Shown: piece by piece, positions 1 through 64,000 of the stretch
Numbering within the stretch: position 1 is the stretch's first letter
How the letters are laid out: each line of letters begins with the position of its first letter
Position numbers and translations under genes: made by a program
From: Bacteroidales bacterium
GTDB taxonomy: Bacteria > Bacteroidota > Bacteroidia > Bacteroidales > ML635J-15
Assembly (NCBI GenBank): GCA_017620015.1
Contig: JAFZRE010000006.1
Location: forward strand, 1-64,000
Reading direction: 5' to 3'
DNA: 64,000 nucleotides
The notes under the pieces: generated by a model
What the model was told of the DNA's origin: nothing
What the model saw: the letters and a program-made list of their open reading frames with translations, nothing else
Databases searched by the model: none

Positions 1-140
1 CAATGGATAATGAACAATGGATAATGAACAATGGATAATGAACAATGGATAATGAACAATGGATAATGAACAATGGATAATGAACAATGGATAATGAACA
101 ATGGATAATGAACAATGGATAATGGATAATGGATAATCAT
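1..140. repeat. 14-bp minisatellite, eight full copies, cut by the window edge
   Basis: The unit CAATGGATAATGAA repeats perfectly from base 1 to 112. A partial copy and a shortened ATGGATA-type tail follow to about 140. The array may continue left of the window. Related words on the opposite strand occur at 32365-32395, 38565-38627 and 61875-61935, each just past the stop codon of a minus-strand gene. This suggests that the array here follows a plus-strand gene lying left of the window. Confidence 0.95.
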
Positions 141-200
141 TGAATCTTCAAATCCTCGAATTTTCAACCATTAGCTCAACGAAGTTAATTTTCAAATTTT

Positions 201-521
201 CTACTCATCTTCCAGAATTACAAGAAATATATCCTCATCCTCCTCCTTCATATAGTACTGCTCGCGGGCAAACTTTTCGAGTTCCTCCTTACCAGACATA
301 AGTTCATCTAGACGAGTACTATTCTCAAGATTTTCCTGTTCGTAATACTTCTCGTTTTCACGCAGTTCGTGAAGTTTACTCATTTTCTCAAAACGGTCTA
401 TAAGGCTGAAGTCGTCGAAGAATGTTATCCAAACAAAAAACAGTGCTCCAACAATCCACATTGCATTTTTAACGGTAAAATCCTTGACTTTGCCGAATGC
501 TTTCTTAATCTTTTCTTTCAT
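201..521 (-). CDS. FtsB/DivIC-like septum formation initiator
   Basis: A small bitopic division protein of about 106 residues. A short basic N-terminus is followed by one membrane segment (MWIVGALFFVWITFF, roughly residues 20-35), then a charged heptad-like coiled coil (residues 40-80), and an acidic end. This is the architecture of the FtsB/DivIC family, which bridges FtsQ/DivIB and FtsL in the divisome. An upstream ATG at 542 would add MEEKRKD. I prefer 521 because a TAATTTTG -7 element lies at 548-555, placing the predicted transcript start at or next to 542 and leaving about 20 purine-rich leader bases before 521. The gene stands alone, with repeats downstream. Confidence 0.75.
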   Translation of the reverse strand: MKEKIKKAFGKVKDFTVKNAMWIVGALFFVWITFFDDFSLIDRFEKMSKLHELRENEKYYEQENLENSTRLDELMSGKEELEKFAREQYYMKEEDEDIFLVILEDE

Positions 522-547
522 ATCTTTTCTTTTTTCTTCCATCAGCG

Positions 548-555
548 CAAAATTA
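548..555 (-). promoter_or_regulatory. -7 promoter element of the FtsB-like gene
   Basis: TAATTTTG on the minus strand matches the Bacteroidota -7 consensus TAnnTTTG. It ends five bases before the alternative start at 542, which would give a leaderless message if that ATG were used. Confidence 0.55.
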
Positions 556-629
556 ACACAAAAACCACTAGCTACACCAGAAATGAGCACATAGTTTTCA
601 ACAAGTTGATATTATTAAGGGCTTGATGG

Positions 630-790
630 CTGACTGGCTAAAAGGCGAACAGGCGAACAGACCCAAAGGCTAAAAGGCCAAAAGGCTAAAAGGCCAAAAG
701 TCCTGCAGTTTTTGCATAACGCTTGCTGGAGGGCAACCTGCCAGACTGGTAATCTGTCGAACTGTTAGACTGGTCTTCTGTTAGCCAACT
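630..790. repeat. Low-complexity word repeats (GGCTAAAAGG / AGACTG vocabulary)
   Basis: Several imperfect copies of GGCTAAAAGGC and of AGACTGGTnnTCTGT-like words are strung together. The same vocabulary recurs at 3200-3408 after the class-IV aminotransferase gene and in part near 61850. No ORF or RNA fold of known type is visible. Confidence 0.7.
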
Positions 791-836
791 AGCACCTCAA
801 TCTAAAATCGTAATTCGTAAATCGTAAATAATATTG

Positions 837-844
837 TATTTTTG
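837..844 (+). promoter_or_regulatory. -7 promoter element of holA
   Basis: TATTTTTG matches TAnnTTTG and ends 18 bases before the holA ATG at 863. It also shows why a TTG at 842 inside the element should not be taken as the start codon. Confidence 0.65.
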
Positions 845-862
845 CACAGAAATTTATTCGTT

Positions 863-1867
863 ATGACATACGACGAGATTCTAAACGATTTGAAGAACAA
901 GATTTACAAGCCGGTGTATCTGCTATACGGCGAGGAGTCTTATTTTATCGACAAGATAACCGACTACATTGCCAACAATGTGCTGACCGATGCAGAAAAG
1001 TCGTTCAACCAGACAATTATGTACGGCAAGGACGTAAGCATAAACACCGTCATACAGGCGGCAAGACGTTTCCCGATGATGTCGAACTACCAGGTAGTAA
1101 TCGTAAAGGAAGCACAGAACTTGAAGCCATTTGCCGACCTCGACGTATATTTTGAAAATCCGCTCAAATCCACAATCCTCGTCCTCGCAATAAAGGATAC
1201 CCAAAAGCTAGACAAGCGTACCAAAGCTGTAAAACTGGCTGAAAAAATCGGAGCAGTACTCGAATCCAAGAAACTCTACGAGAACGAAATGATAAAATGG
1301 GTGTCGAACCTTGCAAAGTCGTACGAAATTACGCTCACACCCGAAGCACAACGCATGATGTTCGAGCACATCGGAGCCGACCTGTCACGACTCGATGGTG
1401 AAATGAAGAAACTCAAGACCGCCGTCAGCGACCAATCGACACCGATAGACGGCAAAACCGTCGCACAAAACATAGGCATCAACCGCGACTTCAATATTTT
1501 CGAACTGCAAAAAGCAATCGGAACAAAAAATGCACTGAAAGCCTATCAGATTACCGACTATTTTGCAAAGAACCCAAAAAGCACATACGTCGGAGTGGCA
1601 ATAAAGCAGATTTTCGACTACTTTATGCGCATCATGAAAGTCCACTACGCCAAAGACAAGAGCCGCAACGGTCTTGCCGCCGAACTGGGCGTCAGTCCCT
1701 ACTTTGTGGAGGAATACACACGTGCGGCTTCAAATTACCCTATCGGGAAAATTGTTAGCATCGTTTCATTCCTGCGAGAAGCCGACATCAAAAGCAAGGG
1801 CATGGACGGAACATACGAGGATGGCGACATCTATAAGGAACTAATCTTCAAAATAATGCACGTATGA
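863..1867 (+). CDS. holA: DNA polymerase III delta subunit
   Basis: The clamp-loader subunit that opens the beta clamp during replication. The 334-residue protein has the family's plan: an AAA-like N-terminal domain starting near YLLYGEESYFIDK (where delta normally lacks a working P-loop), the conserved FNIFELQKAI segment before the helical domain (around residues 210-220), and a C-terminal helical collar domain. Length agrees with other delta subunits. ATG 863 was chosen because the TATTTTTG element at 837-844 sits just upstream. The gene overlaps the next by 4 bp (ATGA), so the three genes 863-3215 form one operon. Confidence 0.9.
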   Translation: MTYDEILNDLKNKIYKPVYLLYGEESYFIDKITDYIANNVLTDAEKSFNQTIMYGKDVSINTVIQAARRFPMMSNYQVVIVKEAQNLKPFADLDVYFENPLKSTILVLAIKDTQKLDKRTKAVKLAEKIGAVLESKKLYENEMIKWVSNLAKSYEITLTPEAQRMMFEHIGADLSRLDGEMKKLKTAVSDQSTPIDGKTVAQNIGINRDFNIFELQKAIGTKNALKAYQITDYFAKNPKSTYVGVAIKQIFDYFMRIMKVHYAKDKSRNGLAAELGVSPYFVEEYTRAASNYPIGKIVSIVSFLREADIKSKGMDGTYEDGDIYKELIFKIMHV

Positions 1868-2352
1868 ATAAGGCGGTTTTCCTCGATAGGGACGGCGTGA
1901 TAAACAGAGAACTCGGTCACTACTGCGAAAAGGTAGATGACTTTGAAATACTTGAAGGTGTCGGCTGTGCGATAAAAGTGCTGAAAGAAGCAGGATTCCT
2001 TGTGATTGTAATTTCCAACCAAGGCGGAATAGCAAAAGGACTATACACAGAAGCCGACGTCAACGCAATGCACAAAAAATTTCGCGATTACCTTATTGAA
2101 TATGGCACCGACATTGACGACTTCTACTTCTGTCCCCACCACGATTCCATCAGCAAATGCCTTTGCCGCAAGCCCAACAGCCTGATGATTGAAAAAGCAA
2201 TGTCTGTATATGACATCAATCCTGTATTGTCGTATATGATTGGCGACGGCAAACGCGACATCGAAGCCGCCGAACGCGCTGGGGTAAAAGGAATCCTCAT
2301 AGAACCAAACTCTGGAATACTTGAAATCTGCAAACAAATAGCATCGGAATAA
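1864..2352 (+). CDS. GmhB-like HAD phosphatase (heptose bisphosphate / histidinol-phosphate class)
   Basis: A HAD-IIIA phosphatase of 162 residues, close to GmhB, which removes the 7-phosphate of D-glycero-D-manno-heptose 1,7-bisphosphate in ADP-heptose synthesis. Motif I is LDRDGVIN, with nucleophile Asp8 and acid/base Asp10. Motif II is Ser51 in ISNQ, Lys103 lies in CRKP, and motif IV is GDGKRD (Asp128, Asp132). The zinc loop CPHH...CLC (Cys90, His92, Cys99, Cys101) is complete, so the enzyme should be active. The HisB-N type histidinol phosphatase is the main alternative, and the sequence does not decide. The gene is translationally coupled to holA and to the next gene. Confidence 0.8.
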   Translation: MNKAVFLDRDGVINRELGHYCEKVDDFEILEGVGCAIKVLKEAGFLVIVISNQGGIAKGLYTEADVNAMHKKFRDYLIEYGTDIDDFYFCPHHDSISKCLCRKPNSLMIEKAMSVYDINPVLSYMIGDGKRDIEAAERAGVKGILIEPNSGILEICKQIASE

Positions 2353-3215
2353 TGGCACGACACATAATGCTAAACGGAACAATCATGCCTTCGGACAATC
2401 CTTGCCTGAGCTACGACAACCGAGGACTTCTGTGGGGTGACTCGTTCACCGTGAAACTTCGAGGAAATTCGTGCATAGTGTATGATTACAAAAACAACTT
2501 CCAGGGCATTTGCAAAATGGCAGAATCGATGGGCATGGAAGCTCCTGATTCTTTCAAGCCTAAAATTTTTGCAAACGACCTGCTACTGCTACTGAGGAAG
2601 AACCGCATATACAAGGAATTTGCAGCCACATTAACCATATTCCGCAACAGCATCGATACAAACAAAATAGCCAGCACAAACACATTCTCAACGCTTGTTT
2701 CGGTTGAAAGTTTGCCGCACGAGTTTTATAGTATCAACAAAAACGGAATTTTTACAGACATTTTCGACTCGTCAAAGGTAATTTCTGAAATAGCAAATCC
2801 TAATTTCTCCTACGAACTTATCAGCGGCAAGATGTTGGAAGAAAACGACTTGGACGACCTGATAATAACCGACAAGGACGGAAATTACGTACGGAGCTTA
2901 CATTCCGATATTTTCTTCTTGAAAGACAAGTCGCTTATTTATGCATCAGGACACGAAAACTTTTCAATCAATGCAATATTCTCGTCAAGGATAATGCAGA
3001 TAGCAAACAGCAAGTTAGGAATGGAAATTTACAAGTCGGAAGTAAACAAAAACAAGTTAAATGGCGTTGAAGGAATGTTTCTTGCCGACCCTGTGAACGG
3101 AATACGCTGGGTTGTGGGACTTGGCAGAGAAAGATTCTACATCGGAATGGCCAACGACATTGCCTACGAAGTTTACAACTACTACAAGGAAGAAATTGAA
3201 AGGCTAAAAGGCTAA
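2352..3215 (+). CDS. Degenerate class-IV aminotransferase-fold protein, probably not a PLP enzyme
   Basis: The 287 residues follow the class-IV (BCAT / aminodeoxychorismate lyase) layout, with NRGLLWGDSF near residue 23 and LDDLIITDKDGNYV near 167-180. Aligned by eye to PabC, the Schiff-base lysine position (Lys in LKHLN) is Ala148 in IANPN. The glutamate of GxVxE is replaced by Arg181, and the usual FET after GDG is FTV. These losses suggest a non-catalytic or re-purposed protein. The start overlaps the previous gene by one base (TAATG). The last codons (ERLKG-stop) run straight into GGCTAAAAGGCTAA repeats. Confidence 0.65.
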   Translation: MARHIMLNGTIMPSDNPCLSYDNRGLLWGDSFTVKLRGNSCIVYDYKNNFQGICKMAESMGMEAPDSFKPKIFANDLLLLLRKNRIYKEFAATLTIFRNSIDTNKIASTNTFSTLVSVESLPHEFYSINKNGIFTDIFDSSKVISEIANPNFSYELISGKMLEENDLDDLIITDKDGNYVRSLHSDIFFLKDKSLIYASGHENFSINAIFSSRIMQIANSKLGMEIYKSEVNKNKLNGVEGMFLADPVNGIRWVVGLGRERFYIGMANDIAYEVYNYYKEEIERLKG

Positions 3216-3408
3216 CGAAGGGCTAAAAGGCTAACAGGCAGACAGGCTAACAGACAATTCGACTGCAAGACAGATAGACTGTTCGACTGCAAGACAGATA
3301 GACTGTTCGACTGTAAGACATTAAGCCTGCAAGCCTGTTAGACTGCAAGCCTGTTAGACTGCAAGCCTGTTAGACTGCAAGCCTGTTAGACTGCAAGCCT
3401 GTTAGACT
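3200..3408. repeat. Nested tandem repeats after the class-IV aminotransferase gene
   Basis: Three arrays follow one another. GGCTAAAAGGCTAA words include the stop codon of the preceding gene. A 24-bp unit starting TTCGACTGCAAGACAG occurs twice at 3258-3305, with a third partial copy. Then five perfect copies of the 16-bp unit GCAAGCCTGTTAGACT span 3329-3408. The core GACTG is shared between units. There are no unique spacers, so it is not a CRISPR array. Confidence 0.95.
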
Positions 3409-3416
3409 GCTCGACA

Positions 3417-3875
3417 TCATCGAATCCGATCAATTGACCTTATCAAAGCCTCATCTTTTGCTATACCCCTTATTGCCAACGCAATGAATATAGCTGCAAC
3501 AATAGGCAAAACAACAAGTATGCTGGTGTGATAGTTGGTGGCAAACTTTTCGGAAGCCTGATACAAGAAGAAAAATGCAAGTCCTGAACATCCGAGAGCC
3601 AGAATCAAATTGAATATGCAAATACGAATCTGCAAAACCCGATGACGATACATAAATATAGTCACAAGCAATATGAATACCACAAATGAAAGCAATATTA
3701 ACAACGGCAAAGTAGAATAATGTTCTTCACCGAAATTAATACCATAAAGGCCCATTGAAATATCTGTAATACCGCTTTCGGTCTGCATTTCTAAACTTCC
3801 GAACGGAACGAAATAAAAAACTGACATGCAAATCAATGCAAGCAGCAGAAACAATGTTTGAATTCTCTGTATCAT
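3417..3875 (-). CDS. DUF4293 family membrane protein
   Basis: A 152-residue protein beginning MIQRIQTLFLLLALI, the characteristic opening of DUF4293, a family found mainly in Bacteroidota with no established function. Four membrane segments are visible: residues 6-26, 58-76, 86-104 and 118-136. A TACTTTTG -7 element (3892-3899) gives a leader of about 12 bases. It is transcribed divergently from tRNA-Pro. Confidence 0.8.
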   Translation of the reverse strand: MIQRIQTLFLLLALICMSVFYFVPFGSLEMQTESGITDISMGLYGINFGEEHYSTLPLLILLSFVVFILLVTIFMYRHRVLQIRICIFNLILALGCSGLAFFFLYQASEKFATNYHTSILVVLPIVAAIFIALAIRGIAKDEALIRSIDRIR

Positions 3876-3891
3876 AATCCAAATTTTTCCG

Positions 3892-3899
3892 CAAAAGTA
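3892..3899 (-). promoter_or_regulatory. -7 promoter element of the DUF4293 gene
   Basis: TACTTTTG on the minus strand fits TAnnTTTG, 16 bases upstream of the ATG at 3875. Confidence 0.6.
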
Positions 3900-3960
3900 A
3901 CTTTTATTTCCTTACAAAATCAACAGTCACATAATCTTTGCGAAAAAAAGAAAAAATTAT

Positions 3961-3990
3961 TTGTCATCACAAAAAATAGTATTACCTTTG
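3961..3990 (+). promoter_or_regulatory. Promoter of tRNA-Pro
   Basis: TTG at 3961-3963 and TACCTTTG at 3983-3990, separated by 19 bases, make a near-ideal Bacteroidota sigma-ABfr type promoter, ending 12 bases before the tRNA. Confidence 0.8.
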
Positions 3991-4002
3991 CACTCGCTTT
4001 TT

Positions 4003-4077
4003 CGGGGTGTAGCGCAGTCCGGTTAGCGCACCTGCTTTGGGAGCAGGGGGTCGCCAGTTCGAATCTGGCCACCCCGA
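4003..4077 (+). tRNA. tRNA-Pro (anticodon TGG)
   Basis: Acceptor arm CGGGGTG (4003-4009) pairs with CACCCCG (4070-4076), with discriminator A at 4077. The anticodon arm CCTGC-TTTGGGA-GCAGG gives anticodon TGG. The T arm contains GTTCGAATC. CCA is not encoded. A promoter lies upstream and a terminator downstream, so it is a single-gene transcription unit. Confidence 0.97.
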
Positions 4078-4089
4078 CAAAAGAACAGA

Positions 4090-4113
4090 AGCCTTCACAA
4101 GAAGGCTTTTTTT
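4090..4113 (+). terminator. Rho-independent terminator of tRNA-Pro
   Basis: Stem AGCCTTC (4090-4096) with GAAGGCT (4101-4107), loop ACAA, followed directly by six T. Confidence 0.9.
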
Positions 4114-4180
4114 ATTGGCAACTATAATTTGTTGACACATAATACTTTTTAAGCCTCTTCGTCATTCAGTAAGACAAAGC

Positions 4181-4329
4181 GAACAGCAAAAGGAACGTTG
4201 CTTGTGAGCCTGTCTATACGGAACGCTGCTTGCAGCCTCGCGAAACGAAGTGAGCAATCTCCTAATGATAGCCGCACTTCGACTACGCTCAGTGAGCGGC
4301 GACGACGCTCCACGTTCCGTATCGCGTGT
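4181..4329. repeat. Three-module dispersed repeat, copy 1
   Basis: Three blocks recur at 29031-29202. Module 3 is 4181-4208 (starts GAACAGCA, ends TTGTGAG). Module 2 is 4219-4263 (contains CGCTGCTTGCAGCCTCGCGA). Module 1 is 4305-4329 (ends CGTATCGCGTGT). Here the order is 3(+), 2(+), 1(-); at the other site it is 1(+), 2(+), 3(-). Module 2 can fold back on itself around TCGCGA. The rest of the 4114-4498 gap shows no gene, only a CTTCGACTACGCTCAGTGAGC-like common intergenic word near 4277. Confidence 0.85.
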
Positions 4330-4471
4330 ATGTTCTGACTTGTGGAATGACGCCCCCTTTAATAACTTAATGATAATCTTATTGTTATAAAAATAACAAT
4401 AATCAATCGAACATCAAACTACACTTTTTATTTTAGATCGTCACATTTTTATGAAAACAAATAATATTGTG

Positions 4472-4479
4472 TAACTTTG
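4472..4479 (+). promoter_or_regulatory. -7 promoter element of lspA
   Basis: TAACTTTG ends 19 bases before the lspA ATG. A clear -33 TTG at the usual distance is not seen. Confidence 0.6.
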
Positions 4480-4498
4480 CGCAAAATTTCACGGAACA

Positions 4499-5122
4499 AT
4501 GAAGAACAAAAAGGTAATAGTCCCAATTATAATAATATTAGGCGTACTGCTTATCGACCAGATTCTAAAAATTTGGGTAAAAACACACATGACGATAGGC
4601 GAAGAAATCCACATTTTTGGAGACCGCGTAATGCTGAAATTCGTCGAGAACCCCGGTATGGCATTCGGAATGGAATTCGGTGGCAACTGGGGGAAACTCG
4701 CACTCAGCATATTCAGGATTCTTGCTGTCGGCGGACTGATTTGGTATCTTGTGGTACTTATCAAAAAGAAAAGCAATCTGTTCATAATCTCTTGCATATC
4801 GCTGATAATTGCTGGAGCTGCCGGTAACCTCATCGACTGCGCTTTCTACGGACTTATGTTCAACGAAAGCTACGGACAACTTGCCCAATTATTCCCCGAT
4901 GGTGGTGGATATGCAGGTTTTCTCGCAGGAAATGTAGTAGATATGTTCTATTGCCCAATAATAAGATGGGGAACGCCGCCCGACGAATCCATTTTTTTCC
5001 GCCCTATTTTTAACGTAGCAGACTCGGCAATAACAATTTCAGTGTTCCTGATGATTATCTTCTACAAGAAATTATTGCCAAAGGAAGAAAAGACACAGCC
5101 TACCGAAGATAAAGCAGAATAA
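4499..5122 (+). CDS. lspA: Lipoprotein signal peptidase (signal peptidase II)
   Basis: An inner-membrane aspartyl protease that cleaves prolipoprotein signal peptides before the lipidated cysteine. Four membrane segments are visible, at about residues 7-24, 68-88, 95-113 and 172-192. The conserved motifs are AGAAGNLID (Asp113), NVVDMF (catalytic Asp148) and FNVADSAI (catalytic Asp175). At 207 residues it is longer than E. coli LspA (164) because of an insert around residues 118-143 and a hydrophilic tail, as is common in Bacteroidota. Several predicted lipoproteins in this window would be its substrates. It overlaps the next gene by one base. Confidence 0.92.
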   Translation: MKNKKVIVPIIIILGVLLIDQILKIWVKTHMTIGEEIHIFGDRVMLKFVENPGMAFGMEFGGNWGKLALSIFRILAVGGLIWYLVVLIKKKSNLFIISCISLIIAGAAGNLIDCAFYGLMFNESYGQLAQLFPDGGGYAGFLAGNVVDMFYCPIIRWGTPPDESIFFRPIFNVADSAITISVFLMIIFYKKLLPKEEKTQPTEDKAE

Positions 5123-6234
5123 TGAAAGTTCCGTTTTTCAGATTCGACTGGTTCTTCCAAGAAAACCGCAGACAGATAATGTCGGTTCATGAAGAAATCA
5201 TGTCGTCGGGACGATACGTTCATGGAGATTATACACAAAGGCTTGAAGAAAAACTTGCCGAACTTTGCACCCGCAGGTTTGCAGCAACTACAGGCTCCTG
5301 CACTGATGCGCTTTTCTTTGCACTGCAAGCAGTTGGAATAAAGGATGGAGATGAAGTGATTGTACCGCCGTTCTCGTTCGTAGCGACATTAGATTCGATT
5401 CTCAGATGCGGTGGCGTGCCAGTATTTGTTGACATATCGCGCGAACACTTTATGCTCGACATCGACAAACTTGAAGATGCCATCACACAGCGCACCAAAG
5501 CAATTGTACTGGTACAGCTTTTCGGGCAATGCCATCCGCAACAGGAAACAATCCACAAAATAGCGCAAAAGCATGGTATTCCGCTGATTATAGATGCGGC
5601 TCAAGCTGTAGGAATAAAAAACAACGGTATTTCTGCCGCAAAAGTCGGCGACATTGCCTGCATCAGTTTCGACCCCACAAAAATCGTATCGGCATACGGC
5701 ACTGGCGGTGCAATCCTTACTGACGACGAAAATACATACACAACAATAAAAAAACTTGCCAACCACGGACTTAGCAACGGCATTTCTGAAATTTCAGGCT
5801 ACAACAGCAAGATTTCCGAATTGGAAGCGGCATACATTCTTCTTCAGATTGAAAAGTTACCGCAGACAATGGCAAGGTTGAATGAAGTCGCAGAAAAATA
5901 CTTGTCACAACTTGATGTAGTAGAAGAAATTGCACTTCATCAAAAATATTGCACAGAACCCAACTGCCACAAGTTTGTAATCAGCACCGACAAGCGCGAC
6001 GAACTTCGCAATTATCTGGAAAACAATAACATTGAAACGAAAATCCACTACGCAAAATTATTGTCGGAACAGAAAATTCTTGCAGGACGCAAATTCTTAA
6101 AACACAACTTGTCGAATGCAGAGAAAGCGTCAAGGCAAGTATTGAGTTTGCCTATTTATCCCAACATAACCTACGAAGAAATTTCATACGTCTGCCAGTA
6201 CATAAAGGCGTTCTTTTGCAAATCCGCCCACTGA
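5122..6234 (+). CDS. DegT/DnrJ/EryC1/StrS-family aminotransferase
   Basis: A PLP-dependent sugar aminotransferase fold (370 residues) of the type that aminates nucleotide-linked keto-sugars for surface glycans. The Schiff-base lysine is Lys187 in FDPTKIVSAYGTGGAI, and the cofactor aspartate is Asp158 in IIDAAQ. The N-terminus (VPFFRF...VHGDYTQRLEEKLAEL) and the proline-rich PFSFVATLDSI segment are typical. It is translationally coupled to lspA. No sugar-nucleotide genes lie next to it, so the substrate cannot be inferred. Confidence 0.85.
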   Translation: MKVPFFRFDWFFQENRRQIMSVHEEIMSSGRYVHGDYTQRLEEKLAELCTRRFAATTGSCTDALFFALQAVGIKDGDEVIVPPFSFVATLDSILRCGGVPVFVDISREHFMLDIDKLEDAITQRTKAIVLVQLFGQCHPQQETIHKIAQKHGIPLIIDAAQAVGIKNNGISAAKVGDIACISFDPTKIVSAYGTGGAILTDDENTYTTIKKLANHGLSNGISEISGYNSKISELEAAYILLQIEKLPQTMARLNEVAEKYLSQLDVVEEIALHQKYCTEPNCHKFVISTDKRDELRNYLENNNIETKIHYAKLLSEQKILAGRKFLKHNLSNAEKASRQVLSLPIYPNITYEEISYVCQYIKAFFCKSAH

Positions 6235-6360
6235 GCCAAAACTTCCCGCCCACTGCGTCGTACTGAGCTTGCCGAAGTAAGCGTAGTCGAAGTGAAGGAC
6301 ACGGAATCTCATTATCGACCCTTCGACAGGCTCAGGGTACTATTGGAGCAAATCAGGGTG
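6235..6360. repeat. Intergenic palindromic word CCCTTCGACAGGCTCAGGG and relatives
   Basis: An imperfect inverted repeat occupies 6319-6337 and a reversed relative occurs around 6263-6293 (GAGCTTGCCGAAGT, AGTCGAAGTG). Similar words recur at 4277, 46425-46450 and 53823-53861. This type of sequence is scattered in many bacterial genomes; no coding potential is seen. Confidence 0.6.
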
Positions 6361-6402
6361 CGAACAATACACAAAAAAACAGTCATAAATGAAACTAGTT
6401 CG

Positions 6403-6432
6403 TTGCCGATAATCATAAATATTGTACTTTTG
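6403..6432 (+). promoter_or_regulatory. Promoter of the TMTC-like gene
   Basis: TTG at 6403-6405, then 19 bases, then TACTTTTG at 6425-6432; the ATG follows at 6452. The TTG at 6422 that would extend the frame overlaps the -7 element and was rejected as start. Confidence 0.7.
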
Positions 6433-6451
6433 CAATCTAAGTCATAAGAAT

Positions 6452-8689
6452 ATGTCGAAACACAAATATATCAAAGAAAACAAGTTAAAACAAACAGCAT
6501 TAGCCACACCGACCGTTGTTTCTACGCCAAAGACAAAAACAGGCATTATCCCGATCATAATACTTGCCGCAGTTTCAATAGGATTGTACATCAACACCTT
6601 GCGCAACGACTATGCACTTGACGACTCGATGGTGCTAATCCGTAATTCGTTCACACAGCAAGGCGTTTCGGGCATAGGCGACATTTTCAAGTACGACACG
6701 TTTACAGGCTTCTGGGTGTTCAACGACAGTACACGCACCGTGGAACAAATTGTCAAGGAAAAGAAACTGCTTGCCGGTGGCCGCTACCGTCCATTGTCGC
6801 TTGCTACGTTTGCCATCGAAATTCAACTTTTCCCTGATGATTTTCTCGATGAAGAACATGATGATGGTTTTTACGATGAAAACGGCATTCGTGTTGGGAA
6901 GGGCTGTCCCGCCATAAACCACGCTATGAATGCAATATACTATGCGCTCACAGTAGTTTTGCTATACCTCATATTGGTGCGGCTTTTCCCTCGCAAGGAC
7001 GATTCGTGGTGGTTCTCAATCCCATTCATTGCCACTATGCTTTTTGCATTCCATCCTATTCATACAGAGGTGGTTGCAAACGTTAAAGGTCGCGACGAAA
7101 TCCTGACCTTGCTCGGGTCATTAGCGGCTTTGTGGTGGTCAATCAAGTACATCGACAGCAAAAAGTTGTACTACCTTGTACTTTCGGGACTTGCATTGCT
7201 TTGCGGACTTTTCTCAAAGGAAAATGCAATCGTCTTCCTTGCAATAGTACCGCTTACCTTATATTATTTTACAAATGCAAAATGGAAGGAAATCGGCAAG
7301 GTGATGATTCCTCTAGTGTTGGCTTCGATAGCATTTCTGGCAGTTCGCGGAATGGTACTCGGATGGGAACATACGGAACAGACCAAAGAACTTATGAACG
7401 ACCCGTTCATCAATATGACGGTCTCGGAACGCTACGGAACAATATTCGTAACACTGCTGATGTATATCAAGTTGCTGTTTATCCCCCACCCACTAACCTA
7501 CGACTACTACCCGTGGCAGATTCCCAAAACAGAACTTACCGATGGTGTTGCACTGCTCTCGTTAGTAATATATTTGGCATTAGGAATTTATGCAATTTAT
7601 GGTATGATTAGGAAAAAGAACATCGCTTCCTATTCTATTCTTTTCTTCTTGATTCCGCTGGCACCAGTCTGCAACATTTTCTTCGCAGTGGGAACACTTA
7701 TGAACGAACGTTTCGTTTTCATCTCGTCCATCGGATTCTGCCTGCTGGTTGCCTGGTTCTTTGCCGAAGTGTTGCCAAAACTCGTGAAAAATATCTCGAC
7801 GGCAAAATATGTCACAGGATTTGTCATTTCGTTAGTGCTATTCGTTTTTGCACTTAAGACAATCACCCGCAACGCCGACTGGGAAAACGACACCGTCCTT
7901 TTTACCACCGACGTTGAAGTGTCGTCGATGTCGGCAAAAGGCAACTGTGCCGCTGGCGGACGTCTCCTCGAACAGGCTCAGTCGAAGCAAGTGAAAGACA
8001 ATGACAAGGAACTTCACGACGCACTTTGCGAAAAGTCAATCAAATACCTAAAGAAATCGAACGAAATATACGCCAGCGACGGCAAAAAGGACTCGAAGAA
8101 GCATAGTTCCACCGCAGTCTACAGCGATGCGATGAACCTGTTAGGCAACGCCTACTTCGAAATAGGCGACATTGCAAACGCTCTCGACTCATATACGAAA
8201 ATTATTACCGCATTTCCAAACCACGACATTGCAAACGGCAACATACACGTCGTACTTATGCAAACTCCCGGAATGCTTCGCAACAAGCTTACCACATCTA
8301 CCGTACCCGAACTTCTCGAAGTACTTGGCACCCTAATAAAAGTAAAGCCAGATTGCGGAGAAGCTTACTATGTACTGGGCGTGCTATACGGACGCGAACT
8401 AGGAAATATGGAAGCTTCAATACAATGCTTCGAGAAGGCCGAGACCTGCAAATTTGAAAAGAATGCTTCATACTACAAGGACTTGGGCGTGGCATATGGA
8501 ATTTCGGGCAACTACGCAAAATCAATACCCGCCCTTGAAAGAGCAATCGAACTCGACCCCGACGACGACCTTTCATACACAAACCTTGGTTACACCTATA
8601 TGAACCTCGGCGACAATGCAAAGGGGCAAGAATACATAAGCAAGGGAGAAATGTTAAAACAGAAAAAAGCAGAAAATGATAAAAAATAA
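6452..8689 (+). CDS. TMTC-like polytopic membrane protein with C-terminal TPRs
   Basis: A 745-residue protein with an N-terminal membrane half (about 10-11 hydrophobic segments between residues 30 and 470) and a C-terminal soluble half of tetratricopeptide repeats (about 520-740). The first periplasmic loop has NDYALDD, the acidic motif expected in GT-C enzymes that use lipid-linked sugars. HPIHTEVVANVKGRDE and the MNERFVF segment are the signature of the TMTC/DUF1736 group, whose eukaryotic members are O-mannosyltransferases. Role inferred: transfer of a lipid-linked sugar to exported protein. The next gene overlaps by 14 bp and encodes a DPM-like GT2, which would supply that donor. Confidence 0.75.
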   Translation: MSKHKYIKENKLKQTALATPTVVSTPKTKTGIIPIIILAAVSIGLYINTLRNDYALDDSMVLIRNSFTQQGVSGIGDIFKYDTFTGFWVFNDSTRTVEQIVKEKKLLAGGRYRPLSLATFAIEIQLFPDDFLDEEHDDGFYDENGIRVGKGCPAINHAMNAIYYALTVVLLYLILVRLFPRKDDSWWFSIPFIATMLFAFHPIHTEVVANVKGRDEILTLLGSLAALWWSIKYIDSKKLYYLVLSGLALLCGLFSKENAIVFLAIVPLTLYYFTNAKWKEIGKVMIPLVLASIAFLAVRGMVLGWEHTEQTKELMNDPFINMTVSERYGTIFVTLLMYIKLLFIPHPLTYDYYPWQIPKTELTDGVALLSLVIYLALGIYAIYGMIRKKNIASYSILFFLIPLAPVCNIFFAVGTLMNERFVFISSIGFCLLVAWFFAEVLPKLVKNISTAKYVTGFVISLVLFVFALKTITRNADWENDTVLFTTDVEVSSMSAKGNCAAGGRLLEQAQSKQVKDNDKELHDALCEKSIKYLKKSNEIYASDGKKDSKKHSSTAVYSDAMNLLGNAYFEIGDIANALDSYTKIITAFPNHDIANGNIHVVLMQTPGMLRNKLTTSTVPELLEVLGTLIKVKPDCGEAYYVLGVLYGRELGNMEASIQCFEKAETCKFEKNASYYKDLGVAYGISGNYAKSIPALERAIELDPDDDLSYTNLGYTYMNLGDNAKGQEYISKGEMLKQKKAENDKK

Positions 8690-9419
8690 AAAGATAGTTG
8701 TCGTACTTCCCGCCTACAACGCAGGACAGACGCTCGAACAGACCTACAACGAAATTCCGTTCGACATTGTTGATGATGTAATACTTGTCGATGACTTCAG
8801 CCGCGACAACACGGTGGAAGTCGGTCAAAAACTTGGCATCAAGAACATCATAGTCCACGAAAAGAACAAAGGCTACGGAGGCAACCAGAAGTCGTGCTAC
8901 AACAAGGCATTGGAACTTGGTGCCGACATTGTGATAATGCTCCACCCCGACTACCAGTACACACCGAAGTTAATCGAATCGATGTCGTACATAATTGCCA
9001 ACGACGTTTACCCTGTGGTTCTTGGTTCGCGAATACTTGGCCGTGGTGCACGCAAAGGCGGAATGCCGCTCTACAAGTACTGGTTCAACCGAATGCTTAC
9101 ATTCACGCAGAACCTGCTTATGCACCAGAAACTGTCGGAATACCACACCGGCTACCGCGCATTTTCGGCAGAAGTGCTTCGTGCAATCAACTACAACGTC
9201 AATTCCGACGACTTTGTATTTGACAACCAGATGCTTGCACAGATTTTCTTCGCAGGCTACGAAATTGCTGAAGTGACCTGCCCAACCAAGTATTTCAAGG
9301 AAGCAAGTTCGATAAATTTCAGACGCAGCTGCAAATACGGATTTGGTGTCATACACACTTCGTTCCTATACTTTTTCAACAAGATACACTTGTGTAAGAG
9401 CAAGATTTTCAAAAAATAA
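8676..9419 (+). CDS. Family 2 glycosyltransferase, polyprenyl-phosphate sugar synthase-like
   Basis: A 247-residue GT-A enzyme without C-terminal membrane helices. It has VVLPAYNAGQTLEQT, the nucleotide-binding ILVDDFSRDNT (DD at about residues 34-35), and the catalytic-metal region MLHPDYQY. This resembles dolichyl-phosphate mannose synthase type enzymes, where DxD is commonly degenerate. It is fused by overlap to the TMTC-like gene, suggesting a pair in which this enzyme charges a polyprenyl phosphate at the cytoplasmic face and the partner uses it outside. Confidence 0.8.
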   Translation: MIKNKKIVVVLPAYNAGQTLEQTYNEIPFDIVDDVILVDDFSRDNTVEVGQKLGIKNIIVHEKNKGYGGNQKSCYNKALELGADIVIMLHPDYQYTPKLIESMSYIIANDVYPVVLGSRILGRGARKGGMPLYKYWFNRMLTFTQNLLMHQKLSEYHTGYRAFSAEVLRAINYNVNSDDFVFDNQMLAQIFFAGYEIAEVTCPTKYFKEASSINFRRSCKYGFGVIHTSFLYFFNKIHLCKSKIFKK

Positions 9420-9441
9420 TATTCATATTTGAAAAAAATAT

Positions 9442-9449
9442 TACCTTTG
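9442..9449 (+). promoter_or_regulatory. -7 promoter element directly abutting an ATG
   Basis: TACCTTTG ends only five bases before the ATG at 9455. If used, the transcript would begin at or next to the start codon. Confidence 0.5.
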
Positions 9450-9454
9450 TGACA

Positions 9455-10141
9455 ATGAAAAGGTATTTTGCAATATTATCACTCGCTTTGCTTTTGTCAT
9501 TGTCGGCATCGGCACAGTTTTTCCAGAACTCTGTGGTAAAAATACAACCGTTTAAAGCACTTGTGCTAAATCCGAATATTGGTTTCGAAAAGCCTTTCCA
9601 TAGGAATTTCAGTGTCACAGCCGAACTTACATACAAATTTGCTTGTGTGTACAATAATGGTAACGAGTGGAGTCTCTTTTCCGGTTGCAAAGGCGGTGAG
9701 ATTTCTGTTGGCGCGCGTGGTTACTGGGGCAAGGTCAACAAACATTTGGTCGAATTCGACCAGAAGGCTCCTTTCGGATGGTATGGTGAAATGCAGATAG
9801 CATATAAGGGAATGAATATTGATTCGTATCATGCTGGTTCTTTCAGTTCAACATATAGTTATGTGGAGGATGTCGCAATAAATGATATAACATCAGTTTA
9901 TCGAATTGGATATCAATTTAATGCTGGCAACAGAATAGCATTCGACTTGAATGTCGGATTCAACTTCCATTGGCTGACCTCATGGCGTCATGATGTAATC
10001 TCAATTGACGAAACGAATCCCGAAGTAATTGACAATGCAGGCATACGTCCTGGCGATGTTTTTCGTGAAAGTGACCAACGTTTCGGCTTCGTATGCCAGT
10101 TCGCATTGGGCTATTACATACGTTTCAAGAACAATCGGTAA
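9455..10141 (+). CDS. Putative outer-membrane beta-barrel protein
   Basis: 228 residues with a clear signal peptide (MKRYFAILSLALLLSLSASA, cleavage before QFF). They are followed by alternating hydrophobic/aromatic strands with Gly-rich turns and an ending LGYYIRFKNN-like last strand. I recognise no named family. ATG 9455 is preferred over the GTG at 9449, which is part of the TACCTTTG element. It is separated from the next, similar-sized barrel gene by a block of hairpin repeats. Confidence 0.65.
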   Translation: MKRYFAILSLALLLSLSASAQFFQNSVVKIQPFKALVLNPNIGFEKPFHRNFSVTAELTYKFACVYNNGNEWSLFSGCKGGEISVGARGYWGKVNKHLVEFDQKAPFGWYGEMQIAYKGMNIDSYHAGSFSSTYSYVEDVAINDITSVYRIGYQFNAGNRIAFDLNVGFNFHWLTSWRHDVISIDETNPEVIDNAGIRPGDVFRESDQRFGFVCQFALGYYIRFKNNR

Positions 10142-10159
10142 TAACATCATAAGAATGTG

Positions 10160-10310
10160 CGACCTCACCGAGGTCGGTTTGTATCATTTTTATCATCTAT
10201 AAAAATATAACCTCTCCGGGGTCTATTTTTTTACATCATAGGCGACCTTGGAAAGGTCGTATTTTTATAGAATAGTTGTTCATCGGAAACAACGACCTCA
10301 GCGAGGTCGT
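10160..10310. repeat. Block of four REP-like hairpins, core CGACCTC-N3-GAGGTCG
   Basis: Hairpins at 10160-10176 (7-bp arms, loop ACC), about 10207-10226 (imperfect), 10243-10259 (CGACCTT, loop GGA) and 10292-10310 (8-bp arms, loop AGC) share arms and loop size. A GTTGTT/AACAAC hairpin lies at 10275-10293. A fifth member of the family is at 46527-46543. The copies sit between two outer-membrane protein genes and may act as mRNA-stabilising or attenuating structures. Confidence 0.9.
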
Positions 10311-10323
10311 ACAGATTTTTTGT

Positions 10324-10352
10324 TTGCAAAACCGAAAAAAGTATTAGTTTTG
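10324..10352 (+). promoter_or_regulatory. Promoter of the second barrel gene
   Basis: TTG at 10324-10326, 18 bases, then TAGTTTTG at 10345-10352. The first ATG is at 10357, four bases on, so the transcript would be leaderless or nearly so. Confidence 0.6.
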
Positions 10353-10356
10353 CAAA

Positions 10357-11115
10357 ATGATGAGAAAGTATTTGACCATATTGCTTGCTGTTATGGCTTT
10401 TTCGGCATCGGCAGTGGCACAGATTAAAGACTCGTGCATAAACGTTTGGCAGTGCGAAATAAACTACGCCTACCAGTTTTCGCTAACCGATATGAAAGCT
10501 ACTTACGGCAGAAATCCTTCGACCATGGGACTAGGATTGTCATTCAAGACCAAGCACAACTGGATTTTTGGATTCGAGGGAAGTTACCTCTGGGGCGGAT
10601 ATGACGATGGTGGCGTACCTATCCTGCGCAACATTATGACGCAGTCTGGAAACATAATAAATACATACGGTGAATACGGCACGGTATTGATGACACAATC
10701 AGGATTTTATACTGGTGTCAAGTTTGGACGAGTTTTTGCATTCAACAAGCCAAATCCCAACTCGGGAATAGTCCTGAATATTGGCGCAGGCATACTCGAA
10801 CACCATATCCGCATCGAAAACCGCTCTAACAATACTCCACCTGTGCTTGGCGACTACAAAAAAGGCTACGATGGTCTTAGAAATGGTATTGCTTTACGCG
10901 GATTCATCGGTTATCAGTTTTTGAGCAGTAAGAAGCTACTGAATTTTTATGGAGGCGTAGAATATACATTTGCCTGGACAAAATCGCGCCGCAACTACGA
11001 TTTCAACCTGCATGGCAAGGATAATACCCAGTACCACGATTCAATGATTGGAATCCGCATCGGATGGATATTGCCAGTTTATCGTCATGCGCCTGAGGAA
11101 TATTACTACTATTAA
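10357..11115 (+). CDS. Putative outer-membrane protein upstream of waaA
   Basis: 252 residues. The signal peptide (MMRKYLTILLAVMAFSASAVA, cleavage before QIK) is followed by a beta-barrel-like pattern of amphipathic strands (GLGLSFKTKHNWIFGFEG, FIGYQF, GVEYTFAW) and a Tyr-rich end. Two ATGs in a row (10357, 10360) leave the exact start open. It lies 2 bp before waaA, so the two are probably co-transcribed. No function can be assigned beyond envelope localisation. Confidence 0.7.
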   Translation: MMRKYLTILLAVMAFSASAVAQIKDSCINVWQCEINYAYQFSLTDMKATYGRNPSTMGLGLSFKTKHNWIFGFEGSYLWGGYDDGGVPILRNIMTQSGNIINTYGEYGTVLMTQSGFYTGVKFGRVFAFNKPNPNSGIVLNIGAGILEHHIRIENRSNNTPPVLGDYKKGYDGLRNGIALRGFIGYQFLSSKKLLNFYGGVEYTFAWTKSRRNYDFNLHGKDNTQYHDSMIGIRIGWILPVYRHAPEEYYYY

Positions 11116-11117
11116 CG

Positions 11118-12344
11118 ATGAAATTCTTCTATTTCCTTTGCATTCGCGCTTATTTTCTTGCTGTTAGGTTGGCAGCACCGTTTAACCGCAAGGCAAAACT
11201 GATGGTGTCGGGACGCAAGGACTGGGAGAAAAATCTGCGTGCGAAAATTGAACCTGGACAGAAATATGTGTGGTTTCACGCGGCTTCGCTTGGCGAATTT
11301 GAGCAAGGTCGTCCGCTAATAGAACGCTATAAGCGCGAAGGAAAGAAAATCGTGTTAACTTTTTTCAGCCCGAGCGGCTACGAGGTTCGCAAGAACTACG
11401 ATAAGGCCGACATAGTCTGCTATCTTCCGTTCGACAGCAAGCGCAATGCACGGAAATTCATCGAAATAATAAATCCAGAGTTCGCAGTTTTTGTAAAATA
11501 CGAGTTCTGGTACTGCATGATACGCGAACTTGCACGGCGAAAAATAAACGTATATCTCATTTCAGGAATTTTCCGCAGCGGACAGATATTCTTCCGTCCG
11601 TGGGGAAAGTTCTACCACATGGTTCTTACCGATTTTGCATGGATGTTTGTGCAGGACGACAATTCCAAGAATCTGCTTGAGTCGGCTGGTGTGAAGAGTA
11701 TTTCGGTTTGCGGTGATACGCGCATCGACCGTGTTTATCAGATTTCACACGAGGAGTACGAGAATGAATTCCTGCGCGAATTTTCGCAGTCGGGCAATGT
11801 TATTGTTTGCGGTAGCACCTGGCCACCCGACGAAAAGATTATTTCGCAGTATGTCAACTCACACGACGACTTGAAAGCTGTGATTGTTCCTCACGAGATT
11901 CACGAGGAGCACCTCTGTGCAATCGAAAAAATGCTCGGAAAGCCGCTTGTGCGCCTTTCAAAGTGCGAAACTGCCGATGCATCGCAACTTTCGTACATAA
12001 TTGTCGATTCTATGGGAATGTTGTCGAAGATGTACCGCTACGGACGGCTTTCGTATGTGGGCGGAGGCTTCGGTGTCGGAATTCACAACACTCTCGAGGC
12101 TGTGGTTTATGGTATTCCTGTGATTTTCGGACCAAACTACCGCAAATTCAAGGAAGCATTTGATTTGATAGGTTGCGGAACTGGCTTTTCGGTTTCGTCG
12201 TACGACGAGTTTTCGTCAGTAGTTAAAAAACTGCTTACCGACGATGCAAAATATTCCGATTCGTGTGCTCAGGCAAGAGCATACGTAGAAAAATCCGTGG
12301 GCGTTTCCGATTTCATTTACAACAAGATAAACGAATTGCAATGA
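11118..12344 (+). CDS. waaA: 3-deoxy-D-manno-octulosonic acid (Kdo) transferase
   Basis: Transfers Kdo from CMP-Kdo to lipid A precursor at the inner membrane. It has 408 residues with the GT30 layout: an N-terminal membrane anchor (residues 1-20), the conserved WFHAASLGEFEQGRPLIE region (about 54-71, where Glu is the proposed catalytic base), LTFFSPSGYE, and VKYEFWYCMIREL. The C-terminal Rossmann half carries GGGFGVGIHNTLEA and GIPVIFGPNYRKFKEA. It overlaps lnt by 4 bp. Confidence 0.92.
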   Translation: MKFFYFLCIRAYFLAVRLAAPFNRKAKLMVSGRKDWEKNLRAKIEPGQKYVWFHAASLGEFEQGRPLIERYKREGKKIVLTFFSPSGYEVRKNYDKADIVCYLPFDSKRNARKFIEIINPEFAVFVKYEFWYCMIRELARRKINVYLISGIFRSGQIFFRPWGKFYHMVLTDFAWMFVQDDNSKNLLESAGVKSISVCGDTRIDRVYQISHEEYENEFLREFSQSGNVIVCGSTWPPDEKIISQYVNSHDDLKAVIVPHEIHEEHLCAIEKMLGKPLVRLSKCETADASQLSYIIVDSMGMLSKMYRYGRLSYVGGGFGVGIHNTLEAVVYGIPVIFGPNYRKFKEAFDLIGCGTGFSVSSYDEFSSVVKKLLTDDAKYSDSCAQARAYVEKSVGVSDFIYNKINELQ

Positions 12345-13978
12345 AAAAACTCAATGTTGCCATCCGATTTGCATTGTGCCTACTGTCGGCTTTGCTGCTG
12401 AGTACAGGCTGGTTCAACCTGCACATACAGTGGCTGGTGCTTGTGGGCTTCGTCCCTATGCTTATACTTATGCAGAATATCATTGATGAGAACGGCAAGC
12501 ACGGCGGAGCAAAGTTTTTCGGCTATTCGTACCTGACATTCGTACTTTGGAACCTCATTACGACTTGGTGGGTTTACTTTGCAAGTCCTGCCGGCGTATT
12601 TATGGCTGTGCTTGCATCGTCGTTGCTAATGGCACTGACAATGAGGATTGTATATGCATTGTGGAGGCGCGGTGGTGAAAAGGTTGGACTTATTGCATTT
12701 GTGAGCTGTTATGTGGCTTTCGAATACTTGTTTATGAACAGCGAGATTGCTTGGCCGTGGCTTGTGCTTGGTAATTCGTTTGCCAACGATGTGATGTTTG
12801 TACAGTGGTACGAATTTACTGGACATCTGGGTGGTTCGGCTTGGATATTGATTGTGAATGCTCTGTTGTACAAAATGTTGACGGTTAGGTTGAAAAAAGA
12901 AATGATGACCTTGCCTCTTGCTCTTTCTACGACCCTGCTCATTTTTGTCCCGATAATTTCTTCCGCCATACGTTACTATACATACACTGAAAAGGAAAAT
13001 CCGCAGAATATTGTTGTAATTCAGCCGAATATCGACCCGTGGGGCGAAAAGTTTGACGAGAATACCTTCGGTTCGCAGATTGAAAATATACTCGATATAG
13101 CCGCTACCTATGGCAATGCCGAAACCGATTATTTTATCGCACCCGAAACTGCATTGAACAATACCATTCAGGAAGACTATATGCAGGGCAATTCGTCGCT
13201 TGTGACGGTGCGCAAGTTTATGGCGGACTATCCGAAAGCCAAGTTCATCGTTGGTGCGACCACTTTCAAGGTCTATTACCACAAGAATGGTGACAAGGCC
13301 TACGATGGTACTTCCATCACCGAAACCGCCCGCGAAATCGGCGAAAACGACCACTACGACATCTACAATGTCTCGATGCAGGTCGATTCTGGTCCCTATG
13401 TGCAAATTTACCGCAAGAGCAAGCTGGTTCCCGGTGCCGAAATACTTCCGTACATAAAAGTTTTCGGCTTCCTCAGCGACCTTATGACCGACCTTGGCGG
13501 AATGAGTGGCAGTCACGGACGACAGGAACATCCGACAGCGTTTACAAACGATGTAAGCGGAGTAAAGGTCGGTGTGCCAGTGTGCTACGAATCGGCATTT
13601 GGCGAACATTGCAGTGGCTTTGTAGAGGATGGCGCACAAATGATTTTTGTCATCACCAACGATGGCTGGTGGCGCGACACTCCCGGTTATCGTCAGCATT
13701 GCAGTTTTTCGCGTCTGCGTGCCGTTGAGACACGCCGCAGCATTGCAAGAAGTGCAAATACGGGCATAAGCTGCATCATCAATCAGCGTGGCGATGTAGT
13801 TGAATCACTCGGCTGGTGGCAACGCGGTGGCATTGCAGCAACCATAAACGCCAACGACAAGGTTACTTTCTACTCCAAGTACGGCGACTACATTGCACGT
13901 ATGTGCTGCTTGGTGTCGGCAATACTTATTCTGATGCAGATTGTTGCGGGAATTAGGAGAAGGTTGAAAAAAGAATAA
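12341..13978 (+). CDS. lnt: Apolipoprotein N-acyltransferase
   Basis: An inner-membrane enzyme adding the third acyl chain to lipoproteins. It has 545 residues: about six N-terminal membrane segments (residues 8-210), then a nitrilase-like periplasmic domain with the full triad Glu269 (APETALNN), Lys361 (YRKSKLVPGAE) and Cys415 (VCYES), and a final membrane helix near 515-535. The start was placed at the ATG overlapping the waaA stop (ATGA). A longer in-frame reading from 12263 lies inside waaA and lacks support. Confidence 0.9.
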   Translation: MKKLNVAIRFALCLLSALLLSTGWFNLHIQWLVLVGFVPMLILMQNIIDENGKHGGAKFFGYSYLTFVLWNLITTWWVYFASPAGVFMAVLASSLLMALTMRIVYALWRRGGEKVGLIAFVSCYVAFEYLFMNSEIAWPWLVLGNSFANDVMFVQWYEFTGHLGGSAWILIVNALLYKMLTVRLKKEMMTLPLALSTTLLIFVPIISSAIRYYTYTEKENPQNIVVIQPNIDPWGEKFDENTFGSQIENILDIAATYGNAETDYFIAPETALNNTIQEDYMQGNSSLVTVRKFMADYPKAKFIVGATTFKVYYHKNGDKAYDGTSITETAREIGENDHYDIYNVSMQVDSGPYVQIYRKSKLVPGAEILPYIKVFGFLSDLMTDLGGMSGSHGRQEHPTAFTNDVSGVKVGVPVCYESAFGEHCSGFVEDGAQMIFVITNDGWWRDTPGYRQHCSFSRLRAVETRRSIARSANTGISCIINQRGDVVESLGWWQRGGIAATINANDKVTFYSKYGDYIARMCCLVSAILILMQIVAGIRRRLKKE

Positions 13979-13999
13979 GACGAACACTCTTTCTGCCCC

Positions 14000-14031
14000 C
14001 CAGGTCATGCTGAACTTGTTTCAGCATCTGG
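14000..14031. repeat. Intergenic hairpin containing ATGCTGAA-CTTG-TTCAGCAT
   Basis: Arms CCAG/CTGG and ATGCTGAA/TTCAGCAT enclose CTTG. It lies 22 bases after the lnt stop. The same word, in reverse, sits in the loop of the valS terminator at 28850-28875. There is no T-run, so termination is uncertain. Confidence 0.7.
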
Positions 14032-14082
14032 AAATAATCATTCGTTTTTTGCACATATCTTAATTCCCTGCCGTTTTATATA

Positions 14083-14090
14083 CCCCCCCC
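14083..14090. repeat. C8 homopolymer
   Basis: A run of eight C lies about 50 bases upstream of the -7 element of the T9SS cargo gene at 14171. A second C8 run is at 23016-23023, also upstream of a surface-protein gene. Confidence 0.9.
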
Positions 14091-14138
14091 ATTCGTATAA
14101 TAATATCTCAAAGATATAGTTATAAATAGAATTATGCT

Positions 14139-14146
14139 TATATTTG
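14139..14146 (+). promoter_or_regulatory. -7 promoter element of the T9SS cargo gene
   Basis: TATATTTG fits TAnnTTTG, 24 bases before the ATG at 14171. No good -33 TTG was found. Confidence 0.55.
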
Positions 14147-14170
14147 CGGAAAGTTTAACATAGATTAGTT

Positions 14171-15628
14171 ATGAAGAAGATTGCTTTGATTTCGCTTTTT
14201 GTAGTGTTGAGTACGGTTTTGTTTGCTCAGAATTGGTTACGTGATGGTGCAACCTGGACATTCGACGACCAGCAGGAATTTACTTATCAGGCACACGGAT
14301 ATGATAAATATACAGTAGTGGGAGATACTGTTATAAACGATACGGCAGCAAAACAGATTCTCCATAAGACCGTAAGTTATATGGGAACAGAATATGGAGG
14401 AAATGTTCCATCAATTATTGTACACGAATCCAATTCAAGGGTTTACTATTGGGACGGAACTAAATTTGTGCAGATGTACGACCTAAGTCTTAATGTTGGT
14501 GATACACTTGATATATATTCCTTCAATTATGATAGTGAACTTTATGATTCAGTTTCGCCTTTCGTTGTGGATTCGGTATATATTGAGAATATCAACGGTG
14601 TCGATTTGAAGGTGCAGGAATTTTCTTGCACGATGTACGGACTATACGGCGAGAATAATGAGATTTACAGCGAGAAAATAATAGAAAGGATTGGAAGCGA
14701 GAAGAGTTTTTTCTATCATCCGGAATGTCCTGGCGATGTGTTTGTATATACAGGTCTTAGGTGCTACAACGACGATGAAGTGTCGTACAGAAGTTATATG
14801 TGGAATCATTACGAATGTGACGAACGAATTGACGAAAGTCCAATCTTCAGTACAAACTGGATATGGAGTATAGGTTTGTTTTCATACGGCCATATTTTTC
14901 CATACGACAATATTATTTCATGCGGCAGTTACTATATGAAGCTTGTCGATGAGCATAATTCCAATTTCAAGTTGATGATGTCAGCCGATGCAAACCACGA
15001 AAACTGGACTGATGGTGGCTATATGTATTTCTACAACGGCAAGGTTTATTATCTTCGCAGTGCTGGCGCCGAGCGTGTCCTGCTGTACGACTTTACATTG
15101 GAAGAAGGCGATGAATTCTATGTAGATGCGCTTCAAACAAATCTTGTTGTCGATTCGGTTGGAAGCATGACAGTTGGAAACAGCCAAAGGAAGACTTTGT
15201 TTCTGTCAACAACGGGACGTCAGGTTGTATGGTGCGAAGGCATTGGTTCTCTCAGCGGACTGCTTAACAACTATGGTGACATTATGTTTAATGGTGATTC
15301 AGAAGTGTTGCTTTGTGTACAGAACAATGATGAAACCTTATATCACAATCCACGATTCGAAGAATGCTATATTTCAGCCAAATTGCAAACAAACTATATG
15401 CAGTCAATCAGCATATACCCCAACCCCACACCGGGTATCTTCCGCATTTCTACCGACGGCAAGGACGGTAGAGCCGACATTTACGATTCGCTGAGCAGGA
15501 AGATAACAAGCATCGAAAGCCTTGGCGATGGTGCCGAAGTCGATTTATCTGGCTATGGCAAGGGCATTTACTTGGTGGTGTTTGACATTGATGGGAAGTT
15601 GGTTGATAAGAAAGTGGTGATAGAATAG
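14171..15628 (+). CDS. Secreted protein with T9SS type-A sorting domain, function unknown
   Basis: 485 residues. The signal peptide (MKKIALISLFVVLSTVLFA) is cleaved before QNW. The last 70 residues form a type-A T9SS tail: ISIYPNPTPGIFRIS, then ADIYDSLSRKI, GKGIYLVVFD and KKVVIE. The middle appears internally duplicated: VYYWDGTKFVQMYDLSLNVGD (from about residue 97) resembles VYYLRSAGAERVLLYDFTLEEGD (from about residue 293), each followed by a VDSV strand. No enzymatic motif is recognised. Expected at the cell surface or secreted. Confidence 0.8.
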   Translation: MKKIALISLFVVLSTVLFAQNWLRDGATWTFDDQQEFTYQAHGYDKYTVVGDTVINDTAAKQILHKTVSYMGTEYGGNVPSIIVHESNSRVYYWDGTKFVQMYDLSLNVGDTLDIYSFNYDSELYDSVSPFVVDSVYIENINGVDLKVQEFSCTMYGLYGENNEIYSEKIIERIGSEKSFFYHPECPGDVFVYTGLRCYNDDEVSYRSYMWNHYECDERIDESPIFSTNWIWSIGLFSYGHIFPYDNIISCGSYYMKLVDEHNSNFKLMMSADANHENWTDGGYMYFYNGKVYYLRSAGAERVLLYDFTLEEGDEFYVDALQTNLVVDSVGSMTVGNSQRKTLFLSTTGRQVVWCEGIGSLSGLLNNYGDIMFNGDSEVLLCVQNNDETLYHNPRFEECYISAKLQTNYMQSISIYPNPTPGIFRISTDGKDGRADIYDSLSRKITSIESLGDGAEVDLSGYGKGIYLVVFDIDGKLVDKKVVIE

Positions 15629-15641
15629 ATTTATTCTAGCT

Positions 15642-16304
15642 TTAATACCTCATCTTAAACGCACCAGAAAAATAGAAATGTCCCTGCACACCAATTACTT
15701 GGTAATGCTTATTGAAACTACCAAACAGCGACACACCAATTCCCATATCGTATAGGAACTTGAATGTTGTCTGCACTTCCACATGTCCACCGATGGTGTT
15801 CTTTACTATCGAACCAGTTGGATAATCGGGATTTGGGATCCAAGCTATCGCCCAGGCAGGACCTATGAAAAAGCCAAAATGATACCATCTGCCTTCGAAA
15901 CGAAGTCCGGCTCCAGCATGTATGTCGTTTAACTGATGCATTGCTCGGATTCCTCTCAGGTTGGGGTTGTACCAGCTTTCAAAGAAGAAATTTTCACCTG
16001 AAAAATGCCAGCCAACATTGAAATACACAGCCTTGTAACGGAAATGGTAAGCCAATGCCATAGTCCTGTTCAGACCTCTTTCCCCGTATGACGGCTCGTA
16101 GTTGATTTTGTAGCTCACACCAATACCGAATGTCAGCCAGTTGCTGCCCTGCTTGTAAATCTTGTCACCATACTGAACCTCACCGAACATCTTGTCGTAC
16201 TTCGATTTGTCCTTGGTTGCACGAGGTTTTGTATTGTCGGTCTGTGCGACAAGCAACAATGTGCATATTGTAAGCAATATTGTGAGCAGCAGTCGTTTAT
16301 TCAT
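15642..16304 (-). CDS. Putative outer-membrane protein, last gene of the par operon
   Basis: 220 residues with signal peptide MNKRLLLTILLTICTLLLVA, cleaved before QTD. A charged linker (TKPRATKDKSKYDKMF) precedes a Gly/aromatic beta-strand pattern ending FYFSGAFKMRY, a plausible barrel C-terminus. It overlaps the nitroreductase gene by 8 bp. No named family recognised. Confidence 0.65.
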   Translation of the reverse strand: MNKRLLLTILLTICTLLLVAQTDNTKPRATKDKSKYDKMFGEVQYGDKIYKQGSNWLTFGIGVSYKINYEPSYGERGLNRTMALAYHFRYKAVYFNVGWHFSGENFFFESWYNPNLRGIRAMHQLNDIHAGAGLRFEGRWYHFGFFIGPAWAIAWIPNPDYPTGSIVKNTIGGHVEVQTTFKFLYDMGIGVSLFGSFNKHYQVIGVQGHFYFSGAFKMRY

Positions 16305-17046
16305 TTGGCAAAAATCCTTGTTTTTTCAGTACATCAAGCAGACATTTCGATGCCTGTTCGTTGCCTTCCTTTGTGTATCTTACTTCTGCAAAAACTTGAG
16401 CAAGCGTCTGTTTATTGTTCTCGGCAACGAATTTTTTGTTCGATTCAAGGCTTTCGGTCTCGGCATAAATCCTATCGATGTCAGCCTTGTCAAAATTATG
16501 ATAAGTCTCACGATGAACTATCGCCTCGAGCGGAAGCCGTTCGGTAAGTGGCAATTGCTGTTTCGGGTATCCCATTGTTACTGTTGCAACAGGAACAACG
16601 CCCTTCGGAAGTTTCAGAATCTCAATAATCTTGTCGGCATTGTAGATTACCGTACCTAAATAGCAAATTCCCAATCCGTTGCTTTCGGCTTCGAGGCAGG
16701 CATTCTGCGCTGCAATTATTGCATCGGTGGCAGCTGTCATAAAGGTCAGGAAATTGTCGAATCCAGCCTTAGCATTCCTGTTCTCACACCAGATTTTAAA
16801 GCGGTTGATGTCGGCGCAGAATGTAAGCACAGCCTTTGCGTTGGTTATTGCAGGCTGGCAGAAGTGCGTTGGTGCCAACTTTGCAATCATTTCCTTGTCG
16901 GTGTTGACAATAATGCTGTAAATCTGCATGTTGCCAGTGTTCGATGCCCTTGATGCCGCTTCGAGAACCTTGTTCAAAACGCTTTCGGGAATTTCCTTGT
17001 CGGCATATTCCCTTACCGATACGTGGTCGAAAATTTCCTTTACCAT
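16297..17046 (-). CDS. NfsA-like FMN nitroreductase family protein
   Basis: 249 residues with the nitroreductase opening FDHVSVREYADKEIPESVL, in which the S-R pair contacts FMN phosphate. It continues with ASRASNTGNMQIY, an AAQNACLEAESNGLGICYLG helix-loop, and VTMGYPKQ. The C-terminal extension with multiple Lys/Glu helices fits the NfsA/FRP subgroup. Likely NAD(P)H-dependent reduction of nitro or quinone compounds; the natural substrate is unknown. It lies 2 bp after ddl in the same operon. Confidence 0.8.
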   Translation of the reverse strand: MVKEIFDHVSVREYADKEIPESVLNKVLEAASRASNTGNMQIYSIIVNTDKEMIAKLAPTHFCQPAITNAKAVLTFCADINRFKIWCENRNAKAGFDNFLTFMTAATDAIIAAQNACLEAESNGLGICYLGTVIYNADKIIEILKLPKGVVPVATVTMGYPKQQLPLTERLPLEAIVHRETYHNFDKADIDRIYAETESLESNKKFVAENNKQTLAQVFAEVRYTKEGNEQASKCLLDVLKKQGFLPNE

Positions 17047-17048
17047 AA

Positions 17049-18020
17049 TTATTTCAACTTTTCTGCTATTACCTTATTAAGTATTTCTGTCATGTTTTTG
17101 CCCATAGTGCGAATCTGCTTAGGCACAATGCTTTCAGCGCTCATACCCGGAATTGAGTTCACCTCGATGAAATATGGTGTCCCTTCCTTGATAATGAAGT
17201 CGATACGCACGATTCCGCTGCAACCTATAATGTCGTAGATGCGCGAAACGGCTTCCTGCACCTTGCGTGTTTCGTCGTCGCTGATGCGGGCAGGTGTTAT
17301 TTCGTTGGTGACACCTGGTGTGTATTTTGCTTCTGTGTCGAAATAGTCGTTCTTGGTGGAGATTTCCGTTACGGGGAAAACCTGCTCGTAGTCGGCAGTC
17401 TTGAGTACGCCGCACGAAACTTCGGTTCCCTTGATGTATTCCTCGACTATAATGTTTGTGTCCTCGGTACGAGCCAAGTTTATTGCATCGATGAACTTGT
17501 CCTTTTCGTAAACCTTTGTAACACCAAAACTTGAGCCTGCCGTTGCTGGCTTTACGAAGCAAGGCAGACCTACTTTTTCTATGATTTCATCAACATCGAA
17601 AGGATTTTCGCCACGGATTATTGCCATCTTAGCCATTGCAATGCCCTCATCGGCAAGCATTTTCTTTGCGGCAATCTTGTTGAAAGTTATCATCGACGAG
17701 AAAACATCGCAAGCAGAATATGGTATTCCAAGCATATCGAGCCAAGCCTGCACCTTTCCGTCCTCGCCGGGTGAACCGTGGAGAGCAAGGTAAGCATAGT
17801 CGAATTTTGTCGGTTTGCCTTCGATTTCGGCGGCAAACTTATTGAGGTCAACGCTGTATTCCTTTCCGTTGAAAATGCAGAAGAAACCGTCTTTTCTTAC
17901 ATCTACGAGGTAGGCGTTGTAAAGATTCCTGTCGATGTTTTCAAGAATCTGGCTTCCCGAATTGAGGCTTATCTGACGTTCAGAAGTGTAGCCTCCTGCC
18001 AATACTGCAATGTTTTTCAT
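17049..18020 (-). CDS. ddl: D-alanine--D-alanine ligase
   Basis: A cytoplasmic ATP-grasp enzyme that makes D-Ala-D-Ala for peptidoglycan. The 323 residues include the N-terminal AGGYTSERQISLNSG (substrate loop with Glu14), the LHGSPGEDG loop, ATP-grasp KPATAGSSFGVTKV and VEEYIKG, and the metal site FIEVNSIPGMS near the C-terminus. It lies 1 bp from the lytic transglycosylase gene, placing peptidoglycan synthesis and remodelling in one operon with parAB. Confidence 0.93.
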   Translation of the reverse strand: MKNIAVLAGGYTSERQISLNSGSQILENIDRNLYNAYLVDVRKDGFFCIFNGKEYSVDLNKFAAEIEGKPTKFDYAYLALHGSPGEDGKVQAWLDMLGIPYSACDVFSSMITFNKIAAKKMLADEGIAMAKMAIIRGENPFDVDEIIEKVGLPCFVKPATAGSSFGVTKVYEKDKFIDAINLARTEDTNIIVEEYIKGTEVSCGVLKTADYEQVFPVTEISTKNDYFDTEAKYTPGVTNEITPARISDDETRKVQEAVSRIYDIIGCSGIVRIDFIIKEGTPYFIEVNSIPGMSAESIVPKQIRTMGKNMTEILNKVIAEKLK

Positions 18021-18021
18021 T

Positions 18022-19500
18022 TTATTTTTTCCTTATCTTTAGTTTTTGTCCAACTCTTAGTTTTGATGGGTCTATACCATTTAACCTTATTATATCGTCA
18101 GCAGAAACTCCGTTGTACTTGGCTGCGATTTTTGCAGGCGTATCTCCCTGCTGAACAGTATAATATTCGTATGCAGGGTCGAGTTTCTGCGGAGTAGTGC
18201 TACCCGAATTTGTTGTTGTCGGTGTCGTAGCCTTTGGCGCACCCTTAGTATAGATTTTCAGTTTCTGACCTATCTGCAGCCTGTCGCTGTAGAGTCCGTT
18301 CCAACTCTTGATGTTAGCGACGGTCACACCATAGCGTTTTGCAATGCTTCCAAGCACATCGCCCGACCTTACGGTGTAGATAGTGGCGTTTGTTCCTGCC
18401 GGCTGTCCCGACGGGACTCCATACTTGCTGTCAGAAATAGCCTGAGTGATTTTCTGCTTGCTAAACATTACCGAGTCCTGGAAATTGTAAATTGAATCTT
18501 CAAGCTCCATGAATTTGCTGATGTACTTGCGTTGCATTTTCAACGGATAATTCTTGTTGATAGCAGGAACAATGTCAAGTTTGTACTGAGGATTGAGTTC
18601 GCGCGATTCCTCGACAGGAATACCCAATACCGAATCCAACTGGGCAAAATGCAGCTGCTTCTTGACCATTACGGTATCAACATCCTCGAAGAAGTCAATT
18701 TTTTCTGGCTTGAAATTGTGCAAGTCGTGATATTCAAACATATACATCATAGCGATGAAACCAGGCACGTAATTACGGGTTTCTTCGGGCAGATATGGGT
18801 AAATTTCCCAGTAGGTCGATTTGCCCGAACGCTTCATTGCTCCGTTTATCCTACCCGGACCAGCATTGTAGGCAGCAAGAGCCAAAGTCCAGTCGTTGTA
18901 GGTGTTGTGAAGCATCTTTAGGTATTTACAAGCGGCATCTGTGGATTTTTCTGGGTCCATACGCTCATCGACGAAAGATGTGATTTCCAGCCCCATGTTA
19001 AGACCAGTCTTGTACATAAACTGCCACAAACCTACAGCACCAGCAGGCGACTTTGCACGCGGATTCAGTGCCGACTCAATCACTGCAAGGTATTTCAATT
19101 CCAAAGGAATGCCGTAGGCATCAAGTTTTTCCTCGAACATCGAGAAATATTGGTGCGAAAGTCCCAGTAACTTTGGAGCTAGCCGATGTCCACGTTTTAC
19201 ATATTTGTCAAGATATTTCTGCACGTTGGCATTGTAAACCACATTTATCGGAGTTGTAATTTTCTCAACGCGTTCCTTGAAAACAGAATCGGGCAGGTCG
19301 GTATCGAAATATTTTTTGTCGTTATCATCCAAGTAGCAGATAGTATCGCGACCAGTATAATAATACCACTGTTTCAGGAACACTTCGAGACTGTCAACCA
19401 TATCGTAGGTGTTTCTGACCTGGACGGTAGAATCTTTGTCCTGCGCCCATGCCATGCAAACGATTGTCAATGTTATAATAAGCAATGTTATCTTTTTCAT
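18022..19500 (-). CDS. Membrane-bound lytic murein transglycosylase (MltD-like) with two LysM domains
   Basis: 492 residues: signal peptide (MKKITLLIITLTIVCMAWA) and a Slt-type catalytic domain around residues 120-260. The catalytic Glu is in AVIESALNPRAKSPAGAVGLWQ, and LALAAYNAGPGRI is the conserved C-terminal motif. Two LysM modules follow, beginning YTVRSGDVLGSIAKRYG and YTVQQGDTPAKIAAKYN, joined by a Thr/Ser-rich linker. It cleaves glycan strands in the periplasm with 1,6-anhydro ends. Its place between parAB and ddl suggests co-regulation with growth and division. Confidence 0.9.
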   Translation of the reverse strand: MKKITLLIITLTIVCMAWAQDKDSTVQVRNTYDMVDSLEVFLKQWYYYTGRDTICYLDDNDKKYFDTDLPDSVFKERVEKITTPINVVYNANVQKYLDKYVKRGHRLAPKLLGLSHQYFSMFEEKLDAYGIPLELKYLAVIESALNPRAKSPAGAVGLWQFMYKTGLNMGLEITSFVDERMDPEKSTDAACKYLKMLHNTYNDWTLALAAYNAGPGRINGAMKRSGKSTYWEIYPYLPEETRNYVPGFIAMMYMFEYHDLHNFKPEKIDFFEDVDTVMVKKQLHFAQLDSVLGIPVEESRELNPQYKLDIVPAINKNYPLKMQRKYISKFMELEDSIYNFQDSVMFSKQKITQAISDSKYGVPSGQPAGTNATIYTVRSGDVLGSIAKRYGVTVANIKSWNGLYSDRLQIGQKLKIYTKGAPKATTPTTTNSGSTTPQKLDPAYEYYTVQQGDTPAKIAAKYNGVSADDIIRLNGIDPSKLRVGQKLKIRKK

Positions 19501-19503
19501 GGG

Positions 19504-20055
19504 CTAAAAGTTTAGTGTGCAACCTACACCAAAAATCGGGGTTCGGGTATAGATTTGGTTAAACGTTTGCGGATAGAATGCCGCCGACAAGTTATCTCCG
19601 ACGTCAAAGTAGAAAAGATGTGCATCTACGTTTGCATCAACAATTTGCAAGGCATACAACAGAACCGTACCGGCAATGAAATAGTCGCGTATTTTACGGT
19701 TCCTGTCCATATTGTTGATGATGGCTTCGTTCGATAAAACTCCGTAGAACTCATCGTGTTCGCCATTGTCACGCTGCATGTATGCCTTCTTGAACCTACT
19801 GAATTGCTTCTGATTACTTATGGCAAAGTACATACATGTTCCCATCGTGGCATAAACTATTGGCATTTTCCAATATTTGCGATTATATGCCTGTCCTGCA
19901 CCCGGAACTATCGCCAGAAGAGTGGCTGTTTTGGGCGAATGAATCTTCTCCTGTTCCTTGACTTTTTCCTTACTGACCGTATCAATCTGGGCATTTGCAA
20001 CAAAAACAAGGAGAATCATTACAATGACAAGCAATATTTTCCTCGCAAAATTCAA
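19504..20055 (-). CDS. DUF5683 family exported protein
   Basis: 183 residues. Signal peptide MNFARKILLVIVMILLVFVANA is followed by a short charged linker and the TATLLAIVPGAGQAYNRKYWK motif typical of DUF5683. A hydrophobic segment (MPIVYATMGTCMYFAI), a second around YFIAGTVLLYALQIVDANVDAHLF, and a barrel-like end follow. Its function is unknown. The spacing of 3 bp to both neighbours keeps it within the parAB operon, which fits my recollection of this neighbourhood in other Bacteroidota. Confidence 0.8.
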   Translation of the reverse strand: MNFARKILLVIVMILLVFVANAQIDTVSKEKVKEQEKIHSPKTATLLAIVPGAGQAYNRKYWKMPIVYATMGTCMYFAISNQKQFSRFKKAYMQRDNGEHDEFYGVLSNEAIINNMDRNRKIRDYFIAGTVLLYALQIVDANVDAHLFYFDVGDNLSAAFYPQTFNQIYTRTPIFGVGCTLNF

Positions 20056-20058
20056 ATC

Positions 20059-20961
20059 CTATGAGTTTAGTTTGTCGAAAATTGCGATTATCCTTTCAAA
20101 TTCGTTGTCGTTTTTGAACGGAATGACAATCTTGCCCTTGCCTTTCTGATTACGCTTGAGTTCCACGTCGGTAGCAAAACAACTGGAAAGGCTTTTCTGC
20201 AAAAGTGCATAGTCCTCGTTAGTGGCGAGCACCTTCTTCTTCTCCTTCTTTTCTGCTTTTCCGCCATTGTATTCCTTGATAACTTCCTCGACCTTGCGAA
20301 CAGTAAAGTCGTATTTCAGAATCTGATCGTAAATCATGAGCATTGTTTCCTCGTCCTTTGCGCCTAGCAAAGCACGTGCGTGTCCCATCGAGATTTTCTC
20401 GTCGCGGATACCAGTCTGGATTTTTGGCGGAAGGTTGAGCAAACGCAGGAAGTTGGCTATTGCCGAACGCGACTTTCCAATGCGTGTGCTGAGCTGTTCC
20501 TGTGTCATGTGGCATTCGTCGATAAGTTGCTGGTAAGTCTGGGCAACTTCTATGGCATTGAGATCCTCACGCTGAATGTTCTCAACGAGAGCCATTTCCA
20601 ACATCGACTGGTCAGTGACGTCGGTTCTAATGTATGCCGGAATCTTTTTCAGACCAGCCATCTTCGATGCACGCAGACGGCGTTCGCCAGAAATGAGCTG
20701 ATACTTGCCGTTGCCCATATCCTTTACCGAAATTGCCTGAATGACACCGAGTTCCTTTATAGAGTCGGCTAATTCCTGCAAAGCGGTTTCGTCAAAGTCC
20801 TTGCGCGGTTGGAAAGGGTTGACATCTATTGAGTCTATTGCGATTTCGTTTTGATGAGTTGCCTTGTTTCTTAATGGAGTTTCGCCAGTGTTTATAAGCA
20901 CATCAAGGCCACGACCGAGACCGCTTTTCTTATTTTTTTTGTTATCTTTCTTGTCTGCCAT
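20059..20961 (-). CDS. parB: Chromosome partitioning protein ParB
   Basis: 300 residues. A Lys-rich start (KKSGLGRGLDVLINT) is followed by the CTPase/ParB-N domain with ISGERRLRASKMAGLKKIPAYI and ENIQREDLNAIEVAQTYQQL. The helix-turn-helix covers MTQEQLSTRIGKSRSAIANF and LLNLPPKIQ, with a C-terminal dimerisation domain near 250-300. It binds parS and spreads as a clamp for origin segregation. No canonical parS palindrome was seen within this window. Confidence 0.93.
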   Translation of the reverse strand: MADKKDNKKNKKSGLGRGLDVLINTGETPLRNKATHQNEIAIDSIDVNPFQPRKDFDETALQELADSIKELGVIQAISVKDMGNGKYQLISGERRLRASKMAGLKKIPAYIRTDVTDQSMLEMALVENIQREDLNAIEVAQTYQQLIDECHMTQEQLSTRIGKSRSAIANFLRLLNLPPKIQTGIRDEKISMGHARALLGAKDEETMLMIYDQILKYDFTVRKVEEVIKEYNGGKAEKKEKKKVLATNEDYALLQKSLSSCFATDVELKRNQKGKGKIVIPFKNDNEFERIIAIFDKLNS

Positions 20962-20962
20962 A

Positions 20963-21739
20963 TTACTTAGTCATATTGTTACGTTGCAGAAGTTCCTTTG
21001 CCAAGTTCATATAGTTGATTGCACCAGTAGAGCTTATATCGTACTCCACAATCGACTGTCCGTAGCTTGGAGCTTCGCTGAGTTTTACATTCCTGTGTAT
21101 TATCGTATTGAAAACCATATCGTCGAAATGATGTCTTACCTCATCGAGCACCTGTTCCGAAATCTTAACGCGCTTGTCGTACATTGTCATTACAAAGCCT
21201 TCGATGTCAAGGTCTGGATTCAAGTTGTTTTGTACCAACCTGATACTGTTGAGCAGTTTACCAAGACCTTCGAGAGCAAAGTATTCGCATTGAACTGGAA
21301 TAAGCACAGAATCGGAAGCTGTAAGTGCGTTTATAACTATAATGCCAAGCGACGGAGAGCAGTCGATAAGGACGAAATCGTAGTTGTCGCGTACCTTTTC
21401 GAGAATATTCTTTAAGATGTACTCGCGGTTTGGCATTTCGAGCATTTCAATTTCTGCGCCAACAAGGTCGATGTTTGTAGGCAAAACCGAAAGGCCAGGA
21501 AGTTCTTCGGATGTAAGGATGACCTTTTCTGGGTTCTCTCCGTTAACAAGGCAGTCGTAAAGTCCTGTACGAATGTTCTTTACATCGAAACCAAGTCCCG
21601 AAGTGGCGTTTGCCTGCGGGTCGGCGTCAACGAGCAACACCTTGTACTCAAGAGCGACGAGGCTTGCTGCGAGGTTTATGGCTGTGGTGGTCTTCCCTAC
21701 TCCACCTTTCTGATTGGCTAGTGTTATTATCTTACCCAT
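20963..21739 (-). CDS. parA: Chromosome partitioning ATPase ParA (Soj)
   Basis: 258 residues from MGKIITLANQKGGVGKTTTA. The deviant Walker A is KGGVGKTT with the signature lysine, switch I/II contains DADPQANATSGLG, and DCSPSLG is the Walker B region. ATG 21739 was preferred to the in-frame ATG at 21829: the family begins with M-x-K-I-I, and a TACTTTTG element at 21766-21773 lies between the two. First gene of the seven-gene operon ending at 15642. Confidence 0.93.
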   Translation of the reverse strand: MGKIITLANQKGGVGKTTTAINLAASLVALEYKVLLVDADPQANATSGLGFDVKNIRTGLYDCLVNGENPEKVILTSEELPGLSVLPTNIDLVGAEIEMLEMPNREYILKNILEKVRDNYDFVLIDCSPSLGIIVINALTASDSVLIPVQCEYFALEGLGKLLNSIRLVQNNLNPDLDIEGFVMTMYDKRVKISEQVLDEVRHHFDDMVFNTIIHRNVKLSEAPSYGQSIVEYDISSTGAINYMNLAKELLQRNNMTK

Positions 21740-21765
21740 TTTTGTTTCGTTATATAATGAAAGGT

Positions 21766-21773
21766 CAAAAGTA
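21766..21773 (-). promoter_or_regulatory. -7 promoter element of the parA operon
   Basis: TACTTTTG on the minus strand, 27 bases upstream of the parA ATG. It is the only clear promoter-like site in front of the operon. Confidence 0.6.
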
Positions 21774-21896
21774 ATACTTATTGATGGAATAACCGTATTT
21801 TTCACGGCTTGATTTTCCAAGTTGTTCATAACTTTTTTGTATGTCGTTAATAATCAGCACCGATATTTTTCGGGCTGTGAATGGCTTTTTGCCTGT

Positions 21897-22361
21897 TCAA
21901 AGTTTGGTTTCGCTTTCGGGCGAATGTGGATTTTCGGTCGTCGTGGTTATTTCGGTGCTGTCCTTTGCCGGTTTGTTTTTGTCGCCAGTGTTGAGAAAAG
22001 CGAAGAATACCGCTAATATTATAAAGCCGAATGCCACAAGGTGATTCCATTTTATCGGTTCTCCCTTGAAAACCAATGCGACAATAGCAGTAAAAACTGT
22101 TAGCGAAATGGCTTCCTGTATGATTTTTAGCTGCATAAGCGAGAAAGGTCCACCATTGATTTGCGAACCTAGGCGGTTGGCGGGAATCATTGCGCAGTAT
22201 TCGAAGAAGGCAAGTCCCCACGAACATAATATTATCAGTATCAGCGGCCACGAGGTGGAAATGTCCATCTGCTGCAGTTTAAGGTTGCCATACCACGCGA
22301 ATGTCATAAATATGTTGGATACTAGCAATAGTAATATTGTAAATATTCCGGCTGTTGTCAT
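21897..22361 (-). CDS. DUF486 / DMT-like small membrane protein
   Basis: About 154 residues from MTTAGIFTI. Four membrane segments and the family signature LLLVSNIFMTFAWYGNLK near the N-terminus are present, with a FEYCAMIPANRLGS segment and a hydrophilic Thr/Glu tail. DUF486 proteins belong to the drug/metabolite-transporter-like superfamily; substrate unknown. An alternative ATG at 22382 adds MTQRKRN; the AAGGAAA just before 22361 supports the shorter form. Confidence 0.75.
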   Translation of the reverse strand: MTTAGIFTILLLLVSNIFMTFAWYGNLKLQQMDISTSWPLILIILCSWGLAFFEYCAMIPANRLGSQINGGPFSLMQLKIIQEAISLTVFTAIVALVFKGEPIKWNHLVAFGFIILAVFFAFLNTGDKNKPAKDSTEITTTTENPHSPESETKL

Positions 22362-22402
22362 ATTTCGTTTCCTTTGTGTCATCGTTAAAATGAAAAATCG
22401 TG

Positions 22403-22410
22403 CAAAGATA
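22403..22410 (-). promoter_or_regulatory. -7 promoter element of the DUF486 gene
   Basis: TATCTTTG on the minus strand fits TAnnTTTG. Transcription would begin near 22398. Confidence 0.6.
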
Positions 22411-22420
22411 ATTCAAATTG

Positions 22421-22466
22421 ATTTACGATTTACGATTTACGATTTCGGATTTGGGATTTACGATTT
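22421..22466. repeat. Heptamer repeat TTTACGA
   Basis: Three tandem TTTACGA units followed by degenerate copies. The reverse complement TCGTAAA recurs at 806-832 upstream of holA and singly at 32398. It lies between divergent promoters. Confidence 0.85.
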
Positions 22467-22493
22467 TTATTTTCAGAGCATCAATATTTTGAC

Positions 22494-22501
22494 TAATTTT
22501 G
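22494..22501 (+). promoter_or_regulatory. -7 promoter element of the small exported protein gene
   Basis: TAATTTTG ends 25 bases before the ATG at 22527. Confidence 0.6.
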
Positions 22502-22526
22502 CACCATTATTAATAATGATAATGAT

Positions 22527-22928
22527 ATGAGAAAATTAGTGTTTATGCTTATCGCGGTGCTTTGCCTTTCGATGACAGCAATGGCCGACCAGTTGGAGTA
22601 TATTTCGGAACAGGATGCACAAGAAGCAGTGAAGCTTCTCAAGAAGCAGAAGTATGTTCTCTTGTATTGCGGTTGCTGTGCCGACGGTTATGATGCAAAG
22701 CAATATGTGAAGATTACGTCGGTTTCGTACCGTTACACCAATTTCGTGGATTACTACGAGGTTGTGGTAGAAGGTGTTGATGCCAACGGCAACCAGGTTT
22801 CGGAAACTATCGACCTTGCGTATTCCCACATCAAAAAAGGGAAAAATGCGCAATGTATTGGGCTTGCCCTCAATTTGGGATGCGACCCTTGCGTTGAGAA
22901 TTTGAAATGGGAATGCCCGAAATTCTAG
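22527..22928 (+). CDS. Small exported cysteine-containing protein, unknown function
   Basis: 133 residues with signal peptide MRKLVFMLIAVLCLSMTAMA, cleaved before DQL. The mature part has a helix (QDAQEAVKLLKKQ), a LYCGCCADGYDAK segment with three close cysteines, a beta-rich middle, and a final LGCDPC...WECPKF. The six mature cysteines suggest disulphides or metal binding in the periplasm. I do not recognise the family. It is a single-gene unit with its own promoter and a strong terminator. Confidence 0.7.
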   Translation: MRKLVFMLIAVLCLSMTAMADQLEYISEQDAQEAVKLLKKQKYVLLYCGCCADGYDAKQYVKITSVSYRYTNFVDYYEVVVEGVDANGNQVSETIDLAYSHIKKGKNAQCIGLALNLGCDPCVENLKWECPKF

Positions 22929-22945
22929 TATGACAGCAAAAGAAT

Positions 22946-22989
22946 AACAAGTTTGGTCGCAACGAGACACGACCAAACTTGTTATTTTT
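22946..22989 (+). terminator. Strong hairpin terminator
   Basis: A 14-bp perfect stem (AACAAGTTTGGTCG at 22946-22959 with its complement at 22970-22983), 10-nt loop, then ATTTTTC. It lies 17 bases after the stop of the small exported protein. Confidence 0.9.
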
Positions 22990-23015
22990 CTTGCTGTGTA
23001 ACTTGTTGATTATCA

Positions 23016-23023
23016 CCCCCCCC
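23016..23023. repeat. C8 homopolymer followed by A-rich tract
   Basis: Eight C followed by about nine A, some 60 bases upstream of the TAGATTTG element of the FISUMP lipoprotein gene. Confidence 0.9.
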
Positions 23024-23081
23024 AAAAAAAAATATATTCAAAAAAACAAAGAAAATAGAAGGATTTTAATAGAAAAATATA

Positions 23082-23089
23082 TAGATTTG
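23082..23089 (+). promoter_or_regulatory. -7 promoter element of the first FISUMP gene
   Basis: TAGATTTG fits TAnnTTTG and implies a leader of about 85 bases before the ATG at 23181. Confidence 0.5.
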
Positions 23090-23180
23090 CAGAGTCGTTA
23101 TCTTTAGATTCTGTTTGACGGACTTCGCAGGAACTGGAGAAACGGCATAAATTTGTTAAAAATAGAAGTCCCATTTTTTT

Positions 23181-24290
23181 ATGAAAAGTAGTTTTTCTTC
23201 ATTATTGATATTATGTATTGTCGCAAGCCTGCTGGCAGTCTGCGGATGTGAGAAACCTCTTGGCATACATGTCGAATTCGACCCCAATGGTGGCGGAGGT
23301 GGCATTATGAAATGTCAGAAATTTAAGAGAGGTGTAAAGGAAGCGTTGAAATTAAACGAATTCCGCAAGGAAGGTTGCGATTTCGTTTGTTGGAATACTA
23401 TACCAGACGGCAGCGGCATATCATATTCCGATGGGCAGGAGATTGCAATTACCTCAACCATTACGCTGTATGCACAGTGGTCTGTAAGAAAATATTACGT
23501 TACTTTTGATGCCAATGGTGGCGAGGGAGAAATGCAGCCTCAAGCTTTTGAATATTATGAGGAGCAGAATCTTAACCCTAATACTTTTACCCGCGAAGGT
23601 TACATATTTTATGGATGGTACACCGACTGGAGCGAAATAGTTTCGGATGAAGGTAGGTTCAAAGTCTCAAAGGATGTTACTTTGCACGCAAGATGGTTCT
23701 CAAAGCAAGGCAACGGTTCTGCAGATGGACAGTATTATGTCGACCTGGGACTTCCAAGTGGTACGCTTTGGGCAACACGCAATATTGGAGCTTCTTCTGT
23801 CAAGGATTACGGCGACTATTTTGCGTGGGGCGAAACCGTTCCTAAGACGACATATTCGTACGACAATTATTTGTACCACGACAATCCAGTCATCTTGCCA
23901 GCAGAAAATGATGCTGCGGTTGCCAATTGGGGCGGCGGATGGAGAATGCCGACTTCTGACGATTTCAAGGAACTGACAAGTGAGGCGTGTATTATCAACA
24001 GGGTTTGGTATATGGAAAATGGCGAGTATAATTCACGTGTGCAAGGATATATGTTTACTGGCAAATCCAATGGCAATGTCCTTTTCCTGCCTATGGCGGG
24101 ATGGTATGCGTCTTGTTTGAACAAAGCTGGAGAAAATGGCGAGTATTGGACAAGTACTATTGCTATGGAGGATGAAGAACACGTAAGTGATAATAAGGCG
24201 AAATGCTTTTATTTTGAAGACAGGAGCGCTTCGGTTATCAAGGATTCTCGTTCATTTGGAATGCCAGTGCGACCTGTTCGTTCTAGATAA
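23181..24290 (+). CDS. Lipoprotein with two InlB/Flg_new repeats and a FISUMP domain
   Basis: 369 residues. The signal sequence ends LLAVCGC, with lipidation probably at Cys23 (or Cys21). Two Listeria-Bacteroides (InlB B-type) repeats follow: VEFDPNGG...LYAQWS (about 29-98) and YVTFDANGGEGEMQPQ...LHARWF (about 102-170). From about 182 a Fibrobacter succinogenes major paralogous domain begins: YYVDLGLPSGTLWATRNIGA, then YFAWGETVPKTTY, GGGWRMPTSDDF and MPVRPVR. Probably a surface-exposed protein on a beta-grasp stalk; ligand unknown. A paralog follows 32 bp downstream, likely in the same operon. Confidence 0.85.
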   Translation: MKSSFSSLLILCIVASLLAVCGCEKPLGIHVEFDPNGGGGGIMKCQKFKRGVKEALKLNEFRKEGCDFVCWNTIPDGSGISYSDGQEIAITSTITLYAQWSVRKYYVTFDANGGEGEMQPQAFEYYEEQNLNPNTFTREGYIFYGWYTDWSEIVSDEGRFKVSKDVTLHARWFSKQGNGSADGQYYVDLGLPSGTLWATRNIGASSVKDYGDYFAWGETVPKTTYSYDNYLYHDNPVILPAENDAAVANWGGGWRMPTSDDFKELTSEACIINRVWYMENGEYNSRVQGYMFTGKSNGNVLFLPMAGWYASCLNKAGENGEYWTSTIAMEDEEHVSDNKAKCFYFEDRSASVIKDSRSFGMPVRPVRSR

Positions 24291-24322
24291 TAGAAAATAT
24301 CAAACAACATAAATCGTTTAAT

Positions 24323-25459
24323 ATGAAAGGGATAGTATATAATACATTGACAAGGAGATACTTATTTGCTTTTCTTGTAATATGTTGTTCAGTTGTGGGA
24401 TTGTTGACCTTTGAAGGCTGTTGGAAGCATATAATATATGTGGAATTTGATGCAAATGGTGGAGTAGGAGAAATGCGTCCACAGAAATTCAGGGAGGGCG
24501 TAAAATGGCATTTGGACTTTAACGAATTTGGACACGAAGGTTGCTATAGATTTTCGGGATGGAATACGATACCCGATGGTACAGGAGTCTCTTATGCTGA
24601 TAATCAAGAAATAAGAATTACATCCTCAATAACCTTGTATGCTCAATGGGAAGAACTGAAATACACGGTTACCTTTGATGCCAACGGAGGAAATGGAGAA
24701 ATGCAACCGCAGACTTTTTATGAATGTGAAATGCAACCGCTAAGTGCCTGCACTTTTTCACGGGAAGGATACAACTTCTATGGCTGGTATTCCGATGAAG
24801 GGGACTTGTATTCTGATGGCGACAAGATTCAATATTTGGACAAGGATATTACCTTGCACGCAAGATGGTTTTCGGCGGAAGGCAACGGCAGTATTGATGG
24901 ACACAACTATGTCGATTTGTGTCTGCCGAGCGGCACCAAGTGGGCAACCTGTAACATTGGTGCTTCTAATACGGAAGAATATGGCGAATATTTTGCGTGG
25001 GGCGAAACCGAACCAAAGACAGCATACACGCAAGAAAACTATGCATATCAGCAATCTCCCGTCCGCTTGCCTTTGAGCAACGATGCCGCTGCCGTAAATT
25101 GGGGCGGACACTGGCTAATGCCGACATTTGATGATTTTAAGGAACTGATAAGCGAATGCGTTTGTAATAGGATTGACTATAACGGAAGGGAAGGTATGTT
25201 ATTCACCAGCCGTTCCAACGGCAATAGCGTTTTTTTGCCGTTTGCAGGCAGATGGAACGGAAATTATTTAGATATGGGCAAATATGGCAACTACTGGTCT
25301 GGTTCCTCGTCAACAATTGAACAGTTAGACAATGAATATTTGTCTGAAAATACATCACGATGTTTAGGCATTGAATATAAACCAGATATGTACCAGAAAC
25401 AACGCTGGCTAGGATTATCTGTCCGTCCCGTATGCCAAGGTGCGAATACTCAACAATAA
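24323..25459 (+). CDS. Tandem paralog: lipoprotein with InlB/Flg_new repeats and FISUMP domain
   Basis: 378 residues with the same architecture as the preceding gene. Lipobox LTFEGC, repeats VEFDANGGVGEMRPQ and VTFDANGGNGEMQPQ, then the FISUMP domain NYVDLCLPSGTKWATCNIGA, YFAWGETEPKTAY, GGHWLMPTFDDF and LSVRPVC. Divergence is spread along the whole length, so the duplication is not recent. The central acidic loops and the C-terminal part differ most, which fits ligand diversification. It sits directly upstream of the RAYT gene. Confidence 0.85.
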   Translation: MKGIVYNTLTRRYLFAFLVICCSVVGLLTFEGCWKHIIYVEFDANGGVGEMRPQKFREGVKWHLDFNEFGHEGCYRFSGWNTIPDGTGVSYADNQEIRITSSITLYAQWEELKYTVTFDANGGNGEMQPQTFYECEMQPLSACTFSREGYNFYGWYSDEGDLYSDGDKIQYLDKDITLHARWFSAEGNGSIDGHNYVDLCLPSGTKWATCNIGASNTEEYGEYFAWGETEPKTAYTQENYAYQQSPVRLPLSNDAAAVNWGGHWLMPTFDDFKELISECVCNRIDYNGREGMLFTSRSNGNSVFLPFAGRWNGNYLDMGKYGNYWSGSSSTIEQLDNEYLSENTSRCLGIEYKPDMYQKQRWLGLSVRPVCQGANTQQ

Positions 25460-25494
25460 GCATCTGAATATATATATGTTGTTGACACTTAGTT

Positions 25495-26067
25495 ATGTCT
25501 GAAGAAAAATTTCAGGATAAATACCGTATTCCATCTGCGCGTGCGCGTTGGCATAGTTATGATGGTGGTGCATATTTCATTACTATATGTACCAAGGATA
25601 TGGAACATTATCTGGGTGAAATTGTCGATTACAAAATGATTTTGTCGGATATTGGGAAATATGCCAATGCACAATTTGAGAATATTACGGAACATTATCA
25701 GTATGCGGAAATTCCTTTATGGATTGTAATGCCCAATCATATACACGCAATTGTAATTATACGGAATAATGATGATGCGGCACACAGTAGAGATGTTGCG
25801 CGCAATTGTAGAGATGTTGCGCGCAACATCTCTACAACGACGAAAAACGAACACATGTCATCCATTTCACCAAAACGGAATACATTGTCAGTAGTTGTTC
25901 GTGGAGTGAAATCATCAATTACAAAATTCGCCAAAGAACAATCATTTTCATTTGCATGGCAACCACTATATTTTGACCACATCATCCGTGATTCCAACGA
26001 AATGAACCTCATTGCCGAATATATTGAAAATAATATAGCCCAGTGGGATATTGACAAGAACGAATAA
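25495..26067 (+). CDS. REP-associated tyrosine transposase (RAYT, Y1 HUH superfamily)
   Basis: 190 residues of the IS200-like TnpA-REP group, thought to nick and mobilise or maintain REP palindromes. Features: AYFITICTKDMEHYLGEI strand pair, HUH metal motif PNHIHAIV (His82, His84), and candidate nucleophile Tyr176 in IAEYIENNIAQW. QPLYFDHIIRDSNEMN before it matches the family. Residues 99-104 and 106-111 are a repeated RDVARN, encoded by a REP-like palindrome lying inside the gene, between the HUH and Tyr regions. No terminal inverted repeats or companion transposase genes are seen, as expected for a domesticated single-copy RAYT. Confidence 0.88.
   Translation: MSEEKFQDKYRIPSARARWHSYDGGAYFITICTKDMEHYLGEIVDYKMILSDIGKYANAQFENITEHYQYAEIPLWIVMPNHIHAIVIIRNNDDAAHSRDVARNCRDVARNISTTTKNEHMSSISPKRNTLSVVVRGVKSSITKFAKEQSFSFAWQPLYFDHIIRDSNEMNLIAEYIENNIAQWDIDKNE
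25787..25835. repeat. REP-like palindrome plus partial direct copy inside the RAYT gene
   Basis: A perfect 28-nt palindrome spans 25808-25835 (GTAGAGATGTTGCG and its reverse complement). Its first 19 nt also occur at 25787-25805, giving a 21-nt direct repeat that keeps the frame. The core GTTGCGCGCAAC is shared with the intergenic palindrome at 61788-61807, and the outer GTAGAG with 32332 and 61091. Confidence 0.95.
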
Positions 26068-26136
26068 TCTAAACACAAATTCGTTCATCATAATTTGTAT
26101 CTCAAAAAATTTATTCCAAATAACCTTTAAAAATCG

Positions 26137-26144
26137 TAACTTTG
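26137..26144 (+). promoter_or_regulatory. -7 promoter element of valS
   Basis: TAACTTTG ends 30 bases before the valS ATG at 26175. No T-box or other leader structure is visible. Confidence 0.6.
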
Positions 26145-26174
26145 CGAACTTTTTAAACATGTAAATATTTCAAT

Positions 26175-28796
26175 ATGGAATTATCAGCCAAATACGAACC
26201 GCAAGAGATTGAAAAGAAATGGTACGACTACTGGACAGAACATAAGTTCTTCCATTCGGAACCCGATAACCGTGAACCATACGTTGTTGTAATTCCCCCG
26301 CCAAATGTAACGGGAATCCTCCACATGGGACACATGCTCAACAATACTATCCAGGATATTCTTGTCCGCCGTGCCCGCATGTCGGGAAAGAATGCAATCT
26401 GGGTGCCCGGTACCGACCACGCATCCATTGCAACCGAAGCAAAGGTGGTCAACAAGCTTGCTCAGCAGGGTATAAAGAAAACAGACCTCAGCCGCGACGA
26501 ATTCCTCAAGCACGCTTGGGACTGGACTCACGAACACGGTGGTATCATCCTGCAGCAGCTTCGCAAGCTCGGCGCTTCGTGCGACTGGGACCGTACCGCT
26601 TTCACTATGGACGAAAAGCGCTCGAAGAGCGTTATCAAGGTTTTCTGCGACCTTTACGACAAGGGGCTGATTTACCGTGGCGTTCGTATGGTTAACTGGG
26701 ACCCGCAGGCAAAGACGGCTCTGTCAGACGAGGAAGTAGTTTACAAGGAACAGAACGGAAAACTTTACTACCTGCGCTACAAGATTGAAGGAGAAGACGG
26801 TTACGCTATCGTGGCAACCACTCGTCCCGAAACAATAATGGGTGATACTGCAATGTGTATCAACCCCAACGACCCGAAAAATACCCACCTGAAAGGCAAG
26901 AAGGTTATTGTTCCTCTCGTAAACCGTGTAATTCCTGTAATCGAGGACGAATATGTTGACATTGAGTTCGGTACTGGCTGCTTGAAGGTTACGCCTGCTC
27001 ACGATGTCAACGACTACATGCTTGGGGAAAAGTACAACCTCGAAAGCATCGACATCTTCAACGATGACGGTACTTTGAGCGAGGCAGCTGGTTTGTATGT
27101 CGGAATGGACCGTTTTGCAGTGCGCAAGCAGATTGAAATCGACCTGCAGAATGCTGGACTTCTCGAAAAGGTTGAAAACTACACCAATAAGGTTGGCTAC
27201 TCGGAGCGCACAAATGTCGCCATTGAGCCAAAACTTTCGATGCAGTGGTTCCTCAAGATGCAGGACCTTGCAAAACCCGCACTCGACGCTGTTATGAACG
27301 ACGACATAAAGTTCTACCCAGCAAAATACAAGAACACATACCGTCACTGGATGGAAAACCTCAAGGACTGGTGCATCAGCCGTCAGTTGTGGTGGGGACA
27401 TCAGATTCCGGCATACTTCCTGCCAAAGGGAGGTTATGTTGTTGCCGAAACTCCAGAACTCGCACTCGAAAAAGCGAAAGCAAAGAGTGGCGACAACAAT
27501 CTCACAATGAATGACTTGCGTCAGGATAGCGATTGCTTGGACACTTGGTTCTCATCGTGGCTGTGGCCTATTTCGCTCTTCGACGGCATCAACAATCCCG
27601 ACAACGAGGAAATCAAGTACTATTATCCGACTTCGGACCTTGTAACGGCTCCCGATATTATTTTCTTCTGGGTTGCTAGGATGATTATGGCTGGCTACCA
27701 GTACAAAGGTCAGATGCCGTTCAAGAATGTATATTTCACTGGTATCGTTCGCGACAAGATTGGCCGTAAAATGTCGAAGTCGCTCGGCAACTCGCCCGAC
27801 CCGATTGAACTTATGGACAAGTACGGCACCGATGGTGTTCGTATGGGTATGATGTTGTCGGCACCTGCTGGAAACGACATTCTTTTCGACGAGGCTTTGT
27901 GCGAACAAGGTCGTAACTTCAACAACAAGATTTGGAATGCTCTGCGTCTTGTAAAGGGTTGGAATGTCGCCGACATCGAACAGCCAGCCGAAGCAAAGGT
28001 TGCTGTTGACTGGTTCAACTCTAAACTCAGCGAAACCATTGCCGAACTAGACGAAGATTTCTCAAAGTACCGCATTTCGGAAGCCTTGATGAGAGTTTAC
28101 AAGTTGTTCTGGGATGAATTCTCGGCATGGTACCTCGAACTTATCAAGCCGGCTTACGGACAGCCAATCGACCGCAAGACCTACGATGCAACAATAGGTT
28201 TCTTCGAGAAACTGGTTCTTCTGTTGCATCCGTTCATGCCGTTCATTACCGAAGAAATCTGGCAGTCGATAGCCGAACGCAAGGAAGGCGAGAGTATTGT
28301 TGTCGCCAATTTGCCAAAGGCAATGCCTGTCGATGCCGACATGCTTGCTGGCTTTGAACTTACCAAGGAAGTCGTTGCAAACATCCGTACCGTAAGGAAG
28401 GAAAAGAACATTCCGCAGAAGGAAAAGCTTACAATGTCGGTCATCAAGCACGAAAAGTACTACGATGCACTCGACTGCGTGATAATGAAACTCTGCAATG
28501 TGGAAAAGATTGACACCGTAACTGAAAAACTTCCGATGGCAGCAGGTTTCATTGTCAACAAGAACGAATATTTCATTCCTGTTGGCAACCTGATTAACAA
28601 GGAAGAGGAATTGAAGAAACTGCGCGAAGAACTTGCATACACCGAAAGTTTCCTTGAATCGGTAATGAAAAAGTTGTCGAACGAGAACTTTGTAAGCCAC
28701 GCACCTGCAGCTGTAATCGAAAAGGAACGCAAGAAACAGAGCGATTCCGAAACAAAAATCAAGATTCTAAAGGAACAGATTGCTGGTTTGGAATAA
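26175..28796 (+). CDS. valS: Valyl-tRNA synthetase
   Basis: Class I aminoacyl-tRNA synthetase charging tRNA-Val, 873 residues, the usual length. [16 protein letters not shown] carries the HIGH-type motif (His50, His53). The CP1 editing domain runs from about 190 to 340 ([17 protein letters not shown] and [12 protein letters not shown]). KMSKS is at 532-536, followed by the anticodon-binding domain and a C-terminal coiled coil from about 800 ([17 protein letters not shown]). The last 34 codons have an 89 percent identical copy at 46172-46275. A strong terminator follows. Confidence 0.97.
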
Positions 28797-28835
28797 TCCT
28801 AGTTTATAATTAAGGTAACCAACTGTTACCTCGAA

Positions 28836-28894
28836 TCCCCCCGAGGATCAGATACTGAAACAAGTTCAGCATGACAATCCTCGGGGGAATTTTT
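28836..28894 (+). terminator. Terminator of valS with a repeat word in its loop
   Basis: Thirteen-base arms at 28836-28848 and 28877-28889 (CCCCGAGGAT / ATCCTCGGGG core) are followed by TTTTTA. The 28-nt loop contains ACTGAAACAAGTTCAGCATG, the reverse of the hairpin word at 14006-14027. Confidence 0.85.
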
Positions 28895-29030
28895 ATTTAT
28901 TATTGTCCGCAAAGAATCGAATAATACATATAATTACAGTATTATCAAACATTTAGGTGGCATTATTAATAAAGGGACTTGTCTTTTACTTGCTTCGCTG
29001 CGTGAGCTAAAGGTACGGAAGCTAGTCGAA

Positions 29031-29202
29031 ACACGCGATACGGCACGGGGAGCGTTGTGTAGACTGCTATCCGTAACGCTGCTTGCAGCCTCGCGAAGCC
29101 TGCGAGCAATCTCCTACAATACTACTAAGGAGATTATTCGCCTTTGGCTCATGAGAAAGTTCCGTATAAGTGAACTCACAAGCAACGTTCCTTATGCTGT
29201 TC
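29031..29202. repeat. Three-module dispersed repeat, copy 2
   Basis: Module 1 at 29031-29055 (ACACGCGATACGG...), module 2 at 29071-29115 (GTAACGCTGCTTGCAG...) and module 3 inverted at 29175-29202. Compared with 4181-4329, modules 1 and 3 have exchanged places and orientation while module 2 keeps its orientation. Together with the valS terminator this accounts for most of the gap 28797-29279; no gene is visible there. Confidence 0.85.
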
Positions 29203-29279
29203 GTTCAACTTTACGGAATGTCTTTTCCTTTTTTACTGACATCAATGATTTTTTGGGAATACGTCAAAGAGACAACCTA

Positions 29280-32200
29280 TCAGTTGTTTCCAGACGCGAA
29301 TCTCAGTTCAACCCTTCTGTTTTGTTTGCGACCTGCTTCTGTTTTATTTGATGCCACAGGACGGCTACGACCGTACCCGATGGTTATTAACTTTTCGGAA
29401 TCGCACCCCTCTCCTACCAAGAAATCCTTTACTGCTTTGGCTCTTTGCTCCGACAATCTCTGGTTCATCTCGTCATCGCCTACATTGTCCGTATGCCCAG
29501 CGATTTCAACAGTCAAATTCCTGGATTTTATGATTTCGGCGACGCGTCGCAGTTCGGGAATGGAATATGGCAACAAGTCGCTCTTTCCAGTATTGAAAAA
29601 CAGATTATTAATAGGTACAGCCAGGCCATCCTCTATCATTTGGTCGAACGAAACCATTGGGATGTCATTTTCGACCTTTACGGACGCTTCCTCTGTGCGC
29701 AGGTCAATGCTGTTTGATATTGGAAAGTAAGAATCATTGTCAACATAATATCCGTATATTTTTCCAAGTGGCAGAACAATGAAAAAACGACCGTCTTTCG
29801 GGTCTGTCTTTGAACGTCCTATTATTTCGCCCGATTGCAAATCCTCCCACCTAATTTCTGCCTCAACCGGCTGATCGTCCTTGTCGGTAAGTTTGCCAGA
29901 AATTGTTGCAACTGGATCGGGACGCATGCGCTTCGGAATATTCATAGTGTATATGTCGTCATTATTGGAAAAGTATGCTGTTTTTCCGTCAGTCGATATT
30001 CTATAGAAGTATTCATTGTCGATATTATTTATTTCCTTGCCCATATTGACAGGTTCGCTCCAGCAGTCCCAGCAGTCATCGGAAAGGCGAGTGGATACAA
30101 ATACATCGAGACCGCCTAATGTGGAATGCCTGTCGGATGAAAAATACAATGTCTTCATATCGGGATGCAAAAAAGGAGACCTGTCGCATCCCGGTGTATT
30201 TATCACAGGACCAAGGCTAATCGGTTTGCCCCAGTTTCCATCTTTGTCAAGAACCGATACAAAAATGTTTGTTGATGCCTTCAGTTCCGACTTGCTTTTA
30301 CTTTCTGTCGCAAATATCATAGCCCTGCCGTCGCTACTTATAACTGCATCGGCCTGCCAGTCGCCGATGTTGATATTCCTTGATAATTCTTCCGCCTCAG
30401 ACCATCCGTCGGTAGTCTTTTCCGATGAAAATAAGAACCCTACATCTGCCCATACGTGACCTCCTTTTAAGTTTGGTCTTGAGAAATCGGGAACATTCAT
30501 AAACAGTAACATTGTAGTTCCGTCTGCCGATATGGACACCGGTGCATCGTTTCCCTGTTCTCTGCATAGTTCCTTTATTGGATGAGCTTTCCCCCAACGC
30601 ATATTTTTGTCCCTTTCGGAAACATATATATCCTCAAGACCTAAATTGTCTTCTCGGTTTTGTGCGCAAAAATACAATGTCATTTCGTCTGCTGATATGA
30701 CAGGGTCATACTCTCGCCCCGTAGGTGTATTTATTGCATTTCCTATATTCACGACTTTAATATCCTTTTCGACTGGAGTTTCAAGTGTCTCCTTCAACAT
30801 TCTGTAGTCGTTGCTTCCGGCAAACGCTTCTTCGTATTGCTTTACAACCTGCAATGCCTTATGCCATTTCTTGTCCTTGATGTAGTCATTTATGAGATGG
30901 AGAAGTAAATCGTATGCAATATGGTATGGGGCAAGGTCCTTGATAAGTGATGCATTGTTTTCATAGTTGGTTGTATCGATCTGGCTAAGGACATGTTTGA
31001 ACTTATTGTCATTTTCTCTCATCTGCTGTGGAACAATACTGCCATATTTGCTGTAAAACTTTTTCATATCGTTGCAATCTATATAGATGTCGTGTAGCAA
31101 ATTTACTACAGAATCGCGTCTCTCGTCCGAAATGATTTTGGAACAATAGTCCAAAGCACTGATGTCGTGCTCCTTCATTGCTATTTTATAGATTTCATTT
31201 TTAGCCTCTTCTACTAGTTGTTTGTTTGAAGAATGCTTGCGTATGTAGCTTCTGTAGCTTTCCAAGTCGCCAGCCTTGGTTTCGTTGTCGTATTGTATCT
31301 GGTTCTTGTCGGTCTTTTTCAGATCCTGCATATGCTCAGGAATGATGCCACCATATTTGTCTTGGAACTGCACCAGCTCATCGTTGTTCGCATAAATTTC
31401 GTGCAGCCAATATATTGCAGAATCCTGTTTCTCGCCAGAAAGTTTTTTTGTACAATAATCCAAAACTTCGGGGTCACGTGTTTTTTGGGCTATTTCGTAA
31501 ATTTCATTTTTTGCCACTTCGACCAACTCTTTATTTTCCGGATGCCTGCTTATGTATTTCTTGTAGCTTACCCAGTCGCCCGTCTTTGTCTCGCTGTTGA
31601 ACTGTATAACATTTGCCCGTTCTTCAACTTCCTGGGCAAATGGACTGTTAGGATATTTCTGCACATAATTCCTGCATGCTTCTTCCGTGTTTGTCCTTTT
31701 CACCTCGTCGTATGCCATAGTGTAAATCTTGCCCTGCGCCATATCCGATTCTTTGCCCGAAGGGTAGTTTCTTATAAATTCTTCGTATGCCGATATGGTG
31801 TTCGAAGATTCTGCCTGCTTGTATGCCAAGGCATTTCGCAACTGCTTGGCTTCTAATGTTTCCCTGCTTGCCGGATGATTGTCGATGAACTGCTGATAAG
31901 CTTCTACGGTATTTGCATTCCGTGCCATACGAAATTCTAAAGCAGCAATAGCATTTTGCAACATATTGTTATTCAAATTCTTCTTTTCGCATTTAGCTTT
32001 ACCCTTTTCGACCAAAGACTTATACATGTCGGCACAACGCAGGATAAATCTATGTGCTATATCAAGATTATAATTGGGATTTTTCTCGTTTGCATAAAGG
32101 CTATACATAGCGTAGCAGTTTAGTGCATCGGTAGAATCCTTGGAATAAATCTCCTTTATTTTCTTTTCTGCATCTGCAAAATCTCCTTTTTCTATCATTG

Positions 32201-32285
32201 ATGCATAAGGAAAGTCCACTGCAGTCTGCGACAATACAACTTTTCCAATAAGTGCGAGAATAATTATAATTGCTAATTTTTTCAT
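29280..32285 (-). CDS. OmpA-family protein with TPR-like region, PD40 propeller and CNA-B-like domain
   Basis: 1001 residues. Signal peptide MKKLAIIIILALIGKVVLS precedes a helical repeat region (residues 20-500). This contains a duplication of about 110 residues (NSETKTGDWVSYKKYISRHP and DNETKAGDLESYRSYIRKHS). WD40-like PD40 repeats follow (about 520-790: EYDPVISADEMTLYFCA, DAVISSDGRAMIFATE, DRSPFLHPDMKTLYFSSD). A carboxypeptidase-regulatory-like domain covers about 800-870 and an OmpA domain about 885-1000 (NNLFFNTGKSDLLPYS, AGHTDNVGDDEMNQRLSEQR). Envelope-anchored, with peptidoglycan bound through the OmpA domain. Similar TPR-PD40-OmpA proteins occur in T9SS-associated complexes (PorE type). 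Confidence 0.85.
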   Translation of the reverse strand: MKKLAIIIILALIGKVVLSQTAVDFPYASMIEKGDFADAEKKIKEIYSKDSTDALNCYAMYSLYANEKNPNYNLDIAHRFILRCADMYKSLVEKGKAKCEKKNLNNNMLQNAIAALEFRMARNANTVEAYQQFIDNHPASRETLEAKQLRNALAYKQAESSNTISAYEEFIRNYPSGKESDMAQGKIYTMAYDEVKRTNTEEACRNYVQKYPNSPFAQEVEERANVIQFNSETKTGDWVSYKKYISRHPENKELVEVAKNEIYEIAQKTRDPEVLDYCTKKLSGEKQDSAIYWLHEIYANNDELVQFQDKYGGIIPEHMQDLKKTDKNQIQYDNETKAGDLESYRSYIRKHSSNKQLVEEAKNEIYKIAMKEHDISALDYCSKIISDERRDSVVNLLHDIYIDCNDMKKFYSKYGSIVPQQMRENDNKFKHVLSQIDTTNYENNASLIKDLAPYHIAYDLLLHLINDYIKDKKWHKALQVVKQYEEAFAGSNDYRMLKETLETPVEKDIKVVNIGNAINTPTGREYDPVISADEMTLYFCAQNREDNLGLEDIYVSERDKNMRWGKAHPIKELCREQGNDAPVSISADGTTMLLFMNVPDFSRPNLKGGHVWADVGFLFSSEKTTDGWSEAEELSRNINIGDWQADAVISSDGRAMIFATESKSKSELKASTNIFVSVLDKDGNWGKPISLGPVINTPGCDRSPFLHPDMKTLYFSSDRHSTLGGLDVFVSTRLSDDCWDCWSEPVNMGKEINNIDNEYFYRISTDGKTAYFSNNDDIYTMNIPKRMRPDPVATISGKLTDKDDQPVEAEIRWEDLQSGEIIGRSKTDPKDGRFFIVLPLGKIYGYYVDNDSYFPISNSIDLRTEEASVKVENDIPMVSFDQMIEDGLAVPINNLFFNTGKSDLLPYSIPELRRVAEIIKSRNLTVEIAGHTDNVGDDEMNQRLSEQRAKAVKDFLVGEGCDSEKLITIGYGRSRPVASNKTEAGRKQNRRVELRFASGNN

Positions 32286-32327
32286 GATATTTTTTGTTTT
32301 AGGGTTCTAGGTTTAAAATTGTTTGAT

Positions 32328-32363
32328 AATTGTAGAGTCGTTGCGAGCAACGACACCACAATT
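32328..32363. repeat. REP-like palindrome GTCGTTGC-GA-GCAACGAC
   Basis: An 18-nt palindrome at 32337-32354 is flanked by outer arms AATTGT/ACAATT. The 23 bases from GTAGAGTCG (32332) are identical to those from 61091. It lies between the OmpA-PD40 and CHAT genes, followed at 32365-32395 by CCATTATT/TTCATTATCCATT words of the 14-bp minisatellite vocabulary. Confidence 0.9.
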
Positions 32364-32405
32364 GTCCATTATTAATTGTTCATTATCCATTCAAAAAATC
32401 GTAAA

Positions 32406-35400
32406 TCAATTCTCGTTCCCATCCAGCATTATAAATGCTGCCCAGTATCTTGGATTCTCGAAGCCATCGGTTGTCTTTACCTTGTTTTGCGCATTACGGA
32501 AAGCCTCACGCTTCGACATTCCATTAGTAAGATTTGTGTAGAATTCGGTCATCATCAATAGAGTGGCATTGTCGTCCACTGGCCAGAGACTCATGATGAT
32601 GGTTCGCGCGCCAGCCTTCTTGAATCCACGCTGCAAACCGAACACGCCTTCGCCAGTGATTTCTCCAAGTGCCGTCTGGCAGGCGGATAGTACAACCAAG
32701 TCTGTATTGCGCAAATCTATGAAACTTATTTCCTTGGCAGTTAGGATGCCGTCCTCAACGCCATCGGGAATTGGTAGGTTCTGCCAAGCATAGTTAGCAC
32801 CCGACAGCAAAAGTCCCGACTGAATTAGCGACTGGTCGCCCGACAATTTTTCATCAGATGGCAAGAAGAAGCCGTGAGTGGCGATGTGCAATGCAGAAAT
32901 TTTACTGCCCGACAGTGCCTTAAAAGATTCTTCGCTGGCTTGCGAACCTTCGTAAAGTGTAGTAGAAATGTTGTTGGCTTTCAATTTGCCCACAATGTCC
33001 TCCACTTCGGTTTTTGTTCCCTGAAGGTAGTTGAGACTTCCTCGGGCTTCGCCATTGTTGAACTCGGCAAACGAATTGTAGGTTGCGCTGCGTGTTGAGT
33101 ATCGCTCGCTTTCCTGCTTCATTGTGGTTGTGTCGCTGTCGTAGTAAACGCCACCATAGAGGACAGAATTCGTCATTGGCTTGGTCATGTAGTCCATTGC
33201 AAGGAAACGCGTTGATGATACGCGGTAAATCTCGTATTTGTCAGATATAAGCTTTCCATCGCCAGTCGGAGCGTACTCAATGGCAACCTGGTGCAACATT
33301 CCCGACGGTGCAAAATAGATGCGCGGATTTTCGGGGAAGTATTTTTCCAATGGTTTCCAAAGCGTTCTATACAATTCGGTAGATTCGTATATTCCCTGCC
33401 GTTTTGCAGAAACTGATGTTGCCCCGCGGTTTTCGTCATTGCTTGGTGTTTCGCTCTTTGCAGGAGCCACTCCGCGAATCATTTTCCGAAGTTCCTTGTC
33501 GTTGAATAGCGGCACGCAAACAGGTGCTTCCATATCTTTTGTCAGTACAAGTGCAACATATTTTGTCGAATCTTCAAATGTGTAGTTCGCAAATTCTATC
33601 GCCACATCATTTTGTTTAAGCAATTTTTGCACTTCTTTCCAGTCTATTCTTATGAAATGTGTTACATCGCCAAACTCCTTGCTGTTTTCCATAATGTTGC
33701 GTTCCATCTTCTGGAGTTCGTTTTCGAGCGAATCGCAGTTTAAAACTCGCTCTGCAATAGGCTTTTCGAGTTCCTTGTTCAGTTGCAAATGTGCGGCTTT
33801 CATAGCTTTGTATTCAGAAATAAGAGCTTCGTTTCCGCTTTCCATAATAATATTGGTGGTGTTAATTTCAGAAGCAAGCAACAAACCTTTGGTAATGAGT
33901 TCTGCATCGTAGGAATTTTTTGTTGCAATTGGGTTGTCAGGTAGCAAATTCGAGAACAGAATACTCATTGAAAAACAACTATTGTAAGCGTTCCAGTATG
34001 CTTCTCGTTCTTGTGCCGTCATGAACGAAAAGTTTCTAATTAGATTGCGCCTGTTTATTTCGGCAGCCTCTTTATTTGTATTCATGGCCTCGGTAGTCTT
34101 GAACATAAATAAATATGTAGGAGTTATAAAATTCAACGATGCTGCGTAGTCTGGATGTTCCTTGCCAAGAACCTTTTCCTGAATTTTCAGTCCGCGCAAT
34201 TGATATTCCAAGGCATTTTTGAAATCACCCATTAACAAATACTGTGTTCCAATATTTACCAGCATGCTTGCATATTCGGGGTGTTCCTTGCCGACTTTCT
34301 TTTCAAGGTTTTTCAATGCATTTAATTGGGATTCCATTGAAACTTGGTTGTCATCCATAAGATTACGAAGCATATTGAAATTGTTTAACAAAGCAATATA
34401 GTCCGGATGACTCTGGCCAAGAGCCTTTTCCAGAATTTCCAATGCTTCCGACAAATATTTCAAGGCATTCTGGTAGTCGCCCATGTGGGTATATTCGGTA
34501 GCAATATTGTTGAGCGCCTTTGCATAATTAGGATGCTCTTTGCCGACTGTCTTTTCTACGATTTCCAGCGCTTCAATGAGATATTCAAGAGCTTTCTGAT
34601 GGTCGCCCATGCCAGAACATATTGAACCGATATTGTTCAGCGATGCTGCATAGTTAGCTGGTGTTGGTGCATTTTTATGCCCGTTTGCCAATACTTTCTT
34701 CCATGTTTCCGTTGCCATCTGTGCATATTTCAATGCATTTTTGTTATCACCATTCTTTTTATACACAACACTTATGTTGTTTAGCAGATTAGCATAATCA
34801 GGGTGCTCCTTGCCTGTAACTTTTTCCCTTGTCTCTAGGCATTCCATATAATATTTCATAGCGTTCTGGTAGTCCCCGCTGTTGGAATATGTATATCCGA
34901 TGCTGTTCAGCGAATTTGCATAATCTTCGCTTTCTTTGCCTGTCGTCTTTGCCCGTATTTCAAGTGCTTGAAAATGATATTTCAAGGCGTTTTTGCTGTC
35001 GTGCAGGTATGAGTAGTTTTTTCCTACTTCGTCAACTGTCGTAGCATAATCAGGATGGTTCTTGCCAATAGTTTTTTCTCTAATTTTCAGGCATTCCAGA
35101 TAATATTTCAAGGCATTCTGGTAGTCTCCAAGAGTAGAATACAACTTGCCGATATTGCTAAGCGAAGTAATATAGCTGGAATTTTCCTTGCCATGAATCT
35201 TTTCCTCTATTTCTAGGTTTTGTAACATATACTTCAAGGCGTTTTTATTGTCTCCAAGCCTATAATACGCTGTACCAATATAGTTTAGCAAAAGAGCATA
35301 ATCGGAATCTTGCTTGCCTTTTGCATAGACATCTAACGCCGGGATAAAATAATCCAATGCCTTTTGATTGTTTTTCATGAACAAATACGATATTCCTATA

Positions 35401-35894
35401 TTTTTCAGCGTGGAAGCATAATCTTCACTTTCCTTTCCGTAAACCTTTTCATCGATTTTGAGTTCCAGCAAGTAATGTTCAATCGCATTCTGGTAATCTT
35501 TTTTTTGAAAATAAAAATATCCAATCCAAGCCAATATGGATTCATTGTCCGGATGCTCCTTGCCAAGAACTTTTTCGTTGATTTCCAGTGCCTGCAAATA
35601 ATATTTCAGTGCATTTTTGTTGTCTTTTTTTTTGTAATATGCGTAGCCGATATTTTTATTGTACAAGGCATTATGCGTGTTGTAGCCGTCATTAATGTCC
35701 TTTGCCAGCTCCGCTGCTTGGCTGTACAGTTCTATGGCTTTGGAATAGTTCTTTTTGTCAAAAAAATCGTCACCAAGGTCATTTAGCGAGTCTGCTTTCT
35801 GTAATATGGCATTTTCGTCTGTCTGGGCAATAGCGACATTGCAAGACAGGATTGCAAATATTATGGCAACAATAAATTTTGTATTCATCATCAT
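32406..35894 (-). CDS. Secreted TPR-CHAT protein (caspase-like peptidase candidate)
   Basis: About 1162 residues from ATG 35894 (three ATGs in a row; a TAACTTTG element at 35972-35979 supports this start). Signal peptide ...TKFIVAIIFAILSCNVAIA is cleaved before QTDEN. About 13 kinesin-light-chain-type TPRs of 42 residues follow, e.g. NALKYYLQALEINEKVLGK-EHPD (residues 20-600), then a helical linker and a C-terminal CHAT domain (about 880-1160). The catalytic dyad is intact: His1007 in LHIATHGFF and Cys1072 in VVLSACQTALG. CHAT peptidases are caspase/separase relatives; export suggests cleavage of a periplasmic or surface target. It lies 120 bp upstream of the OmpA-PD40 gene, same strand. Confidence 0.87.
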   Translation of the reverse strand: MMMNTKFIVAIIFAILSCNVAIAQTDENAILQKADSLNDLGDDFFDKKNYSKAIELYSQAAELAKDINDGYNTHNALYNKNIGYAYYKKKDNKNALKYYLQALEINEKVLGKEHPDNESILAWIGYFYFQKKDYQNAIEHYLLELKIDEKVYGKESEDYASTLKNIGISYLFMKNNQKALDYFIPALDVYAKGKQDSDYALLLNYIGTAYYRLGDNKNALKYMLQNLEIEEKIHGKENSSYITSLSNIGKLYSTLGDYQNALKYYLECLKIREKTIGKNHPDYATTVDEVGKNYSYLHDSKNALKYHFQALEIRAKTTGKESEDYANSLNSIGYTYSNSGDYQNAMKYYMECLETREKVTGKEHPDYANLLNNISVVYKKNGDNKNALKYAQMATETWKKVLANGHKNAPTPANYAASLNNIGSICSGMGDHQKALEYLIEALEIVEKTVGKEHPNYAKALNNIATEYTHMGDYQNALKYLSEALEILEKALGQSHPDYIALLNNFNMLRNLMDDNQVSMESQLNALKNLEKKVGKEHPEYASMLVNIGTQYLLMGDFKNALEYQLRGLKIQEKVLGKEHPDYAASLNFITPTYLFMFKTTEAMNTNKEAAEINRRNLIRNFSFMTAQEREAYWNAYNSCFSMSILFSNLLPDNPIATKNSYDAELITKGLLLASEINTTNIIMESGNEALISEYKAMKAAHLQLNKELEKPIAERVLNCDSLENELQKMERNIMENSKEFGDVTHFIRIDWKEVQKLLKQNDVAIEFANYTFEDSTKYVALVLTKDMEAPVCVPLFNDKELRKMIRGVAPAKSETPSNDENRGATSVSAKRQGIYESTELYRTLWKPLEKYFPENPRIYFAPSGMLHQVAIEYAPTGDGKLISDKYEIYRVSSTRFLAMDYMTKPMTNSVLYGGVYYDSDTTTMKQESERYSTRSATYNSFAEFNNGEARGSLNYLQGTKTEVEDIVGKLKANNISTTLYEGSQASEESFKALSGSKISALHIATHGFFLPSDEKLSGDQSLIQSGLLLSGANYAWQNLPIPDGVEDGILTAKEISFIDLRNTDLVVLSACQTALGEITGEGVFGLQRGFKKAGARTIIMSLWPVDDNATLLMMTEFYTNLTNGMSKREAFRNAQNKVKTTDGFENPRYWAAFIMLDGNEN

Positions 35895-35971
35895 TTGGTT
35901 GAATAAATTATAGATGATTTGTTCTAAACAACTCAACAAAGAGATTAAACTATGTGCAACTAACATTGTCG

Positions 35972-35979
35972 CAAAGTTA
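35972..35979 (-). promoter_or_regulatory. -7 promoter element of the TPR-CHAT gene
   Basis: TAACTTTG on the minus strand; transcription would start near 35967, giving a leader of about 70 bases. Confidence 0.6.
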
Positions 35980-36019
35980 ATAGCATCAGCACTGGTAAAA
36001 TATTTCGCTTTCTCGTCTT

Positions 36020-36298
36020 TTAATACTTTCCTTGTTGTCTCCTTATATAATCATTCCATTCCTTTGCTTCTTTGTCTCTTTTCTCCTGAGCTTTCTCCGC
36101 TGCATGCTTTGCTTCGTATTCCTCTTTTGTATAGTTCGTCCAACCTTCGCGATAAGTCTCTTCTCTTCGGTTGTCATAAGAGTTGTCATAATACGAATCC
36201 GTAGTGTACGAACTGCCAAAGCAACCTATGGCCAAAAATGCGAACAGGGCGATTATAACTACCTGTGCAATAATAAACAATTTGGTTTTCTTATCCAT
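36020..36298 (-). CDS. Small lipoprotein, paralog A
   Basis: 92 residues from MDKKTKLFIIAQVV. Signal sequence with lipobox LAIGC (Cys26 lipidated) is followed by a Ser/Tyr/Asp-rich linker (SSYTTDSYYDNSYDN) and a charged helix of Lys/Glu/Ala (KEEYEAKHAAEKAQEKRDKE). The first 40 codons and about 35 bases upstream are nearly identical to paralog B at 36358-36612, but the C-termini differ entirely. Function unknown. Confidence 0.7.
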   Translation of the reverse strand: MDKKTKLFIIAQVVIIALFAFLAIGCFGSSYTTDSYYDNSYDNRREETYREGWTNYTKEEYEAKHAAEKAQEKRDKEAKEWNDYIRRQQGKY

Positions 36299-36335
36299 AA
36301 TAAAACAAAAATTATAAGTGTTATACAATAAAATA
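36185..36335. repeat. Duplicated segment, copy 1 (copy 2 at about 36499-36650)
   Basis: About 150 bp match the segment at 36499-36650 with only a handful of differences. It covers the lipoprotein signal peptide, the start of the mature chain, and upstream DNA that in copy 2 encodes the C-terminus of the membrane protein at 36573-37019. Confidence 0.9.
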
Positions 36336-36357
36336 TATCATACCTATTTATATAATA

Positions 36358-36612
36358 TTACCACCCTCCGCGGCCTTCCATTCTTTCCCTTTCCCTTTTT
36401 TCTTCATACCATTTTTTTTCTTCTTTGGGCGGATTATTACTCTGCTGGTTATATTGAGAACTCGAATAACTGGAACTGCGGTTATCATAATCATAGCTGT
36501 CATAATATGAATCCGTAGTGTACGAACCGCCAAAGCAACCTATGGCCAAAAATGCGAACAGGGCGATTATAACTACCTGTGCAACAATAAACAATTTGGT
36601 TTTCTTATCCAT
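36358..36612 (-). CDS. Small lipoprotein, paralog B
   Basis: 84 residues from MDKKTKLFIVAQVV. Lipobox LAIGC, then GGSYTTDSYYDSYDYDN, a Ser/Gln/Asn-rich low-complexity stretch, and a basic end (EEKRERERMEGRGGW). The N-terminal 40 codons are nearly identical to paralog A. The start codon lies inside the last 40 bases of the upstream membrane-protein gene, in another frame, so translation may be coupled. Confidence 0.7.
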   Translation of the reverse strand: MDKKTKLFIVAQVVIIALFAFLAIGCFGGSYTTDSYYDSYDYDNRSSSYSSSQYNQQSNNPPKEEKKWYEEKRERERMEGRGGW

Positions 36613-37019
36613 AATAAAACAAAAATTATAAGTGTTATACAATAAAATACAATATCATACCAGTCGAAAGTGCCGGGGAGAAGCCGTGCAAGCTGCAAAA
36701 GTTCAAGAACGAACGGCATAAGTACCATTGTCGCGAACAGGATTTTGCCAACCAGCACTTCCTTGACATAAAAGGTAGAAGCCAATATGAGCAAGGCGGC
36801 ATACCATAAGACATCCGACAGGCAATACATAAGAAAGTAAACAAAGAAATTTTGCGAGACATTAACCTCTATTTGTATGCCTGACAAGAAATTTGTCATG
36901 CCCAACTTGTTGAACAGAATGATATTGGGGCGGAAAAACAAATACACAATACTGCCGGCAACAATGAGGATGCCAGCTATTATGACATTGCGCATTATTT
37001 GAGTATTAGGCGTTTGCAT
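36573..37019 (-). CDS. Small polytopic membrane protein, possibly VanZ-like
   Basis: 148 residues with four membrane segments (about 12-29, 55-72, 75-105, 120-138). The segment LELLQLARLLPGTFDWYDIVFYCITLIIF resembles the ExxQ...GTFDxxD core of VanZ-like proteins, but the family call is tentative. It lies 8 bp after the LRR gene 37028-37834. Its 3' end overlaps the start of lipoprotein B by 40 bp, and a remnant of the same 3' end lies in front of lipoprotein A. Confidence 0.55.
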   Translation of the reverse strand: MQTPNTQIMRNVIIAGILIVAGSIVYLFFRPNIILFNKLGMTNFLSGIQIEVNVSQNFFVYFLMYCLSDVLWYAALLILASTFYVKEVLVGKILFATMVLMPFVLELLQLARLLPGTFDWYDIVFYCITLIIFVLLWIRKPNCLLLHR

Positions 37020-37027
37020 AAAATCTA

Positions 37028-37834
37028 TTATTGTTGTGTTGGTTCTTCCTCAAGGTCGTCATACCATCCAACCGCATATTTGTTTTTTCCCTTTATCTTT
37101 TTTACAATTTTTTTATCCAGTTTCGGACAATTCGAAAATGCATAATCGCCTATTTTCCTTATCTTTTTTGGAATTGTCACCGATGTAAGGTTATGGCAAC
37201 AAGCAAATGCCAAATTCTCTATTTTTCTTACCGATTCAGGAATGATAACCGAAGAGAGATTAGTACAGTATCCAAATGCTCCTATACCAATATTGGAATA
37301 TTCTGGGATTTTTACTGATGTCAGACTTGTGCAACTAAAAAATGCTGCATCTTCAAAACTTGAAATATAATTAGGAAATTTTACCGATGTAAGACCAGTA
37401 CATAACCAAAATACATATTTTTCCATTTTTGTAATCGATTCGGGAATAACAACTGAGGTTATGCCGCTGCATTTGCCAAACGCATATTCCCCAATAGTTT
37501 TTATAGTATTAGGGATAGTAACACCTGTTAGTCCTGAGCAATCATAAAACGCACTTTCCCCGATAGCAGTAACGCTGTATGTTATATTATTATAGGTAAC
37601 TGATTCGGGTATGTCAAGGTTTCCTGATGGTTTTGTAGAGTAGTATGCCCATCCGTTGGCTTCATTGCCTTCTTTCTCGTATGTTACCGTCACTTTATAC
37701 GGTTCGGAATTAGAGATTATTTTGTAAAATAATGTCTGTCCGCTTGCGCATTTTGCGGAAAAATCGTATGCCCACACTTTTGGCGCGAAAACAACTGTCA
37801 GCACGAGGACTATAATGAATACTTTTTTTATCAT
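37028..37834 (-). CDS. BspA-like leucine-rich repeat surface protein (short paralog)
   Basis: 268 residues: signal peptide (MIKKVFIIVLVLTVVFAPKVWA), then the module YDFSAKCASGQTLFYKIISN (about 23-90) shared with the two larger LRR proteins below. About seven LRR_5 repeats of 23 residues follow, pattern (I/Y)AFxxCxxLTSVxIPxxIxxI, then a basic end (KIVKKIKGKNKYAVG). No T9SS tail or lipobox. In BspA-type proteins such repeats bind host or microbial surface ligands. Confidence 0.85.
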   Translation of the reverse strand: MIKKVFIIVLVLTVVFAPKVWAYDFSAKCASGQTLFYKIISNSEPYKVTVTYEKEGNEANGWAYYSTKPSGNLDIPESVTYNNITYSVTAIGESAFYDCSGLTGVTIPNTIKTIGEYAFGKCSGITSVVIPESITKMEKYVFWLCTGLTSVKFPNYISSFEDAAFFSCTSLTSVKIPEYSNIGIGAFGYCTNLSSVIIPESVRKIENLAFACCHNLTSVTIPKKIRKIGDYAFSNCPKLDKKIVKKIKGKNKYAVGWYDDLEEEPTQQ

Positions 37835-37861
37835 GATGTTATTTATTAAGTGTGAATAATT

Positions 37862-38416
37862 CTATTTATTAATGCTGTCGCCATATTTGTCAGCTTCTTC
37901 AATTTCCTTCGGGTTGGGTCCGTACTGGTTTTCGCCATTCTGTCCGTCAATGCAGCCAAGAACAATGAACAGTACCATAATTGCAGTATTGAAAATAAAC
38001 ATCAAAATTCCTATGGTAATCACCACCATTTCCGAAGATATGCCTAAAAACATTATGCAGCATAGCAGTATCGGAACCATTAGCAGCCAAAGCCAAGTGC
38101 CTTTTCTGCCGATGTCGTGCAATCGGCGGACAATTACAGAAAGTGTCGGTATTATTGACATCCAACAGTAAATCACCATAATGCAAAAAAATACAAATAC
38201 CAGACCTCCGCCGGTCCATAGCATGGAAGAACTGCCTCCTGAATAGTATTCTGCATCTGCGCTATTTGTCAATTGCAAAATTAACCCAACATAGTACACC
38301 ATTCCAAGTACAAAGCTTATGATGTAGTTAAACAACAGGAACATCCAATATTCCTTTCTTCTTGCTCTGCCTTTAAAGTCGGCAAAATGTTTCCAACATT
38401 TAATAAAGTATTTCAT
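37862..38416 (-). CDS. DUF805 family membrane protein
   Basis: 184 residues beginning MKYFIKCWKHFADFKGRARRKEYW, the typical DUF805 opening (F-x-GRARRxEYW). Four membrane segments and the conserved VRRLHDIGRKGTWLWLLMVPI motif are present. A C-terminal acidic tail contains NQYGPNPKE, also usual for the family. Function unknown. It lies 27 bp upstream of the short LRR gene on the same strand. Confidence 0.85.
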   Translation of the reverse strand: MKYFIKCWKHFADFKGRARRKEYWMFLLFNYIISFVLGMVYYVGLILQLTNSADAEYYSGGSSSMLWTGGGLVFVFFCIMVIYCWMSIIPTLSVIVRRLHDIGRKGTWLWLLMVPILLCCIMFLGISSEMVVITIGILMFIFNTAIMVLFIVLGCIDGQNGENQYGPNPKEIEEADKYGDSINK

Positions 38417-38466
38417 GATATTTTAAGTTTAAAAGTTTCTAGGTTGTTTATGGTTGTTTGAAGTTT

Positions 38467-38627
38467 TTTGAGCATAGCGAAAAACATTCGTGTCATTCGT
38501 GCTATTCGTGGTCACTCCATCCTTTGAGCATAGCGAAAACGCTTTATGCATCTTGTCAGCATTATCCATTATTCATTATCCATTGTTCATTGTTAATTGT
38601 CCATTATCCATTGTTCATTGTCCATTT
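38467..38627. repeat. Intergenic repeats: TTTGAGCATAGCGAAAA twice, then CCATTATTCATT-type words
   Basis: TTTGAGCATAGCGAAAA occurs at 38467-38483 and 38523-38539, separated by an ATTCGTG triplicate. From about 38563 the minisatellite vocabulary TCCATTATTCATTATCCATT runs up to the stop codon of the WG-repeat gene. Confidence 0.9.
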
Positions 38628-40084
38628 TATTTCCCCTTATAAGTGCTATTGCCATATTTGTCGGCGTAATAAGAAATCTCCTTTTCCGGGTCGGACTTTG
38701 ATTTCACTGTAAATTCGTAAACCCCTTCACCGATATATCCAATCCACTCGCATGGGGCTTTGAAGATGATGTTGCCTTGGTTGTCGATAAGTGCCTTTGT
38801 GTCGTCGTCGAATGTTACACAGAAATGGTCATCGTCGACATAATATGCTTCCTTGTAGCGGAATGGCAGCAATTTGCACTCCTTTATGTCCAACAAAGCA
38901 ACCTTACCATCAACATTGACAGGTAATCTTTCCATATCATAGTAATCCTGCCAGAGATAAATTGAACTTTCGTAGTTGCCAAGCAGAGTGCCTTTGATGT
39001 CATATATCTCTATCATGAAATCATCCAACATCACTATTCGATCAGGTATGCTTTCGTCAAACAATTCATGCATTTCCTTGAATGGTATAATAGTACGACC
39101 TTGCGTATCAACTGCGCCGAAAGCATCGCCACGCCACCCCCAAATAAGACCGTAAGCTCCTGGATAGAACAGAACTGTGTCGTCGATATACTTGGTAATA
39201 TCTGAATAGACCTTTTGTCCAGTAGCATCTATCAGCGACCAATGGCCATTTTCCTTCACCGAGAACAGACCGTCATTATGGACTATTATATATTCTTCGT
39301 AGCCCTTCAAGACGTACTCGCGCTTTTTTGTATCGTATAACGACCATTGTCCATTGCTCTGTACCGAAATAAAACCACCATCACGCATTGTTACATCATC
39401 GTAGTCGCCCTTGATGAACTCACGCTTTTTCGTGTCGTAGAGATTCCATACTTCACCCTTTCTGACAGCCATTATGCCTTCGGCATTTGGATAGTAGATG
39501 TCGTCCGTTGTCATAAGAGTATCGCCGTCAAGATTCATAACTATGTAATACCAGTCGTCTGTGCCTTCATTATAGCCAGAAGCAAACAAAAGTGAGTTTT
39601 TCACATCGACAGATACGGGTTCGTTGTATTTCAACGGCACAACCAAATGTCCTGTGGTATCAATGACACCATATTTTTCATTACGTGCTACGCAATGCAT
39701 TCCGTTAGAGAAAGTTATGGTTTGTTCGTTGCCAATGAACTCACCGATTTCGTATTCCACAGGAATCACAATGTGTCCGCTATGGTCGGCAAAGCCGGCC
39801 AAACCTTCCTCCGACCACAACATCAGAAGATTGCTGCCGTATGTTTTCCATATCATGTAGTATTTTGCAGGTAAGATTACCTTGCCGTCGAGACTTACCA
39901 AGCCATAATGGTCGTCTTTCTCGAACTCCACAACATCGGGGCCGATTATACTTTGTATGTTGTATTGTGTGCTCAATCGTTGCAAAGCTTTCAGGCGTTT
40001 GGCGCTCTGCTTTACATCTGCCGACTGTTGCGAAATGGACAGCAGGGGCAGGAACAAAAATAAAAATGATAATAATCTGTTCAT
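38627..40084 (-). CDS. WG-repeat protein
   Basis: 485 residues. Signal peptide MNRLLSFLFLFLPLLSIS precedes a short helix and about eight WG-type repeats, e.g. YGLVSLDGKVILPAKY, LAGFADHSGHIVIPVEY, KYGVIDTTGHLVVPLKY and AFGAVDTQGRTIIPFKE. WG repeats form beta-rich propeller- or solenoid-like structures of unknown function, common in exported Bacteroidota proteins. It lies 3 bp after the 530-residue LRR gene, thus in the LRR operon. Confidence 0.85.
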   Translation of the reverse strand: MNRLLSFLFLFLPLLSISQQSADVKQSAKRLKALQRLSTQYNIQSIIGPDVVEFEKDDHYGLVSLDGKVILPAKYYMIWKTYGSNLLMLWSEEGLAGFADHSGHIVIPVEYEIGEFIGNEQTITFSNGMHCVARNEKYGVIDTTGHLVVPLKYNEPVSVDVKNSLLFASGYNEGTDDWYYIVMNLDGDTLMTTDDIYYPNAEGIMAVRKGEVWNLYDTKKREFIKGDYDDVTMRDGGFISVQSNGQWSLYDTKKREYVLKGYEEYIIVHNDGLFSVKENGHWSLIDATGQKVYSDITKYIDDTVLFYPGAYGLIWGWRGDAFGAVDTQGRTIIPFKEMHELFDESIPDRIVMLDDFMIEIYDIKGTLLGNYESSIYLWQDYYDMERLPVNVDGKVALLDIKECKLLPFRYKEAYYVDDDHFCVTFDDDTKALIDNQGNIIFKAPCEWIGYIGEGVYEFTVKSKSDPEKEISYYADKYGNSTYKGK

Positions 40085-40087
40085 ATT

Positions 40088-41680
40088 TCAGTTTCTTGCA
40101 AAAGCATTCGGATTTATTTTCTTTATTTTTTTCACGGTCTTGCTGTCAAGTTTGTTGCAATCGGTAAACGCTCCTTTCCCGATGATTTTAACAGAACTAG
40201 GAATTTCAACAGACAGATTGACGCAACCGACAAAGGCCCAATCCTCGATTATAGTTACTGAACTTGGAATAATTATCGAGGTTACGTCGGGACCAGCAAA
40301 TGCAAAAGCAAAGGCACTGATGCCCTTAATAGAACCGGGGATAACTGTATTCTTGCAGCCAGTAACAATATAGTTATACGATGTTTCGACTATTGCATTG
40401 CAGTTATTTCGCGAATCGTATATTGGATTGTCCAGATCAACCGTTATTGAGTTAAGTCCTGAGCATCCCATAAAGGCGGTTGTTCCTATCTCCGTCACCG
40501 ACTTGGGGATTGCAATCGATGCCAAGTTTGTGCAGCCCAAGAATGCACTCCCGGCGATGTACTCCACAGAATTTGGGATGGTTATTGAAGTCAGGTTGCT
40601 ACAACCGCAGAAGGCGGCATTGCCTATGCTTGTTACCGAGCTGGGAATATTCACAGATGTCAAGTTTTGACAATTAAAAAAAGTGCCAGCACCAATATGC
40701 GTAATCGAATTTGGTAAGGTTATCGAAGTCAAATTGTGGCAACCGTAGAAAGCACTATCGCCGATACTTGTAACCGAATTGGGTATGGAGACTGATGTCA
40801 GGTTTTCACATTCATCAAAGGCGTATCTGCCGATGCTCGTTACCGATGCGGGTATGGTGATAGATGTGATATCACTGCATCCCAAAAAGGACAAATCTGC
40901 GATGCCCGTAACTGTGAATGTATTGCCTGCTGTTACTTTTTCTGGAATTATTAGCGCCGACATGTCGGAGCATTTGTTGTAGGTAACTTCTTGTGTGTAA
41001 TATTCTGGGTTGTCGGGGTCGGAGTCGGGGTCAACAACCATTTCTTCTCTGCTTTGTACATTGGGTATAATTTCAACCGTGTTCTTGTCAAGCACTGCAT
41101 ATTTTATTCCGTCCTTTACGAATCGCAGTTTCGCATCATATACTTGGATGGCGCTTTTTAATGTGATGCTTGTCAAACTGTCGCACTCTGAAAATGCTTT
41201 TTCGCCGATGTATGTTACCGAATGTGGTATGCTTGCCGATTTCAATTCGTAGCAATACGAAAAAGCCATATAACCAATGTGTACCACAGAACTTGGGATG
41301 ACCAAGGATGTCAAGCCGCTGCAACCGATGAATGCTCCAGTGCCGATGCTCGTTACAGAATTGGGTATATTTACCGATGTCAAGCCTCTGCAAAGCGAAA
41401 ATGCGAAATCGCCTATGCCAGTCACCGAAAACGCCGTATTATCATAAGTAACCCGTTCGGGGATGACAAGATTTCCCTCTGGTGGCGCAGAATAAAAGAC
41501 TAATTCTTCGTTATCTTGCATCTCACTTGTTACCTCGACGGTATACACACCGTCCCAATCAGATGTAATGTTGTAGTAAAGAGTTTGTCCGCTTTCACAT
41601 TTTGCGGAAAAATCGTAAGCTTGAGCCGTTGTGCATCCCACAAGAACGACTGCAACTAAAAATGCAAATAATCTTTTCAT
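40088..41680 (-). CDS. BspA-like leucine-rich repeat surface protein (530 residues)
   Basis: From MKRLFAFLVAVVLVGC (signal peptide; possible lipobox VLVGC, though the signal may instead be cleaved at AQA-YDF). The shared module YDFSAKCESGQTLYYNITSD follows, with about 15 LRR_5 repeats (SIPNSVTSIGxxAFxxCxxLTS) interrupted by two irregular inserts around residues 150-220 and 370-400. The end is KLDSKTVKKIKKINPNAFARN. Start 41680 was chosen because the longer reading overlaps the upstream gene's end without added family sequence. Confidence 0.87.
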   Translation of the reverse strand: MKRLFAFLVAVVLVGCTTAQAYDFSAKCESGQTLYYNITSDWDGVYTVEVTSEMQDNEELVFYSAPPEGNLVIPERVTYDNTAFSVTGIGDFAFSLCRGLTSVNIPNSVTSIGTGAFIGCSGLTSLVIPSSVVHIGYMAFSYCYELKSASIPHSVTYIGEKAFSECDSLTSITLKSAIQVYDAKLRFVKDGIKYAVLDKNTVEIIPNVQSREEMVVDPDSDPDNPEYYTQEVTYNKCSDMSALIIPEKVTAGNTFTVTGIADLSFLGCSDITSITIPASVTSIGRYAFDECENLTSVSIPNSVTSIGDSAFYGCHNLTSITLPNSITHIGAGTFFNCQNLTSVNIPSSVTSIGNAAFCGCSNLTSITIPNSVEYIAGSAFLGCTNLASIAIPKSVTEIGTTAFMGCSGLNSITVDLDNPIYDSRNNCNAIVETSYNYIVTGCKNTVIPGSIKGISAFAFAFAGPDVTSIIIPSSVTIIEDWAFVGCVNLSVEIPSSVKIIGKGAFTDCNKLDSKTVKKIKKINPNAFARN

Positions 41681-41684
41681 TGTT

Positions 41685-44663
41685 TTATTCTTTAAATCCA
41701 AAATATCCAACCGCATCGGCATTTATTTTCTCTATTTTTTTTACTGATTTGCTGTCCAGTTTCATGCAATCGCCAAACGCGCCAACACCAATGCTTGTCA
41801 ACGATTTTGGTATTGATACCGAAGTAAGATTGCTACATGCCCCAAACGCCACATTATCAATATGGGTCACTGATTCCGGAATTTCAACCGATGTGAGGCT
41901 GGTACAACTTGCAAACGCGCCCTTGCCAATACTTGTAACTGAGTTCGGTATTGTTACCGACTTAAGTCCACTACACTCATAAAATGTACCAGGGCTAATG
42001 GTTGTGATGGAATTAGGCAAAGTCACCGATGTCAGACTGGTACACAGGTCAAAAGCATAATCGCCAATCACAGTCACAGAATTAGGAATCGTAATCGAGA
42101 CAAGTCCTGTACAATCAGAAAATGAACTGTTGCCAATATTTTTAACCGAATTTGGTATTGTGACCGATGTCAGTTCTGTGCATCTACGGAAAGCAAAATA
42201 AGGAATGCTTTTCACATTATTGCCTATATTCAAGGTCGTCAGCAATGAACAGTCGCCGAAAACAGGTCCGTCATAACTTCCCATTACCAAACAGTTAGTA
42301 GCATTGTAGTTGACAGTTGTAAGTCCACTGCATTTATAGAACGCCTCATTGCCTATGCTCTCCACCGAATTGGGAATTGTAACCGATTTAAGACTGCTGC
42401 AACCGGCAAATGACACAATTCCAATTTTTTTTATCGAGTTGGGGAGGACAAGCGATTTAAGACTAGCGCAATCAATAAATGCGGCATCGCCAATGCTCGT
42501 AACAGAATTTCCGATTGTGACCGATTCAAGTTTATTGCATAACTTGAACGCATATTCGCCAATAGTTGTCACAGAATTTGGGATTACAATCGTTTCCATA
42601 CTACTACAACAAAAAAATGCATATTTTTCAATCTCTATCACAGAATTGGGGAGTGATACCGATGTAAGACTACTGCAATTGGCAAACATAAACTCGGTAA
42701 TGAATTTTATCGAATTCGGTATTGTAACTGACTTAAGACTGCTACATGCATAAAATACGGAGTTGCCAATTTCTATCACCGAATTGGGTATTGTCACCGA
42801 TGTAAGGCTATTGCAACCTGTAAATGCAGCAAAACCAATGCTTACTACCGAATTGGGTATTGATATGGTTGTCAGGCTAGTGCATCGGCCAAACGCCTTG
42901 TCGCCAATGCTTGTTACAGAATTAGGTAGCGTAACCGATGTTAGGTTTCCGCAACCATAAAATGCGCCTTTGTTGATAGTTTTAACAGAATTCGGTATTG
43001 TCACCGATGTAAGGTTTCTGCAATCGGAAAACGCCCATTCGCCAATACTTTTTATCGAATTTGGAATTTTTATTGATGTCAGGCTACTGCAATTATCAAA
43101 AACTCCGTCTTCTATGCTCGTGACAGAGTTCGGAATGTTAACAGAAGTGAGATTGATGCAACTATTAAACGCATTCTTGCCGATGCTTTTCACCGAATTT
43201 GGTATGGTAACAGATGCGAGACTACTGCACATAGTAAATGCGCTGTTCCCGATGCTTGTTACCGAAGAGGGGATTGAGACCGATGTAAGGCTGCTGCATT
43301 TGGCAAAAGTACCTTTTTCTATACAGGTTATCAAACTGGGAATTGTAACCGAGGCAAGCCCGCTACAGCCCGTAAATGCAGATTCACCAATGCTTGCCAC
43401 CGAATCCGGCACTACTATAGTGGTCAACCCGCTGCAATATGCAAAAGCAGCATCGCCAATGGTTTTCACCGATTCCGGGATGGCAATAGACAATATGTTT
43501 TCGTAATAATAAAAAGCGAACTTACCTATGCCAATCACTGAATCAGGGATTGTAATATTGGTTTCATTGCCAATATATGCTACAAGATTTGTTTTCTGCT
43601 CGTCGGAAAACACAAATCCATTGTCTATTATGCCATTAACCGATAATGCTCCACATTCGTCAGTTGCTGCCGAACCGTCATAGACGATGTTCCTAACCAA
43701 ATAGAAAGCATCCTTGCCAATGCTTTTCACCGAACTTGGGACTGTCAGCGATTTAATTCCAAAGCAAGCATGGAATGTACTGTCATCAATGCTGGTAACA
43801 GAATTCGGGATTGTAACCGATGTAAGGTTGACACAGCCGCCAAATGTCGAATTTTCAAGACTTGACACCGAATTGGAAATTACTACTGATTCGAGACTCT
43901 TACATTCAGCAAATGCGCCAAGACCAATGCTTGTGACGGAATTGGGGATTACAACAGATTTAAGACTGCTACACCCCATAAATGCAGTCCTGCCAATGCT
44001 TGTCACTGAATTTGGAATTGTAACTGAGGTGAGATTTGTGCATTTACCAAATGCCTTGTTACCAATGCTTTTCACCGAACTAGGAATTTTAACCTCGGTT
44101 GCAAAAGAACTGCAACCCGTTAATTTGGTTTTGGCTTTGTCGGAAAACACCAGATAGCCGTTAACAAATCCGTTTAATGTCAGTGCGCCGAACGGACTGC
44201 CTTCGGCAGAACCGTTGTACACAATGTTATTGACATTCGAGAATGCTGATAATGCAATATTTGTCACCGAGTCTGGAACGTTAAGCGTCGTAATGCCTCG
44301 GCATCCCCAGAACGCATTTTTCCCGATGCTAGTCACCGACGAGGGTATTGTTACAGATTTTAGTTCACTGCATCCACAAAAAGCACCATCGCCGATACGC
44401 TTTACATTGTAAGGAACGCCATCATGCTCTACGCTTGAAGGTATTACAAGATTCCCTTTTAGTGGTGTCTCGTAATATGTCCAATTGTTATTGGAAGACC
44501 CTTCGACTTGATATGTAACCTCTGCTGTCGCCTCATCATACGATGTAATGTTGTAGTACAAAATCTGTCCGCTTTCGCACTTTGCGGAAAAATCGTATGT
44601 CCACGCCTTGGGTGCAAAGCCAATAAGCAGCAACGTGACTGCAAGGAATAGTTTTTTATTCAT
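41685..44663 (-). CDS. Giant BspA-like leucine-rich repeat surface protein (992 residues)
   Basis: Signal peptide MNKKLFLAVTLLLIGFAPKAWT is followed by the shared YDFSAKCESGQILYYNITSY module and roughly 36 LRR_5 repeats of 23 residues (SVTIPNSVTSIGxxAFxxCSSL). Two related inserts (NNIVYNGSAEGSPFGALTLN and NIVYDGSAATDECGALSVNG) break the array near residues 145-190 and 325-370. The end is KLDSKSVKKIEKINADAVGYF. No sorting tail is present, so how it is held at the surface is unclear. First gene of the LRR-LRR-WG operon, with a TACCTTTG promoter element at 44691. Confidence 0.88.
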   Translation of the reverse strand: MNKKLFLAVTLLLIGFAPKAWTYDFSAKCESGQILYYNITSYDEATAEVTYQVEGSSNNNWTYYETPLKGNLVIPSSVEHDGVPYNVKRIGDGAFCGCSELKSVTIPSSVTSIGKNAFWGCRGITTLNVPDSVTNIALSAFSNVNNIVYNGSAEGSPFGALTLNGFVNGYLVFSDKAKTKLTGCSSFATEVKIPSSVKSIGNKAFGKCTNLTSVTIPNSVTSIGRTAFMGCSSLKSVVIPNSVTSIGLGAFAECKSLESVVISNSVSSLENSTFGGCVNLTSVTIPNSVTSIDDSTFHACFGIKSLTVPSSVKSIGKDAFYLVRNIVYDGSAATDECGALSVNGIIDNGFVFSDEQKTNLVAYIGNETNITIPDSVIGIGKFAFYYYENILSIAIPESVKTIGDAAFAYCSGLTTIVVPDSVASIGESAFTGCSGLASVTIPSLITCIEKGTFAKCSSLTSVSIPSSVTSIGNSAFTMCSSLASVTIPNSVKSIGKNAFNSCINLTSVNIPNSVTSIEDGVFDNCSSLTSIKIPNSIKSIGEWAFSDCRNLTSVTIPNSVKTINKGAFYGCGNLTSVTLPNSVTSIGDKAFGRCTSLTTISIPNSVVSIGFAAFTGCNSLTSVTIPNSVIEIGNSVFYACSSLKSVTIPNSIKFITEFMFANCSSLTSVSLPNSVIEIEKYAFFCCSSMETIVIPNSVTTIGEYAFKLCNKLESVTIGNSVTSIGDAAFIDCASLKSLVLPNSIKKIGIVSFAGCSSLKSVTIPNSVESIGNEAFYKCSGLTTVNYNATNCLVMGSYDGPVFGDCSLLTTLNIGNNVKSIPYFAFRRCTELTSVTIPNSVKNIGNSSFSDCTGLVSITIPNSVTVIGDYAFDLCTSLTSVTLPNSITTISPGTFYECSGLKSVTIPNSVTSIGKGAFASCTSLTSVEIPESVTHIDNVAFGACSNLTSVSIPKSLTSIGVGAFGDCMKLDSKSVKKIEKINADAVGYFGFKE

Positions 44664-44690
44664 GCTAAAATGTTTTATTATTTGAGTTTA

Positions 44691-44698
44691 CAAAGGTA
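44691..44698 (-). promoter_or_regulatory. -7 promoter element of the LRR operon
   Basis: TACCTTTG on the minus strand, 27 bases upstream of the ATG at 44663. Confidence 0.6.
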
Positions 44699-44747
44699 GA
44701 GAGAAGGTTGCTCTCTGTTTTTCTTACTTGGTAAAACCTTTCTTTCA

Positions 44748-44796
44748 TTGCATAAAAAACCGACTTGCATATCGTAAAAAATCTTGCATTGCGTAA
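44748..44796. promoter_or_regulatory. Candidate operator: three TTGCAT repeats between LRR operon and AraC gene
   Basis: TTGCAT occurs at 44748, 44765 and 44784, spaced 17 and 19 bases. Each is followed directly or after a few bases by an A-run (AAAAAA). Direct repeats with this spacing in a divergent promoter next to an AraC-type gene resemble AraC-family half-sites. Function is inferred. Confidence 0.4.
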
Positions 44797-44858
44797 AAAA
44801 GTAAGCAAACTGCGTAGCGCCAAAGTTTATGTTGTGGAATTTTTGCAATTTTGCAACT

Positions 44859-45977
44859 ATGAATTCTGCTCAGTTATATCCATTGCTACTTTGCTTGTCA
44901 TCAGGCATCACAATGTGTCTGCTTGTTGCGGGCAGCATATTTCTTCTCCGTCATCACCGTTCACACCAGTTCCAGCGGGCATTTGCCTTTACAATGCTGA
45001 TGCTGTCCATTGGCTTCTTCAACAACTTTATTGTGTTGACTATCAGTGACGAAAATACTGCAGCATTTGTAAATATGTTGCTGATTCTTTACGATTACAT
45101 AGTGGTGGGCGGATATATGATTTTCGTTGTTACACTGGTATTCCCCGACAGGTTCAGCGCATTGCAGCTTTCACTTTTCGAGATACCGTACCTGCTTGCA
45201 ATAATCATGTATGCCATAACCAGAAGTCCGATTGTCTATCCTACCGTACAGATATACACCTTTGTAGCCTCAACAGTATTACTGATATGGGGGGAATACT
45301 CCATAAAGAAGTACAACAGGATGCTGCTCGACAATGTCGGCGACATAGAACATCTGAATCTTAAATGGGCAGGCATACTGTTGGTTCTGATGTATGTGGT
45401 TCAACTGTTCTGGGCAGTGGAAAGCCTGTCAAACCAAAGCTGGTTCACCGTACCTACCGCCGACAGCAATTTGCTTTTCGACACTCTGTGGTGCTTCATT
45501 ACCATTGTATATGTGCTGTTTATACTGCGGAAAATCGTACAGCAGCAGGTGCTGGTTGATGAGCCTTCACCAAGCCAGACTAACTCTGAAAAAGACAGTC
45601 TATTACCGGACGAGACTACGGAAGGATATTATAAGGTATTGAATACCATTGATATAGATAATCTTATTAGGGAAAAGCAATATTATCTGGATACCGCCTT
45701 GACTTTACAGAAGCTGGCAACACACCTAGGGACAAACCGTCAGTACCTGAGCAATTTCATCAACCGCGAGAAGCAGAAGACTTTTTATGAGTATATAAAC
45801 GATTTTCGCGTAGAGGCAGCCAAGCATTTGCTTGACGGCTGGAGCAACGGGAACGAGCATTCGATGGAAGACCTTGCGGCAATGTCGGGCTTCAATTCCT
45901 ATTCCACATTCTTGCGCCAGTTTGTCAAAAAGTACGGGGTATCGCCATCACAATACCTGAAAGAGAGCAATAAATAG
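44859..45977 (+). CDS. Membrane-anchored AraC-family transcriptional regulator
   Basis: 372 residues. The N-terminal half has six to seven membrane segments (about 8-205). A linker leads to an AraC-type DNA-binding domain (about 270-370) with LTLQKLATHLGTNRQYLSNFINREKQKTFYEYIN and MEDLAAMSGFNSYSTFLRQFVKKYGVSPSQYL. The membrane sensor suggests it responds to an envelope or external cue. It is divergent from the LRR operon with TTGCAT repeats between them, so autoregulation and control of the LRR genes are plausible. An in-frame upstream start at 44829 is a TTG and was rejected. Confidence 0.85.
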   Translation: MNSAQLYPLLLCLSSGITMCLLVAGSIFLLRHHRSHQFQRAFAFTMLMLSIGFFNNFIVLTISDENTAAFVNMLLILYDYIVVGGYMIFVVTLVFPDRFSALQLSLFEIPYLLAIIMYAITRSPIVYPTVQIYTFVASTVLLIWGEYSIKKYNRMLLDNVGDIEHLNLKWAGILLVLMYVVQLFWAVESLSNQSWFTVPTADSNLLFDTLWCFITIVYVLFILRKIVQQQVLVDEPSPSQTNSEKDSLLPDETTEGYYKVLNTIDIDNLIREKQYYLDTALTLQKLATHLGTNRQYLSNFINREKQKTFYEYINDFRVEAAKHLLDGWSNGNEHSMEDLAAMSGFNSYSTFLRQFVKKYGVSPSQYLKESNK

Positions 45978-46073
45978 ATGCCAATCTTCTTCGGGTATAA
46001 TGATAATCAATAAATTATAATTATTGAATTTCAATTACCAAAATAGAATTACCAAAAAAATAATTTGATGTGG

Positions 46074-46125
46074 TGTTGTCAATCTGTAGAATCGCGTCAT
46101 GACGCGATTCTACAGATTGACAACA
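46074..46125. repeat. 52-nt perfect palindrome, REP-like
   Basis: TGTTGTCAATCTGTAGAATC... is followed, without a spacer, by its exact reverse complement, centred on GTCA|TGAC at 46099/46100. The inner GTAGAATCGCG resembles the GTAGAG-type ends of the other REP-like elements. Confidence 0.95.
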
Positions 46126-46171
46126 TCCCATTGTTGGTAAAAAATAAGAATACCTTAATACTTATATTATA

Positions 46172-46275
46172 TAAGCCACGCACCTGCGGCTGTAATCGAC
46201 AAGGAACGCAAGAAACAGAGCGATGCCGAAACTAAGATTAAGATTCTGAAGGAGCAGATTGCTGCTTTGGGATAG
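46172..46275 (+). pseudogene. Fragment of valS 3' end
   Basis: 104 bases match the last 104 bases of valS (28693-28796) at 93 positions with no gaps, ending in an in-frame TAG. Seven of eleven differences are third-base changes, and the encoded changes are few (e.g. Glu to Asp, Ser to Ala, Gly to Ala). There is no start or upstream valS sequence. The pattern fits a fragment of a related functional valS rather than a decayed internal copy. Confidence 0.9.
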
Positions 46276-46302
46276 TTTTGATAAGCATCAATAAACGACA
46301 AT

Positions 46303-46333
46303 AAAAAAGTCCGGCATAATGTCGGACTTTTTA
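46303..46333 (+). terminator. Terminator after the valS fragment
   Basis: Ten-base arms AAAAAGTCCG/CGGACTTTTT around a 9-nt loop, 28 bases after the fragment's stop. It is unlike the terminator of the resident valS, so the fragment seems to carry its own 3' flank. Confidence 0.85.
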
Positions 46334-46526
46334 TTGTTCAATAACAATCAAATCTAATGCTATAATATGTTCACATCTATTATTGTACACAATCATGCGT
46401 TGTCACAATTTTTGTTTGCTGGCTTCGACTTCGCTTACTTCGGCTGTCGCTCAGCACACCGCAGCACAAGTCGCGACAAAAATATGCGCCAACGCCACAT
46501 AACGTATATTTTATCCTATATATATG

Positions 46527-46543
46527 TAACCTCTCCGAGGTTA
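46527..46543. repeat. Hairpin TAACCTC-TCC-GAGGTTA
   Basis: Seven-base arms with a three-base loop, the same design as the CGACCTC hairpins at 10160-10310, over 36 kb away. Confidence 0.85.
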
Positions 46544-46651
46544 TCCACATTTTCCCAAATTAAGGTACAACAATAATGCGAACACATAAAAAAGAAAAGC
46601 AGAACCGGGGAGATTCTACTTTTCCGTATTTAGTGAGCATTATGAAAAAAC

Positions 46652-48826
46652 CTATTTAGCAAATAAAAACTTACAAGTCTTTATTTGATTTTCGTTTTGC
46701 AAAGTTACGAAATACATTTGATTCTGCAAAGATAAATTTGAAAAATTTTGCAAAGAAATTTCATGGTAGCCAGATTGCAGTGCAAAATCTTGTTCTGCAA
46801 CGACTTGACCAAGCATATTTGTAATGGTTATAGTTGTATTTGATGCATCTGTAAGTGTAAACGCTATTCTTGCATCATCATTTGCAGGGTTTGGAATAAC
46901 ACTCAGATTAGACATAATCTCAATGTCTTCGATATTAACCACATCGCTTGATGTATAAGACAAAAGCCATCCGTCGCTAACCTGCTCATTGATATTTGAG
47001 AAGAACTTCACGCAAACAACGCCAGCCGGAATAGTAATCGGTTCGGTTGGAATGTTATTGGAATTGTACTTTACAACAAGGTTTCCGTTGGTTGTACTAT
47101 TCTTATACAGGGCGACATAGTCCTCGCCATCGTTTGCCAAATTGAAATTCTGGAAGTTTATCGTTATCGAATTTGCACCTTCTGGCATTATCTTCCACTG
47201 GCAATTTGCATTATCGTTGTACTGGCAAGCCTTGCTACCATCACCAAAAGTTCCAGTTGGAGTTGTTAATTTGGTAATACCGCTTGCACAATATACAGCA
47301 CTATATGTAGCCCTCCATCCGTCGGCAACATTCTGACCATCGGTATGGAACTTTATCGTCATTGCGCCCACTGGAGTCTTAAGTTTTGCAGAACCAGGAA
47401 GATTGTCCTTATCATATGTAGCAAGCAAATCGGTTGAAGTCTCATCACCAGCAAACACATTTACGTAGTCGCCTTCCGCTAGGTCGAACTTTGAGAAACC
47501 TAATGTAATGTATGCTCCACAAGTAGGATTGATAACATATGTGCAATCATTGTTGTTTGCATAGTCGAATGCTCGGCTTCCATCGTCGAAAGTGCCTTCG
47601 GTACCATTAACCGTAGTTGCCTGACAAGCAGAGAACGACTGGTTTGGGTGAATGTCTATAACAACCTGCTGGTTGCTAATAAAATTGTACTCTTCGCCAC
47701 CACCAGTTGCTTGCGAGTGAAGATTATCAAGCGTATAGAAGCCATTTCCTCCGTATGCGCCCCAGCCCCACTCCATGTGGAACTTTTCTGTTGTGCCATT
47801 TATCTGATAGCCATCGCAGTTCCATGCGTGACCAGAAGATCCCCAACTTTCAGGCGAACCGCTATATACCATAGGGTATTTCTGGTTAATCTGGGTCTTC
47901 AACAACTGCCGCCAGTTTGCATCAGTATATGAAGATTTCGACTTGCAGGAAACCTCCGACGCATACTTAAAATATGTCTTCAATGCATAAGGCACATCGG
48001 TTGTCTGCGCACCAGAACCATCGGCATCCCACATCATTTTTACAGCAACACCAACGTGATAGCAAATTTTTCCAACTTCTGGATTCTCTGCTCCTGATGG
48101 ATCGTCAGGCATCGAATACCAGTCATATGTCTGGTTTGCAAAGTTAACCGTTATATTTCCGTGTCCGCCATTAGACCAATTATTATGCATATATGAACCT
48201 GTACCGCTCGACGGCCAGTTCCAATATTTCATTACATGACAGGTCGCAGTAGCAACACAACCTACTGGTGCGTGGTTGTGGTAATCATTAGTCTCAACAG
48301 GACACATTGAATTGAAAGGCCAACCCTGCTCCCACACAATACCATCCATCAGAATAGGAGAAGTCACAACATCACGGGTTGCCTTTGCCTGCGGGTCATA
48401 GTTAAGCAAATAGTTCCATTCTGCAAGATTTGCTTCCACCATTTCAGCATCGGTCTTGTCGGCACGGTCGTTCGACTCGCTATAATAATTAAGGTAACCA
48501 GCCTGTCCAGGCGACATATTGTTTAGGTTGAAAGCACACTCGAACGAATATGCAAGTACAGGCATAATCTTGTTGTCGGACGAAACGACAATGTATCCCT
48601 CATCGCCGTTCACATCGAAAATGTATAGGTTATACTTCGGGTTAGCGTCATTGGGATTTACAACGCACGACAGGCTTATGTCACTCCATTCGGTTGCACG
48701 GAATGCATTGACAGTCTGGTAGTAATAAGCTCTGGCGACTTTCTCTGCGTCCTTATACGAAACGCGCTCGGCCTTGGCTGCAAAAGCTATCGCTAATATT
48801 GCCAAAATAACTGTTAATCTCTTCAT
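46652..48826 (-). CDS. C10-family (streptopain-like) cysteine peptidase with CUB-like domains and T9SS tail
   Basis: 724 residues. Signal peptide MKRLTVILAILAIAFAAKA and a Spi-type propeptide (about 20-150; YIVVSSDNKIMPVLAYS) precede the catalytic domain with Cys190 in PVGCVATATCHVMKYW and His333 in SSGHAWNCDGY. Two CUB-like modules follow (about 395-520 and 525-635), each starting with C...G(T/S)F-DGS. A type-A T9SS domain ends the protein (LSVIPNPANDDARIAF, MYFVTLQNENQIKTCKFL). Probably activated by loss of the propeptide after export; it may degrade host or dietary protein. Confidence 0.9.
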   Translation of the reverse strand: MKRLTVILAILAIAFAAKAERVSYKDAEKVARAYYYQTVNAFRATEWSDISLSCVVNPNDANPKYNLYIFDVNGDEGYIVVSSDNKIMPVLAYSFECAFNLNNMSPGQAGYLNYYSESNDRADKTDAEMVEANLAEWNYLLNYDPQAKATRDVVTSPILMDGIVWEQGWPFNSMCPVETNDYHNHAPVGCVATATCHVMKYWNWPSSGTGSYMHNNWSNGGHGNITVNFANQTYDWYSMPDDPSGAENPEVGKICYHVGVAVKMMWDADGSGAQTTDVPYALKTYFKYASEVSCKSKSSYTDANWRQLLKTQINQKYPMVYSGSPESWGSSGHAWNCDGYQINGTTEKFHMEWGWGAYGGNGFYTLDNLHSQATGGGEEYNFISNQQVVIDIHPNQSFSACQATTVNGTEGTFDDGSRAFDYANNNDCTYVINPTCGAYITLGFSKFDLAEGDYVNVFAGDETSTDLLATYDKDNLPGSAKLKTPVGAMTIKFHTDGQNVADGWRATYSAVYCASGITKLTTPTGTFGDGSKACQYNDNANCQWKIMPEGANSITINFQNFNLANDGEDYVALYKNSTTNGNLVVKYNSNNIPTEPITIPAGVVCVKFFSNINEQVSDGWLLSYTSSDVVNIEDIEIMSNLSVIPNPANDDARIAFTLTDASNTTITITNMLGQVVAEQDFALQSGYHEISLQNFSNLSLQNQMYFVTLQNENQIKTCKFLFAK

Positions 48827-48907
48827 TATTTTAAAATTTGAGTATTCGATAATTTGAAAATTTAACTTCGTTGAGCTAAGGGTTGATGATTTGAAAATTT
48901 AAAGATA

Positions 48908-48915
48908 CAAATATA
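48908..48915 (-). promoter_or_regulatory. -7 promoter element of the C10 peptidase gene
   Basis: TATATTTG on the minus strand lies immediately after the nadB stop codon and gives a leader of about 77 bases. Confidence 0.5.
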
Positions 48916-48916
48916 A

Positions 48917-50482
48917 TTATTTTTTTATTAAGTCGGAATTGAAATGCAAGCCAATAGACTCACGCCGTGCCATAGCCTGACGAATAATAAGATAACCTAT
49001 ATTAATGAGGTTTCTTAACTCGCAAAGACTTACTGTAACCTTCGATGTCTTGAACAAATCCTCAGTCTCGCGATAAAGAATCTCCAGACGGTCGAATGCA
49101 CGTTTCAAACGAAGGTCGGTGCGTACAATGCCAACGTAGTTGCTCATAATCTGCTGCAACTCCTTGAGCGAGTGCGAAACAAGAATAAGTTCATCGTTGG
49201 TAATTGTACCTTCTTCGTTCCAAAGCGGAATCCTATTCAGCGTTTCCTCATCGGCCATAACAGCATCCTTCGAGTCTTCGAAAGCCCTGTGCGCAAATAC
49301 AACAGCTTCAAGCAACGAATTGGAAGCCAATCGGTTTGCTCCGTGCAAACCAGTACAAGCAGCCTCGCCTACCGCATAAAGGTTCTGAATAGAAGTACGT
49401 GCATACTCATCGGTCTTGATACCACCGCACATATAGTGTGCAGCCGGAACTACTGGAATCAAATCGTTCTTTATGTTGATGCCGATTTCGAGGCACTTGG
49501 CATAAATTGTCGGGAAGTGCGTCATAAGCACATCCTTGTCGATATGCCTTGCATCGAGGAAAACGTGTTCGTCGCCCGAAAGCTTCATTTCGGAGTCGAT
49601 GGCGCGTGTAACCACATCGCGAGGAGCCAACGAACCTCGCTTGTCGTACTTCACGCAGAAGTCCTCGCCCTTGCGGTTGCGAAGAATTGCACCAGCACCA
49701 CGCATAGCCTCGGTAATCAGGAAAGCAGGACGCTCGCTCGGATTATATAGTGTTGTCGGATGGAACTGCACGAACTCCATGTTCTCAACAACACCCTTTG
49801 CTCTGTAAACCATTGCAATACCATCACCAGTGATATGCACGGGATTGGTAGTGCTCATATAGGCATTTCCACATCCACCGGTTGCAATGAGGGTTTTCTT
49901 TGCAAAAACATTGAAAACTTTTTTCTTATTCACATCGTAAACGTATGCACCATAACACTTTATGTCGGGAGTTGCACGCGTAACTTCAACACCAAGATGA
50001 TGCTGGGTTATGAGTTCTATTGCGAAATGGTCTTCGTAAATGTCAATATTGGGATTATTTCTAACATCCTCAACCAAGGCGCGTTGTATTTCAGCACCAG
50101 TCTTGTCCTTGAAATGAAGGATTCGCTTCTCGGAATGGCCACCTTCGCGGTTCATATCGTACTGACCAGTGGAGTCGGTGTCGAAATTTGTACCGATTTC
50201 AACAAGGTCGCGAATACGCTCTGGAGCCTCGCGGACAACAATCTCCACAATCTTCCTATTGTTTATACCACAACCGGCAATCATAGTATCCTCGATATGC
50301 TTCTCGAACGAGTCGTAGCTATTCATAACAGAAGCAATACCACCCTGTGCCTTGACAGTGGAAGTGTCGTCTATCTTGTTTTTGCAAATTATAGCCACAC
50401 GACCATATTTGCTGACTTTTGTCGCATAGAACAGGCCAGCGATTCCACTGCCTATCACTAAAAAGTCCACTTGTTTTCTCAT
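48917..50482 (-). CDS. nadB: L-aspartate oxidase
   Basis: FAD flavoprotein converting L-aspartate to iminoaspartate, the first step of NAD synthesis. It has 521 residues from MRKQVDFLVIGSGIAGLFYA (dinucleotide-binding motif). Also present are FHPTTLYNPSERPAFLITEA, MRGAGAILRN, HYMCGGIKTD, and GLHGANRLASNSLLEAVVFA near the C-terminus. The upstream in-frame ATG at 50581 lies beyond the TATATTTG element (50511-50518) and was rejected. The usual partners nadA and nadC are not adjacent. Confidence 0.93.
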   Translation of the reverse strand: MRKQVDFLVIGSGIAGLFYATKVSKYGRVAIICKNKIDDTSTVKAQGGIASVMNSYDSFEKHIEDTMIAGCGINNRKIVEIVVREAPERIRDLVEIGTNFDTDSTGQYDMNREGGHSEKRILHFKDKTGAEIQRALVEDVRNNPNIDIYEDHFAIELITQHHLGVEVTRATPDIKCYGAYVYDVNKKKVFNVFAKKTLIATGGCGNAYMSTTNPVHITGDGIAMVYRAKGVVENMEFVQFHPTTLYNPSERPAFLITEAMRGAGAILRNRKGEDFCVKYDKRGSLAPRDVVTRAIDSEMKLSGDEHVFLDARHIDKDVLMTHFPTIYAKCLEIGINIKNDLIPVVPAAHYMCGGIKTDEYARTSIQNLYAVGEAACTGLHGANRLASNSLLEAVVFAHRAFEDSKDAVMADEETLNRIPLWNEEGTITNDELILVSHSLKELQQIMSNYVGIVRTDLRLKRAFDRLEILYRETEDLFKTSKVTVSLCELRNLINIGYLIIRQAMARRESIGLHFNSDLIKK

Positions 50483-50510
50483 TTCTTTACTACAAGTCAA
50501 TTTAAGAATG

Positions 50511-50518
50511 CAAATATA
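50511..50518 (-). promoter_or_regulatory. -7 promoter element of nadB
   Basis: TATATTTG on the minus strand, 28 bases before the nadB ATG; decides the start codon. Confidence 0.6.
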
Positions 50519-50659
50519 ACTCCAAAATGCATACCATATACTTTTAAAGTCCTTTTTTTGACAATCGGACAAAATATACAAATGGAAAGCTATAATTTTT
50601 ATTCAAAAGTGCGAAATAAAATGTAAGTTAAGAGTTTAAAGGAAAAAGGTGATAACTAT

Positions 50660-50752
50660 CAAGGCAGAGCCTTGTAATTAGAAGTCGTAGGCTTGAGCCT
50701 ACGACTAACTACGACTAACAGAATAAAGAAGAAAGGCGCAGTCGCCTGCGCC
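50660..50752. repeat. Three adjacent hairpins in the nadB / tRNA-Gly gap
   Basis: CAAGGC-AGA-GCCTTG at 50660-50674, AGTCGTAGGCT-TG-AGCCTACGACT at 50683-50706, and GGCGCA...TGCGCC at 50735-50752. Perfect arms, different sequences. The gap 50483-50782 holds nothing else except the nadB promoter. Confidence 0.9.
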
Positions 50753-50782
50753 AATCAACCAATACAATTATGAAACACTAAG

Positions 50783-50854
50783 AGCGGGAAACGGGAGTCG
50801 AACCCGCGACCCTCAGCTTGGGAAGCTGATGTTCTACCACTGAACTATTCCCGC
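50783..50854 (-). tRNA. tRNA-Gly (anticodon CCC)
   Basis: On the minus strand the acceptor arm GCGGGAA (50854-50848) pairs with TTCCCGC (50790-50784). The anticodon arm TCAGC-TTCCCAA-GCTGA reads CCC, and the T loop contains GTTCGACTC. CCA is not encoded. A promoter lies just upstream. Confidence 0.96.
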
Positions 50855-50864
50855 TTTGGGAACG

Positions 50865-50892
50865 CAAAGATAATGATTATATCAGAATACAA
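50865..50892 (-). promoter_or_regulatory. Promoter of tRNA-Gly
   Basis: Minus-strand TTG at 50892-50890 and TATCTTTG at 50872-50865, 17 bases apart, ending 10 bases before the tRNA. Confidence 0.7.
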
Positions 50893-50971
50893 ACATATTT
50901 TTGTCACCAAACAAAAAAACGATGTCAAAAATTCAGAATGACAGACATCGTTTTTGTTTGTTTCCAGCAAC

Positions 50972-52759
50972 CTAGAATCCCACTTTTGCGTGCTGACCAA
51001 CAGCAAACCTCTCGTTCTTGCAGGCATCGACAATGAAGTTGAAATCGTGACACTCACCATTCAACACCTCGTCCATAACCACCTTGCATGCTATATTGTC
51101 GATTTCGCCACCAGAAAAGTCGTAGTCGGTAGCCAACTTGCGGCATTCATCGTCGCTGAGCCACGAAAGTTTGCTCTTCCAGATGCTTTTCTTGGCCTCA
51201 ATCGTCGGCTTGTCGAACTTCAACTTGAACAAGAAACGACGTTCGAAGGCTGGGTCAAGGTTGTCGGCAAGGTTGGTGGTGGCGATCAAAATGCCGTCAA
51301 GTTTTTCAAGTTCCTCAAGGATTATATTCTGAATTGCATTTTCTGTCTGTGCAACGTTAGACGAGTTGACATCCTTGCGCTTGCTGAACAATGCGTCGGC
51401 CTCGTTGAACAGAAGTATGGGCTTCTTCTCCTCGTTTTCGCACATTTCACGGTAATCAGTAAAGATGCGCTTGATAAGTTTTTCGCTCTCACCGAACCAG
51501 CACGACTTGCTTGCGCTTATGTCAACGTGATAGACCTTGCGACCAGTCTGACGTGCAATCTGCTTTGCTGTTTCGGTCTTTCCTGTACCTGGTGCACCAT
51601 AGAATATCACCGACACACCCTTTGGCATCGCTTCCTTTTCAAGGCGAGCCTGCAACTTGACAAAATTCTCATCCATAAGGCTTTTCGTGAGCGAATCTAT
51701 CTTCTTTCCAAAATCAGCCGAATAAAACAACTGTTTTTCCTTTATGCTTTCGGGAGTAGAAAGTTTCTTGTTGTTTTTCTGCTTCTGATACAAGTCAAGG
51801 TCATTCTCCAGAAATATTGACTTTCCCTTGTCGGCAAGAGAAAGGCTAACTTCCGACACAAAGGTGCCTTCCGACTTCTCTATCATGTTTGAATGAATAA
51901 GAATATGCTTCTTGCTAATAATCTCCGAACTCACCTTCATGCGCTTTTGAACCGAGTCGTAAATGTCGGAAAGCGTGCACTCTAATCCTGACTCATGGAA
52001 ACGCCTGTTTTCAACGAAATCGTTGCAACATATATAGAAAAGTGTACGCTCATCTGTCTTGTCCGAAATCTTCTTCACGTTCTGCACGAACTCCAAGCCA
52101 GCATTCTGCTCCTCGAGCTGCTCAACACAATCGAACAGACAGCGAGTCGTCATCGCTTCATCGCTTCTATCTTCGGCAAGGTCGGCCACGATATGGCAAA
52201 ACTCATACCTATCAATCATCTTCTTTTCCGGCCTTTCGTATGGCGAACTGCTTTGTATAGCCAAAGCCAGCGAACTTTCTACCTTGTACTGCTTCCTGTG
52301 ACCGCACATAATCCTCACAAACATAGCATTATCGACAAGGCTGTCGAAATGACTCTTTATTGGCATAAATTCTATAGCCTTAAGCCCCATAAAGTCGGCA
52401 ACGTCACTTGTATCAAACGGAGAATCGCGCTCCATTTCCTTGGTATAGGCAGCAACAAGCAACATAGCCTCCACTTCACCAATCCCAAAATACTTGGCAA
52501 ACGACACTATCTCCGCCTTCAATGACTTAACATCCGACTTTTTCAACGACGGTTCGCTATGCGAGCGCGAACGGCCTCTGCCCATCCCAAACATAGGACG
52601 GTCATCAGACGATTCTTCATCCTTGGGAAACGTTACCTTCGGATAGAAATCAGGCATAAACTCGTGAAGCATTATGATGTTGCTTCCCTCCAACTTCTTC
52701 GAGATTTCACAGAACGACATCAAAGCACTGAACTTGGTTTCTTTTGTAATTTTCTTCAT
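50972..52759 (-). CDS. AAA-family ATPase with long N-terminal region
   Basis: About 595 residues from MKKITKETKF. The N-terminal 340 residues are helical without a recognised domain; an RSRSHS basic stretch lies near 65. A single AAA module follows: Walker A GAPGTGKTE (Lys394), Walker B ILLFNEADALF with Asn452 where Asp is usual and Glu453 retained, sensor 1 IATTN, and arginine fingers FERRF. This pattern belongs to a widespread group of stand-alone bacterial AAA proteins, probably protein remodellers; the target is unknown. It is alone between tRNA-Gly and a long leader. An in-frame ATG at 52786 is possible. Confidence 0.8.
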   Translation of the reverse strand: MKKITKETKFSALMSFCEISKKLEGSNIIMLHEFMPDFYPKVTFPKDEESSDDRPMFGMGRGRSRSHSEPSLKKSDVKSLKAEIVSFAKYFGIGEVEAMLLVAAYTKEMERDSPFDTSDVADFMGLKAIEFMPIKSHFDSLVDNAMFVRIMCGHRKQYKVESSLALAIQSSSPYERPEKKMIDRYEFCHIVADLAEDRSDEAMTTRCLFDCVEQLEEQNAGLEFVQNVKKISDKTDERTLFYICCNDFVENRRFHESGLECTLSDIYDSVQKRMKVSSEIISKKHILIHSNMIEKSEGTFVSEVSLSLADKGKSIFLENDLDLYQKQKNNKKLSTPESIKEKQLFYSADFGKKIDSLTKSLMDENFVKLQARLEKEAMPKGVSVIFYGAPGTGKTETAKQIARQTGRKVYHVDISASKSCWFGESEKLIKRIFTDYREMCENEEKKPILLFNEADALFSKRKDVNSSNVAQTENAIQNIILEELEKLDGILIATTNLADNLDPAFERRFLFKLKFDKPTIEAKKSIWKSKLSWLSDDECRKLATDYDFSGGEIDNIACKVVMDEVLNGECHDFNFIVDACKNERFAVGQHAKVGF

Positions 52760-53092
52760 ATTTTTTCTTTTTTTATGGTTAAACAAAACTCAAAATTCTG
52801 CGCAAAACTACACACAGCATACGACAAAATCTGTCGCAACTAATGCGGTGCAAATTTTTTTCGTTAGTAATATAACTAACTCGGGCTAAAAATTAACCAT
52901 CAAATCGGTTTATATATAATTTCTTTGGCTTTCATTTCTTTTTCATTTTTTCAGTTCACAAAAGTAATACATTTCTGGCAAATGACCAAATATTTTGGGA
53001 AGTTTTTGCAATATTAACACAAAAATAGATGGAAACTGGTCAAAATCACCCAATTCCAAATTTCTAATGTTATAAATGGAAAAAACAGCTTG
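52760..53092. other. Long leader and promoter region of the AAA ATPase gene
   Basis: No gene seen. Two minus-strand -7-like elements occur: TAGTTTTG at 52803-52810 (leader about 40 bases) and TACTTTTG at 52959-52966 (leader about 195 bases). A small hairpin CGACA/TGTCG lies between them near 52821-52835. No known riboswitch fold was recognised. Confidence 0.6.
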
Positions 53093-53770
53093 CTACTTGA
53101 AGCTATAACCCACCCCGATATAATAAATATTTGCAGGATTCTTCACCTGCACCTCGTTGTCGGCACGAAGGTAAAAATCGAAAGAATTGTTCTTGTTTAG
53201 CCTATAATTCACACCGACAACTGTACGCATTTCGTCAATGAAACGCGCATCTTTCTTGTACATACGGATAAACATCTCGGTAGAAGCGTACAACTTGACC
53301 GGCTTGCTGAAGAAACTATACGAAATCTCAAACCTGTTGCGAACGTATGTCTTTGGATTGAACTTATGCTCGGCGCGTGATTCATCGTAAAATGATGCCT
53401 GATACTTTGACCGTAACGACAACTTGAAACTCCTTATCTTTTCGGAATAAGTAAGTCCGCCACTCACTCGATAGCGATTCTCCATGTAAGTTTCTCTATT
53501 TTTTAGGATATAGTCGAAGTCGGCAGAAACCTTGAAGCGGCTTTTCCAAAACGAGTATCCAAGACCAGCAGAAGCCTTGAAACGGTTAAATTCGGTAAAG
53601 TTGCCAGAAGTCTTCACTTCGCCCTCGACCGAATAGCCAAATCCCTTTACAATTTTGCCAGAATATCCAGCGCCAACAATAGCGCCAAAATCGGTTGTCT
53701 GCGCATACACCGAAATGTATGGCAGACAAACCATTATAACAAACAATAATATGATGCTACCTTTCTTCAA
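53093..53770 (-). CDS. DUF2490 outer-membrane protein
   Basis: 225 residues with signal peptide MKKGSIILLFVIMVCLPYISVYA, cleaved before QTTDFG. A barrel-like series of strands is typical of DUF2490 (FNRFKASAGLGYSFW, YMENRYRVSGGLTYS, FYLRADNEVQVKNP, YYIGVGYSF). The start codon is TTG: upstream in-frame sequence reaches a stop after ten codons, and no usable ATG keeps the signal peptide. It lies 102 bp after the DUF4956 gene across a hairpin repeat, so co-transcription is possible but weaker. Confidence 0.8.
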   Translation of the reverse strand: MKKGSIILLFVIMVCLPYISVYAQTTDFGAIVGAGYSGKIVKGFGYSVEGEVKTSGNFTEFNRFKASAGLGYSFWKSRFKVSADFDYILKNRETYMENRYRVSGGLTYSEKIRSFKLSLRSKYQASFYDESRAEHKFNPKTYVRNRFEISYSFFSKPVKLYASTEMFIRMYKKDARFIDEMRTVVGVNYRLNKNNSFDFYLRADNEVQVKNPANIYYIGVGYSFK

Positions 53771-53822
53771 ATTTTATGATTCTAACATTGTCGCATCTCG
53801 TAATTACTGGAACATACGGACT

Positions 53823-53861
53823 ACCCTTCGACCCTTCGGCTACGCTCAGGGGGCGAAGGGT
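53823..53861 (-). repeat. Hairpin ACCCTTCG...CGAAGGGT after the DUF4956 gene
   Basis: Outer eight-base arms enclose a second stem CCCTTCGGC...CTCAGGG. It lies 11 bases past the DUF4956 stop. With no T-run it is a repeat rather than a clear terminator. Related to 6319-6337. Confidence 0.75.
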
Positions 53862-53872
53862 TAGGATGCAGT

Positions 53873-54736
53873 TTATTTCATGAAATCCTTATGCTTGACC
53901 ATAGTGTCGATGCTGTTGATTTGGTCGCTGATAGGTGTGTAGTAAATCTTTATGTAGGCAACATCGCGCAGGAAATCAATGTGACCGACTTCGATTCGCT
54001 GGATGTCGAGACCTGTGCGTTCCTTTAGATCGGCAATAAGTTCGTCCTCGCGGCCGTGCTTTACAAGTTCGATGCGCTCGTAGAGTACAATCTTGGTTGC
54101 CACGTGCTTAATTGCCTTGTTGCCGTCGAAGATGACGATTACAATGATAAACAGCACATTAACAGCCAACAAGTTGATGTATCCGTGGCTCATCGCCAGA
54201 CCATTGATTACCGAAATGCCAATAATCACAAACAGATAGGTCATCTCGCGGATTGGCAAAGGCTCGGTACGGTAGCGGATAAGTCCGAAGATGGCGAACA
54301 GACCCATTGCGAAGCCCATTGCAAGGTTAACGTTGTTGAGCAGGTTCATCAGCAGGAATACCGTCGTACCGAACAGCATAAAAGTGAAATAATAATCCTT
54401 GCGCTTGCTCTTTCGGTAGTACAGGAAATGCACTATCAGCCAGCAGATTATAATGTTCACAAGAAACAAAACGAACATCGAGAGAAGACTATCCTTGTTC
54501 CACAGCGGAATGCCAAGAATGTCGTTTGGCGATGCTATTGCAGTCATCTCGTCGGCAAACTCGCGGGCAATGTCTGGGTCGAAATCCATATTGTCGGCAA
54601 CGTCGGATGGAGTTTCAGCAACCTCAGCGACTGCCTCTTCATTATTATTTTCGTCTGACACAATGTCAGTATTTTGTGCAAAACATCCAAAACTCAGCAA
54701 CATAGTTGCTGCTAACAGAAAAAATAATTTCTTCAT
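53873..54736 (-). CDS. DUF4956 membrane protein with signal peptide
   Basis: 287 residues. Signal peptide MKKLFFLLAATMLLSFGCFA and an acidic exported stretch (to about residue 78) precede four membrane segments (about 85-108, 117-135, 140-155, 165-195). A cytoplasmic domain follows (YERIELVKHGREDELIADLKERTGLDIQ and RIEVGHIDFLRDVAYIKIYY). The core FAIFGLIRYRTEPLPIREMTYLFVIIGIS is the DUF4956 signature. The family co-occurs with VTC-type polyphosphate polymerases, and here its start overlaps the VTC gene stop by 4 bp. Function unknown; a channel or scaffold for the polymer is one possibility. Confidence 0.85.
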   Translation of the reverse strand: MKKLFFLLAATMLLSFGCFAQNTDIVSDENNNEEAVAEVAETPSDVADNMDFDPDIAREFADEMTAIASPNDILGIPLWNKDSLLSMFVLFLVNIIICWLIVHFLYYRKSKRKDYYFTFMLFGTTVFLLMNLLNNVNLAMGFAMGLFAIFGLIRYRTEPLPIREMTYLFVIIGISVINGLAMSHGYINLLAVNVLFIIVIVIFDGNKAIKHVATKIVLYERIELVKHGREDELIADLKERTGLDIQRIEVGHIDFLRDVAYIKIYYTPISDQINSIDTMVKHKDFMK

Positions 54737-55509
54737 ATCAATTTTATATTACATAGTTTTTCAATATAGCGCATCTTACGGCGGAAACGGTTCATCTTCG
54801 CATCAGGATTTGTCAAAAAAGTCCCAAGGCAATACTTGCTTATGCGTTTCTGATGGATGCGAAGGTCGAGCAGCACATCACGGAAATATGACGGGCACAG
54901 TCCGTCCTGCTTCAACTCGACAATGACAAGGTTTGGAATGCAAGCCGACCTGCCAGTTACCCTGTTTATTAGGTTCACATTCATATCGATGGTAAGACGC
55001 TCGGTTTTCTCGACATTCACAAGGGTTATGCGCTCGAATTTGTTTTCAAGAACAGGACTTAGCGTATTCACATCGTAGTGCAGAAATTCCGAAACGAAAC
55101 TTCTGTTTTCATCACGGCTAAGCATATCGTTGAAATCGTCCGGATTCATCGGGATGCGTTTTTTCTTAGTGCGCCCCTTGTTGTTCTTGTTCTTGATTTC
55201 GCAGAAGGCGATTCCGCTATCGACATAAATGCGGGCGCGTAGTTTCTGCCTGTTTAACTTGCGGTTGTGATGCGCAATGTACATTTTAAGATCGGCGGTA
55301 TCGTAATAGAGCGTGTTGTAGTCGGCAATCCTGCGCCCTTCGTTGAACTGCACGAAATACCGTCCGTGTATCCTGTCCAGGATTTCGACAAGCTGCTCGG
55401 TCGTCACAAGAAACTTTGTATCGACCCTGTTCATCAACTTAACCTTTTCCATTTCGGCAAGGGTTATGGTGTCGAACAACTGCAACTTATCTTCAATCTG
55501 CGACAACAT
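54733..55509 (-). CDS. VTC-domain polyphosphate polymerase-like protein
   Basis: 258 residues, a single VTC domain (the triphosphate-tunnel fold of yeast Vtc4, which builds inorganic polyphosphate from ATP). Tunnel residues visible: RVDTKF (Arg28, Lys32), YNTLYYDT, KLRARIY (Arg91, Arg93), FCEIKNK (Glu104, Lys106), FERIT (Arg160), RLTIDMN (Arg171, Asp175), VELKQDG (Glu198, Lys200) and RISKYC (Ser224, Lys225). All are present, so activity is likely. It lacks SPX or membrane parts, and DUF4956 next door may provide the membrane partner. The operon placement links it to exported beta-helix and T9SS proteins. Confidence 0.87.
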   Translation of the reverse strand: MLSQIEDKLQLFDTITLAEMEKVKLMNRVDTKFLVTTEQLVEILDRIHGRYFVQFNEGRRIADYNTLYYDTADLKMYIAHHNRKLNRQKLRARIYVDSGIAFCEIKNKNNKGRTKKKRIPMNPDDFNDMLSRDENRSFVSEFLHYDVNTLSPVLENKFERITLVNVEKTERLTIDMNVNLINRVTGRSACIPNLVIVELKQDGLCPSYFRDVLLDLRIHQKRISKYCLGTFLTNPDAKMNRFRRKMRYIEKLCNIKLI

Positions 55510-55922
55510 TACTGCTTATCAAAAATATACTCAAATTCCTTCACGGTTTCGAGCTTGCCGTTGGGGAAATAATTGTACTGCTTCTTCTTGCTTCCGTCGG
55601 GATAGTATTCGAACTTACGGATACGCACCGGCTTGTTGCGGCTGTCGTATTCGACCTCCTTTATGCACTTGCCCACGGTGTTGTACTCGAATGTCACACG
55701 CGATTTCTGTCCGTAGTTGGCGTATTCGATTTCCTCAATCTTGAAGCCGTTGGCATCGTACTTTGTCACGTGGTCGAGAAAACGTGTTTTTGTAGCTTGA
55801 TTTTCGTTCCATTCCTTTATGGTAAGGCCTTTGCGCTTCTCACGCTTTTCCTCGGTTGTCTGTGCGCAAACGACAAAAGCCGACATCATCAGCACAAGTA
55901 TTATTGCAAGTGTTCTTTTCAT
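55509..55922 (-). CDS. Small exported protein with YD/MORN-like repeats
   Basis: 137 residues. Signal peptide MKRTLAIILVLMMSAFVVCA precedes a basic linker (EEKREKRKGLTIKEW). Four short beta-hairpin repeats follow: TKYDANGFKIEEIEY, FEYNTVGKCIKEVEY, FEYYPDGSKKKQYNY and GKLETVKEFEY, resembling YD/RHS-type or toxin-antitoxin MORN-variant repeats. It overlaps the VTC start by one base. Function unknown. Confidence 0.7.
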   Translation of the reverse strand: MKRTLAIILVLMMSAFVVCAQTTEEKREKRKGLTIKEWNENQATKTRFLDHVTKYDANGFKIEEIEYANYGQKSRVTFEYNTVGKCIKEVEYDSRNKPVRIRKFEYYPDGSKKKQYNYFPNGKLETVKEFEYIFDKQ

Positions 55923-55925
55923 ATC

Positions 55926-56636
55926 CTATACGTTTAAAACAATTTTAATTGTATCGGCAATCTCATAGATTTCTCCGGCATTCTCAACCTTTACGCTACG
56001 AGTTACAGTATCGGGAATTTCGTTCAGATTCTCGGTAAAAGTGAAAATAGTATAGTCGCCAGGAGTAATTTTCTGGAAATAGAAATAGCCGTCCATACCC
56101 ACGCGTACATCGTCGAAATGATACAATTCCGTATCGCGCTTGATGAACACACGCTGGTCGTAAGCCCAGCCTTCGCCACGATAGTTGCTGTTGTGGTAAT
56201 AGCGAGCATAAACACGTCCCTTTATCATCGAAGTGCCATAAGCCTTGCCCTCGTGGATATAGATTGTCGGAACGGTTGCAGTTGCACCCTTCTTCAACTC
56301 AACCTCCTGCGAAACTGCGATTTTTTCACCGTCGGGCTTGGTAGAATAGGCAAAAATTGTGTATTTGCCAGGATTCATATACTTGAAACGGTAATGCCCC
56401 TTGTCGTCGGTTTCGACATCATCGCCATAGAAGGTATCGTCGCCATAAACAATGAAAACATCAACCTTTGCCGCCACGGTAGTGTCGGTTTCAAGGTTAT
56501 AGTTGTCGTCGGGGTGTAAAACGCGCATGACATCACCTTCGATGATGCCAGTGCCGCCCTCGCCTTCGTCCCTGTTGCACGAGTTAAGTGCAACAAGGAG
56601 AAGTACCGAGAGAAATATTGAAAAAATTCTATTCAT
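55926..56636 (-). CDS. Lipoprotein with two transthyretin/CNA-B-like modules
   Basis: 236 residues. Lipobox LNSC (Cys20) is followed by an acidic Gly-rich linker (NRDEGEGGTG). Two beta-sandwich modules of the carboxypeptidase-regulatory type carry GHYRFKYMNPGKYTIFAYS and DGYFYFQKITPGDYTIFTFT. Such modules are often stalks or adhesion scaffolds. It is 3 bp upstream of the YD-like gene and 17 bp downstream of the beta-helix gene. Confidence 0.75.
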   Translation of the reverse strand: MNRIFSIFLSVLLLVALNSCNRDEGEGGTGIIEGDVMRVLHPDDNYNLETDTTVAAKVDVFIVYGDDTFYGDDVETDDKGHYRFKYMNPGKYTIFAYSTKPDGEKIAVSQEVELKKGATATVPTIYIHEGKAYGTSMIKGRVYARYYHNSNYRGEGWAYDQRVFIKRDTELYHFDDVRVGMDGYFYFQKITPGDYTIFTFTENLNEIPDTVTRSVKVENAGEIYEIADTIKIVLNV

Positions 56637-56653
56637 GTTTTAATTATTTTCAA

Positions 56654-59539
56654 TTACGGTGCTGCGGTTATTGATGTCGCATTACCAGAAGTTGTTACAG
56701 TAGCACCAGTATAAAAACCATGCCAACTTTCACCGCCATTTATTGTGGCAGTTGTGTATATTGAATAAGTGCCTGACGAAAGTGAAGTGCTGGAGAATGC
56801 GAATCCGCCATTGCCACCAGGTGGCTTTGTTCCTGTGCCATAGTTAGTTTCCCAGCCATTGCCGGTAATCGACGACGGACCCTTGTAAACAAGAACGACA
56901 TTGTTGCTTGCGTCCTTGATAACAATAGTAGATGTCATTGAGTACGACGATGAAGAAGAACTTCCGCCACCCCATGGGTTACCACCACCTGATGAAGAAG
57001 TTAATAAATACTTCTGGTTGTTCTGCATTGTAGGAGTAGCATTGCCACCGCTACCGCCAGACCAAACACCCATAGAACCGCCGAATGCAACTATTGTTGC
57101 TCCGCTGATTGTAAGAGAGTGAGAAGCCTGTTCGCCAAGGTCACAGTCGAGAGCCTGTTCGTGTCCCGAACCGCCAGCAATAATAAGTCCGCCCGAGAAT
57201 ACAGTGCTTGTTCCATTGTTGTCGAGAGCATCGCTTCCAGTACCATAAACCCAAACCTTACCGCCAGAGATTTCCAGATAGTTGGTAGAGTTCAAGCAGT
57301 CGTCAGCAGCATTAACCTCAACGATACCGCCCTTAATGAGCATCTGATTCTTGCTCTCGATACCTTCGTGCTTTGCATATACAGCAACGCGACCGCTATT
57401 GATGATAACATTGCCCATACACTTTATGCCCTTTGGATTGCCAGAATAACCGCTACTGCTACTACCACCACCAGGGAATCCACCACCTGAACTAGCATTA
57501 ACAGCAGTACCCGATGCTGTAACTTCAATATTTATAAGGTTGTCGGCAGCATTTTCGCGACCAACAACAAGGTTGCCATTGATTTTCATACCACGACCGC
57601 CTTTGCCTGTAGATGTACAAATAATTGTTCCACCATAAATGAATGCATTACCATCAGCCTTGATGCAAACTGGCGAATAACCATCTGAAGTAGTGATTGT
57701 TGCGCCATTGCCAGCAGTTGTGAAGTTCATTGTACCGCCATTGATTGTCAGTACGCCATCGGAAGAAATTGCACGACCGCCAGTATTGGCACTTGTGCAA
57801 TTTACGGTAATGTTTCCGCCATTGATTGTTGTGGTATTGCCTTTTATTGCCAAGCAATATGCAGGGTCGCTATTTGTTACAACTGTTGATCCAGATGCTG
57901 TTATATTCATTGTACCGCCAGCGACAAGCATTGTCTGGTCGGCCTTGAAGCCCTTTGAAGCATTGCCCGAAAGTGTCATAGTGATATCACCATCTTCAAC
58001 ATCTATTGCACCGTCACACGAGAAACCCTTGCTAGTTACGCCGCTACAAGTAACAGTATAAGTTCCGCCGTTGATATTCAATGTCTGGTCGGCTTTTACT
58101 GCCTTTGAGTCGGAACCAGTTGCACGAAGTGTGTATGTACCACCATTAAGGTTTACAATATTGTCGCACGAAATGCCCTTGCTGTCTGTTCCACTGCAAG
58201 TAAGGTCGAGAGTTCCTCCATATATGTCAACAGAAACATCGCTCTTGATACAAGCGGCGCTGTATGTGTCGGCAACATTCGATGAATTTGTGTATGAACC
58301 GCCGTTACCAGCAACCGACAAAGTGACAGAACCGCCACTCATGCTATATAAATTGTCGGTAGAAATTGCTCTTGCACCATCGTTCGACGACGGACAGGTA
58401 ATTGTAAGTTCGCCATTGGTAACATACATATTGGTTGCCTTGATTCCCGTGCAGTACGACGGGTCACCAGCAGTAACAACGGCAGCGCCCGAAGCAGTAA
58501 TAGTTGTATTACCGCCAGCAATGTAAACTATGGTCGATTTTATTGCCTTTGTCTGTGCGCCCGAAGCAGTAAGGTTGTGTGTTCCGCCCTGTATTGTCAG
58601 AGTATCGCACTTCAAACCTTTGCAATCGGCATTTGCAACCGTCATAGTGAGCGAACCGCCCATCAACTTGATTGTAGCTTGGTCGGCATGAAGTTCCTGA
58701 TTGCCATATTCAGCCTCTATACCATCGCTACCGAAACCGCTTACACTGACATTACCACCGTACATTCTGAAATTGTTTGCGTGTATGCCGTCCTTAACAG
58801 CTGCGGTAACATTTATTGTACCAGTGTAAACGTTAATATGTGCATCGCTATTGATACCATGCTGCTTATTACCAGCAACATTGAGAGTACCATTACCATA
58901 AACCTCGATAGAACCTTCGCAAAGCAAAGCGGCCTTGAATTCACTTGTCGAACCGTCGGCAAGCGAGTTGGTTGTACCGTCCTCAAGGATAAGCTTTACG
59001 CGCTTGTCCGAAGGAACATTTATAGCCGCGCCTGTAGGATTGGTTATGTTTGCGCCATTGAGACGAAGGTCGAACTTGTTGTCGGTATTAATGGTAAGCG
59101 AACCGTCGGCAGTTGTACCTGCCACAACAATAGTGCGGTCTTCGGTTCCCGATGCAGCACTTACTGAAACATCTTCGCCATTGCAAGAAACCGTTATTCC
59201 TCTGCTCGACCACGGATTTACCACACCGACAGCACCACCATTGGTATATGTAATGTAAATCCAGTCGCCATCATCTTGCGGCTGCGGCTCGTCACCGTCT
59301 AGCGACTGCATATAAAGCACAATGCTGTCGATTCCCATTACAGGAAAACTGAACGGAGTTTCTCCATTAATATTTGTATATGCGCTTGAAGTTCCCGTAG
59401 GAAGGAAACTTACGCTGTCAACATTCTCTATTGTCTTTGTATATATGACATTCCCATTGCTATAGTATAGGAGCTTGTTCTGTGCCGAAATAGACAGCAC
59501 AGCCAAGACAAATGCCAAAACTGCTACTATCTTTTTCAT
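56654..59539 (-). CDS. Cthe_2159-type carbohydrate-binding beta-helix protein
   Basis: 961 residues. Signal peptide MKKIVAVLAFVLAVLSISA and a short N-terminal domain (KTIENVDSVSFLP) are followed by a very regular parallel beta-helix of Gly/Asn/Thr-rich rungs from about 115 to 850. Recurrent words are KGISCDNIVNLNGGTYTLRA, KAIKSTIVYIAGGNTTITA and ALDCDLG. This matches the Cthe_2159/DUF4353 family; the founding clostridial protein binds acidic plant polysaccharide (pectin) and calcium. Near the C-terminus are Gly/Ser-rich loops (GGGNPWGGGSSSSSS). No T9SS tail is present on this chain, but the gene immediately upstream encodes a small protein that has one. Confidence 0.85.
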   Translation of the reverse strand: MKKIVAVLAFVLAVLSISAQNKLLYYSNGNVIYTKTIENVDSVSFLPTGTSSAYTNINGETPFSFPVMGIDSIVLYMQSLDGDEPQPQDDGDWIYITYTNGGAVGVVNPWSSRGITVSCNGEDVSVSAASGTEDRTIVVAGTTADGSLTINTDNKFDLRLNGANITNPTGAAINVPSDKRVKLILEDGTTNSLADGSTSEFKAALLCEGSIEVYGNGTLNVAGNKQHGINSDAHINVYTGTINVTAAVKDGIHANNFRMYGGNVSVSGFGSDGIEAEYGNQELHADQATIKLMGGSLTMTVANADCKGLKCDTLTIQGGTHNLTASGAQTKAIKSTIVYIAGGNTTITASGAAVVTAGDPSYCTGIKATNMYVTNGELTITCPSSNDGARAISTDNLYSMSGGSVTLSVAGNGGSYTNSSNVADTYSAACIKSDVSVDIYGGTLDLTCSGTDSKGISCDNIVNLNGGTYTLRATGSDSKAVKADQTLNINGGTYTVTCSGVTSKGFSCDGAIDVEDGDITMTLSGNASKGFKADQTMLVAGGTMNITASGSTVVTNSDPAYCLAIKGNTTTINGGNITVNCTSANTGGRAISSDGVLTINGGTMNFTTAGNGATITTSDGYSPVCIKADGNAFIYGGTIICTSTGKGGRGMKINGNLVVGRENAADNLINIEVTASGTAVNASSGGGFPGGGSSSSGYSGNPKGIKCMGNVIINSGRVAVYAKHEGIESKNQMLIKGGIVEVNAADDCLNSTNYLEISGGKVWVYGTGSDALDNNGTSTVFSGGLIIAGGSGHEQALDCDLGEQASHSLTISGATIVAFGGSMGVWSGGSGGNATPTMQNNQKYLLTSSSGGGNPWGGGSSSSSSYSMTSTIVIKDASNNVVLVYKGPSSITGNGWETNYGTGTKPPGGNGGFAFSSTSLSSGTYSIYTTATINGGESWHGFYTGATVTTSGNATSITAAP

Positions 59540-60027
59540 AACTTACTGAATTTATAGGTTTTACCATCAATTTTTACGATATACAGACCTTCGCTTAGAT
59601 CGCTTACATCAACAGCACCGTCAAACGAAAGATTTTCTTCCTTTACAAGCTGACCAGTTGCCGAGAAAATCTGCATAGTAAGCTCCGAACCAACATTGAA
59701 GTTGAAATACAGCATATCGGAAACCGGATTCGGATAAAGTCCATCCTCGCCCGCAAACTCTTCAACCTCGGTAAGGTCAGGTTCATTGTAGTTCAAAGTC
59801 ATCTTCTTGACATCGGTCATAGCAAACGAAGTAGTTGTGCCATCGCCAAGCTTGAAAACGACATTCTCGCCTTCGAAATAAAATTTCTTCACATCCAGCA
59901 ACTCTTCGGGTGCTGAATTTACATTCACCCTGAAATGGACTGTAATGTCCGTCGTCTGCGCAAAGGTTTTTATACTCGCCAGCATAGCAAGCATAAAGAC
60001 CATTGCAATTAAAACTTTTCTATTCAT
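59536..60027 (-). CDS. Small exported protein consisting mainly of a T9SS type-A sorting domain
   Basis: 163 residues. Signal peptide MNRKVLIAMVFMLAMLASIKTFA and a compact N-terminal domain (FYFEGENVVFKLGDGTTT) are followed by a complete type-A tail: LYPNPVSDMLYFNF, MQIFSATGQLVKEENL, LSEGLYIVKIDGKTYKFSKL. Its stop overlaps the beta-helix start by 4 bp, and it is the first gene of the operon. Either it is a cargo in its own right, or its domain acts as a carrier or anchor for the tail-less beta-helix protein; the latter is inference. Confidence 0.82.
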   Translation of the reverse strand: MNRKVLIAMVFMLAMLASIKTFAQTTDITVHFRVNVNSAPEELLDVKKFYFEGENVVFKLGDGTTTSFAMTDVKKMTLNYNEPDLTEVEEFAGEDGLYPNPVSDMLYFNFNVGSELTMQIFSATGQLVKEENLSFDGAVDVSDLSEGLYIVKIDGKTYKFSKL

Positions 60028-60102
60028 AACATTAAATTTAATTACAAATTTACATATTTTTCTAAAAACATCATTCGAAAATTGACATTTATTTTAACGT
60101 AG

Positions 60103-60110
60103 CAAAAGTA
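60103..60110 (-). promoter_or_regulatory. -7 promoter element of the T9SS/beta-helix/VTC operon
   Basis: TACTTTTG on the minus strand, with a leader of about 70 bases before the ATG at 60027. Confidence 0.55.
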
Positions 60111-60171
60111 TGTGTCATTCCGAAACGATTATCGTCAATAAGGTTTTTAAATTTGGCAAAAACTCTTTTTT

Positions 60172-60199
60172 TTGCAAAACCACATTTTTGTTATATTTG
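60172..60199 (+). promoter_or_regulatory. Promoter of the second AraC gene
   Basis: TTG at 60172-60174 and TATATTTG at 60192-60199, 17 bases apart; the ATG is at 60227. It shows that the upstream in-frame reading from 60110 is not part of the protein. Confidence 0.65.
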
Positions 60200-60226
60200 T
60201 CGCCGAAATACAAAAACAAAACTGAG

Positions 60227-61075
60227 ATGAAAGGCAACGACAACTTTATAACGGAAATGACCGATGAAATCAACCGCAAGGGTGTGGTTGTAATCGACAA
60301 TGTAAGGAGAATGCCTGTTTACGGGAAACCATACGCATCTCCGCACTACACCATAGGAATCAATCATCAGGGAAGCGTAAGTACCGAATATGAAGGTCAA
60401 ATAGAAAATTTTGGCGCCCACAACCTCGCCATAGTTTATCCGCGCCACGCATTGCTTACGCACAGTTCGTCCGACGACTACCTCGCCACGCTTGTTGTCG
60501 TTTCCGAACGCCTTTTTGAAAAACTAGCCATCCTAAACATCAACAACAGCCGATTCCATTACGAGCAGCATCCGCATTTCACGCTCACGCCAAGTCAGTA
60601 CACCGATGTGATGACTCTTGTCGATTCGCTACGCATTGTCTCCCGCCTAAGTTCATCATTGCCAGAAGATTGTATTTTGCCGCAATTGCACATATTGTTA
60701 CTTGTAATCGACTCTTTCCGTATAGAAAACGACGGCATAAACGCTTCTACAAGCGGACACATAAGTTCCAAACTCTACAATGCCATCATCAAGCACTATA
60801 AGGAACACCGCGATGTGGAATTTTATGCCGACCTGTTCTGCCTGTCCCCCAAATATTTTAGCACATCCATAAAACGCGAAACAGGACATAGCGCAAACTA
60901 CTGGATACAGCAGCATGTTATACATATATCGAAAACTTTGCTCCGTACCGAACACAAAATGTCGTTGCAGGAAATATCAGAGAACATAGGTTTCCCCGAC
61001 CTTGCAACCTTCAGCCGCTATTTCAAACGTGCAACAGGAATTTCGCCAAGCGAATACAGAAAAGGGAATATGTAA
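60227..61075 (+). CDS. AraC-family transcriptional regulator
   Basis: 282 residues, soluble. The N-terminal cupin-like sensor domain (about 1-150; YTIGINHQGSVSTEYEGQ, HNLAIVYPRHALLTHS) is followed by a C-terminal double helix-turn-helix (about 185-280): VEFYADLFCLSPKYFSTSIKRETGHSANYWI and MSLQEISENIGFPDLATFSRYFKRATGISPSEY. Divergent from the beta-helix/VTC operon with about 200 bp between starts, so it is the obvious candidate regulator of that operon. Confidence 0.87.
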   Translation: MKGNDNFITEMTDEINRKGVVVIDNVRRMPVYGKPYASPHYTIGINHQGSVSTEYEGQIENFGAHNLAIVYPRHALLTHSSSDDYLATLVVVSERLFEKLAILNINNSRFHYEQHPHFTLTPSQYTDVMTLVDSLRIVSRLSSSLPEDCILPQLHILLLVIDSFRIENDGINASTSGHISSKLYNAIIKHYKEHRDVEFYADLFCLSPKYFSTSIKRETGHSANYWIQQHVIHISKTLLRTEHKMSLQEISENIGFPDLATFSRYFKRATGISPSEYRKGNM

Positions 61076-61090
61076 AATCAGTTGAAAGTC

Positions 61091-61116
61091 GTAGAGTCGT
61101 TGCGAGCAACGACTAC
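61091..61116. repeat. REP-like palindrome, second copy of the 32332 element
   Basis: The first 23 bases from GTAGAGTCG are identical to 32332-32354. Here the palindrome is extended by GTAG/CTAC ends. It lies 16 bases after the AraC stop. Confidence 0.9.
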
Positions 61117-61143
61117 TATTTTTAGTGGACATCAATATATAAA

Positions 61144-61674
61144 TCACAGGTAAAGCTTTTTGCTCATTTCCCAGATAGCAATTCCGCCACTTACAGAAAC
61201 GTTCAGCGAATGCTTTGTGCCAAACTGTGGAATTTCAAGGCAAATGTCGGTCTGTTCCATAACCGCATCATCAACACCTTCGACCTCGTTGCCTAACACA
61301 AGAGCATATTTTTCGCCTTCGACCGCCGAAAACGAATCAACGGGAATGCTACCTTCGGCAATTTCAAGGGCAACAATCTTATATCCATCAGATTTCAATT
61401 CAGAAATTGCATCAATGGTATTCTCATAATACGTCCATTCTACCGATTCGGTAGCACCAAGCGCAGTCTTCTGTATGTCGCGATGTGGCGGAGTGCCGGT
61501 AATTCCGCACAAAAGCAGTCGCTCACAGGCAAAGGCATCGCAGGTACGGAAAACCGCGCCAACATTATGGTGACTGCGGACATTATCGAGCACAACAACC
61601 AGCGGATTCTTTTTTACCGCCTTGAATTGTTCCACCGACAGACGTCCCATTTCCGAAGTCAAAAGTTTTTTCAT
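61144..61674 (-). CDS. SpoU/TrmH-family RNA 2'-O-methyltransferase
   Basis: 176 residues of the SPOUT class, which transfers a methyl group from SAM to a ribose 2'-OH of tRNA or rRNA. Motif 1 is DNVRSHHNVGAVFRTCDAF (Asn-Arg region), motif 2 is LVLGNEVEGVDD, and motif 3 is LEIPQFGTKHSLNVSVSGGIAIW, which forms the trefoil knot. The Arg in motif 1 and Asn/Ser in motif 3 are intact. The short N-terminus resembles single-domain TrmH-like enzymes; the RNA target is not evident. Confidence 0.88.
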   Translation of the reverse strand: MKKLLTSEMGRLSVEQFKAVKKNPLVVVLDNVRSHHNVGAVFRTCDAFACERLLLCGITGTPPHRDIQKTALGATESVEWTYYENTIDAISELKSDGYKIVALEIAEGSIPVDSFSAVEGEKYALVLGNEVEGVDDAVMEQTDICLEIPQFGTKHSLNVSVSGGIAIWEMSKKLYL

Positions 61675-61923
61675 AAATAATGTTTTGAGGATTATATGGC
61701 TTGCGCCGTTTATAATTGTTTCTATGTTTGAGGTTGTTTTGAAATAGTTTGAGGTTGTTTGAGGTTGTTTGAAAATTGTTTTGTTAGAGACGTTGCGCGC
61801 AACGTCTGTACTTTGATATTGTTTGAGGTTGTTTGAAAAAAAACAATCTAACAGACTTGCAGGCTTTTAGCCGATTATCCATTATTCATTGTCAATTATC
61901 CATTGTCCATTATTCATTGTCAA
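61675..61923. repeat. GTTTGAGGTTGTTT words, a REP-like palindrome and CCATTATTCATT words
   Basis: GTTTGAGGTTGTTT repeats several times at about 61725-61775 and 61820-61840. A 20-nt palindrome AGACGTTGC-GC-GCAACGTCT lies at 61788-61807. From 61875 the minisatellite vocabulary runs into the 3' end of the M20 gene, whose final codons (NNG-stop) are themselves AACAATGGATAA. No gene is visible. Confidence 0.9.
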
Positions 61924-63105
61924 TTATCCATTGTTCATCATCAACGCAATATAGGCCATAAGTCCTGCCGACTCACGGAAAACCTCTTCGTCCATGTCGA
62001 ACTTGGGATTGTGCTGGGTCACTTCGCCCCTGCCATTTCCCATTATGCCGGCACGGAAAAACGTTGCTGGAATCTTCTCCGAGTAAAACGCAAAGTCCTC
62101 GGCAGTCATTTTCAACGGCATTTCATCAATATTTGCCTCCGATACATAGTCAACAGCCAGACCTCTGACCTTTGCTGTAACTTCAGGATTGTTATACACA
62201 GCCGGATAACCCTTGCGGATTTCAAGTTCGGCAGTACATTTGTACTTTGCCGCCGACTCATTGGCTATTCGCTTGAGATTTTCCTCGATAGTCCTATGCA
62301 AGACAGGATTGAATGTGCGCATGGTTCCCTCGGCAGAAGTTTCGGGCGGAACGACGTTTAGCGCACCGTCACCCACAATTTTCCCGAACGCCACAACAAA
62401 CGGCATGTCGTCGGTCAACGATTCCTGCATTTTGCGAACCTCTACAAGAAAATCGGCGAGAGCCAGCACGGTATCGCTACGTTTCTGCGGCATGGCAGCA
62501 TGTCCGCCAACGCCATGAAACTTAATATACAGTTCGTTGGTCGCAGCCATCAGATAGCCACTGCCAAAAAGGAACTTTCCCGTTGGCAGTTCGGCAGAAA
62601 CATGCATACCAACAATACGCTTTATGTCGTATTTTTCAAGCAAGCCTTTCTGTACCAATATGTTTGCTCCACCGGGACACAATTCTTCCCCAGGCTGGAA
62701 AATCAGCACAATGCGATTGTTGATGTATTTTTGTAATTTCTTCAATATCAATGCAGTACCAAGCAGAGAAGCTGCATGTGCATCGTGTCCACAAGCATGC
62801 ATAACGCCATTGTTCCGTGAACGGAAAGGCAAATCGACATCCTCGCAAATCGGCAGGGCATCAATGTCGGCACGCAAAGCAACGGTTTCGCCACCTTCAC
62901 CTATGACGGCAACCACAGCATTGTCGCCAAAACTATCATCCGTCGCTATGCCATTTTCATGAAGAATGCCACGTATATACTTTGCTGTTTCAAATTCCTG
63001 AAACGACAGCTCCGGATTCTGATGTATATGGCGACGATATTCTACTATCTTCCCGAACAAATCTCGGTTAGCCGCCTTTATCTCGGACAACAAATTATCC
63101 ATCAT
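61924..63105 (-). CDS. M20-family amidohydrolase/peptidase
   Basis: 393 residues. A dinuclear-metal amidohydrolase of the M20D group (hippurate, N-acyl amino acid or indole-acetyl-amino acid hydrolases). RRHIHQNPELSFQE is at the start, metal ligands lie in MHACGHDAHAA and PGEE, a His is in GMHVSAELPTG, and the dimerisation-domain motif is FHGVGGHAAMPQ. The C-terminal ligand region is MTAEDFAFYSEKIPATFFRAG. No signal peptide, so cytoplasmic. It follows the EEP gene by 16 bp. The last three codons and stop derive from the adjoining minisatellite words. Confidence 0.9.
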   Translation of the reverse strand: MMDNLLSEIKAANRDLFGKIVEYRRHIHQNPELSFQEFETAKYIRGILHENGIATDDSFGDNAVVAVIGEGGETVALRADIDALPICEDVDLPFRSRNNGVMHACGHDAHAASLLGTALILKKLQKYINNRIVLIFQPGEELCPGGANILVQKGLLEKYDIKRIVGMHVSAELPTGKFLFGSGYLMAATNELYIKFHGVGGHAAMPQKRSDTVLALADFLVEVRKMQESLTDDMPFVVAFGKIVGDGALNVVPPETSAEGTMRTFNPVLHRTIEENLKRIANESAAKYKCTAELEIRKGYPAVYNNPEVTAKVRGLAVDYVSEANIDEMPLKMTAEDFAFYSEKIPATFFRAGIMGNGRGEVTQHNPKFDMDEEVFRESAGLMAYIALMMNNG

Positions 63106-63121
63106 ATAAACAATAAGTTCT

Positions 63122-63961
63122 TTACATTTTAAACGTTGCCATCACTGGATAATGGTCGGAAATGTACGGCTTTCCGTAATCTCCATTCAAAGTCTTGAAA
63201 TCCAAAACTTCGGCATTCTTGTAAAAAATATAATCTATCATAGCGTCGTTTCCGTTGCCATAATTATTGTAAGTGGAAACCCATTCCGATTCTGGCAATA
63301 TTGCGCGACTGTCCTTCATAATGTTTTTCAATGGGTCGAAAATCGGAGAACTTACATTCGAATTGAAGTCGCCCGACAGAAAAACAGGAGCCTTATCCTT
63401 CTTAACTATTTCATCTATCTTCTTAACAATCAACAAAATTGATTGCTCACGTGCAACTTCGCCGACATGGTCGAGATGCGTATTGAATGCATAAAACACC
63501 TTGCCAGTCTCCTTGTCTTTCAGCTTTGCCCAGGTGACAATGCGTCTGCATGCAGCATCCCAGCCCATGGAACATTCATCGGGAGTCTCCGACAACCAGA
63601 AATTGCCATTATCAAGCAACTTGAACTTGTCGTTGCGGTAATAAACTGCCATAAACTCGCCATCTTCCTTGCCATCGTCACGACCGACACCAACACGACT
63701 GTACTGCGAAAAATTCGAATCAATGTATTCCAATTGCCCGACGAGAGCCTCCTGCAAACCGAACACATCTGGCTGTTCACGCTCAATCATTTCCTTGGTT
63801 GCGGGCTTACGTATATCCCATGCATTGTCACCATCGTTGGCAGTACCATATCGGATATTGTAGGATATGTACTTTATTTCAACATCCTTTTGACTGTTAT
63901 CACATCCGCCACAAAGCAACAGAAAAGCTAGCGACAATAAAAATACGATTCTTAGTTTCAT
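63122..63961 (-). CDS. Endonuclease/exonuclease/phosphatase-family lipoprotein
   Basis: 279 residues. Lipobox LLCGGC (Cys20) is followed by an EEP (DNase I-like) domain with all catalytic motifs: YNIRYG, GLQEA, FNTHLDHVG, LSGDFNS, DYIFY and SDHYPVMATF. Exported EEP proteins hydrolyse phosphodiesters or phosphomonoesters, including sphingomyelin-like lipids, nucleic acids and inositol phosphates; the substrate is not evident. A TATCTTTG element at 63988-63995 precedes it. Confidence 0.87.
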   Translation of the reverse strand: MKLRIVFLLSLAFLLLCGGCDNSQKDVEIKYISYNIRYGTANDGDNAWDIRKPATKEMIEREQPDVFGLQEALVGQLEYIDSNFSQYSRVGVGRDDGKEDGEFMAVYYRNDKFKLLDNGNFWLSETPDECSMGWDAACRRIVTWAKLKDKETGKVFYAFNTHLDHVGEVAREQSILLIVKKIDEIVKKDKAPVFLSGDFNSNVSSPIFDPLKNIMKDSRAILPESEWVSTYNNYGNGNDAMIDYIFYKNAEVLDFKTLNGDYGKPYISDHYPVMATFKM

Positions 63962-63987
63962 AGTATTACATTACGCATTAATGATGG

Positions 63988-63995
63988 CAAAGATA
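63988..63995 (-). promoter_or_regulatory. -7 promoter element of the EEP/M20 operon
   Basis: TATCTTTG on the minus strand, with a leader of about 23 bases. Confidence 0.6.
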
Positions 63996-64000
63996 ATCTT

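Follow-up and report, generated by a model that had tools for sequence, protein, structure and literature searches.

A seven-gene VTC-DUF4956 operon in Bacteroidales: a putative machine for making a phosphate polymer and exporting it to the cell surface

In Firmicutes and Bifidobacterium, the VTC-DUF4956 gene pair occurs with CotH (and DUF4832) among the accessory genes of Pel loci (PMC7112168, PMC12345266), and the CotH-VTC-DUF4956 arrangement has been stated not to be found outside such loci (PMC12345266). In the one published mutant set, from S. intermedius, deletions of DUF4956 and of CotH altered both aggregation and Pel, while no defect in either was reported for the VTC deletion (PMC12345266). 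The NELoc-2 cluster of C. perfringens also holds VTC together with CotH, along with cell-wall proteins (PMC2879425, PMC11677781). In yeast, the VTC complex (Vtc4/Vtc3/Vtc1; 3g3q, 7ytj, 8i6v) is a polyphosphate polymerase-translocase. Finally, Cthe_2159 of Clostridium thermocellum (PF14262) binds cellulose and polygalacturonate (PMC6712302 and references there). In the literature that we searched, no assay of any bacterial VTC was found, and both the route of a polyanion (polyphosphate or similar) to bacterial surfaces and the purpose of prokaryotic VTC are seemingly open, for which the operon described here provides a testable list of trans-envelope parts.

We analysed a stretch of 64,000 nucleotides (the window) from a Bacteroidales bacterium (contig JAFZRE010000006.1). 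The features of the operon and its flanks are as follows.

60227..61075, plus strand: divergent AraC-family regulator, about 282 aa, length from relatives (HTH_18, E 1.1e-20)
60045..60052, minus strand: candidate -7 promoter element of Bacteroidota type, TAAATTTG, located 18 bp before the T9SS gene, from the sequence and not significant alone
59536..60027, minus strand: small secreted protein, 163 aa, with signal peptide and T9SS type A C-terminal sorting domain (Por_Secre_tail, E 1.5e-12)
56654..59539, minus strand: Cthe_2159-type right-handed beta-helix, 961 aa, with signal peptide, an optional surface module (PF14262, E 1.2e-67, 5 stretches)
55926..56636, minus strand: transthyretin/carboxypeptidase-regulatory-like (TTR) lipoprotein, 236 aa (fn3_3 and CarboxypepD_reg signals)
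55509..55922, minus strand: orf137, small periplasmic YD/RHS-like beta-sheet protein, 137 aa, with signal peptide (weak family matches in relatives; AF2 model)
54733..55509, minus strand: VTC-domain enzyme, 258 aa, without signal peptide, Vtc4-like tunnel fold (PF09359, E 9e-33)
53873..54736, minus strand: DUF4956 inner-membrane protein, 287 aa, with signal peptide, acidic extracytoplasmic segment, about 5 TM and cytosolic C-terminal domain, as predicted (PF16316, E 2.6e-53)
53833..53850, minus strand: interspersed palindromic repeat (CCTGAGCGTAGCCGAAGG, within a longer inverted repeat), between DUF4956 and DUF2490
53093..53770, minus strand: DUF2490 putative outer-membrane pore-forming protein, 225 aa, seventh operon gene (PF10677, E 7.4e-22)

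The initial annotation had described an operon of six minus-strand reading frames at 53873-60027, overlapping or separated by 17 bp or less, and all six were found there. The T9SS gene overlaps the Cthe_2159 gene by 4 bp, which is followed by a 17 bp gap to the TTR lipoprotein gene and a 3 bp gap to orf137; orf137 and the VTC gene overlap by 1 bp, and the VTC and DUF4956 genes by 4 bp. The families assigned at that stage (VTC, DUF4956, Cthe_2159, T9SS tail and TTR-type lipoprotein) are backed by Pfam/NCBIfam matches. What had been overlooked was a seventh gene, DUF2490 (53770-53093), which starts 102 bp downstream of DUF4956. The corresponding gap is 3-5 bp in most relatives of the window genus and 209 bp in one. 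From this short gap in most relatives and the inverted repeat lying in the window gap, DUF2490 was very probably part of the operon in its ancestral form. The repeat core CCTGAGCGTAGNCGAAGG has 17 exact copies in the window genome, including that at 53833-53850, while reversed-pattern controls gave 0. The genome contains a single VTC gene and a single Cthe_2159 gene, both at the operon.

A sigma-70 promoter scan upstream of the operon gave scores no better than those of shuffled sequences; that a single promoter drives the operon is plausible from the sequence. A match to TTTG-N17-TATATTTG is located at 60171-60199, ahead of the AraC gene. The regulator is divergent and matches HTH_18 as proposed, but its real start lies near 60227 rather than 60110, since the proteins of its relatives are about 282 aa long; the gene is present in only part of the window genus. 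At another locus (L165:12290-14250), a Pfam-confirmed LytTR-type histidine kinase/response regulator pair lies beside the VTC-DUF4956 operon, and such pairs or genes of similar size were also seen near the operons in L130, L131, L037, L043, L067 and L069, where Pfam confirmation is confined to L165. LytTR-type pairs may regulate VTC-DUF4956 operons.

The gene content of the operon suggests a putative machine that makes a phosphate polymer and exports it to the cell surface. As in the Pel-locus cassette of Firmicutes and Bifidobacterium, VTC adjoins DUF4956 and has exported partners, and Bacteroidales relatives carry CotH at the same place. However, the window operon adds DUF2490, orf137, the TTR lipoprotein, Cthe_2159 and T9SS tails. 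No Pel-type protein was found among the seven operon products with Pfam/NCBIfam, and Bacteroidota loci such as that of L202 have CotH-VTC-DUF4956 with no Pel gene among the genes identified there; Pel loci are probably not the only setting in which the three genes group. The initial annotation had VTC, DUF4956 and Cthe_2159-like proteins co-occurring in some Firmicutes; in the literature found, this holds for VTC and DUF4956 with CotH (PMC7112168, PMC12345266), but not for Cthe_2159. Unlike the window operon, NELoc-2 is Gram-positive, carries glycosyltransferase and deacetylase genes and has no outer-membrane parts. The 961-aa protein belongs to the same beta-helix family as Cthe_2159, but it is longer, with 5 matching stretches, and is encoded in a VTC-DUF4956 operon. 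As far as we found, the Bacteroidales core with DUF2490 and orf137, the TTR/Cthe_2159 partners and the swap of surface modules within a genus are new.

The VTC enzyme resembles Vtc4 in three respects, namely its profile, its fold and its active-site residues. First, it matches positions 1-231 of the 235 in the Pfam VTC model with 114 bits, against a cut-off of 23. Second, when its AF2 model (pLDDT 95) was searched with Foldseek, the best PDB matches were yeast Vtc4 structures 3g3r/3g3q (E ~1e-13 to 1e-12, TM 0.60-0.66), and TTM triphosphatases ranked below them. Third, in a profile alignment to 3g3q/5iiq, Vtc4 residues K200, R264, R266, K281, K294, R361, E426 and K458 correspond to K32, R91, R93, K106, K116, R160, E198 and K225 of the window protein, and all eight are invariant across 28 homologues. 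We take these eight residues to be the catalytic residues of yeast Vtc4, and their numbering fits the alignment. The Vtc4-type residues noted in the initial annotation were thus recovered by profile alignment and by their invariance. The enzyme presumably resides in the cytosol, because it carries no signal peptide. It shares with the yeast complex the tunnel-domain fold, the catalytic residues and the pairing with a membrane protein. In contrast to that complex, Pfam finds nothing but the VTC domain in the 258-aa window protein, with neither an SPX domain nor a Vtc1-type membrane domain; its DUF4956 partner is a separate chain, which is not of Vtc1 type, and the envelope has two membranes.

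In the window genus, the signal peptide of DUF4956 is followed by an acidic stretch some 67 residues long (17 D/E, 2 K/R) and then by about five hydrophobic segments. Positive loops lie behind the first, third and fifth of these, and hydropathy and loop charges predict an N-out, C-in topology. The S. intermedius homologue is described as having four TM segments, an MgtC-like membrane part and an intracellular ACT domain (PMC12345266). When DUF4956 was compared with MgtC by hhalign, the hydrophobic core was aligned (P 0.024, probability 2%), which did not confirm a kinship of the two. For BT3498-BT3499 of B. thetaiotaomicron (DUF4956 and DUF2490), the literature contained only an entry in an iron-limitation table (PMC10434189).

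The ACT domain of the S. intermedius protein and the fold shared with TTM triphosphatases both favour an alternative, in which VTC is a TTM hydrolase or sensor instead of a polymerase and the pair has a regulatory role in phosphate or envelope metabolism, for instance through an ACT-like domain of DUF4956. The same alternative gains from two other loci, where the VTC-DUF4956 pair lies beside HAD phosphatase and phosphonate-transport genes (Deinococcus) or beside a phytase-like esterase (Aminobacter). However, the closest profile and fold matches are Vtc4 polymerases, not triphosphatases, and a purely cytosolic regulator would not readily account for exported and outer-membrane partners. Based on these observations, we consider a hydrolase or sensor unlikely, and the reading as a polymer-exporting machine is preferred below.

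The neighbourhood of VTC was surveyed in a set of 99 genomes spread over the order (the order sample), of which 51 contain VTC and 56 DUF4956. At 53 of 55 loci DUF4956 lies within 400 bp of VTC on the same strand, and at the remaining two it lies at 711 and 3830 bp. In a second set, consisting of the best 80 Bacteroidales loci from a profile scan of named genomes, counts were made at 79 loci within 4 kb of DUF4956; these include many assembled genomes from herbivore guts as well as Bacteroides, Prevotella, Muribaculaceae and Paludibacteraceae. VTC was found at 77, DUF2490 at 67, orf137 at 50, Cthe_2159 at 28 and the TTR lipoprotein at 25 of the 79 best loci, which makes DUF2490 and orf137 the most frequent companions of the pair among close relatives. 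Random neighbours of VTC-DUF4956 in related genomes had been named in the initial annotation as the outcome that would undo the idea of a system; the neighbourhood proved non-random, and the idea survived. Of the 42 DUF2490 genes in the order sample, 19 are located at a VTC locus (random-placement P ~2e-37), and of the about 16 genomes that contain both Cthe_2159 and VTC, 5 have the two side by side (P ~8e-10), where both P values overstate the significance because genomes are treated as independent. At the same time, DUF2490, orf137 or every recognised surface partner is missing from many VTC-DUF4956 loci. What is observed directly is the clustering of the seven genes and the conserved VTC-DUF4956 pairing in Bacteroidales. 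The six genes tested are under purifying selection, with dN/dS between congeners of 0.02-0.11 (0.02-0.03 for orf137) except for Cthe_2159, which is the fastest at 0.14-0.21.

Cultured human-gut Bacteroides also carry the operon, namely B. salyersiae (L165) and B. cellulosilyticus (L156). An apparent VTC-DUF4956 fusion of 542 aa in the latter (L156:8008-9636) was rejected, as its reading frame crosses a run of N.

PPK1 was found neither in the window genome nor in a second genome of the genus (G081). Replacement of PPK1 by VTC was nevertheless rejected for the order, as PPK1 is present in 31 of 51 genomes with VTC and 32 of 48 without it (P 0.68). Since the two are independent across the 99 genomes, VTC is not simply a substitute for PPK1.

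We next consider the envelope partners. The AF2 model of orf137 (pLDDT 90.9) is a single repetitive beta sheet. Support for its earlier description as a YD-repeat protein is weak: no family was matched by the window copy, but relatives match DUF2963, MORN_2 and RHS_repeat weakly. Its fold search returned repetitive beta-sheet matches only (SdgB/TarM domains, Rhs shells and the DUF3836 protein 4r03; TM 0.48-0.59), so that no function can be assigned. DUF2490 scores 78 bits against a Pfam cut-off of 29.8, and the family is described only as a putative porin (PMC4827864). The TTR lipoprotein, whose gene is present at 15 of 37 A-type loci of the order sample, has a Cys followed by an acidic EGxGG-type stretch, a motif found in 27 of 41.

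DUF2490 was also observed at loci without VTC, close to CotH (G080:C25, G024:C14, G065:C58 and G042:C88) or close to Cthe_2159 (G042:C23 and G001:C83). These six adjacencies suggest that DUF2490 works with CotH/Cthe_2159 exported proteins independently of VTC. On the Pseudoalteromonas plasmid NZ_CP142031.1 (L181:5652-7648), a Porin_O_P phosphate-selective porin directly follows DUF4956; the VTC frame there is a 104-aa C-terminal piece only, and may be broken.

Within the window genus, the operon keeps its envelope core but varies in its surface module. This is seen in two arrangements and in the occurrence of CotH. In the window-type arrangement, the order is T9SS protein, Cthe_2159, TTR, orf137, VTC, DUF4956 and DUF2490. 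In the alternative one (L202 and L206), a T9SS-tailed arylsulfotransferase and a propeller protein, with CotH also in L202 only, occupy the Cthe_2159 position and are followed by the same TTR, orf137, VTC, DUF4956 and DUF2490 (Pfam). The core common to relatives is orf137 (YD-like), VTC, DUF4956 and DUF2490. The initial annotation had counted Cthe_2159, the T9SS protein and AraC as parts of the system; of these Cthe_2159 is recurrent but optional, and the T9SS protein and AraC occur in a subset of the genus only. The Cthe_2159 protein scores 228 bits against the PF14262 cut-off of 25.8, and all 32 operon-linked candidates tested in relatives match this family. It has no T9SS sorting domain itself. 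The small T9SS protein is conserved among those members of the genus that carry Cthe_2159, and the window genome has T9SS machinery (SprA_N, E 4.7e-178) along with the type A tail protein at 59536-60027. On the VTC+DUF4956 tree Cthe_2159 is scattered, with about 21 changes compared with 28 for shuffled labels; the 'none' labels include truncated contigs, which makes the number of gains uncertain.

At least 13 of the 51 VTC-bearing genomes of the order sample have CotH at the VTC locus or close to it, a conservative count from a Pfam search and a domain-only profile. A whole-protein CotH profile was contaminated by T9SS tails, and the window T9SS protein was rejected as a CotH candidate. The frequency of CotH here, and in Firmicutes Pel loci (PMC7112168), leads to a further alternative: VTC-DUF4956 would supply energised phosphate outside, where there is no ATP, for secreted CotH-type kinases that modify exported proteins, with Cthe_2159 as another possible acceptor or binder. 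It would fit that the CotH set and Cthe_2159 share one upstream position in the genus, and that the CotH copies at these loci carry T9SS tails and hence act outside the cell. However, there is no CotH at the window operon, where the copies of the genome sit on other contigs, and G081 keeps the operon with no CotH in its genome. We therefore regard phosphoryl supply as improbable.

The binding properties of Cthe_2159 (PMC6712302 and references there), and the many close relatives that are herbivore-gut genomes, would also suit a plant-fibre adhesion operon, with Cthe_2159 as a rumen binder of pectin or cellulose and VTC-DUF4956 co-expressed by chance, as the source of ordinary polyphosphate inside the cell. 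Against this, VTC-DUF4956-DUF2490 is found again alongside different surface partners or none that is recognised, a human-gut Bacteroides (L165) has it together with Cthe_2159, and VTC and PPK1 occur independently in the order. Adhesion to plant fibre is accordingly, in our judgement, quite improbable.

We tentatively favour a cytosolic VTC polymerase coupled to DUF4956, exporting polyphosphate or a similar polyanion toward an outer-membrane barrel and a surface binder, to which we give slightly less than an even chance; the identity of the polymer, its export and its surface binding are what we infer. In such a machine, the cytosolic VTC domain would polymerise phosphate from nucleoside triphosphate, and DUF4956 would hold VTC at the inner membrane and pass the chain outward, like the membrane domains of yeast Vtc1/3/4. 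The polymer would then be carried across the periplasm and outer membrane by orf137 and the DUF2490 barrel. Exported proteins would bind or decorate it at the surface, namely the Cthe_2159 beta-helix and TTR lipoprotein here and T9SS-tailed CotH, sulfotransferase and propeller proteins in sister lineages. This proposal is supported by the partners mapping to successive envelope layers, as predicted from VTC without a signal peptide, membrane DUF4956, orf137 with a signal peptide, OM-type DUF2490 and exported Cthe_2159, TTR and T9SS proteins. It is also supported by the likeness to Vtc4, the adjacency at 53 of 55 loci, the co-location of DUF2490 and Cthe_2159, the purifying selection and the window genome without PPK1, and further by DUF2490 beside CotH/Cthe_2159 away from VTC and by the DUF4956-Porin_O_P pairing of Pseudoalteromonas. 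On the other hand, it is weakened by the VTC deletion in S. intermedius, for which no defect in aggregation or Pel was reported (PMC12345266), by DUF4956 not being a Vtc1-type domain, by the putative porin status of DUF2490, by the many loci without partners and by the triphosphatases within the TTM fold. A more specific form, a dedicated PPK1-independent polyphosphate export apparatus running from VTC-DUF4956 through orf137 and the DUF2490 barrel to interchangeable surface modules (Cthe_2159 or the T9SS CotH set), appears rather doubtful.

Several other gene groupings were observed during the survey. A second VTC-DUF4956 subtype (L074-L080 and L053) has weaker DUF4956 scores and is preceded by a protein of about 355 aa that looks, by eye, like an HlyD-type adaptor, and another subtype (L081-L092) often has CotH-like proteins of about 1000 aa. 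In the rumen Bacteroidales loci L104, L099 and L110, bacterial alpha-2-macroglobulin genes (about 1850 aa) lie downstream of DUF2490, as confirmed by Pfam in L099.
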